Of a DNA stretch of 64,000 nucleotides, positions 1-64,000 are shown piece after piece; position 1 is the first letter of the stretch, and every line of letters starts with the position of its first letter. The stretch comes from Planctomycetota bacterium (GTDB taxonomy: Bacteria; Planctomycetota; Phycisphaerae; Phycisphaerales; UBA5793): assembly GCA_013112555.1 (NCBI GenBank), contig JABFGK010000002.1:620001-684000 (forward strand), read 5' to 3'. Made by a program: the position numbers and the translations under genes. The notes below the pieces were generated by a model, which did not search any database, was not told the DNA's origin, and worked only from the letters and a program-made list of their open reading frames with translations.

Positions 1-203
1 ACACACTCGTCTGTGGCGTCCATGCGATTGATATTACTACCGGCAACACCGCTGCCCGCATCGAATTGCGCACCGGCTGTGCCGAGTTGTTCGATGTAAC
101 ATGCGTACCCAATGCGCGGCATGTGGGAATCGTCGGCTTCACACGCGATACGGTAGACGGCGTCTTCGTCCTGCCGCCCGAGGCACTGGCAAAGAAGCAA
201 TGA
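1..203 (+). CDS. 3' end of a CDS running in from the left edge, possibly DUF4915/TIGR03032-like
   Basis: Open frame from base 3 to TGA at 201-203: TLVCGVHAIDITTGNTAARIELRTGCAELFDVTCVPNARHVGIVGFTRDTVDGVFVLPPEALAKKQ. Family call from C-terminal style only. Confidence 0.45.
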   Translation, partial: TLVCGVHAIDITTGNTAARIELRTGCAELFDVTCVPNARHVGIVGFTRDTVDGVFVLPPEALAKKQ

Positions 204-267
204 CAATTGAAAAAGGCCGAGAGCCGATATTCCTGCATCGACTCCCGACCCCTTTTCGTATCCAACG

Positions 268-1308
268 CTAGATCGCGACGACGTTCGTCGTCACACAGAC
301 CGTTAAGTCAAGTGCCTGCACGACCACCTTGCCGCATGCCGCACCCGGAACGTTCGTAATCAACTCAGCCACCCCGTTCCCGTCAGCAAACTCGACCGAC
401 CCGAGCGCGGCCGTCCGATTCAGCCCCAACTGTGTCCCGGCACACGGGCCGCTCGGCACAATTACACTCCCCTCTGCATACGCATAGACGAACGCTACCT
501 TCCCGTTGGCCGTCATCCCCTTGGCAGTCAGAACCATGCGCCCGGGGCAATCGCCCACCGCTTCGAGTGTCGGCGGAGTCGTGCCGCCGAACTGAAACTC
601 GCCGCCTAAACAGTTCTGCGACTCCAGGCCCGGCACCGCAATGCGATCCAGCAGCACGCCGTCCTTGGACCAGTTCTCAATCGTCCCCTGTGAGGTGCGA
701 TCGTGAATCCAGAACGTGTCATCGGCCGGGTCCAGCGCGAGTGCCATGCACTGCGTATGCCCGGTATCGAATGACCGCAACTCGACGCCGTCCTTGCTGT
801 ACTCGATGATCCGCGTCTGACTCGAAAACTGTGAGACCCACAGCGAATCATTCTCAGCGTCAAACGTCAACGATCCCAGCCCATTGACCCGGAACAACTG
901 CACCGGGTTCGTCCAATCAAGTTCAAACTGCCAGATATACCCGCTCGTGTCAATCGAGTAGTTGAACAGGCCGTCGGTTGCGCCGTCCCAGCACTTGGTG
1001 GGCCCGGCTTCGTGGAGATAGCGGGTGCCCATGTCGTTTCCGACCAAGTCATACTCCGCCCCTTCCTGCCCTTCGTCGGCCGCCATCGCTCGGACCGTGT
1101 CGAGTACCACAATCGGGTACTGATACTTGTCCGTCCCCGGCACAATCGCCCATTGCCGGACGATCTGGCCGTTCTGCACGACCGTGAACATCCCCTGGTC
1201 GCCCGACATCATGTAGTACTCACTCGTCTGAGCCGACCCGGTTGACGATACAAGTCCGGTAATCAGACACATTCCGGCAGCATACGTTAATCGATTCACG
1301 GTTTTCAC
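268..1308 (-). CDS. Secreted hypothetical protein, beta-propeller-like
   Basis: 346 aa ORF with N-terminal signal peptide (MKTVNRLTYAAGMCLITGLVSSTGSAQ); repeated 'FDAENDSLWVS / LALDPADDTFWIHD' strands. Confidence 0.7.
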   Translation of the reverse strand: MKTVNRLTYAAGMCLITGLVSSTGSAQTSEYYMMSGDQGMFTVVQNGQIVRQWAIVPGTDKYQYPIVVLDTVRAMAADEGQEGAEYDLVGNDMGTRYLHEAGPTKCWDGATDGLFNYSIDTSGYIWQFELDWTNPVQLFRVNGLGSLTFDAENDSLWVSQFSSQTRIIEYSKDGVELRSFDTGHTQCMALALDPADDTFWIHDRTSQGTIENWSKDGVLLDRIAVPGLESQNCLGGEFQFGGTTPPTLEAVGDCPGRMVLTAKGMTANGKVAFVYAYAEGSVIVPSGPCAGTQLGLNRTAALGSVEFADGNGVAELITNVPGAACGKVVVQALDLTVCVTTNVVAI

Positions 1309-1530
1309 TTCTCTCGCTCCTTACCTGACAGCGCCGTCACCGTTGGTAACGACTATCGGAATAGCAACAGATGGTCGGGTCGCATGCACCCCGGCGAACA
1401 CCAGACCGCACTCAAGCCCCAACATACCGCACTCCACCTCGTCTGTCAATGCTGGATTCGACTCGGCTGAGGTAGTGCCACGATCTTCCTTCAAAGGGTA
1501 TGAGGATGGGTGAGGGTGGAATGAGGCGCA

Positions 1531-1560
1531 AAAACAAACCCACGCATTCGAATGCGTGGG
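1531..1560 (-). terminator. Rho-independent terminator downstream of mreB
   Basis: Perfect 22-bp palindrome cccacgcattcgaatgcgtggg (1539-1560), followed on the minus strand by TTTGTTTTT. Confidence 0.8.
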
Positions 1561-1623
1561 ATTCTGTTCCAGTGACTCAACACGAGTCCCCCTGCACCAC
1601 ACCCCCCTCACCCACCCATCGGC

Positions 1624-2676
1624 CTACTCATCATCCAGATTCGATTCGAGCGTCTCTTTCCAGAACTCGAGATTCTCGAGGTAGATGCTCGTCCCTTTTG
1701 CGACACACGTGATCGGGTCGTCGGCCACCCGCACGTCCAGCCCGGTCGCGTTGGAAATCACGATGTCGATCCCACGCAGCAGCGCCCCGCCGCCGGCCAG
1801 CACGATCCCGTTGTCCACCAGGTCTGCTGCCAACTCCGGCTCAACCCGTTCCAGCGTGCTCGTTACCGTCTCGATGATCGCGTTCACCGGCTCCTGCAGC
1901 GACTCCCGGATCTCCTCGGATGACACGACCGTCTTCCTCGGCAGACCCGAAATCATGTCCCGGCCCCGAACTTCCATCGTTGATTCGTCGCCCGTCGCGG
2001 CAGCCGACCCGATCTCGATCTTGATCCGTTCCGACGTCTGCTCACCGATCATCAGGTTGTACGTCTTTTTCATGTGACTGATGATCGATTCGTCCATGTC
2101 ATCGCCGGCCACCCGCACCGATTCGCAGACCGCAATATCGACCAGCGACATGATCGCGACTTCCGTGGTCCCGCCGCCGATGTCCACGATCATCGAGGCC
2201 GTCGGCTCCACGATCGGCAGCCCGGCCCCGATCCCGGCCGCCATCGGCTCCTCGACGAGATACACCCGCCGGGCACCCGCCCGGATTGCCGAGTTCAAGA
2301 CAGCCTGCTTCTCGACGGCTGTGATCCCTGACGGAATCGCAATCACGACCCGAGGTCGAATGATGTGCCGGCGCCCGTTGACCTTCCGGATGAAGTAGCT
2401 GAGCATCGCTTCGGTGATCTCGAAATCGGAGATCACGCCGTCTTTCAACGGCCGAATCGCCGTGATCGAGCCGGGTGTCTTGCCCAACATCTCCTTGGCC
2501 ATCCACCCGACCGCGTTCCCGTTGTTCAGTACCCGGTTCGTTCCCTTGCGAACCGCCACGACCGACGGCTCATTCAAAACGATCCCCTCGCCGCGCACAC
2601 ACACGAGCGTGTTGCACGTTCCGAGGTCGATTCCCATATCGACACTGAACCAGGAAAACAGTGAATCAAGAGCCAA
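1624..2676 (-). CDS. mreB: Rod shape-determining protein MreB
   Basis: 350 aa; MGIDLGTCNTLVCVRGEGIVLNEPSVVA, DIGGGTTEVAIMS, LAGGGALLRGID: actin-fold phosphate and adenosine motifs of MreB. Confidence 0.97.
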   Translation of the reverse strand: MALDSLFSWFSVDMGIDLGTCNTLVCVRGEGIVLNEPSVVAVRKGTNRVLNNGNAVGWMAKEMLGKTPGSITAIRPLKDGVISDFEITEAMLSYFIRKVNGRRHIIRPRVVIAIPSGITAVEKQAVLNSAIRAGARRVYLVEEPMAAGIGAGLPIVEPTASMIVDIGGGTTEVAIMSLVDIAVCESVRVAGDDMDESIISHMKKTYNLMIGEQTSERIKIEIGSAAATGDESTMEVRGRDMISGLPRKTVVSSEEIRESLQEPVNAIIETVTSTLERVEPELAADLVDNGIVLAGGGALLRGIDIVISNATGLDVRVADDPITCVAKGTSIYLENLEFWKETLESNLDDE

Positions 2677-2850
2677 CGGCGATCCCTCTTCTCAGCGCCC
2701 GGTCACTTCCGTGTACGCGGTCCATCCACGAGGCCGCTCACGCACGGCCACTTTTGTGCTGATCCCCAAAGCCCGACAACAGGCCGAATGAGACCGGAAC
2801 AAGCCGAGCCTCTGTAGAACGCTTCGGCACCCGGGCTGCCCCATCTTGAC

Positions 2851-2856
2851 ATTATA
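2851..2856 (-). promoter_or_regulatory. Putative -10 box of mreB promoter
   Basis: TATAAT on the minus strand (attata on +) about 175 bp upstream of the mreB start; no strong -35. Confidence 0.4.
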
Positions 2857-2923
2857 CCAATCCGGCCTGCCCGATACCCAAACCGGCACCACAAGTCTTC
2901 ACCAATCCCCATCCTACCCCCCG

Positions 2924-4372
2924 TGTATAGACCGGAGACATAGGTAACAGGTGTTCGGAGACATGGGTGACACTTTTCGTATGCTGGTTTCTTCACCGAT
3001 TGAGGAGACCAGGCATGCCGTGGAAGGAAGTGTCAACCGTGTCGGAGCGACAGGAGTTTGTACACCTGGCCAGCGTCGAGGGGGCCAACATCGCCCGTCT
3101 CAGTCGCGGGTTCGGAATCAGCCGCAAGACGGCCTACAAGTGGCTCGATCGGTATCGTCGGGGAGGGGATGAGGCGTTGATTGACCGGTCGCGTCGGCCG
3201 ACCCGATCACCGGCTCAGACGCCAGTGTCAGTGGAGTCGGCGGTGCTGGCCATCCGGAGTCGCCACCCGGTCTGGGGTGGCCGCAAGATTCGTCACCGTT
3301 TGCTGGCGTTGGGCCATCATGAGTCGGTTCCGGCCGCCAGCACCATCACCGGGATTCTGCGTCGCCATGGGCTGATTGATCCAGCCGAAGCGAGCAAACA
3401 CACGCCGTGTCGTCGCTTCGAACATGGGCAACCCAACGATCTGTGGCAGATGGATTTCAAAGGGCATGTCGCGATGAGCGATGCTCTCGAGGATCGTCGC
3501 CGAGTGTATCCGCTGACGGTGCTGGATGATCACTCGCGGTATGTCGTCGGGCTGCGCGCCTGTGGGCATGAGCGTGAAGCGACGGTTCGTTCGGAGTTGA
3601 CGGGCATCTTCCAGCACTACGGGCTGCCGCGTCGAATGCTGATGGATAACGGCTCGGTCTGGCGTTCCGACACGCCGCATCGGCACACGAAGTTGACTGC
3701 GTGGTTGTTGCGTCTGGGTGTTCGCGTCACACATAGCCGCCCGGTGCACCCGCAGACGCTGGGCAAGGATGAACGGTTTCATCGGACGCTGAAAGCTGAG
3801 GCGATGACGGGTCGAACCTTCCCGGGCCTGGCCCACTGGCAGCGTCACTTCGATCGCTGGCGGACGGTGTACAACTGTGAGCGGCCGCACGAGGCATTGG
3901 ACATGCATCCGCCGGTGAGCCGGTATCGTGGCAGTGACCGTGAGATGCCATCCCGGTTGCCGGCCATCGAGTATTCGCCGAGTGATGTGGTTCGCAAGGT
4001 GGGCCAGGGAGGCTGGATCACGTACGGTGGGATCGAGTACAAGATTGGGAAGGCCTTCGTCGGCGAGTATGTGGCGCTGCGTGCGATGGTCCGCGACGGG
4101 TGGTTCGAAGTGTACTTCTGCCACGAGCGGCTCGGCCGGCTCAACATTCGGAGTCTGACGCGTCGATCGGGCCGGCGTGGCGGGATGGAACGGGTGGAGC
4201 CATGTCCGGCGGGCCCGGGGTTGGGACGCGCGTGAGGTGAATGGCGGCTGCGTTGGCGTCACTCGCTCCGCTCGTGACGCTCCCTCCGCCCGCCATTCAC
4301 CGGCCCACCGGCGTACCATCATGTGTTACCCATGTCCCCGAACGGGTGTCACCCATCTGTCCGGTCCAAACA
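2924..4372 (+). mobile_element. IS481-family insertion sequence, copy 1 (1449 bp)
   Basis: Ends TGTATAGACCGG...CCGGTCCAAACA with ~50-bp imperfect terminal inverted repeats; flanked by 5-bp direct repeat CCCCG (2919-2923 and 4373-4377). Confidence 0.93.
2967..4235 (+). CDS. IS481-type transposase (HTH + DDE integrase core); probable start at an internal ATG such as 3015
   Basis: HTH 'IARLSRGFGISRKTAYKWLDRYRRGG'; DDE core 'DLWQMDFKGHV...VLDDHSRYVVG...MDNGSVW...KDERFHRTLKAE'. Confidence 0.93.
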   Translation: MTLFVCWFLHRLRRPGMPWKEVSTVSERQEFVHLASVEGANIARLSRGFGISRKTAYKWLDRYRRGGDEALIDRSRRPTRSPAQTPVSVESAVLAIRSRHPVWGGRKIRHRLLALGHHESVPAASTITGILRRHGLIDPAEASKHTPCRRFEHGQPNDLWQMDFKGHVAMSDALEDRRRVYPLTVLDDHSRYVVGLRACGHEREATVRSELTGIFQHYGLPRRMLMDNGSVWRSDTPHRHTKLTAWLLRLGVRVTHSRPVHPQTLGKDERFHRTLKAEAMTGRTFPGLAHWQRHFDRWRTVYNCERPHEALDMHPPVSRYRGSDREMPSRLPAIEYSPSDVVRKVGQGGWITYGGIEYKIGKAFVGEYVALRAMVRDGWFEVYFCHERLGRLNIRSLTRRSGRRGGMERVEPCPAGPGLGRA

Positions 4373-4528
4373 CCCCGCCCCGGGGGGGTCGCCCCGTCGA
4401 TGAACCACCATTTCCGGCCACTTCTGCCCTTTGCCTCCATGCCCCGTATAATCCGAGCGGCATGCGCCAACTGATTGACAGCCAATTCCATCGGGTGACC
4501 AGGCTCAGAGTGCCCAGGCCCGATCCTC

Positions 4529-5530
4529 TTGTCCCGGAACCACGGTATGACCAAACGAGCCGCCAAAGGCAAGTCCAAGAGACCGGCCTCCTCCAATACG
4601 AACGATGCCTCGGCCACCACCGCTGCCGCAGAGCCCGCCGCCGCTGAGCCCGCTGCTGGTGCAGAGTCGAAGCAGACACTGCCGCCGGCCACCGAACCCC
4701 GACAATGGCACCAGGTGCAGGAAGGGCGCCGCAAGAAGTCGGCCGTCCCCGAAGGCCTGTGGATGCAGTGCACAGCCTGCACCCAGATGATCTGGCGCGA
4801 TCGGCTCAAGGCCAATCACCGGGTCTGCCCGGAGTGCGGCCACCACTACCGCGTCGGGGCAGCCGAGCGCATCGAGCAACTGTGCGACCCCGGATCGTTC
4901 GAGCCGGTTGATGAATCCATCACGAGCCTCAACCCGCTCAACTTCACCGATCTCAAGCCCTATCCCGCCCGCATCGAGGCCGATCGCAAGCGAACCGGCC
5001 GGCCCGAGGCCGTGCTGTCGGGCACCGGCTTCATCAAGGGTCGCCGCGTCGTGCTGGCCGTCCTCGACCTCACCTTCATGATGGGATCGATGGGGTCCGT
5101 CGTCGGCGAGAAAGTCACCCGGGCCATTGAGTCCGCACTCGAGTATGACCTGCCGCTCATCATCGTCAGTTCATCCGGCGGGGCACGAATGCAGGAGTCC
5201 GGCCTGTCGCTCATGCAAATGGCCAAGACGTCGGCAGCCCTGGCCCGTTTCGATGATGCCGGCGGCCTGTTTATCAGCGTGCTGTCCGATCCCACCACCG
5301 GCGGGGTGTCAGCCAGCTTCGCCATGCTCGGCGACGTCATCATTGCCGAACCCGGTGCCCTCATCGGCTTTGCCGGGCCGCGCGTCATCCAGCAGACCAT
5401 CCGCCAGGAACTGCCCGACGGCTTCCAACGTGCCGAGTTCCTCAAGGACAAGGGCTTCATTGACCGCGTCGTCCCCCGTGGCGAACTCCGCAGCGAAATC
5501 AGCCGCATCATCGACTACTGCGGCAAGTAG
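4529..5530 (+). CDS. accD: Acetyl-CoA carboxylase carboxyltransferase subunit beta (ATG start probably 4547)
   Basis: C4 zinc ribbon 'MQCTACTQMIWRDRLKANHRVCPECGHHYR'; 'SSSGGARMQES', 'TGGVSASFAMLGDVIIAEPGALIGFAGPRVIQQT'. Ala/Glu-rich N-terminal extension. Confidence 0.96.
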   Translation: MSRNHGMTKRAAKGKSKRPASSNTNDASATTAAAEPAAAEPAAGAESKQTLPPATEPRQWHQVQEGRRKKSAVPEGLWMQCTACTQMIWRDRLKANHRVCPECGHHYRVGAAERIEQLCDPGSFEPVDESITSLNPLNFTDLKPYPARIEADRKRTGRPEAVLSGTGFIKGRRVVLAVLDLTFMMGSMGSVVGEKVTRAIESALEYDLPLIIVSSSGGARMQESGLSLMQMAKTSAALARFDDAGGLFISVLSDPTTGGVSASFAMLGDVIIAEPGALIGFAGPRVIQQTIRQELPDGFQRAEFLKDKGFIDRVVPRGELRSEISRIIDYCGK

Positions 5531-5640
5531 TCAGTCGTGTAGGGGCACATTGCATGTGCCCCCTTCCCCCCGACCATCCCCACCAGCACCCTGTCAGGAC
5601 TCGTACCTCGTCCTGACCTACGTCACTACCTCACTCATCC

Positions 5641-5760
5641 TCTCCGACGAGCCGCGCACGTGAGTAAGCGGGCCCCATCACCTCCGACGAGCCGCGCACG
5701 TGAGTAAGCGGGCCCCATCCTCTCCGACGAGCCGCGCACGTGAGTAAGCGGGTTCTTATC
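5641..5760. repeat. Three tandem 40-bp repeats
   Basis: Unit tctccgacgagccgcgcacgtgagtaagcgggccccatc(a/c), repeated exactly every 40 bp; third copy degenerates at its last ~8 bases. Confidence 0.97.
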
Positions 5761-5938
5761 GTCCTACATTGGTCTCCACATTCAAATGAGATTACCTCTG
5801 GACAGCCACACTCATTTGTGGTACCTTGTGAAGTGGGACGGGCGTCTCGCCCGTGCCACCGACGGGAGTGGAGAAGATGGATTCCCACGTTCGCGGGAAT
5901 GACGGAGTCTCGTAGTCTCGTAGCGACTGTCTTCGAAG

Positions 5939-7006
<1,068 letters not shown>

Positions 7007-7064
7007 TCACGCTACACTGCGGTCTCATCGGGACCGAGGTCAGGACGATCTGTCGGCCGGCCGC

Positions 7065-7098
7065 TGACGCTCCACCGCTGGCCAGCGGTGGAGCGTCA
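7065..7098. repeat. Perfect 34-bp palindrome in the region upstream of the IS110-family transposase
   Basis: tgacgctccaccgctgg / ccagcggtggagcgtca, no spacer. Confidence 0.95.
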
Positions 7099-7400
7099 AC
7101 CATTACTCCCTCAGCCTATGCATCGAGTCTCTATATCGCTGAACAGCGCATAATACAAGGTCAGGGTGAAACCTGACCTTGATACACGGCCTGACCTGGA
7201 GGGGCGAGAGCGAGAGACTTGGGAAACCAACAGATTGGGAGGCCCGCTCCCTCACGGTCGCGGCTCGTAAGAGTCGGGCCTGCAGCCCGATGATAGGGGA
7301 CGGACGAGACGCCCGTGCCACCGACGGGAGTGGAGGAGATGGCTTCCTGCTGAAGCGCGCGGCTCATCGGAGCGTGGCATACTGGCCGGAGAATCAGAGA

Positions 7401-8744
7401 ATGAAGCAAGTCGCCAACCTCTGTACCACCTTCTGCCTTATATGCATGGTCGCACCGACACATGCACAGCAGCTGGAATATGCCATTCTGGAACTGGCCA
7501 AGGACGGACTCGGCCACTGTATTAATGAACAGTCAGTGTGCGGCGGGTATGTTGATTTTGAAACACAGTCCAACTGGCCCGGGATTTGGACATGGGAGCA
7601 AGGGCTGAACCAACTACCTCTGGGTGACGCAAAGGGTGGAAGCGCTAATGATATAAACAACAACAATCAGATAGTCGGCTACTACTGGCCTGAGACACCA
7701 TATGTCGGCAGAGCATATCTGTATGAGCAGGGAGTGTTGACTGATCTCGGAACTTTCGGCGGCGACCGTTCCTCGGCAAGAGCGATATCTGACAGCGGAG
7801 TAGTCGTGGGCTCAGCCCTGGATGCTGACGGCTATGGGCACTGGCTTCCATTTGCCTATGAGGGCGGTGTCATGCGTGAACTTGACACACCGATAAAGCG
7901 AGGCGGAGCGCATGATGTAAACAACCAGGGCATTGTAGTAGGATACTCATATCCAAATGAGTACAGGCAGCGTGCCTGCCTCTGGACACCTGATGGTCGC
8001 CTCCACTGGTTGACGGGGCTCAATGGTAATGGTGCGGTGGCACGTGGCATTAACGACAATAATGTGATTGTTGGTTCATCATTCTCGGATGGGTACAGCA
8101 CAGGCCATGCTGTCGTCTGGCTCAACGGGAAGGTACATGACATTCATAGTGCAGACAACTGGCCCGATAGTGCAGCATATGCCATCAACAGTTGCGGCCA
8201 GGTTGTCGGGAGAAAGAGCAACGATGGCATTGAGACAGTCGCGTTTATATACGAAAGGGGGCATGGCATGCGCCTTGCCGATGTGCTGCTCCCGCCGCGC
8301 AGCAGGTGGCGGCTGAGCACGGCTGACGATATTAATGACCACGGCCAGATTGTGGGTGCAGCCACACCACATACTGACCGTTTTGACTTCAGCATGTACC
8401 TCCTCACGCCCGTTTACCCCTCGTTCGACTTGACACAGTTCAGCCCGGGTATCCCCGGCCAGATGAGCACGATTGAAGCACATAATGTCCCACCGGGCGC
8501 AACAGTTCATTTCCTCGGTGCCCGTTGGGGCGGCGGGACGTTGATTCCGACGTGCGAAGTCACAAAGAACGCGCTGCAACTCGAAGATCCGCGCCAACTC
8601 GGGACGGCTGTCGCAGACTCCAACGGTGTCGCGACGATACAAGGAGTTATCCCCGAGAAATGGGCCGGCCGGGAGATCCTGTTCCAGGCGTTTGTTCGCG
8701 AGACGTGTGAGATCAGCAATCTGGTCGTGCAGACGTTTGAGTGA
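7401..8744 (+). CDS. Secreted HAF-repeat (DUF3466-like) protein
   Basis: ATG at 7401 gives signal peptide MKQVANLCTTFCLICMVAPTHAQ; repeated 'DINNNNQIVGYYW', 'AISDSGVVVGSA', 'DVNNQGIVVGYSY', 'DINDHGQIVGAA' units. Confidence 0.85.
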   Translation: MKQVANLCTTFCLICMVAPTHAQQLEYAILELAKDGLGHCINEQSVCGGYVDFETQSNWPGIWTWEQGLNQLPLGDAKGGSANDINNNNQIVGYYWPETPYVGRAYLYEQGVLTDLGTFGGDRSSARAISDSGVVVGSALDADGYGHWLPFAYEGGVMRELDTPIKRGGAHDVNNQGIVVGYSYPNEYRQRACLWTPDGRLHWLTGLNGNGAVARGINDNNVIVGSSFSDGYSTGHAVVWLNGKVHDIHSADNWPDSAAYAINSCGQVVGRKSNDGIETVAFIYERGHGMRLADVLLPPRSRWRLSTADDINDHGQIVGAATPHTDRFDFSMYLLTPVYPSFDLTQFSPGIPGQMSTIEAHNVPPGATVHFLGARWGGGTLIPTCEVTKNALQLEDPRQLGTAVADSNGVATIQGVIPEKWAGREILFQAFVRETCEISNLVVQTFE

Positions 8745-8945
8745 GCGAGTCTTGTAGGGGCACGATGCCTCGTGCCCCGTTGTGGATACAAGTCTCGATT
8801 GCGTGCCACGATCACCTCTTCGGGGTGAAGAGTGGGTTTGTGATGCGCATCATCTTCCGGGGGTGGCGCTCGTCTCCGACTCGCTTCACCCCCGGCTACA
8901 CACGATCACCGCTTCGCGGTGAGGAAGCGCGAGGATCGTTCGAGG

Positions 8946-9385
8946 GTAGGGGCACATTGCATGTGCCCCGTTGTGGGTACAGACCATTTGTTGCGCACTT
9001 CGTCCGCCCTCCGGGCGGTGGCGTAGATGGGGTGCCCATACCGGCGGCTGAAGCCGCCGGCTACGTTCGTGCGCCCTGACGGGCGGGGGAGTGGAGGAGA
9101 TGGATTCCCGCGTGCGCGGGAATGACGAGTGAGGTGGCATTGCATGATGCTTGCGCATCATCATCCCACACCCCCCGGCTCTGCCGGGGCTTACCGGAAC
9201 CCGCTCCCTCACGGTCGCGGTTTGTCGGAGGGTAGGGGCACATTGCATGTGCCCCGTTGTGGATACATATCCTGTGCTACGTCTCGTCCGCCCTCCGGGC
9301 GGTGGCGTAGATGGGGTGCCCATACCGGCGGCTGAAGCCGCCGGCTACGTTCGTGCGCCCTGACGGGCGGGGGAGTGGAGGAGGC
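8946..9385. repeat. Composite intergenic repeat block including a ~101-bp direct repeat (9001-9101 and 9285-9385)
   Basis: cgtccgccctccgggcggtggcgtagatggggtgcccataccggcggctgaagccgccggctacgttcgtgcgccctgacgggcgggggagtggaggag occurs twice without visible change. Confidence 0.93.
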
Positions 9386-9459
9386 CCGCTCCCTCACGGT
9401 CGCGGCTCGTCGATCCAGGGACGGGCGAGAGGCCCGACCCCTTCTCTGTTGACCGATCC

Positions 9460-10881
9460 TCATTCGCCCCCCACCAGCACCCGCGCGAACCGAAGTTGTA
9501 CCACATCCAGAATCGGCCCCCGGCCGGCCGGCTCAATGCCGATCACAAACGATCCACTCCCGTCATCTGACAGCGGAACATCAATGGACGTCAGCGACCG
9601 ATCAGCTGAAATATGCACTCGATGGGCATCCTGTGCACGACCGGTTCCAATGATCAGATCAAGATCAGCCCACAGCCTCGCTGAAGCGGGCACCTCGACC
9701 TCACACGCAAAACGAGTTGCCCCAGCCGGCAGCCGGAACCGGAACACACCCGGCCCGTGAATCTCCACGCTCGACAAGCCGGCCGGCATCCCAGGATTAA
9801 TCAGCACCGGCGTGGCCAACGGCGGGCCGCTCACCGAAACGCCGGACCCATCAACTTCACCACCATCGGATTCCACTCCCATTAGCGCCAGGTCGGCCAG
9901 CCCGACAAATGACCCCGAGTCGAACACCACTGCCTGCACCTCAGAACGTGCCAGCGAACAGGCATGACCCGGCAACAGCATCACACGAAACGCATCACGA
10001 TCCAGGGCCGTCACCCGGTCACACGGCAGCACTTCCCCCGAGGCCAGCCACAGTTGGACACCGGACGGCCGCATCCTGGCATTGCCGAACCGGATTGCCC
10101 CGATCCGATCAAACGCCACCTCGATACGCCGGCCATCAGCCGTCTCGACCGGGACCGGGTCCGCCCACCCATCAACAAACCCTGATATGACGTCACCGTT
10201 GGACAGCCGCAGGACATCCAACTGGATCCCATCGGCCGTCACGATATCAGGCCAGGCAACCGAAGGCTGTAACCGAACGCGCGCGATGGAGGCAAGATCC
10301 ATCGAAACGATCCCGAGCAAATCGTGTTTCCAACGAAACGAACCAGACGATCTCCCTCCCACATCTCCTCCCTCCCCATTCCTCTCGTCAGCGCCCGACA
10401 CGTGTACCGGCGACCCGAACAGACGAACCCCATCCACCGTTTCCAGTACTGCCTTGGCAATCGTGGCCGCTGCCCCGGTCCCCGCTTCTCCCGCATCGAC
10501 ATGGTCGAACCGACCCGTGGCCCGCTCCTCCGACGACGGCTGCATGACGACAACGCGACCGGTTGCGCCGGCCGACACGGCCGACTTCGACACGATCGCA
10601 AGCACATCGGCCAGATTCAAAGACTCCCGCAATCCATCGTGTCTCACAGAGACCTGCCCGGTGGCTGGATCAATCAGCAGCACCTCGTACCACCGCCCGC
10701 CGGTGACATGATCCCGGAGCAGTACCCAATGTGTCGCATCAGCCGGCGGGGTGGCGGCTGCCTGGGCCGTCGCGGCGATCAGGCACACGGCACATACAAC
10801 AGCACACCGGAGTACGGTGGCACCCCACATCGGGTGGGCTGCCCCGCGAACCGGACTCCTGTCTCGCATTCCAAATCCCAT
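9460..10881 (-). CDS. Secreted protein, probable C-terminal NPCBM-like carbohydrate-binding domain
   Basis: 473 aa; signal peptide ending AATAQA; C-terminal 'FRFRLPAGATRFACEVEVPASAR...LDLIIGTG...IDVPLSDDGSGSFVIGIEPAG' resembles NPCBM-type domains. Confidence 0.7.
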   Translation of the reverse strand: MGFGMRDRSPVRGAAHPMWGATVLRCAVVCAVCLIAATAQAAATPPADATHWVLLRDHVTGGRWYEVLLIDPATGQVSVRHDGLRESLNLADVLAIVSKSAVSAGATGRVVVMQPSSEERATGRFDHVDAGEAGTGAAATIAKAVLETVDGVRLFGSPVHVSGADERNGEGGDVGGRSSGSFRWKHDLLGIVSMDLASIARVRLQPSVAWPDIVTADGIQLDVLRLSNGDVISGFVDGWADPVPVETADGRRIEVAFDRIGAIRFGNARMRPSGVQLWLASGEVLPCDRVTALDRDAFRVMLLPGHACSLARSEVQAVVFDSGSFVGLADLALMGVESDGGEVDGSGVSVSGPPLATPVLINPGMPAGLSSVEIHGPGVFRFRLPAGATRFACEVEVPASARLWADLDLIIGTGRAQDAHRVHISADRSLTSIDVPLSDDGSGSFVIGIEPAGRGPILDVVQLRFARVLVGGE

Positions 10882-11072
10882 ACGTCAATCTCCATCGGTG
10901 GGGGGTGGGTGCCTTGCCGGCTGCCTGATTCACCACCATCCCAATCGAACCGGGGGGTAAGCAGTCTATGATGTCTGCCCCCCTCCAGCGGTAGCGAAGC
11001 CTCCCAGAGATTCCACACGCTGGCAGCGGCCGGGATGAACCGGAACACGAGCCAAAGGCCGAGCCTTTACCA

Positions 11073-12758
11073 ATGCCACTTGTTCTTTTTTGGTACATCA
11101 TGCGCGACCTGCTGAAGGTGCTGGCCATCTCCACCAGCGTCCTGGTCGTCGTGATCGCGTTCGGGGCAGCCATCAAACCCATCAGCGACGGGGCATTAGG
11201 GCCGCTGGACCTCATCAAGTACATCGGGCTGGCAATCCCGCCCATGCTCCAGTTTGCGGTCCCGTTTTCGGCAGCATTCAGTGCCACCATCGTCTACCAC
11301 CGCATGGCAGCCGACAACGAGGTGGCCGGCTGTGCTGCCAGCGGCGTGCCGTACACAAACCTCCTCATGCCCGCTGCCACCCTCGGCGTCGCCCTCACCA
11401 TCGGCCTGTCCGTGCTGGCCAACTATGTCAGCCCCTGGTTCTGGGAACGCATGGAACGCACCGCACACCTTGATGCACCGGAGTTTTTCCTGCGGTCTGC
11501 CACACGAGGCGTCCCCGTCAAAGCCGACAAGCAACTCATTTACGCACGGAATGCTCGACGCATCGATCCACCAGAGGGCAGCGATGCCTATGCCTCACTC
11601 TGGGTTGAGGGACTGCTGGTCGTCACGCTCCGCGATGGAATCCCATCCGATGAATACAGCGCCCGCCAGGCACTGTTCGACCTGCACCGCCGCCCCGGCA
11701 TGACCGTCATGACGAGCGTCTTTCGTGATCCCCGTGGGACGAACCCCGGTCGTATCCAGGCCTGGCTCGAACACTTCGAGGGCCCGCGACTGGCCATCCC
11801 GGACCAGTTCCGCTCTAAGACCAAATTCATGGCCCTGGGGCAACTGCAGGAAATCTCAGACCACCCGGAAACGTTTTGGAAGGTCGCCACCCGTGTTGAT
11901 GAACTGCGCATGTGGCTGTCTGATCGGTTGCTCTATGCCGAGATCAATCAGATTCTGAAACAGACCGGGCGCATCGAACTCACCCCCGAACTTCCCGGTG
12001 CCTCCACCGGTCCGACGGACCGACGCTGGATCATCTATGCCGATTCCCTCCGCACCATCTCCCAGAATCGCTGGCAGGTCAATCCCCCGAACGGGCGCGA
12101 TCACTGTCGCATCATTCTCTTTGATCGTGGCCGGGCCCTGACCGAATACCGGGCCAAGTCGACCATCGTCGACGTTCAGCCGCAACTGCTTGATGAGCCG
12201 ATCCTGACGCTTGAACTCCGAGACCTCGAACAGGTGAATCTGACCGACCCGTCGGCCATGCCGGTCGCTCGTGATACAGCCGAACTCGTCGGGCTCCGCT
12301 ACCTCAAACCGATCGGATTGCTGGAAAACCGCACGGACCAGGGCCTGATGAATGCCGAACTGAGACAGCGCTCTGCCACGGAACTCGTCCAACTGATTCG
12401 GCAGGATGACTACCAGTTTGCCGAGCCGATGGTCCGGGCGATTCGACGCGAAATCGGGCGATTGCAGGGCGTCATCCTCAGTCGACTCCACGAACGGACG
12501 GCCCTGTCACTGGCCTGCCTGATCATGATGCTCCTCGGGTCCGTCCTCGCGCTGGCGCTGCGCAACGCCCTGCCGCTGACGGTGTACCTGCTTTCGTTTA
12601 TCCCGGCCGTCGTCGGGATTCTTCTCATTGCCTCCGGCAGCGACCTCGTCAAGAGCATTGATGTCAGCGACATCTGGGGTCTGCTGGTCTTGTGGTCCGG
12701 CAATGCCGGCATGGCGGCCTTCGTCAGCCTCATTTACTGGAAAGTCACTCGCAACTGA
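11073..12758 (+). CDS. LptF/LptG (YjgP/YjgQ)-family permease
   Basis: 561 aa; 'LFWYIMRDLLKVLAISTSVLVVVI...IPPMLQFAVPFSAAFSATIVYHRMAADNEVAGCAASGVPY' typical N-terminal half; three C-terminal TM helices. Confidence 0.88.
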   Translation: MPLVLFWYIMRDLLKVLAISTSVLVVVIAFGAAIKPISDGALGPLDLIKYIGLAIPPMLQFAVPFSAAFSATIVYHRMAADNEVAGCAASGVPYTNLLMPAATLGVALTIGLSVLANYVSPWFWERMERTAHLDAPEFFLRSATRGVPVKADKQLIYARNARRIDPPEGSDAYASLWVEGLLVVTLRDGIPSDEYSARQALFDLHRRPGMTVMTSVFRDPRGTNPGRIQAWLEHFEGPRLAIPDQFRSKTKFMALGQLQEISDHPETFWKVATRVDELRMWLSDRLLYAEINQILKQTGRIELTPELPGASTGPTDRRWIIYADSLRTISQNRWQVNPPNGRDHCRIILFDRGRALTEYRAKSTIVDVQPQLLDEPILTLELRDLEQVNLTDPSAMPVARDTAELVGLRYLKPIGLLENRTDQGLMNAELRQRSATELVQLIRQDDYQFAEPMVRAIRREIGRLQGVILSRLHERTALSLACLIMMLLGSVLALALRNALPLTVYLLSFIPAVVGILLIASGSDLVKSIDVSDIWGLLVLWSGNAGMAAFVSLIYWKVTRN

Positions 12759-12792
12759 CAGACTGCTTCCCGTACCGATGCCCTGATTCATT

Positions 12793-13983
12793 ATGACGAT
12801 CCTCGACCGATACATCCTCAAGCACTTCCTCATTAACTATCTGATTCTCTTCGGGGTGCTCTATCTGTTTACGTGCATGGTGCAATTGTTTGTGAACCTC
12901 GACCGCTTCGTCGAGGCTGCCGAGATAATCGAAGGAGGCGACCCGAACGTCTCGACCGTGGCACACATGTATAACATCGGGTGGCTCATTGCCGATTATT
13001 ACATCCCGCAACTTGCTCAGTTCTTTGCGTTTCTGGCGGGCATGATCACGATCGGTGCCATGGGCTTCACGCTCGTCCAACTCCATCGGAATCGCGAACT
13101 CGTCGCCCTGCTGGCTGCCGGCGTCAGCCTGCACCGGGCCGTCATGTCGATTATCATTGCCGGCCTCGTGATCTGCCTGCTGCAGTTTGCCAACCGGGAA
13201 CTCATCCTGCCACACCTCGGGCCTCGGCTGCTGCGTGATTATGGTCAACTGGGGCAACCGCAGGTGGAGGGATTCTCTGTCCAGATGGCCCCCGATGGGC
13301 AGGGCCGCCTGTTTTATGCGCAGTCCTTTGCTCAGGATTCCAGCACCATGTCCGGCGTCGTCATCTGGCAACAGAATGCACAAGGAAGCCTCGAATGGCG
13401 CATCCGGGCCGATTCAGCAACATGGGATGAGCAACGCAAGGGATGGGAACTCGAAAACGGCGTGCGCCAACGCCTCGCCTCCGTCGTGCCGAATCCGCTC
13501 GACCCACCGTCGAGTCCGCCAGTCGATGCCGACGATGAACAGGCGGCTTCATCCGTCGTCCTGCCGCAGGTGCAGGCCATTGATTTTGTCGAGTCAAACC
13601 TCGACCCGACGGCCGTCCTGCTTCGACGATACGGCGAGTTTCGGCAGATGCTGAACCTGAACCAGATCAACCAGCTCATCGAACGGCCCAGCGGCTATGA
13701 CGTGCAGGAACTCGTCCGGATTCGCTACGGCCGCTTTGCCCAGGTCCTGGTCAACGTACTGACACTGCTCATCGCATTGCCATTTTTCATGCTCCGCGAG
13801 CCGCGCAACCTCGTCATCCAATCTGTGTTGTGCTCCGGAGTCGGTTTGACGGCACAGATAGCCGGCGCCATCGGCGTTGCAGTCGGCTTCCCCGGTATTC
13901 CCGCTGCCGCCGGTGCCTTCCTCATCCCGCTCCTGTTCCTCCTGCCCCTGGCCGTCGCACTCATGGGCAACGTCAAGACCTGA
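12793..13983 (+). CDS. LptF/LptG-family permease, second copy
   Basis: 396 aa; 'MTILDRYILKHFLINYLILFGVLYLFTCMVQLFVNLDRF', 'HRNRELVALLAAGVSLHRAV', 'LIALPFFMLREPRN'. Confidence 0.9.
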   Translation: MTILDRYILKHFLINYLILFGVLYLFTCMVQLFVNLDRFVEAAEIIEGGDPNVSTVAHMYNIGWLIADYYIPQLAQFFAFLAGMITIGAMGFTLVQLHRNRELVALLAAGVSLHRAVMSIIIAGLVICLLQFANRELILPHLGPRLLRDYGQLGQPQVEGFSVQMAPDGQGRLFYAQSFAQDSSTMSGVVIWQQNAQGSLEWRIRADSATWDEQRKGWELENGVRQRLASVVPNPLDPPSSPPVDADDEQAASSVVLPQVQAIDFVESNLDPTAVLLRRYGEFRQMLNLNQINQLIERPSGYDVQELVRIRYGRFAQVLVNVLTLLIALPFFMLREPRNLVIQSVLCSGVGLTAQIAGAIGVAVGFPGIPAAAGAFLIPLLFLLPLAVALMGNVKT

Positions 13984-14052
13984 CCGAGAAAAGGGGTCGG
14001 GAGTCTTTTCGGCCGGGAGCGCGTTCCGACTCCATTTGTGCCCCCCTCCCAC

Positions 14053-16181
14053 TCACGCCCCATATCCCCGCCGGGCGTATTCCTTCACCATCCGATGCGA
14101 ATTAAACTGCGGCACCACCGTGGCCGTCGAATGCAGTGCCCGCTTGATCCACTTCCGCGGCAACCCATCACGCTTACTGCGATCATAAAACTCAACCGCC
14201 ACCTCATGCTCCAACGTATCATATAAGTCGGCAGCATCCGCGCGATCTTCGGCTCGCTCGGCCCGCGCACCCGTCCCCCATGAACCCGGCGTCTTCGAAC
14301 CGATGATCCAGCCGTTTCGCCCGTCAAACGCCTCCGGCCACCACCCGTCTGCAATCGAACAGTTCACCCCACCGTGCAGCGGCACCTTCATCCCGCTCGT
14401 CCCACATGCTTCATAAGGCCTGCGCGGCGTGTTCAGCCAGACATCGCAGCCGGATGTTAATATCCGCCCGATGTGCATGTCATACTCCTCCAGCACCACG
14501 ACCCGACCCTGCAACTGTGGGCGCTGGGCCCACCGGAAGATCCTGCGAGCCAACTCCATCCCGGCCCCGTCCTGCGGGTGGGCCTTGCCGGCCAGGACAA
14601 TCTGCACCGGCCGCTGTTCGCTCGACACAATCCGCTCCAGCCGCTTCAAATCTGAAAACAGCAGGTTGGCCCGCTTATACACTGCCAGACGCGCGCAAAA
14701 CCGATCGTGAGAACGTCGGGGTCCAATCCCTTGCCGACGGCAGCCAGCTCCGCCGGCCCCGCCCCCCGACGACGCGCCTGCAACACCTGGCGATAGCGGA
14801 CAATCCAAATCAGCCGCTCGCGCAACCGCCGACGCAAAGCCCAGAATGCGGCCGCATCGACTCCCTCGGCCCGCTTCCACATGTGAGCCGACGGAACCGC
14901 ACTGTGTGTCAGCCTGATCCGAGCCTCCTTCTGCCAGAACGACTCGGCCAATGGATCAAGCCAGGTACCAACATGCACGCCGTTGGTCACCGATGTGATC
15001 GGCACCTCACCAACAGTCGGAGCCCCCGCATACACCTTCTGCCACATCGTCCTGCTGACGTCACCGTGAATCTTGCTCACCCCATTGACAAAGCCCGACA
15101 GGTTCAGGGCAAGCACGGTCATACACAATCGCATGTCGCCCGAACTGCTCTGCTCACCTCCCAGTGCAACCAGATCACGCTTGTTCATCTCACCGATTCT
15201 TAATACACCGCCCAGTGCTGCGTTCGCATCCCGCATCTCATATCGGTCATGCCCGGCCTCCACCGGGGTATGCGTGGTAAACACGGTCGTCCGCCGCACC
15301 TGCTCGATCGCCTTATTCTGCGATCGGCCTGCTCGCATCAGGCATGCCACCCGATACAGGGCCGCAAACGCTGCATGCCCCTCGTTTGAGTGATAGATAG
15401 TCGGCCGCTCGCCAAGTGCCTCCAATGCCATCATCCCCCCGACGCCGAGTAACACCTGTTGATACAATCGCTCACGCGGCTCACCCTGATACAGCGCCTG
15501 CGTGATGCGTCGATCCTCAGGCCGATTCTCCTTCACATCCGAGTCCAGCAGATATAACACACTTCGGCCGACCTGCAACGACCAGATGCGAGCCGCAATC
15601 GTCCGTCTCCCAATCGGGCACCGGATAATCATGCCGGTATCCTGTACCGGCAGGTCGCGGGGGTCCAATTCCGGGCGCACGATGCGCGTCGTCCCATCCG
15701 ACCGCAGTTGCTGAAGATAAAAACCCTGTCGATAGAACAGTCCAACCCCAACCAGCGGAACATTCAGATCCGAGGCCGACTTCACATGATCGCCGGCAAG
15801 CACACCCAGCCCGCCTGAATACTGCTGCAGACTCTCGTGCACCGCAAACTCGGAACAAAAGTAAGCCACACGCACCCGCTTTTTGCGCTTGCCCTTGCCG
15901 GCCTGCGTCTTTGCACGCTTGTAATACGCATCGCGCGCAGCAACCGCATCGGCCAGCACACGCTGATAGCCGGGCTCCTCCAGCCGTTGGGCAATAACAG
16001 CCTCGGGAACCCGTCTTAACATGGCAGTCGGGTTGTGATTCACTGCCTCCCACAAGGTCGGGTCGAGGGCCAGAAACGGCCGCTGCCCGATCTCATTCCA
16101 CGACCACCACATATCACCCGCCAGTTGCCTCAGTGTATCAATCGACAGTGTCATCTTCCGTGCCATATGTCTCTCATTCAT
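14053..16181 (-). pseudogene. glgP: Alpha-glucan (glycogen) phosphorylase split by a frameshift near 14690-14696
   Basis: ORF 16181-14646 runs to '...VLTIGFARVWQCIS...' while ORF 14880-14053 carries '...RLAVYKRANLLFSDLKRLERIV...'; one extra base at GCGCGC|GTCTGG restores TIGFARRLAVYKRANLLF. Confidence 0.88.
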
Positions 16182-16214
16182 GTTCCAACAACCAGCCTCA
16201 AGGGTGGCACAGGC

Positions 16215-17705
16215 TCACCCGCTTCGCCCCGACACCTCCACGACCTTCCGCATTTCCTTCGCAGCACGCTTGCTGGCCTCGCCCCGTGCCAATCTCCAGG
16301 ACCAGTTCCGTGCACTCGTCACGCCCGGCCGATTCATCCGTGCGGCCCGCCCCAACCCGAGCACATCCTGCATCGGCACGATCGCCAGGTTCGCAGGCGA
16401 CGTCATGCACAACCGAACCATCGCCTCACTGATCGTGCCCCGTCCTACCGCTCCACCGCCATAGGCACAGACGCGATCACGACTCGACTGATCCAGTGAA
16501 CACCACCACCCCTCACACGTGTCATTATCATGCGTCCCGGTATACACGACACAGTCAGCCGGGTGATGATGCGGCCGATCCTGTGAATCACCCGTGCCCC
16601 CAAATGCGTTCTGTAAAATTCGCATCCCAGGGAATCCAAAGTCCATCCGTAACTCGTTCACTGCCTTCGTTACATTCCCAAGATCCTCGGCGATAAACGG
16701 CAGTGTACCGAATCGTCTCCGCAACTCCGCCAGCAACTCCCGGCCGGGCGTCCTCCGCCACCGCCCCTTGCGGGCCGTCTTTGCATTCCCGGGAATCTCA
16801 TACAAGTGCGAGAATCCGACGAAGTGATCAATCCGCAGCACATCAAACCGGGCCAGCAGTAACTGGACACGCCGGGCCCACCACTCGAATCTGGATTCGA
16901 CATGCCGCTTCCAGGCATAGTGCGGGTGCTCCCACCACTGACCGTCCTTTGAGAAACAGTCCGGCGGAACACCCGTCACCACCGTCGGTTTGCCCGTCTG
17001 ACGATCCAACCGAAACAACTCCGGGTTCGATTGCACATCGGCCGACTCCGGCGACACGAAGATCGGCAGGTCACCGATCAACGAGACCTCCTGTTTCCGA
17101 GCATACTTCCGCAATGCAGTCCACTGACGATCAAAGACATACTGCAGGAACTCGTGATAGTCTGCTGTCGTGCCATCCGCTCCCGCAGCATAGGAACACC
17201 ACCCGGGCAGCCAATGCTGATGTGTGTCCGTAAACGACCGGTACGTCTTCCGCTTCTGCCCGCCGGCAGCCGCAAATCGCTCAAATGCGAGCAGAAACCG
17301 TGCGGACTTGTAGGCCTGTACAGCCGGATAGCGCACCCGTGTCGGATCGAGCCCCTTGCTTCTTCGAATCTCTGAACGCTTCAGCCACCCCTCGTCAACA
17401 AGCCCATCCAGACTGATCAACAACGGCTCGCCTGCAAATGCCGACCGAGCGCTGTACGGCGAGTTTCCTTTCCCCACCGGCCCGATCGGCAGCATCTGCC
17501 AGAACCGCAGCCCCGCTGCGTGCAGCCAGTCCACAAAGCGATGCGCCCCAAGGCCGAGATCGCCGATCCCATGCCCGCCTGACAGCGAGGTGACATGCAA
17601 TAACACGCCGGCCGCTCGTTCACGCAAGAGTCGATGTGGTTCGGTCTGTTTCCGAGGCTTCCTGGTCGAGGGGACCACCACTACGGCTGCCGGACGCGAT
17701 GCCAT
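16215..17705 (-). CDS. malQ: 4-alpha-glucanotransferase
   Basis: 'RAAGVLLHVTSLSGGHGIGDLG', 'PIGPVGKGNSPYSARSAFAGEPLLISL', 'RIDHFVGF', 'IAEDLGNVTKAVNELR', 'YTGTHDNDTCEGWW'. Confidence 0.96.
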   Translation of the reverse strand: MASRPAAVVVVPSTRKPRKQTEPHRLLRERAAGVLLHVTSLSGGHGIGDLGLGAHRFVDWLHAAGLRFWQMLPIGPVGKGNSPYSARSAFAGEPLLISLDGLVDEGWLKRSEIRRSKGLDPTRVRYPAVQAYKSARFLLAFERFAAAGGQKRKTYRSFTDTHQHWLPGWCSYAAGADGTTADYHEFLQYVFDRQWTALRKYARKQEVSLIGDLPIFVSPESADVQSNPELFRLDRQTGKPTVVTGVPPDCFSKDGQWWEHPHYAWKRHVESRFEWWARRVQLLLARFDVLRIDHFVGFSHLYEIPGNAKTARKGRWRRTPGRELLAELRRRFGTLPFIAEDLGNVTKAVNELRMDFGFPGMRILQNAFGGTGDSQDRPHHHPADCVVYTGTHDNDTCEGWWCSLDQSSRDRVCAYGGGAVGRGTISEAMVRLCMTSPANLAIVPMQDVLGLGRAARMNRPGVTSARNWSWRLARGEASKRAAKEMRKVVEVSGRSG

Positions 17706-19927
17706 ACTCGACCTCCCATAGCCGGCACACTCATCTGCGGGAACAGCGTATCAGAAACCGAATCCGCCTCATCACCAAACTGTGCAGCCCCGAAGACGGT
17801 TGCCCAGTCACCGTGCCCGTCATCCAACTGGTCCAACTGCAGCCGCGCTCCCTTATCCGATGCGTTCAATGCCACCAGCACCTGCTCCGTCGTCCCGTCA
17901 TCATGCTCCAACTCGCGCAAATACACCCAGAGGTCACGTGCATCATCGGTCTCAACAGATCGGAATGACCCGACTCGCAAACCGGCATAGGTTTGCCGCA
18001 ACGCAATGGCCTGACGATAAAACGCCAGGTGATCCTGCATCACGTGATTCTCCTGTGCCTCCTCATACGGCTCAAGGTCATCCCACAGCATCGGCTTTCG
18101 GTTCGTCGGGTCGTCCGCACCCCACATCCCCACTTCATCCCCGTAGTACACCATCGGGGCCCCGACAAACGTCATCTGCAGCAATGCGAGCATCTTTGCC
18201 TTGCGATAGAGGTCCGCCGTCGGCTTGCTCGAGTCATAGGCCGGGTTCTCCTGCTGCCGATTCCCGCTGTCATATGACCGGTCCGGGTTCTGCAGCATCG
18301 ATACGAGCCGATCCGTATCGTGACTGTCATACAGGTTCTGCAACACATACACGACTTCAGGCGGGTACGACTCCCATAACGCTGCCAGCCGCTTGGCTGC
18401 CTCGCTCACCGAGATCCGCTTGGCCCGATTGCCGGCCCACTCGAGTGTCGCCCGCGCAAACGGGTAGTTCATGACGGCATCAAAAGTTCGGCCGTCCAAC
18501 CACTGTTCTGCCTGATTCCAGATCTCGCCGGTGATATACGCGTCCGGGTTAATCTCATGGACAAGCGCACACCAGTCCTCCCAGAAGGGCATCGGCACCT
18601 CGTTCGGCACATCGAGCCGCCACCCGTCGATCCCATCCGACGGGTCACCGTCTCCATCCGGGTCCATCCACCGCCGCGTCACATTGAAAATGTGTTCCGT
18701 CACTTCGTCAGTCAGACCGGTCGGCGTCTTGCGAAACACCGGCAACTCGCCGAACCCAGCCCAGCCTTCATACTCAAACGGGTCAAACGACTTCACGGAG
18801 AACCAGTCAGCATACGGCGAGTCAGCCCCTTCCTGCCTGATACTCTTGAAGGCCGGGTGCCGCGTCCCAACGTGGTTGAACACGCCGTCGATGATCACAC
18901 GAAACCCCATTGACTTGGCTTCCTTGAGCACATCGAGAAACAGTCGGTCGCTGGCCGTCCACGTCCAGGTACTCGGATCCTTCAAGTCCTCCACTGCCTC
19001 GGCCGCAGCATACTCCCCCTCGCCATGCCCGAAACACGCATCGATGTGGATGAAGTTCGTGGCGTTGTACTTGTGATAACTCTCAGCCTGGAATACCGGG
19101 TTCAGATAGATCGCGTTGACACCCAACTCGCGCAGATACGACAACCGCTCCCGCAGCCCTTCAAGGTCGCCCCCGTAGTGCCGGGAAAAAACGTAATACT
19201 CGTAGAACGACTGCCCGTCGGTCCCCTCCCACTCGCTGGGGCGATACCACTCGCTCGTCCAGGTCCGCACGCGCTGCGGGTCATTGGCAACGGAGCCGTT
19301 CCGAAAGCGGTCGAGCATGATCTGATACCAGATTGCGTGCTTCGCCCACTCCGGCGTCTGCACCTCACCCACCGGCGATGGGCTCGATAGCGAATACACA
19401 AACGTATCCAGATCAATCGCGTTGGCACGGTCAACGGCCCCGGCCGGGCCGCCACCCGTCCCACGCGGCACCCCAAGCCACAACACCGAGTTCAGCCCGC
19501 CGTGGTTGTCATCCACACCGTCCGGATTCTCCGGGTCAGGCACCCACTGTCCCGTACTCAGTACAAACTTGTAGTAGTGCACACCCGTGGGCAACTCGAC
19601 CCGGGCCGACCACGACCCGTCGGCCATCCGCTCCATCCCCAGCGACTGCGAGTTCCACGAGTTGAACGTGCCGGCCAGATGCACTTCCGTAACGGCCGAA
19701 TCAGCCTGGAACGTGAACACACACACATACGAGTCTCCGCCCGGCTGGGCCGTGGCCGTCACCGAATCCGGCAACTCCGGCGCCTCCGGTAGGGCTGCCG
19801 TTGCCACCTGGCCGGTCTCCTGCTGGTCCTGATTCCCCGGATGCTGCTCCACGTCGCATGCTCCAACCACAGTGGTCAAACCGGCCAGCACCATCGCTGA
19901 TGCCACGAGTCTTCGAATCGACTTCAT
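17681..19927 (-). CDS. Lipoprotein alpha-amylase/neopullulanase-like GH13 with N-terminal glycogen-binding (CBM48-like) domain
   Basis: Lipobox-like LTTVVGAC; 'VTEVHLAGTFNSWNSQSLGMERMADGSW' binding module; GH13 motifs 'VIIDGVFNHVG', 'GWRLDVPNEV', 'ITGEIW', 'SHDTDR'. Confidence 0.94.
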   Translation of the reverse strand: MKSIRRLVASAMVLAGLTTVVGACDVEQHPGNQDQQETGQVATAALPEAPELPDSVTATAQPGGDSYVCVFTFQADSAVTEVHLAGTFNSWNSQSLGMERMADGSWSARVELPTGVHYYKFVLSTGQWVPDPENPDGVDDNHGGLNSVLWLGVPRGTGGGPAGAVDRANAIDLDTFVYSLSSPSPVGEVQTPEWAKHAIWYQIMLDRFRNGSVANDPQRVRTWTSEWYRPSEWEGTDGQSFYEYYVFSRHYGGDLEGLRERLSYLRELGVNAIYLNPVFQAESYHKYNATNFIHIDACFGHGEGEYAAAEAVEDLKDPSTWTWTASDRLFLDVLKEAKSMGFRVIIDGVFNHVGTRHPAFKSIRQEGADSPYADWFSVKSFDPFEYEGWAGFGELPVFRKTPTGLTDEVTEHIFNVTRRWMDPDGDGDPSDGIDGWRLDVPNEVPMPFWEDWCALVHEINPDAYITGEIWNQAEQWLDGRTFDAVMNYPFARATLEWAGNRAKRISVSEAAKRLAALWESYPPEVVYVLQNLYDSHDTDRLVSMLQNPDRSYDSGNRQQENPAYDSSKPTADLYRKAKMLALLQMTFVGAPMVYYGDEVGMWGADDPTNRKPMLWDDLEPYEEAQENHVMQDHLAFYRQAIALRQTYAGLRVGSFRSVETDDARDLWVYLRELEHDDGTTEQVLVALNASDKGARLQLDQLDDGHGDWATVFGAAQFGDEADSVSDTLFPQMSVPAMGGRVWHRVRQP

Positions 19928-19971
19928 CTATCCCCGACCTTCTGTAAATGGGCTGAGTATCATGTCGTCTG

Positions 19972-22365
19972 ATGCCGGAAACGCTGGGCCTATGCTACCG
20001 ACTCTTTAAATCGCTATCCAGCGGATTGCTGATACTCATTTCCATTGTGCTGGTCACGTGGGCCTTTGCGCGCGTCATCCATCGCGAAATCTGGCCGAAT
20101 TCAGGGCAGGCCGACCAGGCAGTCCGAACCCGGGCTGAACTCGTCGTCATGCACTGGTCCGGCGAGGGCGGCCAGCAGGAAGATGCCATCGTCGAGCACG
20201 CACTCGAACGCTTCTACGAGAACAACCCCGGCGTCCGCGTCCGACGCATCAACCCCGGCGATGCCGGCTCGTTCTACACGAAACTCCAGACCATGATGGC
20301 GGCCGGAGAACCACCGGACGTCTTCTACGTCGGGGCCGAACGAATCGCCTCCTTCAGCGACTACGGCCTGCTGCTCCCGCTTGATGATTATCTGCAGCCC
20401 GGCGACCTCGACGACTTCTTCCCGGCTACCGTCGATGCCTTCCGCTTCGACGGCCAATCCGTCGGCGCAGGCACCCTGTACGGCATCCCCAAAGACTTCA
20501 CCACCGTCGGCTTCTTCTACAACAAGGACCTTTTCGACACAGCCGGCATCCCCTACCCGCAACCCGACTGGAACTGGGACGACTTCATTGCCGCAGCCCG
20601 TACCATCGGCCAACTCCCCGACTGCACCGGGGCCGAATTCGTCACCTGGCCCATGATGATCCGGGCCTATCTCTGGACCGAAGGCGTCGATGTCCGCGGG
20701 ACTGACTTCGACGACGTGACACTGGATGATCCCATCGTCTTCGAAACACTCGACCGCCTCCGGGCCTGGCGACACGACGAAACCGGAGCCCTGCTCAGCG
20801 GCAAATCCAAAATGGTCACCGGTGCCTCCGTCTTCCTCACCGGCAAAGTCGGGATGGCCGGCCCGTTTGGCCGCTGGGTCGTCCCGAGTTACCGCGAAAT
20901 CCCCACCCCTGAAAACGGCGGCTTCGACTGGGACTATGCCCCCCTCCCACAAGGCCGAGTAAAGGCCAACGCGATTGCCACCGTCTCCTGGGCCATCTCG
21001 AGTGCCACGCAACACCCCGATGAAGCCTGGGAACTCGTCAAATGGCTCACCAGCGAGGAATGTCAGGCCGACCTCTCGCGCCTCGGGCTGGCCATCCCCA
21101 CCCGACGCAGCGTGGCCTACAGCGATGCCTTCATCGACCCGGACGTCAAACCGGCCAGTGACATGGCCTTCCTTGAGCCGGCCGAATATGCCAGCGTCGT
21201 CGATTGGCCGATCAACCCGAAGTTCGAGAGCCTCCTCGGGAACCGACTCGACCAGGCCCTCAAAACCGGTGACCTGCCCCTTGATCAGGCGATCGCCAAC
21301 TTCAAGCAGATGTGGCAGGATGAGTCACAGTCTCCGCTGAGCAAGGACGAGTTCCCTCGGATGCAGTGGTCGCTCCTGGTGCAGATTGCAGCCATCGTTG
21401 TCGCAGCAGCGTTCGTGATCACGTGGGTCATGCGTCGCCGCACGAAACTCACGCCGGCATCGCGCGCCGAGGAACGGGCCGGCTACCTGCTGGCCTCACC
21501 GTGGATACTCGGCTTTGTCATCTTCATGGCCTTCCCGATTGTCCTCTCGCTCGTCCTGTCATTGGCAGAATGGAAAGCCGTCAGCACACTCGACAACGCC
21601 CGCTTCGTCGGTCTGGCCAACTACAAACAGATCCTCTTCCACGACTCCCGCTTCCGAACCAGCCTCTATGTCACCCTGTACTACGCTCTGCTGGCCGTCC
21701 CCGGCGGCCAACTTGTCGCGTTGCTCAGCGCGCTGCTGATGAACCTCAAGGTCCGGGGCATCGAAATCTACCGTGCAGCCTGGTACCTGCCCAGCGTCCT
21801 GGCCGGCGTCGGCGTCTCCATCCTCTGGCGCTGGGTCTTTGATGCTGATGGCGGGCTCATGAACGCGCTGCTTGAACCGCTCCTGACGCCGCTGGGCGTC
21901 ACGGCCCCGGAGTGGTTCGGCTCCGATGCGAAACTGTTCGGCCCGCCGGCCTTTGCCATCATGAGCCTGTGGATGGTCGGCGGCAGCATGATGATCTACC
22001 TGGCCGGCCTCCAGAACATCCCCCGCGAACTCTACGAAGCAGCATCCATCGACCGGGCCGGACCCGTCGCCCGCTTCTTCACCGTCACCCTCCCCATGCT
22101 CGGCCCCGTCATGCTTTTCAACCTCATTATGGCCGTCATCGGGTCTTTCCAGGTCTTTACCCAGGCGTTCGTCATGACCGGCGGCGAACCCGGCGACCTG
22201 ACCCGCTTCTACGTGTTGTACCTGTATAACCAGGCGTTTGAATTCCACGAGATGGGGTACGCCTCCGGCATGGCCTGGATCCTGCTGGTCATCATCCTCA
22301 TTCTCACCGTCATCATCATGCGCACCAGCGCCCGATTCGTGTACTACGAGGCCCTCAAGAAATGA
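19972..22365 (+). CDS. Fused sugar ABC transporter solute-binding protein and MalF-like permease
   Basis: 797 aa: residues ~45-450 family-1 binding protein ('FYTKLQTMMAAGEPPDVFYVGAERIASFSDYGLLLPLDDYL'); residues ~470-797 permease with 'EAASIDRAGPVARFFTVTLPMLGP' EAA motif. Confidence 0.92.
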   Translation: MPETLGLCYRLFKSLSSGLLILISIVLVTWAFARVIHREIWPNSGQADQAVRTRAELVVMHWSGEGGQQEDAIVEHALERFYENNPGVRVRRINPGDAGSFYTKLQTMMAAGEPPDVFYVGAERIASFSDYGLLLPLDDYLQPGDLDDFFPATVDAFRFDGQSVGAGTLYGIPKDFTTVGFFYNKDLFDTAGIPYPQPDWNWDDFIAAARTIGQLPDCTGAEFVTWPMMIRAYLWTEGVDVRGTDFDDVTLDDPIVFETLDRLRAWRHDETGALLSGKSKMVTGASVFLTGKVGMAGPFGRWVVPSYREIPTPENGGFDWDYAPLPQGRVKANAIATVSWAISSATQHPDEAWELVKWLTSEECQADLSRLGLAIPTRRSVAYSDAFIDPDVKPASDMAFLEPAEYASVVDWPINPKFESLLGNRLDQALKTGDLPLDQAIANFKQMWQDESQSPLSKDEFPRMQWSLLVQIAAIVVAAAFVITWVMRRRTKLTPASRAEERAGYLLASPWILGFVIFMAFPIVLSLVLSLAEWKAVSTLDNARFVGLANYKQILFHDSRFRTSLYVTLYYALLAVPGGQLVALLSALLMNLKVRGIEIYRAAWYLPSVLAGVGVSILWRWVFDADGGLMNALLEPLLTPLGVTAPEWFGSDAKLFGPPAFAIMSLWMVGGSMMIYLAGLQNIPRELYEAASIDRAGPVARFFTVTLPMLGPVMLFNLIMAVIGSFQVFTQAFVMTGGEPGDLTRFYVLYLYNQAFEFHEMGYASGMAWILLVIILILTVIIMRTSARFVYYEALKK

Positions 22366-23246
22366 GTGCATCACCGACGGCACGCCGACAACCTGCCCGC
22401 TCCATCTTCGGCCACAGCCTTCTGTTTGTCGGCGGGTTGCTCATGATCTTCCCACTCTGGTGGATGGTCGTGATCAGCCTCGAAACACCCGACCGCGCCA
22501 GCGCAGCGCTTGTCAGCGGCGATGTTCTCCAACTCTGGCCCGAAAAGGCCCAGTGGTACAACTACCCCGATGCGCTCAAGGAAATCGGCTCGACTGCCTG
22601 GCAGGGGTTCTTCGATGCGCTGGCCAACTCGATTGTCGTCACCGTCCTCGTCATGGTCGGCACGATCCTCTCATCGAGCCTCGTCGGCTTTGCCTTTGCC
22701 CGCATCAGATTCCGCGGCGGGCGCCTCATGTTCCTCATCATGCTCGCCACCATGATGCTGCCCGGCCAGGTGACGATGATCCCGCTCTTTTTGCTGTTCC
22801 GAACACTCGGCTGGATCGACTCCATCCTGCCGCTGGTTGTGCCTGCCTTTTTCGGCAACGCCTTTTTCATCTTCATGTATCGCCAGTTCATCGCCCAGGT
22901 GCCCGAATCGCTCGTCGAGGCTGCCAAGATCGACGGCTGCGGCTACTTCGGCATCTGGTGGAAGATCATGCTGCCGTTATGCAAACCGGTGACCGCCATC
23001 ACTGCCGTGTTTACGTTCATCTATACCTGGAACGACTTCATGGGGCCGTTGATCTATCTCCACTCCGATGAACAGGCAACGCTGGCCGTCGCACTCAACT
23101 CATTCCGCAATCAGTACGGCGGGCTCGAGGATGTCCACCTCCTGATGGCCGTCAGCGTCGTCACGATGATCCCGTGTATCGTCCTGTTCTTTGCAGCACA
23201 AAAACAGTTCATCGAAGGACTCGGCAGCGGCGCCGTGAAGGGATAA
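22362..23246 (+). CDS. MalG-like sugar ABC transporter permease
   Basis: ATGA overlap with the preceding gene; EAA loop 'ESLVEAAKIDGCGYFGIWWKIMLPLCKP'. Confidence 0.94.
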   Translation: MSASPTARRQPARSIFGHSLLFVGGLLMIFPLWWMVVISLETPDRASAALVSGDVLQLWPEKAQWYNYPDALKEIGSTAWQGFFDALANSIVVTVLVMVGTILSSSLVGFAFARIRFRGGRLMFLIMLATMMLPGQVTMIPLFLLFRTLGWIDSILPLVVPAFFGNAFFIFMYRQFIAQVPESLVEAAKIDGCGYFGIWWKIMLPLCKPVTAITAVFTFIYTWNDFMGPLIYLHSDEQATLAVALNSFRNQYGGLEDVHLLMAVSVVTMIPCIVLFFAAQKQFIEGLGSGAVKG

Positions 23247-23478
23247 CCCTTTCCCGTAGTGGCACATTGTCGAAGAGCCTGAGCACGTCGAAGGGCATGT
23301 GCTCCTCCCCCTCCGTCAGCCCCCGGCTCTGCCGGGGCGTATCTCCGCAGGAGATTGATGCAACAGCAGGCGCATCACAATCACAAGTCCATGAATCTGA
23401 ACCTGTGGGGTCTCCACTCATCCGCCCACACGGCGCCACACCAGGAACACGATTCCGAGTGCCATCTGCGCACGTATC

Positions 23479-24180
23479 TTATTGCTTCTTGGCTTGCCGA
23501 TGCTGCTTGACAAGACTATCAACCAACCTTGTTGATCCCGAAGTTAGACGCGCCAGTACTCTAAGTTGATCAAGAATATGCTCTGCTGGCTGGTCGTCTT
23601 CATATGCTAATGCGTGTGATGTTTCACCCCACAACTCCTCCGACAAAGTACGTACCTGCAACTCTATAGTCACTGGCGATGCCTTCTTCGGCTTGAGGGC
23701 ATAATGTACAGAGGTATACATCGACTTTCTTTCTTCAACTTTCACCCGCAAATCGCCAAAGAATGATCGATACTCGATGTCCCACACATGGGCAATTGGA
23801 CCCTCCATTATGGCAATCTTTTCGTTGGCTAGTATATCATCAATTATTCCTTTCATTTCCCTATACTGCTCCATGTGTATGTGCAACACTCGGATTCCTA
23901 CGTAATCTTTGACAAACAAATGAACGTTCTGCGTATTAACTAGTGGGCCAGCCGTCCGACGTCCCTTCAGCATGACCCTCTTGAGCTTCCGCTCAAGTCG
24001 CTCTACAGACTTTACTCGCATTCGCGTTGAGTGTATGTATCGCCTTAGTATCGTATTATCAGCGAAAGCTTCAAGTAGACCTTCCGCAAATCGCACATAA
24101 TGCTGCTCGTCTCGCTGAAACTGACCAAGACAAGCATCAATAGTCTTACTTTCAGATGCAGTAAGGCGCTGCCTGCCCAT
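23479..24180 (-). CDS. RelA/SpoT-domain protein (single-domain (p)ppGpp synthetase-like)
   Basis: 'TRMRVKSVERLERKLKR' (RxK-S), 'DYVGIRVLHIH' (DxxGxR), 'MYTSVHYALKP' (YxSxH), 'IELQVRTLSEELWGETSHAL' (ExQxRT...ExxH). No HD hydrolase domain. Confidence 0.87.
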   Translation of the reverse strand: MGRQRLTASESKTIDACLGQFQRDEQHYVRFAEGLLEAFADNTILRRYIHSTRMRVKSVERLERKLKRVMLKGRRTAGPLVNTQNVHLFVKDYVGIRVLHIHMEQYREMKGIIDDILANEKIAIMEGPIAHVWDIEYRSFFGDLRVKVEERKSMYTSVHYALKPKKASPVTIELQVRTLSEELWGETSHALAYEDDQPAEHILDQLRVLARLTSGSTRLVDSLVKQHRQAKKQ

Positions 24181-25253
24181 TACCTGCCCCTGCTCCTACC
24201 CCTCCCACGACCCGACACCTTCTTGCTGCGCAAAGACTTTGAAGGGCGCGCCACCTTGCCCGTTCCTAAAGTGCCCCCTGCCAGTCGTGCGATATTGTCT
24301 GCCATCGTGCTGAATGTTGTCGATGCATCGAGGCGGTGGTCTTCATTGACGCTTCTGATTTCCGAAATCGGCTTGCCCTTCTTTTGTGCTACAGTGACAA
24401 TTCTGCCATACTCCATTACTTGCTCTAGCAGACAATTTGCCACATTATCTCCTGAAAGAGACTCGTCAACCTCACGCAACTCTCTCATTATGTCGCTGTA
24501 CATTCGACGCTGTATATTGCGCAAGAACTGCCTGGGAATTGCCCCCATCTCGCGGCCATATGTCTTGAAGCGCTGTGGGATGTACCCAAGAAAGTGCGGT
24601 TTACCAGGCAACAAAAGGGCTCCTGCAGGTGCAATTGTTGTAATTGTCTCCCAGTCTATGATCCATGTTCGAAGCGTTTGCCCCAAGGTTCGCAGTGCTC
24701 GCGCGGAAAAAAGATCGCACGCAACGGGAATTATGAAATGGTCGCTATCGAGCAGAAGGACCCGATTCAGTGCACCGATGTTGGGGCCAGTATCATAGAA
24801 GACATAGTCTGCCCCCAGTTCCTCCGCAGCGGCCTCGACAACCTGGCTGATGCAACTTGTGGCTTGAATTGCGCCAATGCGACGCTTAAAACAATCGGTC
24901 CATGAGTCAAAAAGGAACTCTTCAAACTCCGTCATGCGGATGTCGCCTGGAATAAGGTAGACATCCTGACGTATCTTTTGTGGTTGGACTAGCTTGGGTG
25001 GGCCAATGCCGTTCACTACAGGCCGAACTGCAGACCACAGTGTTTCCCCATTAGGAGAATCCGATTTATCTAACAGGCGATCAACGGTATCATCCTTCAA
25101 TAAATAGGCTGTTAGGTTGCATTGAGGATCGGAATCAACAAGAAGAACGCGCCGGCGCCGCTTTGCAAGGGACATACTTACATTTACAGTGATTGTAGTC
25201 TTTCCTACTCCGCCTTTGTGATTAAAGATCGACAAATGCTTAGCGCTGTGCAT
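24180..25253 (-). CDS. ParA/MinD-type ATPase
   Basis: Deviant Walker A 'NHKGGVGKTTITVN', 'LLVDSDPQCNLT', Walker B region 'YVFYDTGPNIGALNRV'; Arg-rich C-terminus. Stop/start overlap TAATG with the RelA/SpoT gene. Confidence 0.9.
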   Translation of the reverse strand: MHSAKHLSIFNHKGGVGKTTITVNVSMSLAKRRRRVLLVDSDPQCNLTAYLLKDDTVDRLLDKSDSPNGETLWSAVRPVVNGIGPPKLVQPQKIRQDVYLIPGDIRMTEFEEFLFDSWTDCFKRRIGAIQATSCISQVVEAAAEELGADYVFYDTGPNIGALNRVLLLDSDHFIIPVACDLFSARALRTLGQTLRTWIIDWETITTIAPAGALLLPGKPHFLGYIPQRFKTYGREMGAIPRQFLRNIQRRMYSDIMRELREVDESLSGDNVANCLLEQVMEYGRIVTVAQKKGKPISEIRSVNEDHRLDASTTFSTMADNIARLAGGTLGTGKVARPSKSLRSKKVSGRGRGRSRGR

Positions 25254-25265
25254 GCGAGTCCTGCT

Positions 25266-25916
25266 CTACTGTTTTCTAGAAGGGCGTTTGCGACTGTTTC
25301 CGCGACCACGGAGTTTCTTTGTCACTTCTCGGAGGCGCTCACGATCAGGCAGTACATCAACGTACTCCTCCCCAACCACAGTGATCTGCTTGGTCGATTT
25401 GGCACCTGGTGCAAGCAGCCCACGGCTAGCTGCGTTTTTTACTGCCTGTGTCGTGTTGGAAAACGGCACGAGTGCTGCCTCTGTACAGAGGGAGGTAACA
25501 TCTGCCGTCTTGAAGAATCGCTTTTCACGGTAGTGTGTTAGGTAGTAAGCAAGACACACTGCCTTCTCGATGTCTGTCTTGGGCGATTTCTGAGACAAGA
25601 ATTGCTTAGGCGAAAGGTCTTCATGCTCGGTGAAGTGCTGCTGTCGACGTTGCACTACAGATGACTGCCCGGAAGGTACTAGGCGGGTAGAGCGATCAGA
25701 AGGAGAGATCGCTAGACCAATACTCTCATCGTGTCCAAGAAAGACGCGCACTGACTTCAATATCCTGCTTTGTGTAGCATGCGGAACAGTACTAAGCAAA
25801 TTGAGCACTTGCTGCAGGACAGCAAGGTCACGCCGGGCGTCCGGCCCGCTCAGACTCAGCGCCTCGGTGTTGGCATCGTCGGTGTTTGTCGTCATGTCGC
25901 TCTCTTGTTTCGGCAT
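25266..25916 (-). CDS. Hypothetical protein, predicted winged-helix-like C-terminal half; first gene of the operon (start may be internal)
   Basis: 216 aa; 'DIEKAVCLAYYLTHYREKRFFKTADVTSLCTEAALVPFSNTTQAVKNAASRGLLAPGAKSTKQITVVGEEYVDVL' looks helical plus wing; 12 bp upstream of parA-like gene; basic C-terminus. Confidence 0.75.
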   Translation of the reverse strand: MPKQESDMTTNTDDANTEALSLSGPDARRDLAVLQQVLNLLSTVPHATQSRILKSVRVFLGHDESIGLAISPSDRSTRLVPSGQSSVVQRRQQHFTEHEDLSPKQFLSQKSPKTDIEKAVCLAYYLTHYREKRFFKTADVTSLCTEAALVPFSNTTQAVKNAASRGLLAPGAKSTKQITVVGEEYVDVLPDRERLREVTKKLRGRGNSRKRPSRKQ

Positions 25917-25994
25917 AGTAGATCATAGTGCGCAGGTGCAGCCCATGCCAGAGGCAACGCCATACTCACTTGCCCCTGCCCCCCTCACCCCCCC

Positions 25995-26279
25995 TCACTC
26001 CCCCGCCTTCCAGATCTGCTCGATCATCCGCTCGATATACCGCCACTCATTCAACAACAACCGAATTTCGCGCAATACCTTTCCCGTATCGTCTTTCTCC
26101 ACCTTCTCGAACAACCTCCCCACTTCCTCCAAGTACGCCGTGCGCCTCCCGTGTGCCCACCGCTCCAACGCGGCCAGTCGCTCGGCGTCCCCGTTCGTAC
26201 TCGCCTCCTCCATCTGCTCAACAGACCCCCAGGTCAAATCGGCCGGCCCACGCGGGCTCATAGAATAGCACCACATCAA
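25995..26279 (-). CDS. Hypothetical small helical protein
   Basis: 94 aa, charged and strongly helical; no recognised motif. Confidence 0.45.
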   Translation of the reverse strand: MMWCYSMSPRGPADLTWGSVEQMEEASTNGDAERLAALERWAHGRRTAYLEEVGRLFEKVEKDDTGKVLREIRLLLNEWRYIERMIEQIWKAGE

Positions 26280-26466
26280 CCCGGAAGTGGCCGCCTGAAC
26301 AGACAGACCGTTTTTCAGTCAAACATACAACACTGCGCACGATTCTCCAGATCGCGCGGAGCTTTTATTTCCCACCTCACTCGACGACGGCAGACATTCT
26401 CGCTTTCAGCGGACACACGCCGCTCGACTCCGGTACAACGGGACAGCGCCAACCGGAGGGCACACC

Positions 26467-27876
26467 ATGAGCAAAAAACAACTGGCCCACACATTCATGA
26501 TCAGCGGGATCGCCTGCATCGCGCTCCCTGCCACCGCCCAGAAGATCCCCCAGCACACCGCCCCACCGATCTACATCACCGAGCGAGATTCCGATAACGA
26601 CGGCTTACCCGATCGCTGTGATGACTGTCCTGAAGTCTGGTACGAACCGGGCTTCGACTGGAACGAATGCGGCCCGATGGACCTCAATCCATACAACGAT
26701 GCCCAGCCCGAGTGCAAAGCCCGAGAGCGCGTGGCCAACCTCCTCGTCAATAGCGGGACCATGGTGACGACGATGGCCTTTGCCGTCATCAAAGACGGGC
26801 AACTGCATTTCGCTGATGCGTTCGAGACCCTGAGCGGAGGCCGGTTCCGACATGATCCGGACGGGATCAAACGACTCTACCGGGTCGGCTCAACCAGCAA
26901 ACCAATCGCAGCCGTCACAGCCAAGATCCTGGAGGACAAAGGACTCCTGTCATTTTCCGACTTTGTCAGCGACGATGACGGCAGTCAGGTATTTTCCAAC
27001 GGCAAGCGAACACTCCGCCACCTGCTGTCACACCAGGGCGCCTTCAAACTCGATATCGGGGCCATCCATCTGTACTGCTACGACGGTGATCTGATCGAGT
27101 TCTGGCAGGACCCGGACGACCTCGTCTCCCCCCACTACGACAGTTCGACCTATGGCAATCTCTATGGCCCGTATGAATACTCGGCCTTCAACTACTCGCT
27201 CGCCGGTGCGTACCTCGCCCACAGCCAGGGCGAACCGTTTGCCGATGTCATCCAGAACACACTCTTCACGCCGGCCCGCATGTGTACTGCCACCTATGAC
27301 GGATCACGAGTTCGCCATACGCCGATCGGCCAAGACCGCGGCACATCGCAGGGGGCCGTCATGCACGTCGGCCCGTATATCAACTACATCACCCTGTATG
27401 ATGTCCGGTGCATCGACAACTATTACAGCAGCGACGATCTGTATGGGGACGTCTATGACCACCAGTACTACCAACTCGATGAGGCGGATGCCGAGGCACG
27501 CGACCCAGCCGGCGGCGTCATCGCTTCCTCGATCGACCTCGGGCACTTTGCCGAGGCGCTCCTGTACAGTTACCACAATGCAGACGGCCTGATATCACCC
27601 GACGGGATCCGCGATCTCTGGGCTGCAACCTCCGACCTGCAATGTGAGCCGGATTGCCCGTACCAACGGTACTACGGCATCGGCTTCTTTACCGAATCCT
27701 GGTTCGGCGAACCGGTCACGGAAGTCAGCCATGGGGGCAGCCGACCGGGGTACGCCAGCGCCTTTGTCCTGCGACCGGAATCAAACGCTGCCGTCGTCAT
27801 CCTCGCCAACGCCGACGTCAGCACCGTCGCGATGTCCGATCTTGCCAAGACCATACTTGACGACTTCGGATATTGA
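26467..27876 (+). CDS. Secreted serine hydrolase (class C beta-lactamase-like fold) with N-terminal calcium-binding TSP3-like segment
   Basis: 'DSDNDGLPDRCDDCPE' then 'RVGSTSKPIAAVTAKILEDKGLL' (SxxK), 'SAFNYSLAGAYLAH', 'VSHGGSRPGYASAF'. Confidence 0.85.
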   Translation: MSKKQLAHTFMISGIACIALPATAQKIPQHTAPPIYITERDSDNDGLPDRCDDCPEVWYEPGFDWNECGPMDLNPYNDAQPECKARERVANLLVNSGTMVTTMAFAVIKDGQLHFADAFETLSGGRFRHDPDGIKRLYRVGSTSKPIAAVTAKILEDKGLLSFSDFVSDDDGSQVFSNGKRTLRHLLSHQGAFKLDIGAIHLYCYDGDLIEFWQDPDDLVSPHYDSSTYGNLYGPYEYSAFNYSLAGAYLAHSQGEPFADVIQNTLFTPARMCTATYDGSRVRHTPIGQDRGTSQGAVMHVGPYINYITLYDVRCIDNYYSSDDLYGDVYDHQYYQLDEADAEARDPAGGVIASSIDLGHFAEALLYSYHNADGLISPDGIRDLWAATSDLQCEPDCPYQRYYGIGFFTESWFGEPVTEVSHGGSRPGYASAFVLRPESNAAVVILANADVSTVAMSDLAKTILDDFGY

Positions 27877-27931
27877 TCCAGACCCCGATACACAAGCCAG
27901 CGGATCCGATTCCGTGAGGTCACTTAAGAAG

Positions 27932-28465
27932 ATGGGAGATGGCCGGTTGTCGAGTTTCAAGTTTTTCTGGAGCACTCACAAGTGGGTTGGGATCATTATT
28001 GCCGTCGTCGTCCTGAACTTTGCCGTCACCGGTTTCCTGCTGTTGATCAAGAAGCAGGTGGCGTGGATTCAACCGCCGGAGAATCGTGGAATCGCCGTCA
28101 ATACGTTCGGTGTCACCTTTGACGATGTGCTGTCGGCCTGCCAAAGTGACCCGACGCTCGCCGTTCAGACATGGGAGGACGTTGATCGGCTCGATGTGAG
28201 ACCCGGCAAGGGGATTCTGAAAGTGCGCACGGCGAACAGGTGGGAGGCACAGATCGATCTGTCGACCGGCGAAGTTCTTCAGGTCGCCTATCGCCGCAGC
28301 GACATGATCGAGAGTATTCACGACGGATCAATCGTCGCCGACTGGGTCCGGGACTGGGTGTTGCCGGCTGCAGCCGTGAGTCTGATGTTTCTTGTTTTCA
28401 GCGGTCTCTGGCTTTGGTTGGAGCCGGCGTATCGGAGGGCACAGCGGAGGCGGCGAAGCGCTTGA
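27932..28465 (+). CDS. PepSY-associated TM-helix protein
   Basis: 'FFWSTHKWVGIIIAVVVLNFAVTGFLLLIKK ... IDLSTGEVLQVAYRRSDMIESIHDGSIVADWVRDWVLPAAAVSLMFLVFSGLWLWLEP'. Confidence 0.8.
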   Translation: MGDGRLSSFKFFWSTHKWVGIIIAVVVLNFAVTGFLLLIKKQVAWIQPPENRGIAVNTFGVTFDDVLSACQSDPTLAVQTWEDVDRLDVRPGKGILKVRTANRWEAQIDLSTGEVLQVAYRRSDMIESIHDGSIVADWVRDWVLPAAAVSLMFLVFSGLWLWLEPAYRRAQRRRRSA

Positions 28466-28495
28466 CTGTGAACAGTCGTCCGACCCCACAGCCAA

Positions 28496-29572
28496 TCATG
28501 CCATCCCGCGCTCATTCGCCTGCACGAGCAACCGCAGAACGGCCATCCGGATTGCCACCCCATGCGTCACCTGGCGCAGAATCACCGACCGTGTATGGCT
28601 GGCCACTTCGCTGTCAATTTCCAACCCGCGATTCATCGGCCCGGGGTGCATGACCACCGCATGGTCCGGCATCCGATGGGCACGCTCGCGCGTCAGCGCA
28701 AACCGTCGACGATACTCCGGGGCTGACGGAAACGCCTGGCCGGCCAACCGTTCAAACTGAACACGAAGCATCATAATCGCATCGACTTCCGACACGATCG
28801 AATCGAGATCATGGCTCACCGTCACGCCGAGACATTCAAGATCGGCCGGCACGAGCGTCGGTGGGCCGACCACCGTCACATTGGCACCGAGTGTGGTCAA
28901 CCCGTAAATATTGGAACGGGCCACCCGCGAGTTCACGATGTCACCGACAATCACAATGTGCTTGCCGGCCAGGTCCGGGCCGAAGTGCTGGCGAATCGTG
29001 AAGATGTCAAGCAGCCCCTGAGTCGGGTGCTCGTGTCGCCCGTCGCCAGCATTGACCACCGAACATGAGACATGATCAGCAATCAGTTTCGTGGCCCCCG
29101 ACATATTGTGACGCACGACCAGCGCATCAATCCCCATCGCCTCGACGTTCATGGCCGTATCGAAGATCGTCTCGCCCTTGCTCGTACTCGATCCCTTACC
29201 GGTCAACTCGAAGACGTCAGCAGACAACAGTTGGGCTGCCCGGGCAAACGACAGCCGGGTGCGCGTCGAGTCCTCGAAGAACAGGCTGACCACCGAGCAG
29301 CCGGCCAGATGGCTCGACCGTTCGCCCCGACTCGTCACCAGAGGCAGGTAATGCTTGGCCAGATCGAAAATCCGGTTCATGTCCGCCGCTGACAAATCGG
29401 CCAGGCTCAGCAGATCCCGATGCCTCCAGGCGGGGACGGACCCCATGCCTCGCCCCGGCCCCGCGGCCGCCGAGGATGAACTGCCTTGCGACGATGGTGA
29501 TGTGCGATTCATGGTGCGTCTCGGCTCCTGGCGGGCAGGCGTGGTATCGGAGAGGGGTGGCTCTGAAGTCAC
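28496..29572 (-). CDS. pyrB: Aspartate carbamoyltranscarbamylase catalytic subunit (GTG start 29572 or ATG 29512)
   Basis: 'FFEDSTRTRLSFARAAQLL', 'GDGRHEHPTQGLLDIFTI', 'HPGPMNRGLEIDSEVA'. Confidence 0.97.
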   Translation of the reverse strand: MTSEPPLSDTTPARQEPRRTMNRTSPSSQGSSSSAAAGPGRGMGSVPAWRHRDLLSLADLSAADMNRIFDLAKHYLPLVTSRGERSSHLAGCSVVSLFFEDSTRTRLSFARAAQLLSADVFELTGKGSSTSKGETIFDTAMNVEAMGIDALVVRHNMSGATKLIADHVSCSVVNAGDGRHEHPTQGLLDIFTIRQHFGPDLAGKHIVIVGDIVNSRVARSNIYGLTTLGANVTVVGPPTLVPADLECLGVTVSHDLDSIVSEVDAIMMLRVQFERLAGQAFPSAPEYRRRFALTRERAHRMPDHAVVMHPGPMNRGLEIDSEVASHTRSVILRQVTHGVAIRMAVLRLLVQANERGMA

Positions 29573-29575
29573 ATG

Positions 29576-29812
29576 TCAGGTATCGGCATCGGCACTGGAT
29601 TCAGGAGTGGCCTCAAACCCGGCATTCGAGACCGCATCAGCCATCTGCGTGCCGGTCACCGTATCGGCATGAACGACCTCGGCCCGGGCATTCTCAAGAT
29701 CCACCGAGGCCTTTTCGACCCCCGGCATGGCCGACAGGATCGTCTGTACTGTCTCGCGGCAGTGGTTGCAGGTCATGCCCTGCACGCCAAGTGTGGTCCG
29801 GCGGGTAGTCAT
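29576..29812 (-). CDS. Heavy-metal-associated (HMA) domain protein, CopZ-like
   Basis: 78 aa with 'VQGMTCNHCRETVQTIL' metal-binding motif. Confidence 0.9.
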   Translation of the reverse strand: MTTRRTTLGVQGMTCNHCRETVQTILSAMPGVEKASVDLENARAEVVHADTVTGTQMADAVSNAGFEATPESSADADT

Positions 29813-29898
29813 AGGAAAGTGATCTCCAAATCAAGGGGCATTTTCGGCTGTATGTTGGCCCACACATAGGCAGCGGTCAAGCAAACGGGCTAGCATCT

Positions 29899-30294
29899 GT
29901 GACTATGTTACGCCGCGTATTGCACAGCAAGATTCATATGGCCACTGTGACCGGGGCCAGCCCCGACTATATGGGGTCGATCACCGTGGACGGCCAACTC
30001 CTCGACGCCTGCGGGATGCGGGCCAGCGATGCCGTCCTGGTCGGGAATTGCCGCAATGGGGCTCGATTCGAGACCTATATCTTCCGGGCACCGGTCGGCA
30101 GCGGCATCATCGAGGTCAACGGGGCCGCTGCACACCTCGTCGAAGCCGGCGACCGTGTCATCATCCTCCATTTTGCCGACATGACCGACGAGGAATATGC
30201 CAAACACCGGCCCACGGTCCTGCTCATCGGGGAACAGGCCAACCGCATCAGCCGGACCATCTGGTATGAACCGGATCAGGTAGACGGCGATTGA
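29899..30294 (+). CDS. panD: Aspartate 1-decarboxylase
   Basis: 'MLRRVLHSKIHMATVTGASPDYMGSITVD' with G-S self-cleavage site; 'NGARFETYIFRA', 'GSGIIEVNGAAAHLVEAGDRVIIL'. Confidence 0.97.
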   Translation: MTMLRRVLHSKIHMATVTGASPDYMGSITVDGQLLDACGMRASDAVLVGNCRNGARFETYIFRAPVGSGIIEVNGAAAHLVEAGDRVIILHFADMTDEEYAKHRPTVLLIGEQANRISRTIWYEPDQVDGD

Positions 30295-30304
30295 GGCCGC
30301 CAAG

Positions 30305-30326
30305 CCCACGGATCTGAATCCGTGGG
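30305..30326. terminator. Hairpin between convergent panD and DUF4340 gene
   Basis: cccacggat-ctga-atccgtggg; no clear T-run. Confidence 0.5.
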
Positions 30327-30338
30327 TTCCCTCCCCGC

Positions 30339-31937
30339 TCACTTCATGGGATTCCCACCCCCCTCGCCCACCAACGGCACCCCCGGCGCTTCCTCATAAA
30401 GCGGTGCCACCAGTTCTTCAATCTGAAAACCCGGGACGCTCGATGACGACACCCACAGCACCCCGGACCCCTCCAGCGTGTACAGATACTCCACGGCCTG
30501 ACCCTCCGGCACCGGCGGGCTCGACGCGTCCTCTTTCAGCCGCGTGCCGATCACAACCGTCTGCTGCGCATTGTCCGAGCCGAAGGCCGTCACGCCGATT
30601 CGGGCCAGGACCGGCATCGTGGCTGCCACGTGCGCCTCATCGATCTCCACCGAATCCTTCGCCTGGGTCAACGCAGACAGAACCTGATCCACCGCGGCTG
30701 CAACAGCCGGGGCCGACGTCCCCGAATCACCCATAGAAACGGTCCAGCCATCCACTACCCGGCCAAGCGTCAGACGAGGCCCGGCCCCCCCGGGATCAAT
30801 CACAAGCCCTTCGATGTCCTGCGGCTTGGCCGAGAGAACCGAACGACCGATCAAGCCGGCCGGGTCGGGCCGCAGCGAATCGATGCTCGTCTTTGGGAGC
30901 GTAAACACATCCGATGGCCCGCCCGTCCCGCGCACCGCATACCAGAGTTCCTCCGTCAGATTCACCCGGTGGCCGATGAGCAACTCATACGACTCCGTGC
31001 GTACCGATCCGTCTTCGGCAACCCGATCGACCTCGGCCGTCACCCGCATCTCAGGCTCATCGAGCCCGTATGACGCGAGATCGGCAGGATCGTCAGCCAC
31101 AAACCCGCGCAGCCGTGCATTGGCAAAACTGGACGCCAGGCTGGTGATCCGGCCGGCGTTGGCATGCACCGAAATCGGCCGAATCACATGCCAATCGCCT
31201 TGAATCCGCGACACAACGAAGTGGGTGACGTTCTCAGGGTCAGTCGAGTCAACAATCAGCCGGCTCACATCCGAGGCCTCGATGGGAAACACCTTCTTGT
31301 CACGCCACTCCCTCGGGTTCTTGCCCAGCACATGATCGTGCAATGCCGTACCCGTCACATACACCGGGCCACTGTCACCGAGCCGGACATAGCCGCGGCC
31401 GGCCAGATGGGTCTTGCCCAGCGCAATCGTCACTGTTGACGACGCTGACCCGTCCTCGCCGCTTGCATCAGTCGTCAATTCGATTACTGCAGCCGGCGGC
31501 TCGAATCCGAGATGCCCCGGGGCCAGATCACCTTTCAACTCGCCCTCTTTGATCGTGGTGGAGTACATCAGATCGCTCGCCCGATTCGCGATCTCCTGGA
31601 TGGACCACCCGGTCATGCGATACGAGATCGGTTCAACCTGCTGCCAGTCTGCGCCGGGAGACGACGATGACGATTGACCGGCCGGCCCCGTCCCCTTTTC
31701 AAAGACGAAGCGACTGCCGTCGGCATACGTCAGCGAAATCGAGTCCACCGCATCCGGCTTGAAGGCTGCCGGGTCAAACAGCGGCGTGCCCGTCGCGTCC
31801 GGGTCCGTGCCTTCGAGCAAGGCAGCGGCATTGTTGTTCGACGTCGATGAGAAGCCGCTCGATCGGAGTTTGTAAACCGCTGCTGAGCCGAGCAGAACAG
31901 CCAGCAGAAGGACGACCAGAGTGGTTTTCGTATTCAT
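30339..31937 (-). CDS. DUF4340-domain protein
   Basis: ATG at 31937 gives TM anchor 'MNTKTTLVVLLLAVLLGSAAVYKL'; 'LFDPAAFKPDAVDSISLTYADGSRFVFEKG...W'; adjacent to GldG-like gene. Confidence 0.82.
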   Translation of the reverse strand: MNTKTTLVVLLLAVLLGSAAVYKLRSSGFSSTSNNNAAALLEGTDPDATGTPLFDPAAFKPDAVDSISLTYADGSRFVFEKGTGPAGQSSSSSPGADWQQVEPISYRMTGWSIQEIANRASDLMYSTTIKEGELKGDLAPGHLGFEPPAAVIELTTDASGEDGSASSTVTIALGKTHLAGRGYVRLGDSGPVYVTGTALHDHVLGKNPREWRDKKVFPIEASDVSRLIVDSTDPENVTHFVVSRIQGDWHVIRPISVHANAGRITSLASSFANARLRGFVADDPADLASYGLDEPEMRVTAEVDRVAEDGSVRTESYELLIGHRVNLTEELWYAVRGTGGPSDVFTLPKTSIDSLRPDPAGLIGRSVLSAKPQDIEGLVIDPGGAGPRLTLGRVVDGWTVSMGDSGTSAPAVAAAVDQVLSALTQAKDSVEIDEAHVAATMPVLARIGVTAFGSDNAQQTVVIGTRLKEDASSPPVPEGQAVEYLYTLEGSGVLWVSSSSVPGFQIEELVAPLYEEAPGVPLVGEGGGNPMK

Positions 31938-32034
31938 GTCGATTCGCTCCGGTGTGGAACATGTCTCGTATGTCAACTTACACGGGCCGCGGCTGGCTCC
32001 CGACACGCACAACCCGCCGACCCGAACTACTAAC

Positions 32035-34176
32035 TTAGCCCCGCCGTGCGATCCAGACGCACACGCCTGCTGCGAGCACGACGATCGGCAGGCCGACAGC
32101 CAGCCCCCAGCGGTACACAATGCGCGTCGAGTCTGGAATCGGGCCGATCCGTGAGATGCTCCGAGTCATCGGGCTCGGCGCAATGAAGTCATCCATCCCT
32201 GCCAGCCAGCACACGCCGTTGAGAAACAGCTCCGAGTTCCCTGGGTTCGTCGGCCAGATCTGACTGTCAATCAGGCTCATGCTGTTGACAATGTCGTTGG
32301 TAAACCAGTTGCCCGACCCGACAAACAACGCGCGTTGCGATGTCGAAGCACTCGCGTCGGCGATCTCGGCAGCCACGATCACCGGATACGGCTCACTGTC
32401 CGGTTCAGCCGGCGGCTCAATCGTCTGTTCGCTGTACCATTGATCCTCGGCCCAGACGCGCGCGGACGGCTTGATGTCCAACACCACCCAGCGTGAAAGC
32501 GAGTCAGGCAGCGCGCCCTCGGTCGTCTCGCCGTCAAGCAACAACGGGATCGGGGCCGAGACCTGCGTATCAAGACCGACCAGCGCCGCACCGATCACGT
32601 GGTCTTCCCGGTAATCGTTGAGCAACATCCCTGCGACATTGCGATCCTGCCCGCCCGGCTGAGGAATACGCTCGAAAATCACGCGCCCGGTATCCGGTGT
32701 GATGCCGAACCGCGCGGCCACCGAGGCCCAGGTATCGGCCTGACCGAAACCCGGGATGAAACTCGGGTAGAAACTGAAGAACACGCTCTCCCCGTCATCA
32801 ACCAGCGTCTGCACCGTGTTCGACAACGTGGCCGAGGCTGCCATCGCCTGCTGATCACTCATCGAGGGAGGCGAAGGGATGATGAAGTACACCACCGGCG
32901 ACTCAGCCGTCGCAGGAACCGGCTGCTCACCCGTCAACACATCCCATTCCATCGTCTCGAAACCGAGTTCGTTCAATCGCGACGCCAGCGCCGCCAGCAT
33001 GCCCGGGCGGCGAAAATCGCCGAGCACGGCACCCGGCTGCCCCAACGCATGGCAAAACACGACCGTCGCTGTCTCCGTCTGCACGAGACGCCGAATCGCC
33101 GATGCCACAATGCCCTCACCTGCAAAACGGAGATCGAAGCGCGACTGCTCCTGGATCTCACGCGCGCTTGGCTGTGGGAACAGTTGTTCATAGGGGATCA
33201 CGGTGGCTTCGTCCGACGTCGTCACAAGAACGCAGTTGCTCTGCCTGATCGAGCGGAGAATCGGCGTCAGGCCGAGCGGCTCAAGATCATCAAGCGTCTG
33301 TGCCATGTCCAACGCGCCACGAGCCGCCTCGTCAAAAGCAGCCGCCCAGTCCGGCAACACCGTCGCCATCCCGGCCGGAATATCGCCCGAGGCAATCACC
33401 TCGCGATATAACCCGGCAACACGTTCAAAATCCTGCCCGGGACTCTGCAACGCTGCTCGCAGTGTCGCTGCGGCCCCCTGCCAGTCCGTGATCGGTTGGC
33501 CGGCCCCGGTCTGCAACTGCCGGTCAACCTCTGCCAGCAACGTCTGTGCGTTCAACGGCATCGTCGTCGTCAACGCGATATACACCGACTCGAAAAGCCG
33601 TCGATACTGGTGATTCGGATCGCCGTTGGTCAGCGATTCAGCCAACAGCGCGCCCTGCTGCTGAATAAAGGTCATCGTGGCATCGACCTGCCCCCGCGCT
33701 GCACCGAGGCGCGATTCATAGGTCGAGATTTCGCCGGCGTACTTCTCCTGCAGTTGTGCGATCAGGTCCTCATACGGCGTGATCGAACGCGGGTCGAGCG
33801 GGTCGATCCGGTTGATCACGATCTGATCCGAGCGCTTGACAAACTCACGCATCACATCCTCGACCTGCCGACGCAACGGGCCGGCCTGGTCCTCGGAAAA
33901 CAGCAGCGTGATCTCAATCGGCTCGTCAAGAGATGTCAACAGGCTCCGAGTCTGCGGGCTGAGCGAGTACGAACGGCTGGCCGTGAAGTCCCAGCGCAGG
34001 TGGCTGTCTGCGGCCAACCAGTTCACGACGGCCAGTACGACGATCAGCGCCAGAACAAGAACCGAGACGTTCAGCCCGTACTTGAATCGCCGTGCCCCTG
34101 CCGTCGTCGGATTGACGTGCGCCGGGGCCGACGACTGCTGTGAATCTGCTTTGCTCGGAGGAAGATGCGAGGTCAT
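32035..34176 (-). CDS. GldG-like (Gldg_ABC-type) auxiliary protein of ABC exporter
   Basis: 713 aa; N-terminal TM then 'YSLSPQTRSLLTSLDEPIEITLLFSEDQ', C-terminal TM; gene order with ATPase and ABC-2 permease. Confidence 0.85.
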   Translation of the reverse strand: MTSHLPPSKADSQQSSAPAHVNPTTAGARRFKYGLNVSVLVLALIVVLAVVNWLAADSHLRWDFTASRSYSLSPQTRSLLTSLDEPIEITLLFSEDQAGPLRRQVEDVMREFVKRSDQIVINRIDPLDPRSITPYEDLIAQLQEKYAGEISTYESRLGAARGQVDATMTFIQQQGALLAESLTNGDPNHQYRRLFESVYIALTTTMPLNAQTLLAEVDRQLQTGAGQPITDWQGAAATLRAALQSPGQDFERVAGLYREVIASGDIPAGMATVLPDWAAAFDEAARGALDMAQTLDDLEPLGLTPILRSIRQSNCVLVTTSDEATVIPYEQLFPQPSAREIQEQSRFDLRFAGEGIVASAIRRLVQTETATVVFCHALGQPGAVLGDFRRPGMLAALASRLNELGFETMEWDVLTGEQPVPATAESPVVYFIIPSPPSMSDQQAMAASATLSNTVQTLVDDGESVFFSFYPSFIPGFGQADTWASVAARFGITPDTGRVIFERIPQPGGQDRNVAGMLLNDYREDHVIGAALVGLDTQVSAPIPLLLDGETTEGALPDSLSRWVVLDIKPSARVWAEDQWYSEQTIEPPAEPDSEPYPVIVAAEIADASASTSQRALFVGSGNWFTNDIVNSMSLIDSQIWPTNPGNSELFLNGVCWLAGMDDFIAPSPMTRSISRIGPIPDSTRIVYRWGLAVGLPIVVLAAGVCVWIARRG

Positions 34177-34245
34177 GGTGCGTGCTTCCTTGGTGTATTA
34201 CTCAATCTTCTTGACCCGCTCCCTGACGGTCGCGGCTCGTCGGAG

Positions 34246-34974
34246 TTATCGCCAGCGTCTGGATTCAATCACCTTCGTGGCGATGACCAGGAACAGAATA
34301 ATGCCCGACAGCAGGTAGACGGCCGAGCCGGCGTCGATCACGCCTTTGGCAAAATCGGTCGAGAACCGACGGGTCACGCTCATCCAGAACAGCATGTCAG
34401 ACCACGGGTCCGGCAGGTTGGCCGGCAGCACCGTCGTCACGCCCCAGAAAATGAGCCAGAAAAACAAGGCCATCAAATACGCCAGAATCTGACTGCCCCA
34501 CAAACTCGATGCCACCAATCCGACGGCCAGATACACCCCGCCCACCAGCAGCAACCCGAGATACCCACACACAATCGCCCCGTAATCCGGGGCAGCATAG
34601 ATCTCGAGAATCACGACAAACAGAAACGTCGGGACGAGCATCGCGACGAAAAACAGCATCGCCCCCACCCACTTGCCGATCACCACCTCAACATCGTTCA
34701 CCGGGCACGTCATCAGGCCTTCGATCGTGCCGATGCGCAGTTCCTCAGCAAGCAGCCGCATCGAGATCGCCGGCGCCAGGAAGATCAGCATGAACGCCGT
34801 CGTCTCAAAAAACGGCCGCATCGTTGCCGGGCGCCCCGGGCTCAGGACATCAACGGAAAACAGGAACCCGCTCACCAGCAGGAACAAAGCGATCACCACA
34901 TACCCGACCGGCGTGCAGAAATACGAGGCCATCTCACGACGGGCCAGTGCAATCGTTCGACTCATCATGATCAA
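34246..34974 (-). CDS. ABC-2-type permease (GldF-like)
   Basis: 'IALARREMASYFCTPVGYVVIALFLLVSGFLF', 'MRLLAEELRIGTIEGLMTCPV'; multiple TM helices; ATGA overlap with ATPase gene. Confidence 0.9.
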   Translation of the reverse strand: MIMMSRTIALARREMASYFCTPVGYVVIALFLLVSGFLFSVDVLSPGRPATMRPFFETTAFMLIFLAPAISMRLLAEELRIGTIEGLMTCPVNDVEVVIGKWVGAMLFFVAMLVPTFLFVVILEIYAAPDYGAIVCGYLGLLLVGGVYLAVGLVASSLWGSQILAYLMALFFWLIFWGVTTVLPANLPDPWSDMLFWMSVTRRFSTDFAKGVIDAGSAVYLLSGIILFLVIATKVIESRRWR

Positions 34975-36068
34975 CTGCCTCCCTTCACACCGGCATCGGG
35001 TACGGATGCATCCGTCTCAGGTGGAGACGAGGGGGGAGATTGGGGGGGAGGCGGGGGGGGAGGAGCAGACGGCGCATCATCGACAACATGCCCGCCACCC
35101 GTCACACGAATGAACAACTGCTCCAGCGAAACCGTGCTGCGACTCAGTTCCCGCAACGGCAGCCCGCTGGCATGAACCGCCCGGCCGATCTGCTCACGCA
35201 GATCACCGTCACCGTCACCGGTGGCCGACGCTGATGCCGACGCTGCCTTGGCTGCAATCTCGTACCGCCGCCAGGCACCCTCCAGCGTCCGGCTGCGGAC
35301 ATCGCGCACATTCGGCAGACTCCGAACGGCCTGAACGAGTTGGTCGGCTGAGCCGGCCGATGAATCAACGTTCACCTCAATGACGTAGGTGCTGTCCTGG
35401 TTCGCCTGCCTCCGCAGATCGGAAATCGAGCCGTCCGCACGAATCCCGCCGTGGCTGATAATCACGATCCGATCGCAGGTCACTTCGATCTCGGGCAGAA
35501 TGTGGCTCGACAGAATCATCGTGTGATCGCCGGCCAACTCCCGAATCAGTTTGCGGGTCTCCCGGATCTGCACCGGGTCCAGGCCCGATGTCGGCTCATC
35601 GAGCACGAGGATTGCCGGGCTGTGGAGCATGGCCGCGGCCAGACCGACACGCTGCCGATACCCCTTGCTCAGGCGGCTGATCAGTCGCCGCCTCATCTCA
35701 GACAGCCAGCACCGCTCGATCACCCGGTTGACCGCAGTCCGGCGTGAAGCGCGATCCATCCCGAAGAGCCGCCCGCGGAAGTGCAGGTATTCCTCGACCC
35801 GCATCTCGGGATATAGCGGATTCGACTCCGGCAGGTACCCGAGATGTGACCGAACCTGATCCGATTCGGCCACCGAATCATGCCCGTCAACCCGAACCGA
35901 CCCGGACGTGGGTGGCATATACCCCGTGAGAATGCGCAATGTGGTCGTTTTGCCCGCCCCGTTGGGGCCGAGCAACCCGAGCACCTGCCCGCTGGGGATA
36001 TCAAGTGTCACGTTGTTGACAGCCCGAAATGAGCCGTAGTACTTGGTAAGACACCGAATTTCAATCAT
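34971..36068 (-). CDS. ABC transporter ATP-binding protein (GldA-like)
   Basis: Walker A 'LGPNGAGKTTTLRIL', signature 'LSKGYRQRVGLAAAMLHSPAILVLDEPTSGLDP'. Confidence 0.95.
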   Translation of the reverse strand: MIEIRCLTKYYGSFRAVNNVTLDIPSGQVLGLLGPNGAGKTTTLRILTGYMPPTSGSVRVDGHDSVAESDQVRSHLGYLPESNPLYPEMRVEEYLHFRGRLFGMDRASRRTAVNRVIERCWLSEMRRRLISRLSKGYRQRVGLAAAMLHSPAILVLDEPTSGLDPVQIRETRKLIRELAGDHTMILSSHILPEIEVTCDRIVIISHGGIRADGSISDLRRQANQDSTYVIEVNVDSSAGSADQLVQAVRSLPNVRDVRSRTLEGAWRRYEIAAKAASASASATGDGDGDLREQIGRAVHASGLPLRELSRSTVSLEQLFIRVTGGGHVVDDAPSAPPPPPPPQSPPSSPPETDASVPDAGVKGGS

Positions 36069-36386
36069 TCTGTGCAGCCTCCTGAACACCTGAGCGAATG
36101 GGAGTGCATGATTGTGAATCGCTTTCTACGCAACGTGTGGACGGGTCGATCGGCGTCCCCTGCCACTTTTCCGGGTGCAGTCGCCCGGTTTTTCGCTCGA
36201 TACCAGTGATACGGTCCACCCGTGTCCGACACCGACTGCCTGGCCGCGCCGGCGTGTTGAGCGTGTTTACCGACTTGCAACGCCCCAGCGCGGGTCATAG
36301 TAATATGCGGTCAAGCGGTCGGAGTGCCGGTTTCAGCGATTCTATCCGTCCGACACGCAGCGTGTCGAAGCCGGGGAAAGGCGTGT

Positions 36387-38168
36387 ATGGGTGACAAGCA
36401 ACGGCTCAGGCTTGTCGTTGTCAATGAAGTGATCGGTCAGAATACCCCCGAATGGGATGCTCTGGCCCGCCACTTCGACTTGCTATCGGTCTCACCGGAC
36501 CGACTTGCCTCAGCCGTGAGCCCGGCTGCCAAGGGCGAGCCGACACCCCCCACCCTCATCCTGGGCGACCCACAGACCTGGCAGAACCCTGCTGCCACAC
36601 CAGGGACTGCCAGGGACGACTACGGGGCCATCCTCGATGCCATGACCGAAGGCGTCTGCCTGTGCGATACCGACGGCAGCCTGCTCTGGGGCAATCCACA
36701 CTATCTGTCAATGCCGGAAATCGTCCGCCGGCGTGTCGAGCGTGGCTGTGCCGATGCTGCACGCTACTACAGCCAGCAGGCACCCGAATCGCTCCCACGA
36801 GGCAAAAAACTTGAGTTCCAGGCCGGCGAGGACGGCTTCTACGAAATGATCGTCTCGCCGATCATGCCGGCTGCTCAGCCCGATGCACACGCTGATACAG
36901 CCACCCCAGGCATCGCGAAACTGACTGCCATCGTCTGGGATAACAGTTACGGGCAGCGCCTCCAGCAGAAACTCGATGCCATCGACCGTGCCGGCAGCGA
37001 ACTGGTCCGCATCGAAGCCGAGGCCGTCTCGAGCCTCAACGCTGCCCAGCGACTGAAACTGCTCGAAGACAAAATCATCAAGTACTCACGCGACCTGATG
37101 CACTTCGATCACTTCAACGTCTTCCTGCTGGACCGCAAAACCAAGCGGCTGCAACCCCTCATGCTCGTCGGCATGCCCTCCAAAGTCGCCACCTACGAAT
37201 TATTCGCATCAACCACCGGCAACGGGATTTGCGGGTACGTCGCCGCCACCGGCAAGAGTTACATCTGCCACGATGTCCAGAACGACTCACGATACCTCGC
37301 CGGGCTCGACAAGGCCGCCAGCTCGCTCAGCGTCCCCTTGAGACTCCAGAGCCAGTTGATCGGCGTGTTCAACGTCGAATCGAGACGGCCCGGGTCGTTC
37401 TCAGAGGACGATCGACAGTTTGCCGAGATCTTCGGCCGCTACATCGCCCTTGCCTTGAACATCCTCGATCTCCTGATCGTGGAACGGTGCACCACGAGCG
37501 GCACCGTGGCCGTCAACGTCATCGGCGAAATCAGCCAGCCGCTCACCGACATCGCCCTCGAAGCCGACCGGCTCCAGCAAACACTGGCCGACAACCCGGA
37601 TGCCCTGCGCCACGTCGAACGGATCATCAATCTCGTCGAGACGGTCAAACAGAACGCCCAGGAGGCTGCCAAAGGCCCCCGAGGAATCCTCGGCATCCAG
37701 GAAGCCATGGAATCCTCCGAAATTGACCCCCTGCTCGAACACAAACGCGTCCTCGTTGCCGATGATGAGCCCAACATTCTCGAAACGATCGACAAAGTCC
37801 TCACCGCACGCGGATGCCGCGTCACCATCTGCAGTAACGGGAGCGCTGCCATCGAGGCACTTGAGGCAGCCGGCGATGACCAGTACGGCCTGGTCCTGTC
37901 AGACATCAGCATGTCAGACCGGAACGGCTACGAAGTGTTCGCTGCTGCCAAAGAAGTCGACCCGAAATTACCGGTCATTCTCATGACCGGCTTCGGCTAT
38001 GACCCCCACCATTCAATCGTGCGGGCCAGCCAGGAAGGACTGCAGTGCGTCCTGTTCAAACCCTTCCAAGTCGAGCACTTACTCGAAGAGGTGTCCAAGG
38101 CACTTGTCGAGCGCAAGACGCCGCCATCGTCCGGAAAAGCCGGCGACGGCAATACCAGCGCGTCATAA
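36387..38168 (+). CDS. GAF domain / response-regulator receiver protein with a degenerate HisKA-like helix
   Basis: GAF 'FDHFNVFLLDRKTKRLQPL...GICGYVAATGKSYICHDVQNDSRYL'; REC 'RVLVADDEPNILETI...LVLSDISM...VILMTGF...LFKPF'. Confidence 0.9.
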   Translation: MGDKQRLRLVVVNEVIGQNTPEWDALARHFDLLSVSPDRLASAVSPAAKGEPTPPTLILGDPQTWQNPAATPGTARDDYGAILDAMTEGVCLCDTDGSLLWGNPHYLSMPEIVRRRVERGCADAARYYSQQAPESLPRGKKLEFQAGEDGFYEMIVSPIMPAAQPDAHADTATPGIAKLTAIVWDNSYGQRLQQKLDAIDRAGSELVRIEAEAVSSLNAAQRLKLLEDKIIKYSRDLMHFDHFNVFLLDRKTKRLQPLMLVGMPSKVATYELFASTTGNGICGYVAATGKSYICHDVQNDSRYLAGLDKAASSLSVPLRLQSQLIGVFNVESRRPGSFSEDDRQFAEIFGRYIALALNILDLLIVERCTTSGTVAVNVIGEISQPLTDIALEADRLQQTLADNPDALRHVERIINLVETVKQNAQEAAKGPRGILGIQEAMESSEIDPLLEHKRVLVADDEPNILETIDKVLTARGCRVTICSNGSAAIEALEAAGDDQYGLVLSDISMSDRNGYEVFAAAKEVDPKLPVILMTGFGYDPHHSIVRASQEGLQCVLFKPFQVEHLLEEVSKALVERKTPPSSGKAGDGNTSAS

Positions 38169-38546
38169 CCATTCGCCCATCGCAGTCCCAGAAACACCAC
38201 CCCTCCATTTATTGGTGCCTACAAGTGGTCCATTCTGCCCGGGCCGTCCAGACGATCCCCCGCAGGCCGGAATTGTCCTCCTCGACTTGCATCGCACGAA
38301 TTCAATCCCGATCAATGACCCTGAGGGGAGAATCCGATCGGCAGGCTGCCGTGGCACCTGAGCCGGTACACGACTCTGCATGGGTGTGATGCCGAACATG
38401 CCACCGGCAGACCGATCGGATTCCACATGACAAACTCAGGGATTGGTACGCCGCTCGTACCTTGACCGAATGAAGCCGCTTGCTGCTGCACATGCACATG
38501 CGTCGGCTTGATTCGCGCCGTGCCATCGAGCCGGAGGGGGCTGTCT

Positions 38547-39206
38547 ATGCATCTGTCTCATCGCCGAGGTTTTACGCTGATCGAACTGCTTGTCGTCATC
38601 AGCATCATTGCACTGCTGATCGGGATTCTATTGCCTGCCTTATCCAGCACGCGCGTCGCGGCTCGCACCGCCAAGTGCGCCTCGAACGTGAACCAACTCG
38701 GCAAACTTCACTTTGATCAGGTGCTGGACATCGACCGCTGGGCGCAGTCAGCCTACGACCTGCGCGGCGGCCGACTCGAAGACGTCGCCCCCGGGGCCGA
38801 AAGCGAATACAACGGCCGCAACTCCTTCAACTTCCTGAAGAACTCAAACTTGAGCGACTTTGCCCGCAAACTGAATCAACTCGAACAAAGCGTCCCGGGG
38901 CAGGTCCGACAGTGGACCATCCCCTGCCCGGAAGCCATCGAGCCCCGCGAACAAAGTTACGGCATGAGTTACCGCGCCTATCAGGCCCGGCCGGCCAATG
39001 TGATCCCACGCATGATCGTCTTTGCCTGCAGCCCCTATCGACTCATGGTGCGCGGCCGAGACCTGAACCCGCGACACCGGGACCGGGTCAATTTCATGTA
39101 TGGTGACTCACATGTCGATGCCGGCAACGAAGACCGAATTGATGACGACGACCTGTTCCGCCATACGACCCGTCTGCCGCCGATCCCGGCTGAGTATGAC
39201 GAATAG
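38547..39206 (+). CDS. Prepilin-type N-terminal cleavage/methylation protein with H-X9-DG-like C-terminus
   Basis: '[47 protein letters not shown]' and C-terminal '[10 protein letters not shown]'. Confidence 0.93.
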
Positions 39207-39366
39207 GACGCAACAAGTGACGTGGGCTTTGCGGGTGAGATGCCTGCCCCACTGACTGAGGTGGATGGAACAAACGAATGTTTCACGGTTGAGAGGAGAG
39301 ATCCAACGCGAGCATCCCGGGGGATCGCATGTGCTTGGAGGCGACTGTGCAGTCAGAACGAGACAA

Positions 39367-40116
39367 TCAACCGCGCGTCTGATTGTCTTCGGTGAGCACG
39401 GATACCGGGATGAGGTCCGATTGGCCGATGGTCTGCGGCAAATCATCCAGCCGAATGGACTGCTCGACCGTGAACATTCCCACCTCAGTTCTCCGCAGCC
39501 CCGTCAGATACCCCCCGACTCCCAACGCTGCACCAATATCACGGGCCAGGCTCCGGATGTACGTGCCCTTGCCGCACCGAACATCAAGCGTCAGCGCCGG
39601 CCAGGCATACTGCACAATCTCAATCGAGTGAATCACCACCGGCCGGGCCTTGAGTTCGGGCGGTTTTCCCTGGCGTGCTAACTTGTACGCCCGTTTCCCA
39701 TCAATCTGCATCGCAGAAAACACCGGCGGCCGCTGCATTATCCCGCCGATAAAGCGAGCAGCCAGCAGTTCACGGATCGCCTCTCGGTCAGGGGGGGGAC
39801 CGGCCGGTTCGATCGGCGTCAGATCACCTTCAAGATCCTCGGTCGTCGAGGTTGCATCAAGGGCGATGTCCGTCATATACCGCTTGGGCATGTCGTGGAT
39901 ACGAGGCACGCACCGAGTCGCCTGCCGGCCGAGACACATCACCAGCACCCCGGTCGCAAGTGGATCGAGTGTCCCGGCATGTCCCGTCCTGGGCTTGCCG
40001 GCCCGCCAGCGCACCGCCTTGACGACCCCCATCGACGAGATCCCCAACGGCTTGTCCACAACAAGGAAGCCGCAGGGCAATGGGTCCGGGCTCGGATTGT
40101 CGGTTCCTGTCATCAT
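39367..40116 (-). CDS. truB: tRNA pseudouridine(55) synthase TruB
   Basis: 'GFLVVDKPLGISSMGVVKAVR...KPRTGHAGTLDPLATGVLVMCLGRQATR', 'DVRCGKGTYIRSLARDIG'. Confidence 0.95.
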   Translation of the reverse strand: MMTGTDNPSPDPLPCGFLVVDKPLGISSMGVVKAVRWRAGKPRTGHAGTLDPLATGVLVMCLGRQATRCVPRIHDMPKRYMTDIALDATSTTEDLEGDLTPIEPAGPPPDREAIRELLAARFIGGIMQRPPVFSAMQIDGKRAYKLARQGKPPELKARPVVIHSIEIVQYAWPALTLDVRCGKGTYIRSLARDIGAALGVGGYLTGLRRTEVGMFTVEQSIRLDDLPQTIGQSDLIPVSVLTEDNQTRG

Positions 40117-40248
40117 GGTTTTCGAGACGATGGTAGGGATGCATACGGGGTCACAGGGGGGGAAACGGCCTGTTTTGTTGCCGTGTGGCATAGTGGGGCT
40201 ACACTCCGGGCAATAGCCGGCACGATCATGTGTCTCAGGCCCCTTTTT

Positions 40249-40335
40249 GGAGAGGTGACCGAGCGGCTGAAGGTGCACGACTGGAAATCGTGTGTGCGCG
40301 AAAGCGTACCGTGGGTTCGAATCCCACCCTCTCCG
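40249..40335 (+). tRNA. tRNA-Ser (anticodon GGA)
   Basis: 87 nt; acceptor GGAGAGG/CCTCTCC, anticodon stem-loop CACGA-CTGGAAA-TCGTG, long variable arm, GTGGGTTCGAATCCCAC T-arm. Confidence 0.97.
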
Positions 40336-40460
40336 TTATCGCGATTCACAATCGACTCCCCATGGGATTCGAGCACACAGTGGACCATGCGCAGCATGAG
40401 ACACGACGTGGGTGCGACGCCGAAGGCGCCGTGACCACGAATCCCACCCTCTCCGTTATC
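40318..40460. repeat. 23-bp direct repeat of the tRNA-Ser 3' end (40318-40340 and 40438-40460)
   Basis: cgaatcccaccctctccgttatc occurs twice, 120 bp apart. Confidence 0.93.
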
Positions 40461-40505
40461 CCTAGAGTTGGTGTTTCTGAGCCACTGCCTTGTGAGCAGT
40501 GGTGT

Positions 40506-42185
40506 CCGCTGCGCCAGCGATTTGGCCTTGACGGGATGGGCGGATCGAGTTACATTGATAGTGTGATATTGCGGGATAAAGACGCCAGCACCGGGTGGAC
40601 CTCGCAGGCAGACGCTCTGGACGAGGTACGCTATTACTGCCAGAACTGGCGGGCGGACGTGTCCGCAATAGTCACCTCAGGGGGCTATATGGTCGAATGG
40701 ACCAAGTACTCGCCGTACGGCATCCCCTTCGGGCTGCCGGGAGCCGATACCGACTCTGACGGCGACTGCGACGCCACCGACATCACCCAAATCCAGACCT
40801 GGATCGACGGCTCGTCCTACGACGTGCGCGGCGACGTGGATCTCGACGGCGACGTGGACTCGACCGACAAGTCGATCGCCCAAAGCAACTATCAGGGCAC
40901 GACCAGCGGCTGGAACGACCTCACCGCCATCGGCAATCGCACAGGTTACGCCGGATACGAGTGGGACGGTGTGGTCAGCATGTACCACGTTCGCCACCGA
41001 GTTCTGAACCCCGTGCTGGGACGATGGACCCGAAGAGATCCGCTGGGTTTCACAGGTGGTTTGAATATGTACACGTACAGCGCCGGTGTGATATGGAGGA
41101 ATGATCCCATGGGGCTCCTCTCGAATTCACAAGCTTACACGTGCAGCGCATGCTATATCGAGTTCAACACAGAACCTCTCAAGTGCAGTTCAGGAAAGTG
41201 CTCCAATCCGGCCACTGGTGGTGGGGCGCTCACAAGACTGACCTCAGAATGGGATTGTCAAGCCGATTGCGAAGACAGATGGCCTGATGACCCTGCCAAG
41301 CAAAACGCGTGCAAAGGTGGCTGCGATGTCGGCGGCGGTTCCCACACGTGCAGCGCCGGATGCACAGAGCTATACGAATCGGGATCAGAATCATGGAGTG
41401 CATGTGTCATGTCATGTAGGCGTGTGCGTAAAGGAGGAGAGGTAGACTACGGAACCTGTGACATTAACAAAACGAATTGCGAAGCGAATTGTGAGAGCCA
41501 AGTCTCCCAATGTAAGTCAGAAGAAGGAGACCAAATCATTATGGGTGCGAGCGGAGGTGTCATAGGCGTTACAGGAGGAATCCTCCTTTTCTGTGGCCCC
41601 CCCGGGTGGATCATAGGGGGTTGTCTTGCGGCTGGAGGGATCATCATCGAGTGTAGCATTCCGGTTGTCAATACCCAACAGAACAAGGACTGTGATGCCT
41701 GTGGCGACCGATGCAACAACTACTGCAATTGTCAATATGAGGTGTGCATAGGCGAGCGTGCCTCTGACAGTTGCAAGTTTCGAGCAGGCTGTGGGCTTAC
41801 CAAACCGCCATTTTGGACGATCGCGTTATGGCATAATGCCGAGATTCCTCAAATCGGCAGAGCACTCTCAGCGGCGACAGGACAAGGAGTGGACCTGAGT
41901 TGGAATCTGCGGTGTTGCCGCATTATCCATATTGGCTGTCACCAGGGAGGAGCAATTGTGGCTGTACTCCGAACTAAGCCATACCATCACATTGCTTTAT
42001 CGTTTGAGTCTCTCAAGAGCTCACACGCCTCGTATGCGTGCACACATTCTGCCACGACGCCCATAGGCCGGAGCATTCTGATGAATTGTTTCATTTTCAC
42101 ATGTAGGTGTGTGCGAGTCTGGTCAACGGTATCTGTGCTTGCACAAGATAGCAGATGCAACTCGAGTATTTCTCGCAATAGATAG
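40506..42185 (+). CDS. 5'-truncated RHS core protein with dockerin-like insert and Cys-rich C-terminal tip
   Basis: 'YSPYGIPFGLPG...[DTDSDGDCDATDITQIQTWIDG...DVDLDGDVDSTDKSIA]...YHVRHRVLNPVLGRWTRRDPLGFTGGLNMYTYSAGVIWRNDPMGL' RHS core; the tracked ORF reads through the tRNA gene, so its upstream part is not real coding. Confidence 0.8.
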   Translation, partial: PLRQRFGLDGMGGSSYIDSVILRDKDASTGWTSQADALDEVRYYCQNWRADVSAIVTSGGYMVEWTKYSPYGIPFGLPGADTDSDGDCDATDITQIQTWIDGSSYDVRGDVDLDGDVDSTDKSIAQSNYQGTTSGWNDLTAIGNRTGYAGYEWDGVVSMYHVRHRVLNPVLGRWTRRDPLGFTGGLNMYTYSAGVIWRNDPMGLLSNSQAYTCSACYIEFNTEPLKCSSGKCSNPATGGGALTRLTSEWDCQADCEDRWPDDPAKQNACKGGCDVGGGSHTCSAGCTELYESGSESWSACVMSCRRVRKGGEVDYGTCDINKTNCEANCESQVSQCKSEEGDQIIMGASGGVIGVTGGILLFCGPPGWIIGGCLAAGGIIIECSIPVVNTQQNKDCDACGDRCNNYCNCQYEVCIGERASDSCKFRAGCGLTKPPFWTIALWHNAEIPQIGRALSAATGQGVDLSWNLRCCRIIHIGCHQGGAIVAVLRTKPYHHIALSFESLKSSHASYACTHSATTPIGRSILMNCFIFTCRCVRVWSTVSVLAQDSRCNSSISRNR

Positions 42186-42214
42186 ACTCAAGCACTCGCA
42201 CACGGTGATATCAG

Positions 42215-42589
42215 ATGCCAAATCGTATGAAGCGCTGCCCTTCAAAGTCGACATTTAGACTCGCTCAAGGTGTTCTGATAATTGAGCATGTAGTCTTTAC
42301 ACTGATAGTCTTGTGGCGTGGAATCGGTGGATATGAAAGAATGGTTACTTGGCCTATTGTTGCCTACCACGCCTTGGCGATGACAGCTTGTATTGTGCTG
42401 TATTTTGTGCTGGTAATAAGGATTCGTAGGGCACTGTGCAAGTATTCATACATGATGTGCGTGCAATGCTGGTATCCGTTGTATGGCCTATGTGAGCAAG
42501 GTCGTTGCCCTGAATGCGGGCGGCACTACACCCGCGGCGAAGTAGTGACGTACTGGAGGAGACGGTTTTTTGTTCGGGAACTTGATTGA
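42215..42589 (+). CDS. Small membrane protein with C-terminal CxxC...CPECG zinc ribbon
   Basis: 124 aa; two predicted TM segments; 'CVQCWYPLYGLCEQGRCPECG'. Confidence 0.65.
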   Translation: MPNRMKRCPSKSTFRLAQGVLIIEHVVFTLIVLWRGIGGYERMVTWPIVAYHALAMTACIVLYFVLVIRIRRALCKYSYMMCVQCWYPLYGLCEQGRCPECGRHYTRGEVVTYWRRRFFVRELD

Positions 42590-42754
42590 TTAGCCCACTT
42601 ATGGGCATTTACCGGGGCTATAAGCAAAAGTTGTGGATGGAGGCGTGAATGAAAACGGCGGCATACTCTGGGTTTGTTGTAGTTGCTGCTGCAAACCCCC
42701 CAGCGGCCCACGCGGGCCCGGAGTACACCACCATGACAGAGACTATGACCGTGG

Positions 42755-42946
42755 CCTGCTCCCTGAAAACTGATCCAGCCGTTGTGAGAGTCCCGATGAC
42801 CTCTCTTCGAGCCTGAGCCTCAGAGCCGAAGGCCGGCAGAGGTCAGATGAAGAGTCTCATAGACAATGAAGCGCAAACGACACAGCCCGGAACAGATCAT
42901 TACCAAGTTGCGTGAGGCTGACGCGATGCTGGCCACGGGAGCGACG
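42755..42946 (+). mobile_element. IS3-family left-end remnant with start of orfA
   Basis: 'tgaaaactgatccagccgttgtgagag...' then MKRKRHSPEQIITKLREADAMLATGAT, the typical IS3 OrfA N-terminus, cut off at the Rhs sequence. Left boundary approximate. Confidence 0.6.
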
Positions 42947-43363
42947 ATCGCCCAGAGCAACTACCAAGGCACCACCAGCGGTTGGAACGATCTCACCGCC
43001 ATCGGCAACCGCAAGGGCTATGCCGGCTATGAATGGGACGGTGTGGTGAGCCTATACCACGTACGGAATCGCGTGCTGCACCCGGTCCTGGGACGATGGA
43101 CACGAAGATATCCACCCGGGTATTCAGTTCGTGGATACTTTGGCAAACAAAAAGTGGAGTGTGGACTCTGCTGGAAAGAGGGAGGTGGCCTCGCTCCAAC
43201 CATTGACTGTTCAGTGGGTTTTGGGGGTAGTATACGCCCCGGCCCCTTCGGAAAGGGCGGCAAGGGCAGCAAGGGCCTGATGCACGGCGATGTCGGCGGC
43301 ACTGTCTGCTTAAAGTGCACGAGGCGTCTCTGTCCTTCTGACGGGAACTACTATTATGTATGA
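42866..43363 (+). pseudogene. Chimeric ORF: IS3 OrfA N-terminus joined to a displaced RHS-core fragment and short tip
   Basis: Sequence from 'IAQSNYQGTTSGWNDLTAIGNRKGYAGYEWDGVVSLYHVRNRVLHPVLGRWTRR' parallels 40506-42185 ORF. Confidence 0.75.
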
Positions 43364-43567
43364 TCGATGCCTGACTTCTGCCATTGTGTGAGCCAACTTA
43401 GCGACGGATAGTTGTGGGCATGTGAGTATTTGTATCACGCGCATGGGCCGCCGTGAAAGCATTCGGCCGTCCCTTTGGCGCACTAACAGGCACAAAGGTG
43501 AGTCTCCACATCTCCAGTATCTAAACGGCAGAGTGAGCTAAACGCAGCGTGATGGATATTATCTTAC

Positions 43568-44341
43568 ATGTGTAGAACGGAAACGTCTTCAGTTGCGCCG
43601 TGTATCGTGATATATGCTGGTGGTCTTGCCATCGTACTTCTTGCAAGTATTAGCGGGGCTATTTCCATATATGAGTGCATCTCATTCCGCATGCATGCGT
43701 CCATCACCACGGCCACGGTAATTGTGTCTGAGGTTAGGCTAGAGGCACAGCACGTCGCAGGTGTTGAGGTGCCGTACGTTCTATACAAGTATCGTGATCC
43801 AACTTCAGGTCGTCTGCTGAACAGTAGTACCTACGCCTTACAGGGCAACTTCACCCCTCATGGAAGTGCGAGGGAGATAGTGAGTACATTCCGAGCGGGT
43901 ATGGATACTCAGTTGTACATCGACACTCGACATCCATCACGCTCAAGCCTGGTTAAACCGAGCATCAATGGCCCCGCATACGTGAAAGTATGTTTCGGTC
44001 TGTTTATTGGCGTTCTATTGCTATTGGGGATAATGCGGGCAGCGCTCTCAGCCATGGTACGTTACAGTTCTCTTGAAAGGGCGCGCAGACCATCCACAAA
44101 TGTCGATCGCTATCATGTTATTGGTCTCATGGCTGGGTGGGTGTCGGCTGGACTCATACCCACCGTCGCTTATGTGTGTGAAGCGGAGCAGGCTGCGCGT
44201 TCACTGATCGCAGAGGTATCCTTGGCCGCGTACGGTGGAAGCATAGTCCTTCTCGCTGGACTGTGTGCGATCGGGGTGAGGCTACAGGCGACCACTCGTC
44301 GTGGTCAGAGGGCTAGCAGCAGTGACCTAACAGACCTCTAA
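43568..44341 (+). CDS. DUF3592-like membrane protein
   Basis: 257 aa; TM - 'TATVIVSEVRLEA...VEVPYVLYKYRDPTSGRLL...TQLYIDTRHPSRSSLVKP' - TM helices. Confidence 0.7.
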   Translation: MCRTETSSVAPCIVIYAGGLAIVLLASISGAISIYECISFRMHASITTATVIVSEVRLEAQHVAGVEVPYVLYKYRDPTSGRLLNSSTYALQGNFTPHGSAREIVSTFRAGMDTQLYIDTRHPSRSSLVKPSINGPAYVKVCFGLFIGVLLLLGIMRAALSAMVRYSSLERARRPSTNVDRYHVIGLMAGWVSAGLIPTVAYVCEAEQAARSLIAEVSLAAYGGSIVLLAGLCAIGVRLQATTRRGQRASSSDLTDL

Positions 44342-44782
44342 GCAACTGCTCAGTACCACATGTTGTATCTTCTCTGCGCTGGGTGTTCTCCGGCTAGAAT
44401 CGTTTTCGTGGGCCCCGGCTCTACCGGGGGGATGGTTCCAACGGAACCATGACACACCAATCACGAATCACTGCCGCTCCGTTGCTTTCCCACCATTCGC
44501 AGCCGGTTCGCCAATCTCCCGATTGGCACTCCCCCGCCGTCATTCCCGCGCACACGGGAATCCATCCGCTCCTCATCCGCCCCCCCCCCGCCACCACCGG
44601 TGGCGGCTTTGTGAGCCCCCGGCTTTGCCGGGGGTGATGCGTTCTCGCACCGGGAATGACCCATTGCCTCAAAGCGGCAAACTGGAAGTAGCCAAAGAGT
44701 TGGAGCACGTCGCGCCCACGCGATGAGCGCACCCTCTGGCAAAGCGGCCAGGATTAAATCAACAACCCAGTACGCCACCGTA

Positions 44783-47257
44783 TCAGAAGTTAACATCAAA
44801 CGCGTCGACTGATATCCACGATCCCACCGAATCAGGATGGTGCTGCCCGGTCACGATCACATCCAACCGATGCGGGCCCGGGACAAGATCAGCGGCCGTG
44901 TACAGCGCGGTACTGACCTCAATCTCCGGCGCATAGCAGTCAACCTGCCCCAGCGGCTTCCCATCCAATTTCAGATAGGCGACCCCCAAAGCCGGCCCAC
45001 GGGACCCGACCCATGTGACGCCGGTCCCCTGGAAGATGAAGATGATTCGATCACGCGGCGTCCGGGCTGCACTGAGATAGTGGGCACTTGCCTGCTCATG
45101 CGGGATCGTGCCCCACGAGTTCACGTAGTACAGCGACTGAACGCATTCCTCATATCGCATAATGTCGACTGCGATCGTGCTCCAGGTGCTGCCGTCATCC
45201 GTGGACTCATGGATCTCCATGCTCGTCGAGAGAAAGATCCGCTGATCGGTCTGATACGTCGGTGAATATCGAACCTCGCGAATCTGCTCATCCTGTTCAA
45301 TAAACGTCTCACCGAACGAGGTCCACGTCTGCATGTCATCCCGGGTACGCAAGGACGCCTGACCCTGCAGCACTACGACCATGTCGCCGGACTCCGAATA
45401 ATCCGGGGCCGGCCAAATGGAATGAATGTTTGCACCAATCAGATCCGGGTGCGTCGTGACCGCATTCCACGTCAGGCCGCGGTCGTCCGACGTGTACAGG
45501 CCGATATTGGTGCCGGCCAGGAGCGTCGTCGTATTATCGGGACGCCGAACGGCTTCGAGGAAGATGTCACCCAAGGTCGGCAGATTGTTGCTGCGTGCTG
45601 CCCAGGTCGCGCCCCCATCCTCCGAAACGAATACGCCCTCATCGCGCAGGCTCGCAAACGCAAGGTGATCCTCGTCGAAGCGAGGCGAAAAGGCAACCCA
45701 TGCAGCATATGCCTTCGTGTCGATGACCTTTTCAAACGTGCCGCCCCCATCGATCGACCGAAAGACCCCGTTGGAGCGCGTACTCACTAACACGGTCCGG
45801 TCCGTGACAAACTGAGGCGACGCCAGCGCCTTGGTCGGAAACGCCGTGTCTGTCTCATCAATTGTCCGGGCCGTCCAACTCGCGCCCCGGTCCTCCGAAA
45901 CAAGCAGCACACCCAGATGAATCGCCAGGATCGTGTTATCCTGCTCAAACGTCGGTGAAAACTCCGTGTTATACACATACGGGTTACTCAGCCCGGTCGT
46001 GCTGACCGACCAATTCGCGCCGGCATCCTCAGATACATACAACCCGCCGCCGTAGCGACTCACAACCATCAGCGGGTCGGCTGGAAACGTCGGTGCCAGT
46101 GCAAAACCGGAGATCAGCCGGGCCGGTCTCGTTTCGAGTTCCATCCAGACCTTCCCCCTGACCGTTGAGCGATACAAGCCCTCAAACGAGCCGAGAAAGA
46201 CGGTGTCATCCTGCTGGTACGTGGGAGATACGGCCAACTCATAAAAATGGACCGACGTCTGATCGCTGTTGCGAATCCCGCCCATATACAACGTCCACGA
46301 CTCGCCTCCGTTCGTTGACTTGTACACGGCCGTCTCGGCACCGACGGCAAAGAGCGTGTGATCGTGCCTGAAATTCGGTGAGAGGTCGATGTCAATGACA
46401 TGGGCTTCCTTCAAACCCTTATTAATCGGCTCGATTTTCGACCAGTTATACACACTGCGCCACATGCCGTGCTCAGCCGTGGCAATGAAGAGCGCCGGGT
46501 GACGCGGGATCGAAGTATCAAGTTCGATGTCGGTGATGTCCGATGGGGCCATGAACTGGGTCAAAGGAGACCATGTGGCCCCTTCATCCTGTGAATAGAT
46601 GAGGTATCGCCCACCCACACAGGCGACCACTCCGCCGTCATCACTGAAACTCGGAGAGAGGGCAACGTCCGTGATGGGCGCGATAGTCGGAATGACCTTC
46701 TCCCACAACAGACCGCGGTCAAGACTCCGATACAGCCCGCCATCGTCTGGGGCCGCGAACATCACGAGCTCGCCGTCGGCCCCGTACTCACCACTGACCG
46801 TCGACATGTTGGGCGAGGGAAGCCCGTTGTTGACCGTGTACCAGGTGTAGCCGCCGTCATCAGACCGATAGATCCCTTCGAGTTTGGAACTCACCATCAT
46901 GAACGGATCTTGCGGGTAGTGCGGGGCCATGAAAATGTCGGTCAGCCCGCCGCGGTTGTCCATCCCACGGACCACCTGGTGCCAGGTCCATCCTCCGTCA
47001 TTCGATCGCAACATACCGGAGTTACCCGGCCCGGTCAGCGTGACAAACACCACACCGTCCTGTGCAAATGCCGGCGAGACACAGACATCGTATACAACGT
47101 CGTGCGGCTGATGCGCCGAAGCCGACAGCGTCGTCAGCAACCCGATGAGGCCGGCAACAGTGGCACGCACAGCACATGGCAGCACCGTGCCGATGCTCAC
47201 CCCGGGGCTCGTCCTGACGCCCTCATATCCTCCTGAACCTGCTCGCGCTCGCGCCAT
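44783..47257 (-). CDS. Secreted BNR/YCF48-type beta-propeller protein
   Basis: Repeats such as 'GVFRSIDGGGTFEKV', 'GLYTSDDRGLTWNAV', 'GVFVSEDGGATWAAR', 'VYKSTNGGESWTLY'. Confidence 0.9.
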   Translation of the reverse strand: MARARAGSGGYEGVRTSPGVSIGTVLPCAVRATVAGLIGLLTTLSASAHQPHDVVYDVCVSPAFAQDGVVFVTLTGPGNSGMLRSNDGGWTWHQVVRGMDNRGGLTDIFMAPHYPQDPFMMVSSKLEGIYRSDDGGYTWYTVNNGLPSPNMSTVSGEYGADGELVMFAAPDDGGLYRSLDRGLLWEKVIPTIAPITDVALSPSFSDDGGVVACVGGRYLIYSQDEGATWSPLTQFMAPSDITDIELDTSIPRHPALFIATAEHGMWRSVYNWSKIEPINKGLKEAHVIDIDLSPNFRHDHTLFAVGAETAVYKSTNGGESWTLYMGGIRNSDQTSVHFYELAVSPTYQQDDTVFLGSFEGLYRSTVRGKVWMELETRPARLISGFALAPTFPADPLMVVSRYGGGLYVSEDAGANWSVSTTGLSNPYVYNTEFSPTFEQDNTILAIHLGVLLVSEDRGASWTARTIDETDTAFPTKALASPQFVTDRTVLVSTRSNGVFRSIDGGGTFEKVIDTKAYAAWVAFSPRFDEDHLAFASLRDEGVFVSEDGGATWAARSNNLPTLGDIFLEAVRRPDNTTTLLAGTNIGLYTSDDRGLTWNAVTTHPDLIGANIHSIWPAPDYSESGDMVVVLQGQASLRTRDDMQTWTSFGETFIEQDEQIREVRYSPTYQTDQRIFLSTSMEIHESTDDGSTWSTIAVDIMRYEECVQSLYYVNSWGTIPHEQASAHYLSAARTPRDRIIFIFQGTGVTWVGSRGPALGVAYLKLDGKPLGQVDCYAPEIEVSTALYTAADLVPGPHRLDVIVTGQHHPDSVGSWISVDAFDVNF

Positions 47258-47539
47258 ATCCTGGTCCTCCTGACGGGGTTGCCGATTGAAAGAGTGAATC
47301 GTGAGCCGACACTGCCGCATTTAGCCGCATTTAAGGGATACGGGGTGAATGGGAAGCGGTTTCGGTGTAGTTGACAAGTTGCTCCTATTTGACATTGCCA
47401 GGGCGGGAAACACGCCTATTGAGGATGATTCCCGACAGCATCCAGCAATATCACCACCAGGCCCACGACGATACAGAGACTTCGAGAATGCCGAAGCATC
47501 AGGATGAATAGGCCGGATGCCCCCCAGATCGCTCCCCGA

Positions 47540-49570
47540 TCACGACACTCGGATCAGCATCACGCCATGACGCCGGATCGGCTTCGGCGTGCTGAAGGAA
47601 TCTGCGTATGTACCAAGATCCTCCTGCCTCCACACATCACGGACCGTGCATGACCCTGACAAGCCGATGTCGCCCCACCTCACCGTGAGCGGCTGCTCAC
47701 CCTCACTCGTATTGAACAACCCAACAGCCACTGACCCATCTTCCATTTCCTTGACCATGATGAAGTGGTCGTCATCCTCGATCATGACGCGCCCCTGTTT
47801 CCCGAGCGCATCCTGATTGATGGCAATCACCTCAGCATTGCACAGCACATTGAGCGTGAACGCATCGAGTTTCGTCATGTCGCCGGACAGAAACAACGGC
47901 GCTGCCATCAAACTCCAGAGCGACATGTAACTGTACTGCTCGTTTGGTGTCAGGTCGGTCGGCGTGCCTTCTCCCATGTTCTGCGCGCTGCCGACCCAGC
48001 CGAGCATGAGATAGTCCGGATCGTTCCAGCGGCCCGGGCCGGCACATTCATGGTGGCGCGCGTTGCGCAGCCCTATCGAGTAGAACGCCGGCAACAGCGC
48101 ACCTTGCTGCAGGCCGAGATCACCGGTCGTGCGCCAACTCTGCCCCCCCACTTCCGCGCCCCACTCCCACACGGCCCCTCGCCCATACTGACACAGATTC
48201 AGCACGACGTCACGATCAAGCGTGCGCAGAATCTCTGATATCTGACGGTAAGGCCGCTGCAGGCGCGCTGTGCCGTCACCCGTCGCCACATTCTCATAGG
48301 AACACCAGTCGTACTTGAGAAAGTCAAATCCCCATTCGGCAAACTGACGTGCATCAGCCGCCTCGTGTTCGTAGGCCCCGACGTACCCGGCACATGTCCA
48401 CGGCCCGGGAGATGTGTATATACCGGCACGCAATCCGAGTGCATGAATGGAGTCCACCATGCCGGCAATGTCCGGAAACTTCGCATTACATAAAACAGCC
48501 CCGGTGGCCGTATCACGGTACGGCTCATCACCCTGCTGTTTCATCCAGCAGTCATCCACATTAACATACATATACCCGAAGTCGGCCATCCCGGAGTCGA
48601 TCATCGCGTTGGCTGCCTCACGAATGTCCTGCTCCGTCACCCGGTCATAATGAATGTACCAACTGTTCCAGCCCATCGGCGGGGTCAGTGCCAACGTCTC
48701 GCCAACAACGAGCGTAAACGACCTCTCAGCAGCACCGTGCTCATTCGTTGCGCCCAATGTCAAGTCGTACTCACCCGCTGTTGCCGGGGCCGTGCCGTTG
48801 AGCACTCCGGTCGCCGGGTCAAGAACCAGACCATCAGGCAACCCATCAACGGCAAAGACAATCGGCCGCGTCCCGGTACACGGAATCCGATACACAAACG
48901 GGTGGCCGGGACGGACCCCGAACAGGCGCGGGCCGTTAATGGCCGGAACGGGACCGGGTTTCGGTGTGATGATCATGGGACTCTCCCGTGGTGGGTAATC
49001 AAGCGCAACCGGCAGGTTGCTGCCGGCACTGATATGGAAATTCGCCGCTGCCCAGTTTGCATGGTCATAGTCAATACCGTCGCCGGCACTCGTGACCAGA
49101 AGCATCATGTGCGTAACGCCGCTCAGGTCGAGATCAATACGCTTTGCCGGGTCCCCGCCGTGCATCACCCCACTGTCAAACGACAGTGAGCCGTCGAGAT
49201 ACACCTGAAACACAAGGCTGCCACGTGCACCCGCCCCATCATCAACGCCGACGGTAGCCGTGAACCGCCCAGCCTGCCCGTCAAGTTGAATGCTGAAGAC
49301 CGAATCGGCATGCGAGCCCACGCCATGCTCAAACACCTGGCCACCGATGGTCAGCGGCTTGCTAGTGATCGACTGATCGATCTGCGGTCTCCCCCAGCCC
49401 TGCTTCATCTTTGTCAGATCAAGCGATGACAGCGAGACGAGAACATCATCGATAACAACGGCCGCGGAACCGGGTATGCACAGCACGACCAGCACAAGCA
49501 ACACCGCTCCCCACACATCGTGGAAACACGGCAGCGAAATAGCGTTGTTTCGTGGCATGACCTGTATCAC
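47540..49570 (-). CDS. Alpha-galactosidase (GH27) with N-terminal NPCBM-like domain and putative Ig-like domain
   Basis: NPCBM-like 'QSITSKPLTIGGQVFEHGVGSHADSVFSIQL'; GH27 'TPPMGWNSWYIHYDRVTEQDI', 'VNVDDCWM', 'FDFLKYDWCSYE'. Confidence 0.95.
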   Translation of the reverse strand: MIQVMPRNNAISLPCFHDVWGAVLLVLVVLCIPGSAAVVIDDVLVSLSSLDLTKMKQGWGRPQIDQSITSKPLTIGGQVFEHGVGSHADSVFSIQLDGQAGRFTATVGVDDGAGARGSLVFQVYLDGSLSFDSGVMHGGDPAKRIDLDLSGVTHMMLLVTSAGDGIDYDHANWAAANFHISAGSNLPVALDYPPRESPMIITPKPGPVPAINGPRLFGVRPGHPFVYRIPCTGTRPIVFAVDGLPDGLVLDPATGVLNGTAPATAGEYDLTLGATNEHGAAERSFTLVVGETLALTPPMGWNSWYIHYDRVTEQDIREAANAMIDSGMADFGYMYVNVDDCWMKQQGDEPYRDTATGAVLCNAKFPDIAGMVDSIHALGLRAGIYTSPGPWTCAGYVGAYEHEAADARQFAEWGFDFLKYDWCSYENVATGDGTARLQRPYRQISEILRTLDRDVVLNLCQYGRGAVWEWGAEVGGQSWRTTGDLGLQQGALLPAFYSIGLRNARHHECAGPGRWNDPDYLMLGWVGSAQNMGEGTPTDLTPNEQYSYMSLWSLMAAPLFLSGDMTKLDAFTLNVLCNAEVIAINQDALGKQGRVMIEDDDHFIMVKEMEDGSVAVGLFNTSEGEQPLTVRWGDIGLSGSCTVRDVWRQEDLGTYADSFSTPKPIRRHGVMLIRVS

Positions 49571-49628
49571 AACATATGCTCATGCACGACCTGGATTCCC
49601 CCCCATTCCCCTGTATTGGGATTCTTCT

Positions 49629-50582
49629 ATGGTGGACCGGCAGCATGCGGCAACTGCAGAAGAAGCGAGTGCGGCCATGGCCTGCGTTCGATGCGGCTAT
49701 GACCTGCACGGGTTGCCGGTCGATGTCGCCGGCTCCTGCCCGGAATGCGGCTGCTCACGGGCGCTCACATCGTGGTTCTATTCAAAACAAACCACAGCCT
49801 GGCGCCGGACAACAGTCCGCGGGCTGTACCTGATCATCATTCCGTTTGCACTCTCCGTCGTGATCAGCATCCTCTATCTTCCCCTGACCTATCTGTCCAT
49901 CAGCAGCACCGCCTACAGTCCGCCGGAGTGGATGAGTGTTGCCGTGTGGGCTTTGTGGTATATCGGTACGGGTCTCAGCCGTGTCCTGACTCCGATCGGC
50001 GTGTTCCTTGCCACGAGACAGCCGCCACTCCAGACGGATGAAACTCCTGCGATGCGTGGCTGCCGTCACTGGTCGCGGTGGGTCGTCGTTGTGTGTGGCA
50101 TCGCCATTCTGACGCTCCCAGTGGTTGTCTGGATCGTCGATATTGCAGCATATGAATTTGATGTCGGCTATGGATCAGTACCGCTGTTGAGCCCGGAACT
50201 GAGCCTGATAGCCGAGGTCTTACGAAACGTGCTCCCCTGGGTCAGCTCCGCAGGATTTACCCTGTTCATCGTGTTCCTCATGCTGCTCGCCCAGGCCACC
50301 GAACCCCAACGCCTGTTCGCTCGTCTTCGCCTGTTGTTGATTGCAGAACTGGTATATTACATTACATCACTCGCTGCAACCCTGTGGATGTACAGCCTCA
50401 TGCAAGGCAACAACGGTGCCATCACGAACGCATCCGTATCCACCATGCAGCGCATGCAGACGATCGGGCTCATGTTTCAGATAGTGCACGTCGGTCTGCT
50501 TCTGTGGACCGGCGTCGTATTCTGGAGCCTGGCACGCTGGCTCGGGCAGGGATTGAGGAAATCAGGAAAGATGACATCGTGA
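49629..50582 (+). CDS. Zinc-ribbon multi-TM protein, module 1
   Basis: 'CVRCGYDLHGLPVDVAGSCPECGCSRALTSWFYSKQTTAWRRTTVRGLYLIIIPFALSVVIS'. Confidence 0.75.
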   Translation: MVDRQHAATAEEASAAMACVRCGYDLHGLPVDVAGSCPECGCSRALTSWFYSKQTTAWRRTTVRGLYLIIIPFALSVVISILYLPLTYLSISSTAYSPPEWMSVAVWALWYIGTGLSRVLTPIGVFLATRQPPLQTDETPAMRGCRHWSRWVVVVCGIAILTLPVVVWIVDIAAYEFDVGYGSVPLLSPELSLIAEVLRNVLPWVSSAGFTLFIVFLMLLAQATEPQRLFARLRLLLIAELVYYITSLAATLWMYSLMQGNNGAITNASVSTMQRMQTIGLMFQIVHVGLLLWTGVVFWSLARWLGQGLRKSGKMTS

Positions 50583-52570
50583 CAGGCGAAGAGCCCAATA
50601 CACACGGCGACAGCGAGCTGACGATGGCCGGAAACGAGGTGTCAACAGCATCCTCAGACACGCCCAGCACATCCGCAACAGCCGATGAAACAGAGGCGCC
50701 CCATCAGCAGCACCCACTCATCCGCTGCGTGCATTGCGGCTATGACCTGCGTGGTGATTCCGACGAGGATGGCAGCGACACGTGCCCGGAATGCGGCAAC
50801 ACACGACTCTTGACACGGTGGTTCTGGTCAGACGAGGTCATGAAGTGGCGAGGAAAGGTCTCGTGGGGGATGTGGCTGCTTGTGATGATGATTGGACTCT
50901 GGTTCATGGCCGGCGCATATGGCTCAGTGATGGTACGCGCCTTCCCCACGGGTGCCCCCTCGACAGCCCGGATGCTCATCACCTTCGAATCTGTCTGGAG
51001 ATTCATGATGATGGCCGGCAATACGCTCGGGTGTGTCGGCGTTATTCTCCTGACCATACAAGTGCCGAATGTCGAACGCCGGGCCGGCGGATGGGTTGCC
51101 TGGATGCGCCCGGGGGCCCGCTGGCTCATCGTGATTGGGTTTCTTGGTGCCACATGCCTGCCGTGGGCGGCTGCTGCATTGCAAGAGTACAAGCAGACGT
51201 ATGATGTGTATTACAGCGATTCAAGCAGAGTCGCTGTACTCAATGGTGCGTTGGCCGTGATTGGGATCGGACGCGTCGTGACCGGGTGGGCGTACTGGCT
51301 CGGTACGGGCGCAACGATAACTTATATGATCTTCCTGGCCTCCGGGACCGGCGCACGACGGCTCGCTACACGATTGCGATGGTGCGCCATTGCATTAGCA
51401 GTCCTGTGGATCGGCAGTATGAGTTTCAGGCTCTGGGTCAGTGCTCTGGTATCAGCCGCCGGTGCGGGCACGACGGCGTCAGTGAATATCCTGACATCAA
51501 ACTCGGTCACCACGATCAGCCACTGGGTCCTGATTGCCGGCTTTGCCATGATGGCCTGGGTGAGCGTGATGCTGTGGCAACAGGCACGCTGGTACGGCCA
51601 GGGACTTAAACACACCAAGCACAGGCGAACCGTGAAATCGATTCTTGAAACAATCGCGATGAACAACGCACCGGCCCGCCACGTCTCGTGCGTGCATTGC
51701 GGCTATGACCTGCGCGGCACATCGCAGGATTCGAGCCACACCACCTGCTCAGAATGCGGCTCATCACACGAACTCTCAAACTGGTTCTGGTCGTCAGGCA
51801 CCAGACGCTGGCGAAAGCAAGTCTCATGGGGACTGTGGCTGATTGCGCTCGCACTGGCACTCAGCGCATGCCATAGCGCCATCGTCGAACTCTCACACGT
51901 CCGCGCGAATGCGCTTGCTTCGTTCTGGCAAGCGTCCTGGCTCAGTGTCGGCATCAGATATGTGCGGCTGGCAACACACGACCCGGCCTACATCCTTGCA
52001 GCCGTCGGCGTGGTTCTGATCACGATGGCTGTGCCCTGCCGAGGCGTCGAGCGGAGGCCGGTCGCGCTCAGTCGACGCTGCGCTCGGTGGCTGTTTGTTG
52101 TGAGTGTTACTATCACGCTGACTTCGCCGATCCTCGCCACATTGGTATCACAGTATTCCGATGATCTGTGGAAGTATGATCGCGAGACGACGATCTACGT
52201 GATGGCGCGCGGCCTTGAAATGTTCTCGTACTGCCTGTCGGAGTCGACCATGTGGGTCTCGCTGGCTGCGATGCTGGCGGTCATGGTCCATATCAATCTG
52301 ATGACGCAACGTACATCAATCCCCAGGCACATCGCCCGCTGGACAACGGTATCGCTGGTCACGGTTGTCTCTGTCATCGCATCCCTGGGTGCGGTCGGCG
52401 TGCTGGTGTTGATGTCCCGTGGCATGGATCGACATTTGATCACTCCCGGCTTGTCACATGCGATCAACCTGATCTTCGTGGCCGCTGCCACCCTCGTAGA
52501 ACTCTGGGCACTCGGCGTCCTGCTGGCCCTCTCGCGATGGTACGGGCGGGGAATCAAGTTGAGGGGGTAA
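50579..52570 (+). CDS. Zinc-ribbon multi-TM protein, modules 2 and 3 fused
   Basis: 'CVHCGYDLRGDSDEDGSDTCPECGNTRLLTRWFWSDEVMKWRGKVSWGMWLL' and 'CVHCGYDLRGTSQDSSHTTCSECGSSHELSNWFWSSGTRRWRKQVSWGLWLI' in one frame; GTG start overlaps previous TGA (GTGA). Confidence 0.8.
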   Translation: MTGEEPNTHGDSELTMAGNEVSTASSDTPSTSATADETEAPHQQHPLIRCVHCGYDLRGDSDEDGSDTCPECGNTRLLTRWFWSDEVMKWRGKVSWGMWLLVMMIGLWFMAGAYGSVMVRAFPTGAPSTARMLITFESVWRFMMMAGNTLGCVGVILLTIQVPNVERRAGGWVAWMRPGARWLIVIGFLGATCLPWAAAALQEYKQTYDVYYSDSSRVAVLNGALAVIGIGRVVTGWAYWLGTGATITYMIFLASGTGARRLATRLRWCAIALAVLWIGSMSFRLWVSALVSAAGAGTTASVNILTSNSVTTISHWVLIAGFAMMAWVSVMLWQQARWYGQGLKHTKHRRTVKSILETIAMNNAPARHVSCVHCGYDLRGTSQDSSHTTCSECGSSHELSNWFWSSGTRRWRKQVSWGLWLIALALALSACHSAIVELSHVRANALASFWQASWLSVGIRYVRLATHDPAYILAAVGVVLITMAVPCRGVERRPVALSRRCARWLFVVSVTITLTSPILATLVSQYSDDLWKYDRETTIYVMARGLEMFSYCLSESTMWVSLAAMLAVMVHINLMTQRTSIPRHIARWTTVSLVTVVSVIASLGAVGVLVLMSRGMDRHLITPGLSHAINLIFVAAATLVELWALGVLLALSRWYGRGIKLRG

Positions 52571-52603
52571 ACGGTGAAAACCCCGCCTCCGCCGTGGGGG
52601 GGG

Positions 52604-52772
52604 GAATGATGCGCAAGCATCATGCCATGCCGCGTACCGTGCCCCTCCCTTCCGTCATCCCGGCGCAGGCCGGAACCCAGGGAGATGAATGTGATCCATA
52701 CGATTTCCCTGCCGGATCTTCCGCTCAGAGCAGCGTTGATCCGGCCTACTTCCTCACCCCGTCACTCCCACC
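52604..52772. repeat. Dispersed ~170-190 bp intergenic repeat, copy A (copy B at 55099-55290)
   Basis: Shared gaatgatgcgcaagcatcat...cgtcatcccggcgcaggccgg...cagggagatgaatg...ccctgccggatcttccgctca(a/g)agcagcgttgatccggcctacttcctc. Confidence 0.9.
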
Positions 52773-52785
52773 CTCAAAATTATTG

Positions 52786-52847
52786 TGACCATGCTCATTT
52801 TTTCTCTTGACTCCGCCCCGTTATGACGAATAATATGAACATGATCA
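52786..52847 (+). promoter_or_regulatory. TetR-gene promoter with two operator-like palindromes
   Basis: TGACCATGCTCA (52786-52797) and TGAACATGATCA (52836-52847), consensus TGAnCATGnTCA; TTGACT (52807-52812) - 18 bp - TAATAT (52831-52836). Confidence 0.75.
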
Positions 52848-52878
52848 CAATGACGGCGAGCAGGACAGGTGGTTGACC

Positions 52879-53544
52879 ATGCGAGTCACTGCACAAAAAA
52901 AGGCCGAGACACGCGAACGGATCGTCGCCGAGGCACTGCAACTCTTTGAGAAAAAAGGGTTTGCAGACACCACGACCCGCGATATCGCAAGGGCGGCCGG
53001 GATCGCAACCGGCACCATGTTCAACTACTTCGACTCCAAGGAGGCCTTAGCAATGACCGTGTTTGCTGACGTGCTCAAGACGGCAGGTACGGAAGTACAA
53101 CAACGCCTCACCGGCTGCGAATCGATCGCCGAAGCCCTCTTTGCCTTCATCACCACCGGCCTTCGACATCTCGACCCCCATCGTCGATACGTCGGCGAGG
53201 TCTACGAAAACACGATGACCCCCTTTGCAATCCCGGGAGCCTGTGCCGAGGCCGATGCCGTCCGCCAGACCCACCTCGAAACCGTCTGGCAACTGGTCGT
53301 AGCACGTGCCGGGCAATGCACGCGAGCCCTGGACGACTTCGAAATCCTCACCAGCCATCTGTACTGGTCGCTGTACCTTGCCGTCGTGGCCTTCTGGTCA
53401 CGCGATGACTCACCGAACCAGGAGGACACGCTGGCCATGCTCGATCGCACGACCCGGCTGTTCGCCCAGTCGCTGAATGTCGAGGACACGGATTACCCGC
53501 CGAATCAGCAGGACGCCGAACTCAGCACGCCTGAGATGGAATAA
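52879..53544 (+). CDS. TetR/AcrR-family transcriptional regulator
   Basis: 'TRERIVAEALQLFEKKGFADTTTRDIARAAGIATGTMFNYFDSKEAL' HTH. Confidence 0.95.
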   Translation: MRVTAQKKAETRERIVAEALQLFEKKGFADTTTRDIARAAGIATGTMFNYFDSKEALAMTVFADVLKTAGTEVQQRLTGCESIAEALFAFITTGLRHLDPHRRYVGEVYENTMTPFAIPGACAEADAVRQTHLETVWQLVVARAGQCTRALDDFEILTSHLYWSLYLAVVAFWSRDDSPNQEDTLAMLDRTTRLFAQSLNVEDTDYPPNQQDAELSTPEME

Positions 53545-53561
53545 GAGATTGGAGACACGCG

Positions 53562-55076
53562 ATGTCAGCAGCAGCATCATCATCATCGTCATCCTCAAGA
53601 CCATCTGCCGACAAGACTGACAGCCCGTCGATTGCCGAACTGATCGACGCGATGCCGATCGATGAACACGAAACCGCGCCGGACGGCGAGCGAGCCGTCG
53701 GCTACCAGCAGGCACTCCAGGATCTGCTGGCCGACCTGGCACTGCGCCCGATCCCGACGAATCGGCTCGGCCGACTCTGGATCCTCACATCACTCCAGGC
53801 CAAAATCGGGGCTGCCTACTTCGCCTGGTGGTTGCGCAAATGGTACAAGAACGCCGATGCACAGCAGCGCGCCCTGAACGATGCCCATATGAAGGCTGCC
53901 TTCCGCATGCTCGGCAGCATGAGTTATCTGCGCGGGGCGGCAATGAAGTTCGGCCAGATGCTGGCCAACTACCCCGATGTCATGCCGTCCGAGTTCACCG
54001 AAGTGCTCGGCTCACTGCACTTCGAAGCGCCCGCCATGCACTATTCCCTGCTCCGCGAGTTCATCACCCGAGAACTCGGCCGCGACCCGGAAGACGTGTT
54101 CGACGACTTCGAAACCGAAGCATTTGCCGCTGCCTCATTGGGACAGGTGCATCGGGCACGCCTCAAGGAATCCGGCCGGCCGGTTGCCGTCAAGGTGCAA
54201 TATCCAAACATTGCGCGCACCATCGAATCAGACCTCAAGAATCTCAAGGCCGTCTTTGCCCCCATGCGCATGCACCCGGATTGGGACAGCATGATGAACG
54301 GCTACGAGGACATCCGTCGCATGCTCGCGCTCGAGTGTGATTATGAACACGAAGCCGAGAACCTGCGAGTGGCCCGGCTTGCATTTGCCGATCGGAACGA
54401 CATCGTCGTGCCGCGCGTGTATGACGACTACTCAACGCGACGCGTCCTGACGATGGACCTGCTGGATGACGGGCTGCACCTGCGCCAATATCTGGAAACA
54501 AACCCCTCACAAGAGGAACGAGACCGATACGGCGAGTTGATTGCGCACTCAACGCTCCGCCTCAGTTATGGCGAGCGATTGCTCCATGCCGACCCGCACC
54601 CGGCCAACTATGTGTTCCTGAACGACGGGCGCCTCGGTTTGCTCGACTTCGGGTGCTGCGTCCGGTATTCGGAAGATGATCTGAAGTACGTCCTGAAAGC
54701 GGAACAGGCGTTCCGGTCCGGCTCGGAGGAACGAATCATCGAAGCCTGCGCCCATGCCGGCTGCGCCACGCCGAAACAAAGGGCGGACAAGGAACGGATG
54801 CTGATGCTCAAGGCCTGGGGCGACTGGGTCTGGGAAACACAGGAGGAGGACCGCGTCTTTGACTTCAGCGACATTTCCTATATCCGGCGCGGGGCCGAGA
54901 TCTACACCGAACTGCTACGCCGACGGTATGTCCGCTCACGACCGGTCAACACCTGGCTCACCCGTGCCTTCTTCGGCATCCGTGCCATGCTGACCGAACT
55001 CCGCGCACGCGTCAACTACTACCAAATCTGGCGTGAGTATTCCGACCGCTATTACAGTTGGGAACAGGAAGAGTAG
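53562..55076 (+). CDS. ABC1/AarF/UbiB-family atypical kinase
   Basis: 'LRGAAMKFGQMLANYPDVMPSEFTEVLGSLH', 'AAASLGQVHRARLKESGRPVAVKVQYPNI', 'LHADPHPANYVFLNDGRLGLLDFGCC'. Confidence 0.95.
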   Translation: MSAAASSSSSSSRPSADKTDSPSIAELIDAMPIDEHETAPDGERAVGYQQALQDLLADLALRPIPTNRLGRLWILTSLQAKIGAAYFAWWLRKWYKNADAQQRALNDAHMKAAFRMLGSMSYLRGAAMKFGQMLANYPDVMPSEFTEVLGSLHFEAPAMHYSLLREFITRELGRDPEDVFDDFETEAFAAASLGQVHRARLKESGRPVAVKVQYPNIARTIESDLKNLKAVFAPMRMHPDWDSMMNGYEDIRRMLALECDYEHEAENLRVARLAFADRNDIVVPRVYDDYSTRRVLTMDLLDDGLHLRQYLETNPSQEERDRYGELIAHSTLRLSYGERLLHADPHPANYVFLNDGRLGLLDFGCCVRYSEDDLKYVLKAEQAFRSGSEERIIEACAHAGCATPKQRADKERMLMLKAWGDWVWETQEEDRVFDFSDISYIRRGAEIYTELLRRRYVRSRPVNTWLTRAFFGIRAMLTELRARVNYYQIWREYSDRYYSWEQEE

Positions 55077-55098
55077 TTAGCCCCCGGCTCTGCCGGGG

Positions 55099-55290
55099 GA
55101 ATGATGCGCAAGCATCATCATGCCATGCCATGCCATGCCGCGTGCGGCTCCCCTCCCTTCCCTTCCCTCCGTCATCCCGGCGCAGGCCGGGATCCAGGGA
55201 GATGAATGCGGCCCATACGATTCCCCTGCCGGATCTTCCGCTCAAAGCAGCGTTGATCCGGCCTACTTCCTCTCCCCGTCATTCCCGCGC
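55099..55290. repeat. Dispersed ~190 bp intergenic repeat, copy B
   Basis: See copy A at 52604-52772. Confidence 0.9.
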
Positions 55291-55313
55291 ACGCGGGAAT
55301 CCATCTTCCTCCC

Positions 55314-55390
55314 TTCACCGGCCCACCGGCGTACCATCATGTGTTACCCATGTCCCCGAACGGGTGTCACCCATCTGTCCGGTCCAAACA
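55314..55390 (+). mobile_element. Solo right end (77 bp) of the IS481-family element
   Basis: Matches 4296-4372: ttcaccggcccaccggcgtaccatcatgtgttacccatgtccccgaacgggtgtcacccatctgtccggtccaaaca; no left end nearby. Confidence 0.93.
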
Positions 55391-55455
55391 GAGAGGGGCT
55401 GGGGGTGAGGGCCATTCCTCACCCCATCACCCCCCCTGCGTCACAAGGACACAAA

Positions 55456-57009
55456 TCACTTCGCGACCTTCAACTCATCCCACGAAATCGTCCACGTCAC
55501 CGACTCCGTGTTCCCTGCCGCATACGCCGTATTAAGCCACAGCCCGTACACAATGCCGAATCGTCGTTCACCAGACTTCGGATGCGTCACCTCAACCAAC
55601 AGCCACAAACTGCGATCATCCCAATTGTCCTTGCCACCATTCAGATAATCACCGGTGATCGAAGCGGCCTCACCGCTCCCCTGCCCGTCCGGCGAATCAG
55701 CCCGATCCGCAGCCACACCCTGGACCCGCGCGTCCTCCAGGCCAGCCGATCGCGAGGCCCACCATTTCACCGTTGCACCGGCCAGCGCTGATGCCCCACC
55801 CGCATCCGTCACGGCCACCTTCAACTCAGCAGGCACCCACTTCCACATATGCCCGTATTCAATCGTCGTATCCTCACACGACCCGACCCGAGCAATGCCG
55901 GCCTTGCTGTTCATCACGGCTGCTGCCAGCGGCCCGACAATGATGTCATCTCGGTACGGGTAGTTCAGCACCTCAGTCGCCCACGGCTCCGGAACCGGGA
56001 CCGCCTCATCGGTCCAGGCCGACAATGCGCCGGCTGGGATTTCATAAATGTAAATGTCCCCCACACCCCGGAAGTGAATCATCTCGTGCCACAGGGCATG
56101 CTCACCCCAGGTGGACCAGAGGTCAAAGATGTGCTGCGTCGGCTCGGTGGAACCGGGTACCGGTTCGCCCTCTTCGACGAAATAGAAGGTATGACCGATC
56201 GTGTAATGCGGCATCCAGAAGCCACCGAGCCGGCCCCCCTCATTGCAGTTGATGACAAGGTCATACTGCGGGTGGTCCTCGAACAACGGCGGCAGATCCG
56301 GGAGCTGGCCGGTCTCATCCGGATCGTCAGGCTCAGCCGTCTCCTGCTGTTCATAGACCTCAACATGATCAATCCGGAACCGATCGGTCACGGGCACGCG
56401 CTCCAGCCCCAGCACCGCCGGCGCCGTCCCGTTCTCAAACATGTCATGCAGACTCTCAAATGAATCGCGCATCCGTCGGGTAAACGAGCCGAATCGCTTG
56501 TTGCCGGCCTCCCACGTCTTCTTCTCCACCACGAGCGCCACCCGCATCGCATCGGCCGGGTGGATGAGCACACTGTCGGTCGGGACGAGCTGATGGACCG
56601 CAGAGTCGTAATAGGCAGCCTCTATCTTTGAGCCGTATGGAATCTCAGCAGTCGGCAGCGTGTGAGGAACCGACATCGTCTCACCCGGTGACAGGTACCC
56701 GACTTCCTCCATCCCGATCGTTCGCCCCCATTCGATCGCTGCATACACCCGCTTGTCCGACAGGTTCCGCAGGTACACCGTCAACGTTGCCTCCTCAGCC
56801 TCCGGTGCATGCGGCCGATCGCCGACCTCTCGAACCTCTACCTTCGGCGAGATCTCAAGATAATCGATCACCAACCTGTCATATCGATGGTTGCGGGGAT
56901 TGGTGTCGCTCTCGGTGGCTTCCTGCGCATGGGCTGCGACCGACGGAAGCATGCCAACGAAAAAGGCGACCAGAACGGCTGTACGGCTTCGTGTGTGTGG
57001 AGTCATCAT
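55456..57009 (-). CDS. Secreted protein with HExxH motif, possible metallopeptidase
   Basis: Signal peptide 'TRSRTAVLVAFFVGMLPSVAAHAQ'; 'WGEHALWHEMIHFRGVGDIYIYEIP'. Confidence 0.65.
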   Translation of the reverse strand: MMTPHTRSRTAVLVAFFVGMLPSVAAHAQEATESDTNPRNHRYDRLVIDYLEISPKVEVREVGDRPHAPEAEEATLTVYLRNLSDKRVYAAIEWGRTIGMEEVGYLSPGETMSVPHTLPTAEIPYGSKIEAAYYDSAVHQLVPTDSVLIHPADAMRVALVVEKKTWEAGNKRFGSFTRRMRDSFESLHDMFENGTAPAVLGLERVPVTDRFRIDHVEVYEQQETAEPDDPDETGQLPDLPPLFEDHPQYDLVINCNEGGRLGGFWMPHYTIGHTFYFVEEGEPVPGSTEPTQHIFDLWSTWGEHALWHEMIHFRGVGDIYIYEIPAGALSAWTDEAVPVPEPWATEVLNYPYRDDIIVGPLAAAVMNSKAGIARVGSCEDTTIEYGHMWKWVPAELKVAVTDAGGASALAGATVKWWASRSAGLEDARVQGVAADRADSPDGQGSGEAASITGDYLNGGKDNWDDRSLWLLVEVTHPKSGERRFGIVYGLWLNTAYAAGNTESVTWTISWDELKVAK

Positions 57010-57094
57010 GCCCGATGGTATGCAGGCAAGCCGAGAGGGTGTCACTGGGGGAATCCCGGAATGGATACACCCCCCCTCCACTGACCGCCGCGCA

Positions 57095-57529
57095 TCACGC
57101 CCGATCCGCCTCCCCTGCCGAAGCCATGAACTGAAAAGCGATCCCGGCAATCACCCCCGCCAGCACCACGCCCACCAGATCGGCAAACCAGTCAGACCAC
57201 TGCGCATGCCGGTGCACGATCGGCAACGCCTGGGTGATTTCATCAAATCCGGCCCAGACTGCCGCAATCAGACAGCAGACCGCTGTGATGACCAGCGGGT
57301 TCAGCCGCCGTGCCGGCCAGGCAGCAATGGCAAGAAACGTCCAGATCGCATACGCCCCCACATGCGCCTGCTTATCAACCGGGATCGCCCCTTCGGATGA
57401 GACATGAACCTGCGGCAGATGGGTCGCCACATACAACAGCACGGCATACGAAACAAACGCCGTTCGCCACCAGATCGGGCGGATCGAACGCAGACGCTGG
57501 ATTACGGGCGGCCGACGCTGCTCGGTCAT
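57095..57529 (-). CDS. VanZ-like membrane protein
   Basis: 144 aa; 'LLYVATHLPQV...VDKQAHVGAYAIWTFLAIAAW...WAGFDEITQALPIVHRHAQWSDWFADLVGVVLAGVI'. Confidence 0.8.
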   Translation of the reverse strand: MTEQRRPPVIQRLRSIRPIWWRTAFVSYAVLLYVATHLPQVHVSSEGAIPVDKQAHVGAYAIWTFLAIAAWPARRLNPLVITAVCCLIAAVWAGFDEITQALPIVHRHAQWSDWFADLVGVVLAGVIAGIAFQFMASAGEADRA

Positions 57530-58557
57530 GAGTGGTCAGCCTCACTCGTCGCAGCCACATCCTGCTCGACCGTCACCGCCGGCTCCACCCCGTCATCCGG
57601 GGGGGCCATGTGCCGCACCACGACCTCCGGCTCCGACTCCTCTTCGGCTGACGGCTCATCGGGCTGCGTCACCAGCGGCTGCTCGGTCGCCGGCATGCCG
57701 TTGCGGGCCGAGACGAACTTGTCCCACTGCCGCATCAACGTCTGTGCCAGATCCGTGTAGTCCTGGGCACCGGGGCAACTCGCGTCATATTCAAGGATCG
57801 ACTGACCGAAACTCGGGGCCTCAGCCAGTTTGATATTCCGTCGGATCGGCGGCTTGAACACACGACAGTTCCGCCACGGGACCTCTTTTTCACGCTCGCC
57901 GGCAAAAAACGTCTCCAGGTTTTCGACCACCTCGGCGGCCAGGCGGGTCTGCCCCTCAAACATGCACAGCACCACGCCCGTCACCTGCAGTTTCGGATTC
58001 ACCTGCTCAAAAACCATCCCCACCGTCTTGAGAAGCCGGGCCACCCCCTGCAATGCCAGGAAATGGGCCTGCATCGGCACGATCACCTCACGCGCTGCTG
58101 CCAACGCGTTCACCGTCAGCAGCCCGAGGCTGGGCGGGCAATCCAACAGCAGGAAATCGAAGCACTGAGCGATCTCTGAATGACGCAGTGCATCAGCAAG
58201 ACGCCGGGTACGCCCCGGCTGGTCCGCCAACTCCACTTCGACCGCTGCCAGATCCACCTCCGACGGCATCACCATCAGGTTCGGCGCTGCCTCAATCCAC
58301 GTCGAGTCGGCCACGGTCGCAAACCCGTCCGATGACGGCTGCTCTGTCAGCACGTCATAGACCGATTGCTCCGGGGCGTTATTGCCGTCCGGCTCAATCC
58401 CCAGGTGCAGCGTCAGATGGGCCTGTGGGTCAAGATCAATCACCCCGACCGATCGACCCGCCGCTGCCATCGCTGCTGCCACGTTGGCGACCGTCGTCGT
58501 CTTGCCGACGCCCCCCTTCTGGTTTAGAAACGCAATCGTCCGCGTCATGTTGGGCAT
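57526..58557 (-). CDS. ParA-family ATPase (orphan, no ParB adjacent)
   Basis: 'TIAFLNQKGGVGKTTTVANVAAAMA', 'VIDLDPQAHLTLHLG', 'FLLLDCPPSLGLLTVNALAAA'. Confidence 0.95.
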   Translation of the reverse strand: MPNMTRTIAFLNQKGGVGKTTTVANVAAAMAAAGRSVGVIDLDPQAHLTLHLGIEPDGNNAPEQSVYDVLTEQPSSDGFATVADSTWIEAAPNLMVMPSEVDLAAVEVELADQPGRTRRLADALRHSEIAQCFDFLLLDCPPSLGLLTVNALAAAREVIVPMQAHFLALQGVARLLKTVGMVFEQVNPKLQVTGVVLCMFEGQTRLAAEVVENLETFFAGEREKEVPWRNCRVFKPPIRRNIKLAEAPSFGQSILEYDASCPGAQDYTDLAQTLMRQWDKFVSARNGMPATEQPLVTQPDEPSAEEESEPEVVVRHMAPPDDGVEPAVTVEQDVAATSEADHS

Positions 58558-58689
58558 GTGAGAATCCTGCTCTTTCTCGGTATCCTGAGCCTTCTCCACT
58601 CACATGATACACGCGATCTTGTGGTCGGTTGCGCCTGGGAACATCTTGTTGCGGCCCCAGGCCGCAGTCGCGTCTACGCTTGCCTAGCC

Positions 58690-59463
58690 ATGTCCACTCG
58701 ACTCTCCGATCAGGCCGTCTGTATCCGACACTGGGACTTCTCCGAGACCAGTCAGACCGTGTCCCTATTCCTGCGCGATCATGGCCTGGTCCGAGGACTC
58801 GCCAAAGGATCAAAGCAGGCCAAGGGACGATTCTCCGGCGGCATCGGGCTCCTGTCACGTGGTCACGTCCAGGCCATCGTCAAATCCGGCCGCGATCTGG
58901 CCACCATCACCGAATGGGACCTGCTCGAACTCTACCCGGCCCTCTCCCGCAACCTCGCCTCCCATTACGCCGGCCTCTACTTCGCCGATCTAATCCAACA
59001 CCTCTTCAGCGAGGCCGACCCACATCCCGACATGTTCGACTGTCTCACGAAGTCACTCGCGGCCCTCCCCGATTCCGGAAGCGTTGAGAACCGCCTGCTT
59101 GCATTTCAATGGACGGCACTCGTCGAGGCCGGATTCAGGCCCGTCCTGGACCACGATGCTCAAACCGGTGAGACGTTTCCCGATGATGCCAAATCGCTCG
59201 GCTTCAGTGCCGGCGCCGGCGGGACCGTCGTCGATGATGGGCGCGGCGATCGCTGGCGCGTTCGGACCGAAACCATCGTACTGCTCCGCCGTGTTGCAGA
59301 CGGATCACATGACGAGGCAGCACACCCATCCGATCAAGCCGTCGGCCGCGCCAACCTGCTGCTCGCTGCATACCTCCGAGCCATCATGGACCGAGAGCCG
59401 GCCACCATGCGCGCCGTCTTCGGAAAAAAACTTCCCGCCACCACCACCGCTCGACGCAACTAG
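58690..59463 (+). CDS. recO: DNA repair protein RecO
   Basis: 'DQAVCIRHWDFSETSQTVSLFLRDHGLVRGLAKGSKQAKGRFSGGIGLLSRGHVQAI', 'ELYPALSRNLASHYAGLYFADLIQHL'. Confidence 0.9.
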   Translation: MSTRLSDQAVCIRHWDFSETSQTVSLFLRDHGLVRGLAKGSKQAKGRFSGGIGLLSRGHVQAIVKSGRDLATITEWDLLELYPALSRNLASHYAGLYFADLIQHLFSEADPHPDMFDCLTKSLAALPDSGSVENRLLAFQWTALVEAGFRPVLDHDAQTGETFPDDAKSLGFSAGAGGTVVDDGRGDRWRVRTETIVLLRRVADGSHDEAAHPSDQAVGRANLLLAAYLRAIMDREPATMRAVFGKKLPATTTARRN

Positions 59464-59530
59464 GCTTTCCCCCTTCCGTCATCCCGGCGCAGGCCGGGAT
59501 CCATCTTGCCACCCTCTCCCCGCGGGAGAG

Positions 59531-60979
59531 TGTATAGACCGGAGACATAGGTAACAGGTGTTCGGAGACATGGGTGACACTTTTCGTATGCTGGTTTCTT
59601 CACCGATTGAGGAGACCAGGCATGCCGTGGAAGGAAGTGTCAACCGTGTCGGAGCGACAGGAGTTTGTACACCTGGCCAGCGTCGAGGGGGCCAACATCG
59701 CCCGTCTCAGTCGCGGGTTCGGAATCAGCCGCAAGACGGCCTACAAGTGGCTCGATCGGTATCGTCGGGGAGGGGATGAGGCGTTGATTGACCGGTCGCG
59801 TCGGCCGACCCGATCACCGGCTCAGACGCCAGTGTCAGTGGAGTCGGCGGTGCTGGCCATCCGGAGTCGCCACCCGGTCTGGGGTGGCCGCAAGATTCGT
59901 CACCGTTTGCTGGCGTTGGGCCATCATGAGTCGGTTCCGGCCGCCAGCACCATCACCGGGATTCTGCGTCGCCATGGGCTGATTGATCCAGCCGAAGCGA
60001 GCAAACACACGCCGTGTCGTCGCTTCGAACATGGGCAACCCAACGATCTGTGGCAGATGGATTTCAAAGGGCATGTCGCGATGAGCGATGCTCTCGAGGA
60101 TCGTCGCCGAGTGTATCCGCTGACGGTGCTGGATGATCACTCGCGGTATGTCGTCGGGCTGCGCGCCTGTGGGCATGAGCGTGAAGCGACGGTTCGTTCG
60201 GAGTTGACGGGCATCTTCCAGCACTACGGGCTGCCGCGTCGAATGCTGATGGATAACGGCTCGGTCTGGCGTTCCGACACGCCGCATCGGCACACGAAGT
60301 TGACTGCGTGGTTGTTGCGTCTGGGTGTTCGCGTCACACATAGCCGCCCGGTGCACCCGCAGACGCTGGGCAAGGATGAACGGTTTCATCGGACGCTGAA
60401 AGCTGAGGCGATGACGGGTCGAACCTTCCCGGGCCTGGCCCACTGGCAGCGTCACTTCGATCGCTGGCGGACGGTGTACAACTGTGAGCGGCCGCACGAG
60501 GCATTGGACATGCATCCGCCGGTGAGCCGGTATCGTGGCAGTGACCGTGAGATGCCATCCCGGTTGCCGGCCATCGAGTATTCGCCGAGTGATGTGGTTC
60601 GCAAGGTGGGCCAGGGAGGCTGGATCACGTACGGTGGGATCGAGTACAAGATTGGGAAGGCCTTCGTCGGCGAGTATGTGGCGCTGCGTGCGACGGTCCG
60701 CGACGGGTGGTTCGAAGTGTACTTCTGCCACGAGCGGCTCGGCCGGCTCAACATTCGGAGTCTGACGCGTCGATCGGGCCGGCGTGGCGGGATGGAACGG
60801 GTGGAGCCATGTCCGGCGGGCCCGGGGTTGGGACGCGCGTGAGGTGAATGGCGGCTGCGTTGGCGTCACTCGCTCCGCTCGTGACGCTCCCTCCGCCCGC
60901 CATTCACCGGCCCACCGGCGTACCATCATGTGTTACCCATGTCCCCGAACGGGTGTCACCCATCTGTCCGGTCCAAACA
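59531..60979 (+). mobile_element. IS481-family insertion sequence, copy 2 (1449 bp)
   Basis: Same ends as copy 1; flanking 5-bp duplication GAGAG; one protein-level change (M to T at T4087C equivalent, 60694). Confidence 0.95.
59574..60842 (+). CDS. IS481-type transposase, copy 2 (likely internal ATG start)
   Basis: Same as copy 1 apart from one residue. Confidence 0.93.
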   Translation: MTLFVCWFLHRLRRPGMPWKEVSTVSERQEFVHLASVEGANIARLSRGFGISRKTAYKWLDRYRRGGDEALIDRSRRPTRSPAQTPVSVESAVLAIRSRHPVWGGRKIRHRLLALGHHESVPAASTITGILRRHGLIDPAEASKHTPCRRFEHGQPNDLWQMDFKGHVAMSDALEDRRRVYPLTVLDDHSRYVVGLRACGHEREATVRSELTGIFQHYGLPRRMLMDNGSVWRSDTPHRHTKLTAWLLRLGVRVTHSRPVHPQTLGKDERFHRTLKAEAMTGRTFPGLAHWQRHFDRWRTVYNCERPHEALDMHPPVSRYRGSDREMPSRLPAIEYSPSDVVRKVGQGGWITYGGIEYKIGKAFVGEYVALRATVRDGWFEVYFCHERLGRLNIRSLTRRSGRRGGMERVEPCPAGPGLGRA

Positions 60980-61150
60980 GAGAGGGGCTGGGGGTGAGGG
61001 CCTTTCCCCCCTTCCACCCACCGCCACCACCGGTGGCGGCTTTACTCCTCCCCCCTCCGGCACGCGCCGATAGACAAACCCTGCCGAACCTAACGATCAA
61101 ACTCATATCATGAGCGTTGGAACGAGCCGCGGACTCTTACCATACTTGGC

Positions 61151-61185
61151 AAAAAAACAGACAAACCTGCTGGAATGCAGGTTTG
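61151..61185 (-). terminator. Rho-independent terminator for the minus-strand 61.2-62.7 kb gene
   Basis: Minus strand caaacctgc-attcca-gcaggtttg followed by TCTGTTTTTTT. Confidence 0.85.
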
Positions 61186-61252
61186 CCCGTGTGGTGAGTC
61201 TGAAAATTGGTACAGGTGCCGTAGCACTCACATTAAGTCAGAATGAGATGCC

Positions 61253-62672
61253 TCACACATCGCTGCCGCGATCGCGCTGCCCTCGCCCACCGCCTCGCTG
61301 CTGGCCGCCCTGTTGCATCTGCTGCCAGCGCTGCCGACCGGAGTCAGCCTCCGGCTTCGGCGCTTCGGCCTGCTGATCGGGCGTGAGGATTCGGAAGACC
61401 TCCTCGGCGGTGGCATTACTCAACTCGCGCTTCTCCTCACGCAGTACGCGAACCGGATCGTCCTCATCAGGACCGCCGCCCCACATGCCGCGCATGGCCC
61501 CCGGGTCAGGGCGGCTCGCCCGTGTCCTGCACCCGCTGCCACATCTCACGCATCTGCTTCATCCGTTCAAGTCGCTGCTCGACCCGCTGCTTCTCCATCT
61601 TCTTCTCGGCAGCCACCAATCGTCGATTCAGATCGTCGACCCGAGTCGTGTAATCCTGATTGAGCATGTCAATCAACTCGACCTGCTCGGTGGTCAGCGT
61701 TTCCAGCCGCTGCACCCGCTCGATGTACCGATCCGCCTGCGTGCCGCGGAACACACTCGGGTACGACTGCCGGGTGAACTCATCCTTCAGTGTCGCAGCC
61801 GTCTCCGGGTCAAGTTGCCCGGCCACCACGTCCACGTAGCGCTGATTCGTGTCCCGAACTGCATTGTGCAGTTCCTGGCTCTTGCGCATCCGCTCCTCGG
61901 CCTCTTGCTGCTCATCGGCGCTCTGCTGGGTCCCGAACCCGCGTGACATCATCCCGATCATCCGATTCGCATCCTGATCCGACATCTCGTTTCGGGCCAC
62001 CAGGGCACGGTCGAGTTCGGTCGCATACTGATCGAGCATCGGCTCAATCCGGGCATTGGTCTGGTCATCGAGTTCGAGACCCTCAACCAACTCAATCACG
62101 TCAACACTCTCGCCCGGGACCGAGGCCCCCTGGTTCAGGGTCTGACGGCGGCGCTGATCCCGCTGATACCGAGGCCAGCGATTCAACTGATCCTCCGACA
62201 GAATACTCTGGAAGTCGCCGATGAAACTGTCTTCGAGTTCCTTCCGGTCAGCAGCCCATTCCTCAGCCATCTGGCCGAATCGCTCAGCCATGCCCTGCCA
62301 GTCGCCGTCCGGGCCCATTTCGTCGCGCATCTCAGCCATCCGCTGCTGGCCGGCCTCCATCGCATCGCTAAACGCACTCCGATACCCCTCGTACATCGCA
62401 TCAAGCAATGCCTGCTGGTCCCCGTCGAGTGCAAGGTCATCCTTGAGAATCTCCAACTCGCGGGTATCGAACGTCGGCTGCAGCATTCGCTGGAAGCCGC
62501 CACGTCCCATGCCGGGCATCCCGCGGCCACCACCCATCCCGCGCTGGCCAAAGCCGCCACCACCACCACGTCCCCCCTGAGCCAAAGCCCCGGGCGTCGC
62601 AGTGAGGCCGATCACCAAGCCGACCGTAACCACAATCATCCACCGATAAGCGACCTTCGTTCTGCCACGCAT
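61253..62672 (-). CDS. Secreted Gly/Met-rich helical protein, apparently continued in a second frame after 61506
   Basis: ATG 62672 gives signal peptide 'MRGRTKVAYRWMIVVTVGLVIGLTATPGALAQ'; frame 1 stops at 61506; frame with 'GMWGGGPDEDDPVRVLREEKRELSNATAEEVFRILTPDQQAEAPKPE' follows to 61253. Confidence 0.65.
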
Positions 62673-63074
62673 GAGAGACTCCTTCGGGTGTTGTTCTACT
62701 GCCATATCACCGGCATATGCCGGCGGCCGCCAGGACCTGCACCCGGGCCTTGAGCGTCCTTGTCTTTCAAAGAATCCAGACCCCAGAATCCGAACACCCA
62801 CTGCGCACGGATCCTGTAGCCGGAGCATGTGTACCGTTAAAACGGGCATCTGTTCCCCATATTGCACAAAACATACCCCGAGTCGAACAGAGCAGCACGC
62901 CAATCGACCAACGCACACAGCCGCACCAATCCTCGACCATCGCTAATTCCCGGTTTCACAGAACATTTTCAAGCCCGCTTTGTTATACCTCTTGAAGATA
63001 GGTTTTTGACAAATTAATGTCGCTATCTGGATACAGTGGGCATCTTTGTTCTAGTTAGAGGAGCGGAAGGCACA

Positions 63075-64000
63075 ATGGGCATCACCAAGAACCGACATCA
63101 CAACTCGACACTCAAGGCCCTCACAGGGGCTGCACTGCTGATCTTCAGCATGACTGCCAACACGGGCACCTTTGGCCAGGAACTGACCACTGAACGAGTC
63201 GCATCCGGTTTCGCCATCCCCGTCCTCGTCACCGCACCGACCGATGACCCAGACCGCATTTTCATTGTCGAGCAGGGCGGCCTGATCCGCATCGCTGACC
63301 GCAGCGGCAACGGCGTTTACCCCGACCCCTTCCTTGACATCAGCGACCGCGTCCGATCCGGCGGCGAACGCGGCCTCCTGGGCCTCGCATTCCATCCCGA
63401 TTACGACAACACCGGATACCTGTTCGTCAACTACACGAACTCCAGCGGGGCCACCACCGTGGCTCGCTTCTCCGTCAGCGCGAACAATCCCGACCTGGCT
63501 GACCCAGCCTCCGAAAAGATCCTCCTCACCGTCAGTCAGCCGTATTCAAATCACAACGGCGGCAACATCGTCTTCGGGCCGGACGGCTACCTCTACATCG
63601 GCATGGGCGATGGCGGCAGCGGTAATGACCCCGGCAATCGCGCCCAGAACCCGCTGGAATTCCTCGGCAAGATTCTCCGCATCGACGTCGACAACGGCGA
63701 TCCATATGGCATCCCTGCTGACAACCCGTTTGTCAACGACCCCGGCACACTCGATGAAATCTGGGCGATCGGAGTCAGAAATCCCTGGCGCTGGTCCTTC
63801 GATCGCGAAACCGGCGACCTCTGGATCGGTGACGTCGGCCAATCCGCGCGTGAGGAACTCGACTTCCAGCCGGCCGATTCGCCGGGCGGCGAAAACTACG
63901 GATGGCGCTGCATGGAAGGCTTCCGCTGCACCGGGCTCGACGGCTGTAACTGCAACGGCCCCGAACTCACACTTCCAATCTACGACTACACCCACGCCGG
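63075..64000 (+). CDS. PQQ-dependent sugar (glucose/sorbosone) dehydrogenase-like protein, truncated by window end
   Basis: 'VASGFAIPVLVTAPTDDPDRIFIVEQGGLIRI...GERGLLGLAFHPDYDNTGYLFVNYT...NHNGGNIVFGPDGYLYIGMGDGG...WAIGVRNPWRWSFD'. Confidence 0.92.
   Translation, partial: MGITKNRHHNSTLKALTGAALLIFSMTANTGTFGQELTTERVASGFAIPVLVTAPTDDPDRIFIVEQGGLIRIADRSGNGVYPDPFLDISDRVRSGGERGLLGLAFHPDYDNTGYLFVNYTNSSGATTVARFSVSANNPDLADPASEKILLTVSQPYSNHNGGNIVFGPDGYLYIGMGDGGSGNDPGNRAQNPLEFLGKILRIDVDNGDPYGIPADNPFVNDPGTLDEIWAIGVRNPWRWSFDRETGDLWIGDVGQSAREELDFQPADSPGGENYGWRCMEGFRCTGLDGCNCNGPELTLPIYDYTHA

Follow-up and report, generated by a model that had tools for sequence, protein, structure and literature searches.

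Overall, we found that a small alarmone synthetase gene and the ParA-family ATPase gene before it form a real, conserved and mobile two-gene module. Because the pair is conserved and mobile across phyla and sits at a phage-defence hotspot in E. coli, we think it most likely to be an antiviral system that has not been catalogued. The operon described here probably arrived by horizontal transfer as an anti-phage module that works by abortive infection, in which the ATPase would act as the sensor or gate of the synthetase effector. If this is true, partition ATPases and alarmone synthetases are joined in an immune pathway across bacteria and archaea, and the presence of ParA-like genes as lone cargo in many prophages would have a possible explanation. 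The E. coli copy makes a direct test possible.

The operon and its three proteins

The window, i.e. the whole 64-kb stretch of DNA analysed, contains the operon as three genes on the minus strand (Table 1). The first-pass annotation had given the gene positions and strand, and had described a 12-bp gap and a TAATG stop/start overlap (of one base) between the genes; all of this was exact. It had also described the stretch as richer in AT than its neighbours and located between metabolic genes. Indeed, no other 2.4-kb segment of the 64 kb has a GC content as low (0.500 vs a mean of 0.599, sd 0.027), and by reading the open reading frames we identified a sugar ABC transporter, an amylase-like protein and a beta-lactamase-like serine hydrolase as neighbours; the surroundings are metabolic genes and not a defence island, which speaks against the anti-phage reading. 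A search of the window found neither long flanking repeats at the operon nor a tRNA beside it. Empty-site synteny was unusable as a sign of recent insertion, because the relatives of the flanking transporter in the family genomes were only 36-40% identical and the other flanking gene had no relatives there. Sigma-70-like sites were no more numerous than in shuffles, and the promoter match upstream of the operon is suggestive only. Elsewhere in the window, a tRNA-Ser lies next to a stretch of low GC content in which fragments of RHS-like repeats occur, possibly a small island.

Table 1. Coordinates of features in the window and in other loci (L numbers)
Feature	Sequence	Position	Strand	Evidence
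Single-domain small alarmone synthetase, 233 aa, putative effector	Window	23479..24180	-	PF04607, E 8.8e-11
ParA/MinD-type ATPase, 357 aa, putative sensor or gate	Window	24180..25253	-	PF13614, E 2.1e-27
Winged-helix protein with basic C-terminal tail, 216 aa, optional third gene	Window	25266..25916	-	AlphaFold2
Possible promoter (weak sigma-70-like match) immediately before the operon	Window	25922..25951	-	9/12 matches
tRNA-Ser (40248-40336) and adjacent low-GC stretch	Window	40230-43363		
Synthetase with methyltransferase-like C-terminus	L087	5953-7377		
SIR2_2 protein	L113	2353-3255		Pfam
SIR2_2 protein	L129	6988-7878		Similarity to L113
SIR2_2 protein	L139	3416-4282		Pfam
HEPN_RiboL-PSP protein	L131	7022-7549		
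HEPN_RiboL-PSP protein	L162	7017-7613		
HEPN_RiboL-PSP protein	L136	7063-7734		
Nucleotidyl-cyclase-like protein	L137	7062-7733		By eye, no Pfam match
Nucleotidyl-cyclase-like protein	L173	1617-2300		By eye, no Pfam match
Schlafen/AlbA-like protein, ParA and PglZ in a row	L110	4761-9299		Resemblance to L172 (Schlafen/AlbA-like); PADLOC, 2e-281 (PglZ)

The synthetase had been read as retaining the synthetase motifs and lacking a hydrolase, and both points were borne out. Pfam gave a RelA_SpoT match and no HD hydrolase domain, and R55, K57, D92, R97, Y155, S157, H159, E173, R177 and H189 were invariant among 79 sequences. With the synthetase domain, the catalytic residues and no HD hydrolase, the protein is a single-domain small alarmone synthetase. 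Its AlphaFold2 model had a pLDDT of 95. The nearest solved sequences and folds were those of RelP and RelQ, and CapRel was distant. In the PDB profile search, the E values were 2e-13 for RelP and 0.07 for CapRel, and the matches listed included neither a FaRel2 nor a PhRel2 chain; the protein was thus not a recognised toxSAS-type sequence (CapRel/FaRel2/PhRel2). Since the synthetase is nearer to RelP/RelQ than to CapRel, its product need not be the toxSAS tRNA modification.

The second protein is an ATPase of full size whose catalytic residues are conserved; it matched AAA_31 in Pfam and has the deviant Walker A motif KGGVGKTT. The closest solved chain was 3pg5 (E 7.7e-30). For the 216-aa protein, searches of Pfam, NCBIfam, PADLOC and PHROGs gave no match. 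An AlphaFold2 model based on a five-sequence alignment placed a winged-helix core between residues 103 and 203, most of it at a pLDDT of about 80-88, and Foldseek returned weak generic DtxR/MarR-type HTH matches for this model (best E 0.11). Basic tails had been pointed out in all three proteins. The tail is conserved in the winged-helix protein only; those of ParA (SGRGRGRSRGR) and the synthetase are not shared with their relatives.

Conservation and mobility of the ParA-synthetase pair

About 85,000 species genomes were scanned with the synthetase alignment alone, which carries no information on ParA, and the best 80 loci were taken. The ParA gene immediately preceded that of the synthetase in 78 of the 79 judgeable loci, L064 being left out as cut by a contig end. 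The exception was L087, where the synthetase has a methyltransferase-like C-terminus and no ParA. The two genes overlapped, abutted or lay at most 20 bp apart in 71 of the 75 measured pairs, and the two-gene loci showed no recurring third gene. More than 10 bacterial and archaeal phyla were represented among the best 80 loci, the hosts including Pseudomonadota, Bacteroidota, Bacillota, Poribacteria, Acidobacteriota, Myxococcota, Verrucomicrobiota, Bdellovibrionota and archaea. The pair was absent from the 60 relatives that were searched.

Conserved co-occurrence of the triplet had been named at first as a check. It holds for the ParA-synthetase pair, and the winged-helix gene is confined to a minority branch: among the loci examined, its homologues lay upstream of ParA only in L020, L023, L054 and L096, and the family (five members including the window) was seen with one ParA branch only. 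Therefore, the system is the pair, and the three-gene form is rarer. In a ParA tree of 127 rows, the 68 two-gene ParA proteins formed one clade (support 100), while the ParA of the window and four relatives formed a separate clade marked by the winged-helix gene (support 99). This second clade was nested in a 14-row group together with prophage ParA proteins without a synthetase and three more synthetase-paired ParA proteins. The starred branches of the tree require the synthetase label to have changed at least twice, so the pairing of ParA with the synthetase probably arose on more than one occasion.

Each of the six viral contigs that the synthetase query picked up carried the pair as prophage cargo, and further viral contigs with the pair were found by the ParA query. 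In E. coli, the pair was present in 7 of 5,426 genomes, annotated as "ParA family protein" and "RelA/SpoT domain-containing protein"; one P2-prophage copy spans NZ_CP053787.1:1454564-1456347. In the two of these genomes examined, it was located between the P2 replication endonuclease gene (gpA) and the portal gene, a region published as an anti-phage hotspot (PMC9122126). The nearest neighbours of the pair elsewhere included AbiEi, AbiTii, KwaB, GajB, LmuB, PD-Lambda-1, type IV and IIG restriction enzymes and a reverse-transcriptase system. By contrast, the neighbours in a control set were mainly kinase and mads matches, among the matches listed. This control was drawn from other phyla than the pair set and compared by the top 25 families per set; in this qualitative comparison of the families listed, the defence matches among the neighbours of the pair were the more specific ones.

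ParA relatives were also found in other settings, including P22-like Salmonella phages and the filamentous phage Pf1. Many of the prophage ParA proteins (L122-L175) read KGGVSKTT instead of KGGVGKTT. Directly downstream of some relatives, we observed SIR2_2 proteins (on viral contigs) that resemble Thoeris ThsA, or HEPN_RiboL-PSP proteins; downstream of others lay nucleotidyl-cyclase-like proteins, each kind of partner being seen in two or three loci (Table 1). In one further locus, a Schlafen/AlbA-like protein, ParA and PglZ lie side by side.

Proposed mechanism and alternative explanations

In the anti-phage reading, a phage-derived trigger or foreign DNA would change the ATP- or DNA-bound state of ParA, and in the branch of the window the winged-helix protein may help in DNA or operator recognition. 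ParA would then license the synthetase to pyrophosphorylate a purine nucleotide or tRNA, and growth would be stopped before the phage matures. The RelP/RelQ-like sequence makes a purine nucleotide the more likely substrate. An ATPase-gated alarmone effector had been put forward at the outset. This core idea withstood the refuting conditions named with it, as ATPase and synthetase co-occur, the catalytic residues are kept and no catalogued system matches. The three-gene system has given way to a pair, and the argument from basic tails in all three proteins has fallen away.

The pair could also be a toxin-antitoxin system: the synthetase would be constitutively toxic, ParA would neutralise it, and mobile elements would keep the two mainly for addiction. 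We consider this unlikely. The overlapping bicistronic genes, the synthetase effector and the mobile distribution agree with it, but ParA was interrupted beside an intact synthetase in five loci (L002, L022, L030, L083 and L085), compared with one clear reverse case (L082). Some of the broken copies could be sequencing errors or decaying loci. Moreover, ParA is complete in size, its catalytic residues are conserved, and related ParA proteins occur alone. Because there are loci in which ParA is broken but the synthetase is intact, a role as activator or licensing factor is more likely for ParA than one as a simple or sole antitoxin. An apparent decay in L090 was set aside: the contig belongs to Gracilibacteria, which are known to read TGA as glycine, and by tblastn both ParA and the synthetase align over almost their whole length.

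If ParA instead served the partition or maintenance of a mobile element, the synthetase would be hitch-hiking cargo. The fold, the PHROGs label "ParA-like partition protein" and the prophage location would fit, and of a ParABS system the operon does have the ParA-type Walker ATPase. However, an adjacent ParB and centromere repeats are missing: the usual place of ParB is occupied by the synthetase, the third gene had no ParB match in profile searches of the family libraries, the two-gene loci share no recurring third gene, and the window contains no repeat array suggestive of a centromere. Together with a pairing that is near-universal across chromosomes, this leaves a partition role very improbable. 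Hardly probable at all is a housekeeping regulator of stress or the cell cycle, in which ParA would report the state of the nucleoid and tune (p)ppGpp. The intact synthetase is close to RelP/RelQ, yet the pair is patchy and mobile, missing from the searched relatives and placed at a prophage hotspot in E. coli. A PF04607 search found no other RelA_SpoT domain in the host genome and none in 57 of the 61 genomes searched in its order; the control search found the domain in 11 of 14 named genomes. Since the host and most of its order relatives have no other RelA/SpoT domain, the operon is unlikely to serve a stringent response in this host. Should the synthetase make a nucleotide alarmone, the host may have no way of clearing it.

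Comparison with known systems

No model in PADLOC 2.0.0 (2023) covers most of ParA or the synthetase, consistent with the first-pass impression that no described system matches. ParA matched only about 40 residues around the Walker A of PDC-M28B, the synthetase of the window matched nothing, and that of E. coli matched only PDC-S33 (3e-5). Literature text searches returned no paper in which a ParA ATPase is linked to a RelA/SpoT protein and no published phage assay of the pair; a listing in supplements or newer catalogues is possible.

Among synthetases, RelP and RelQ are housekeeping enzymes and the closest solved relatives, but the gene in the pair is mobile and in an operon with ParA; to our knowledge, neither RelP nor RelQ is coupled to a ParA gene. 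The toxSAS pairs (FaRel2, PhRel2 and PanA-paired) are likewise bicistronic, with a synthetase and a partner. The partner here is a ParA/MinD ATPase and not an antitoxin of the PanA/DUF4065, PAD1 or aTfaRel2 type. CapRel is a fused toxSAS anti-phage protein with a small alarmone synthetase fold, carried by prophages (PMC9712102). The pair shares with it the prophage carriage and this fold as a phage-defence effector (putative in the pair). On the other hand, it has no fused or adjacent CapRel-type antitoxin but a ParA ATPase, and in the profile search its synthetase matched CapRel far more weakly than RelP.

The partition ATPases ParA/Soj and MinD have the same fold and deviant Walker A as the ParA of the pair, which differs in having an enzyme as its partner and no ParB gene or centromere repeats. 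More broadly, we tentatively raise the possibility, somewhat short of an even chance, that one ParA family generally senses phages inside the cell and can be combined with different killing partners (alarmone synthetase, SIR2 NADase-like, HEPN RNase-like and perhaps cyclase-like and PglZ), the window being the winged-helix version of the alarmone branch. The idea that ParA-type ATPases serve in phage defence is made more plausible in general by GiPD474, a solo ParA-like ATPase of a Salmonella Gifsy prophage that is experimentally anti-phage (PMC12724215). By its published description, GiPD474 is like the ParA of the pair a prophage AAA_31/ParA-like ATPase. It differs in being a single gene with no synthetase, for which phage resistance is proven.
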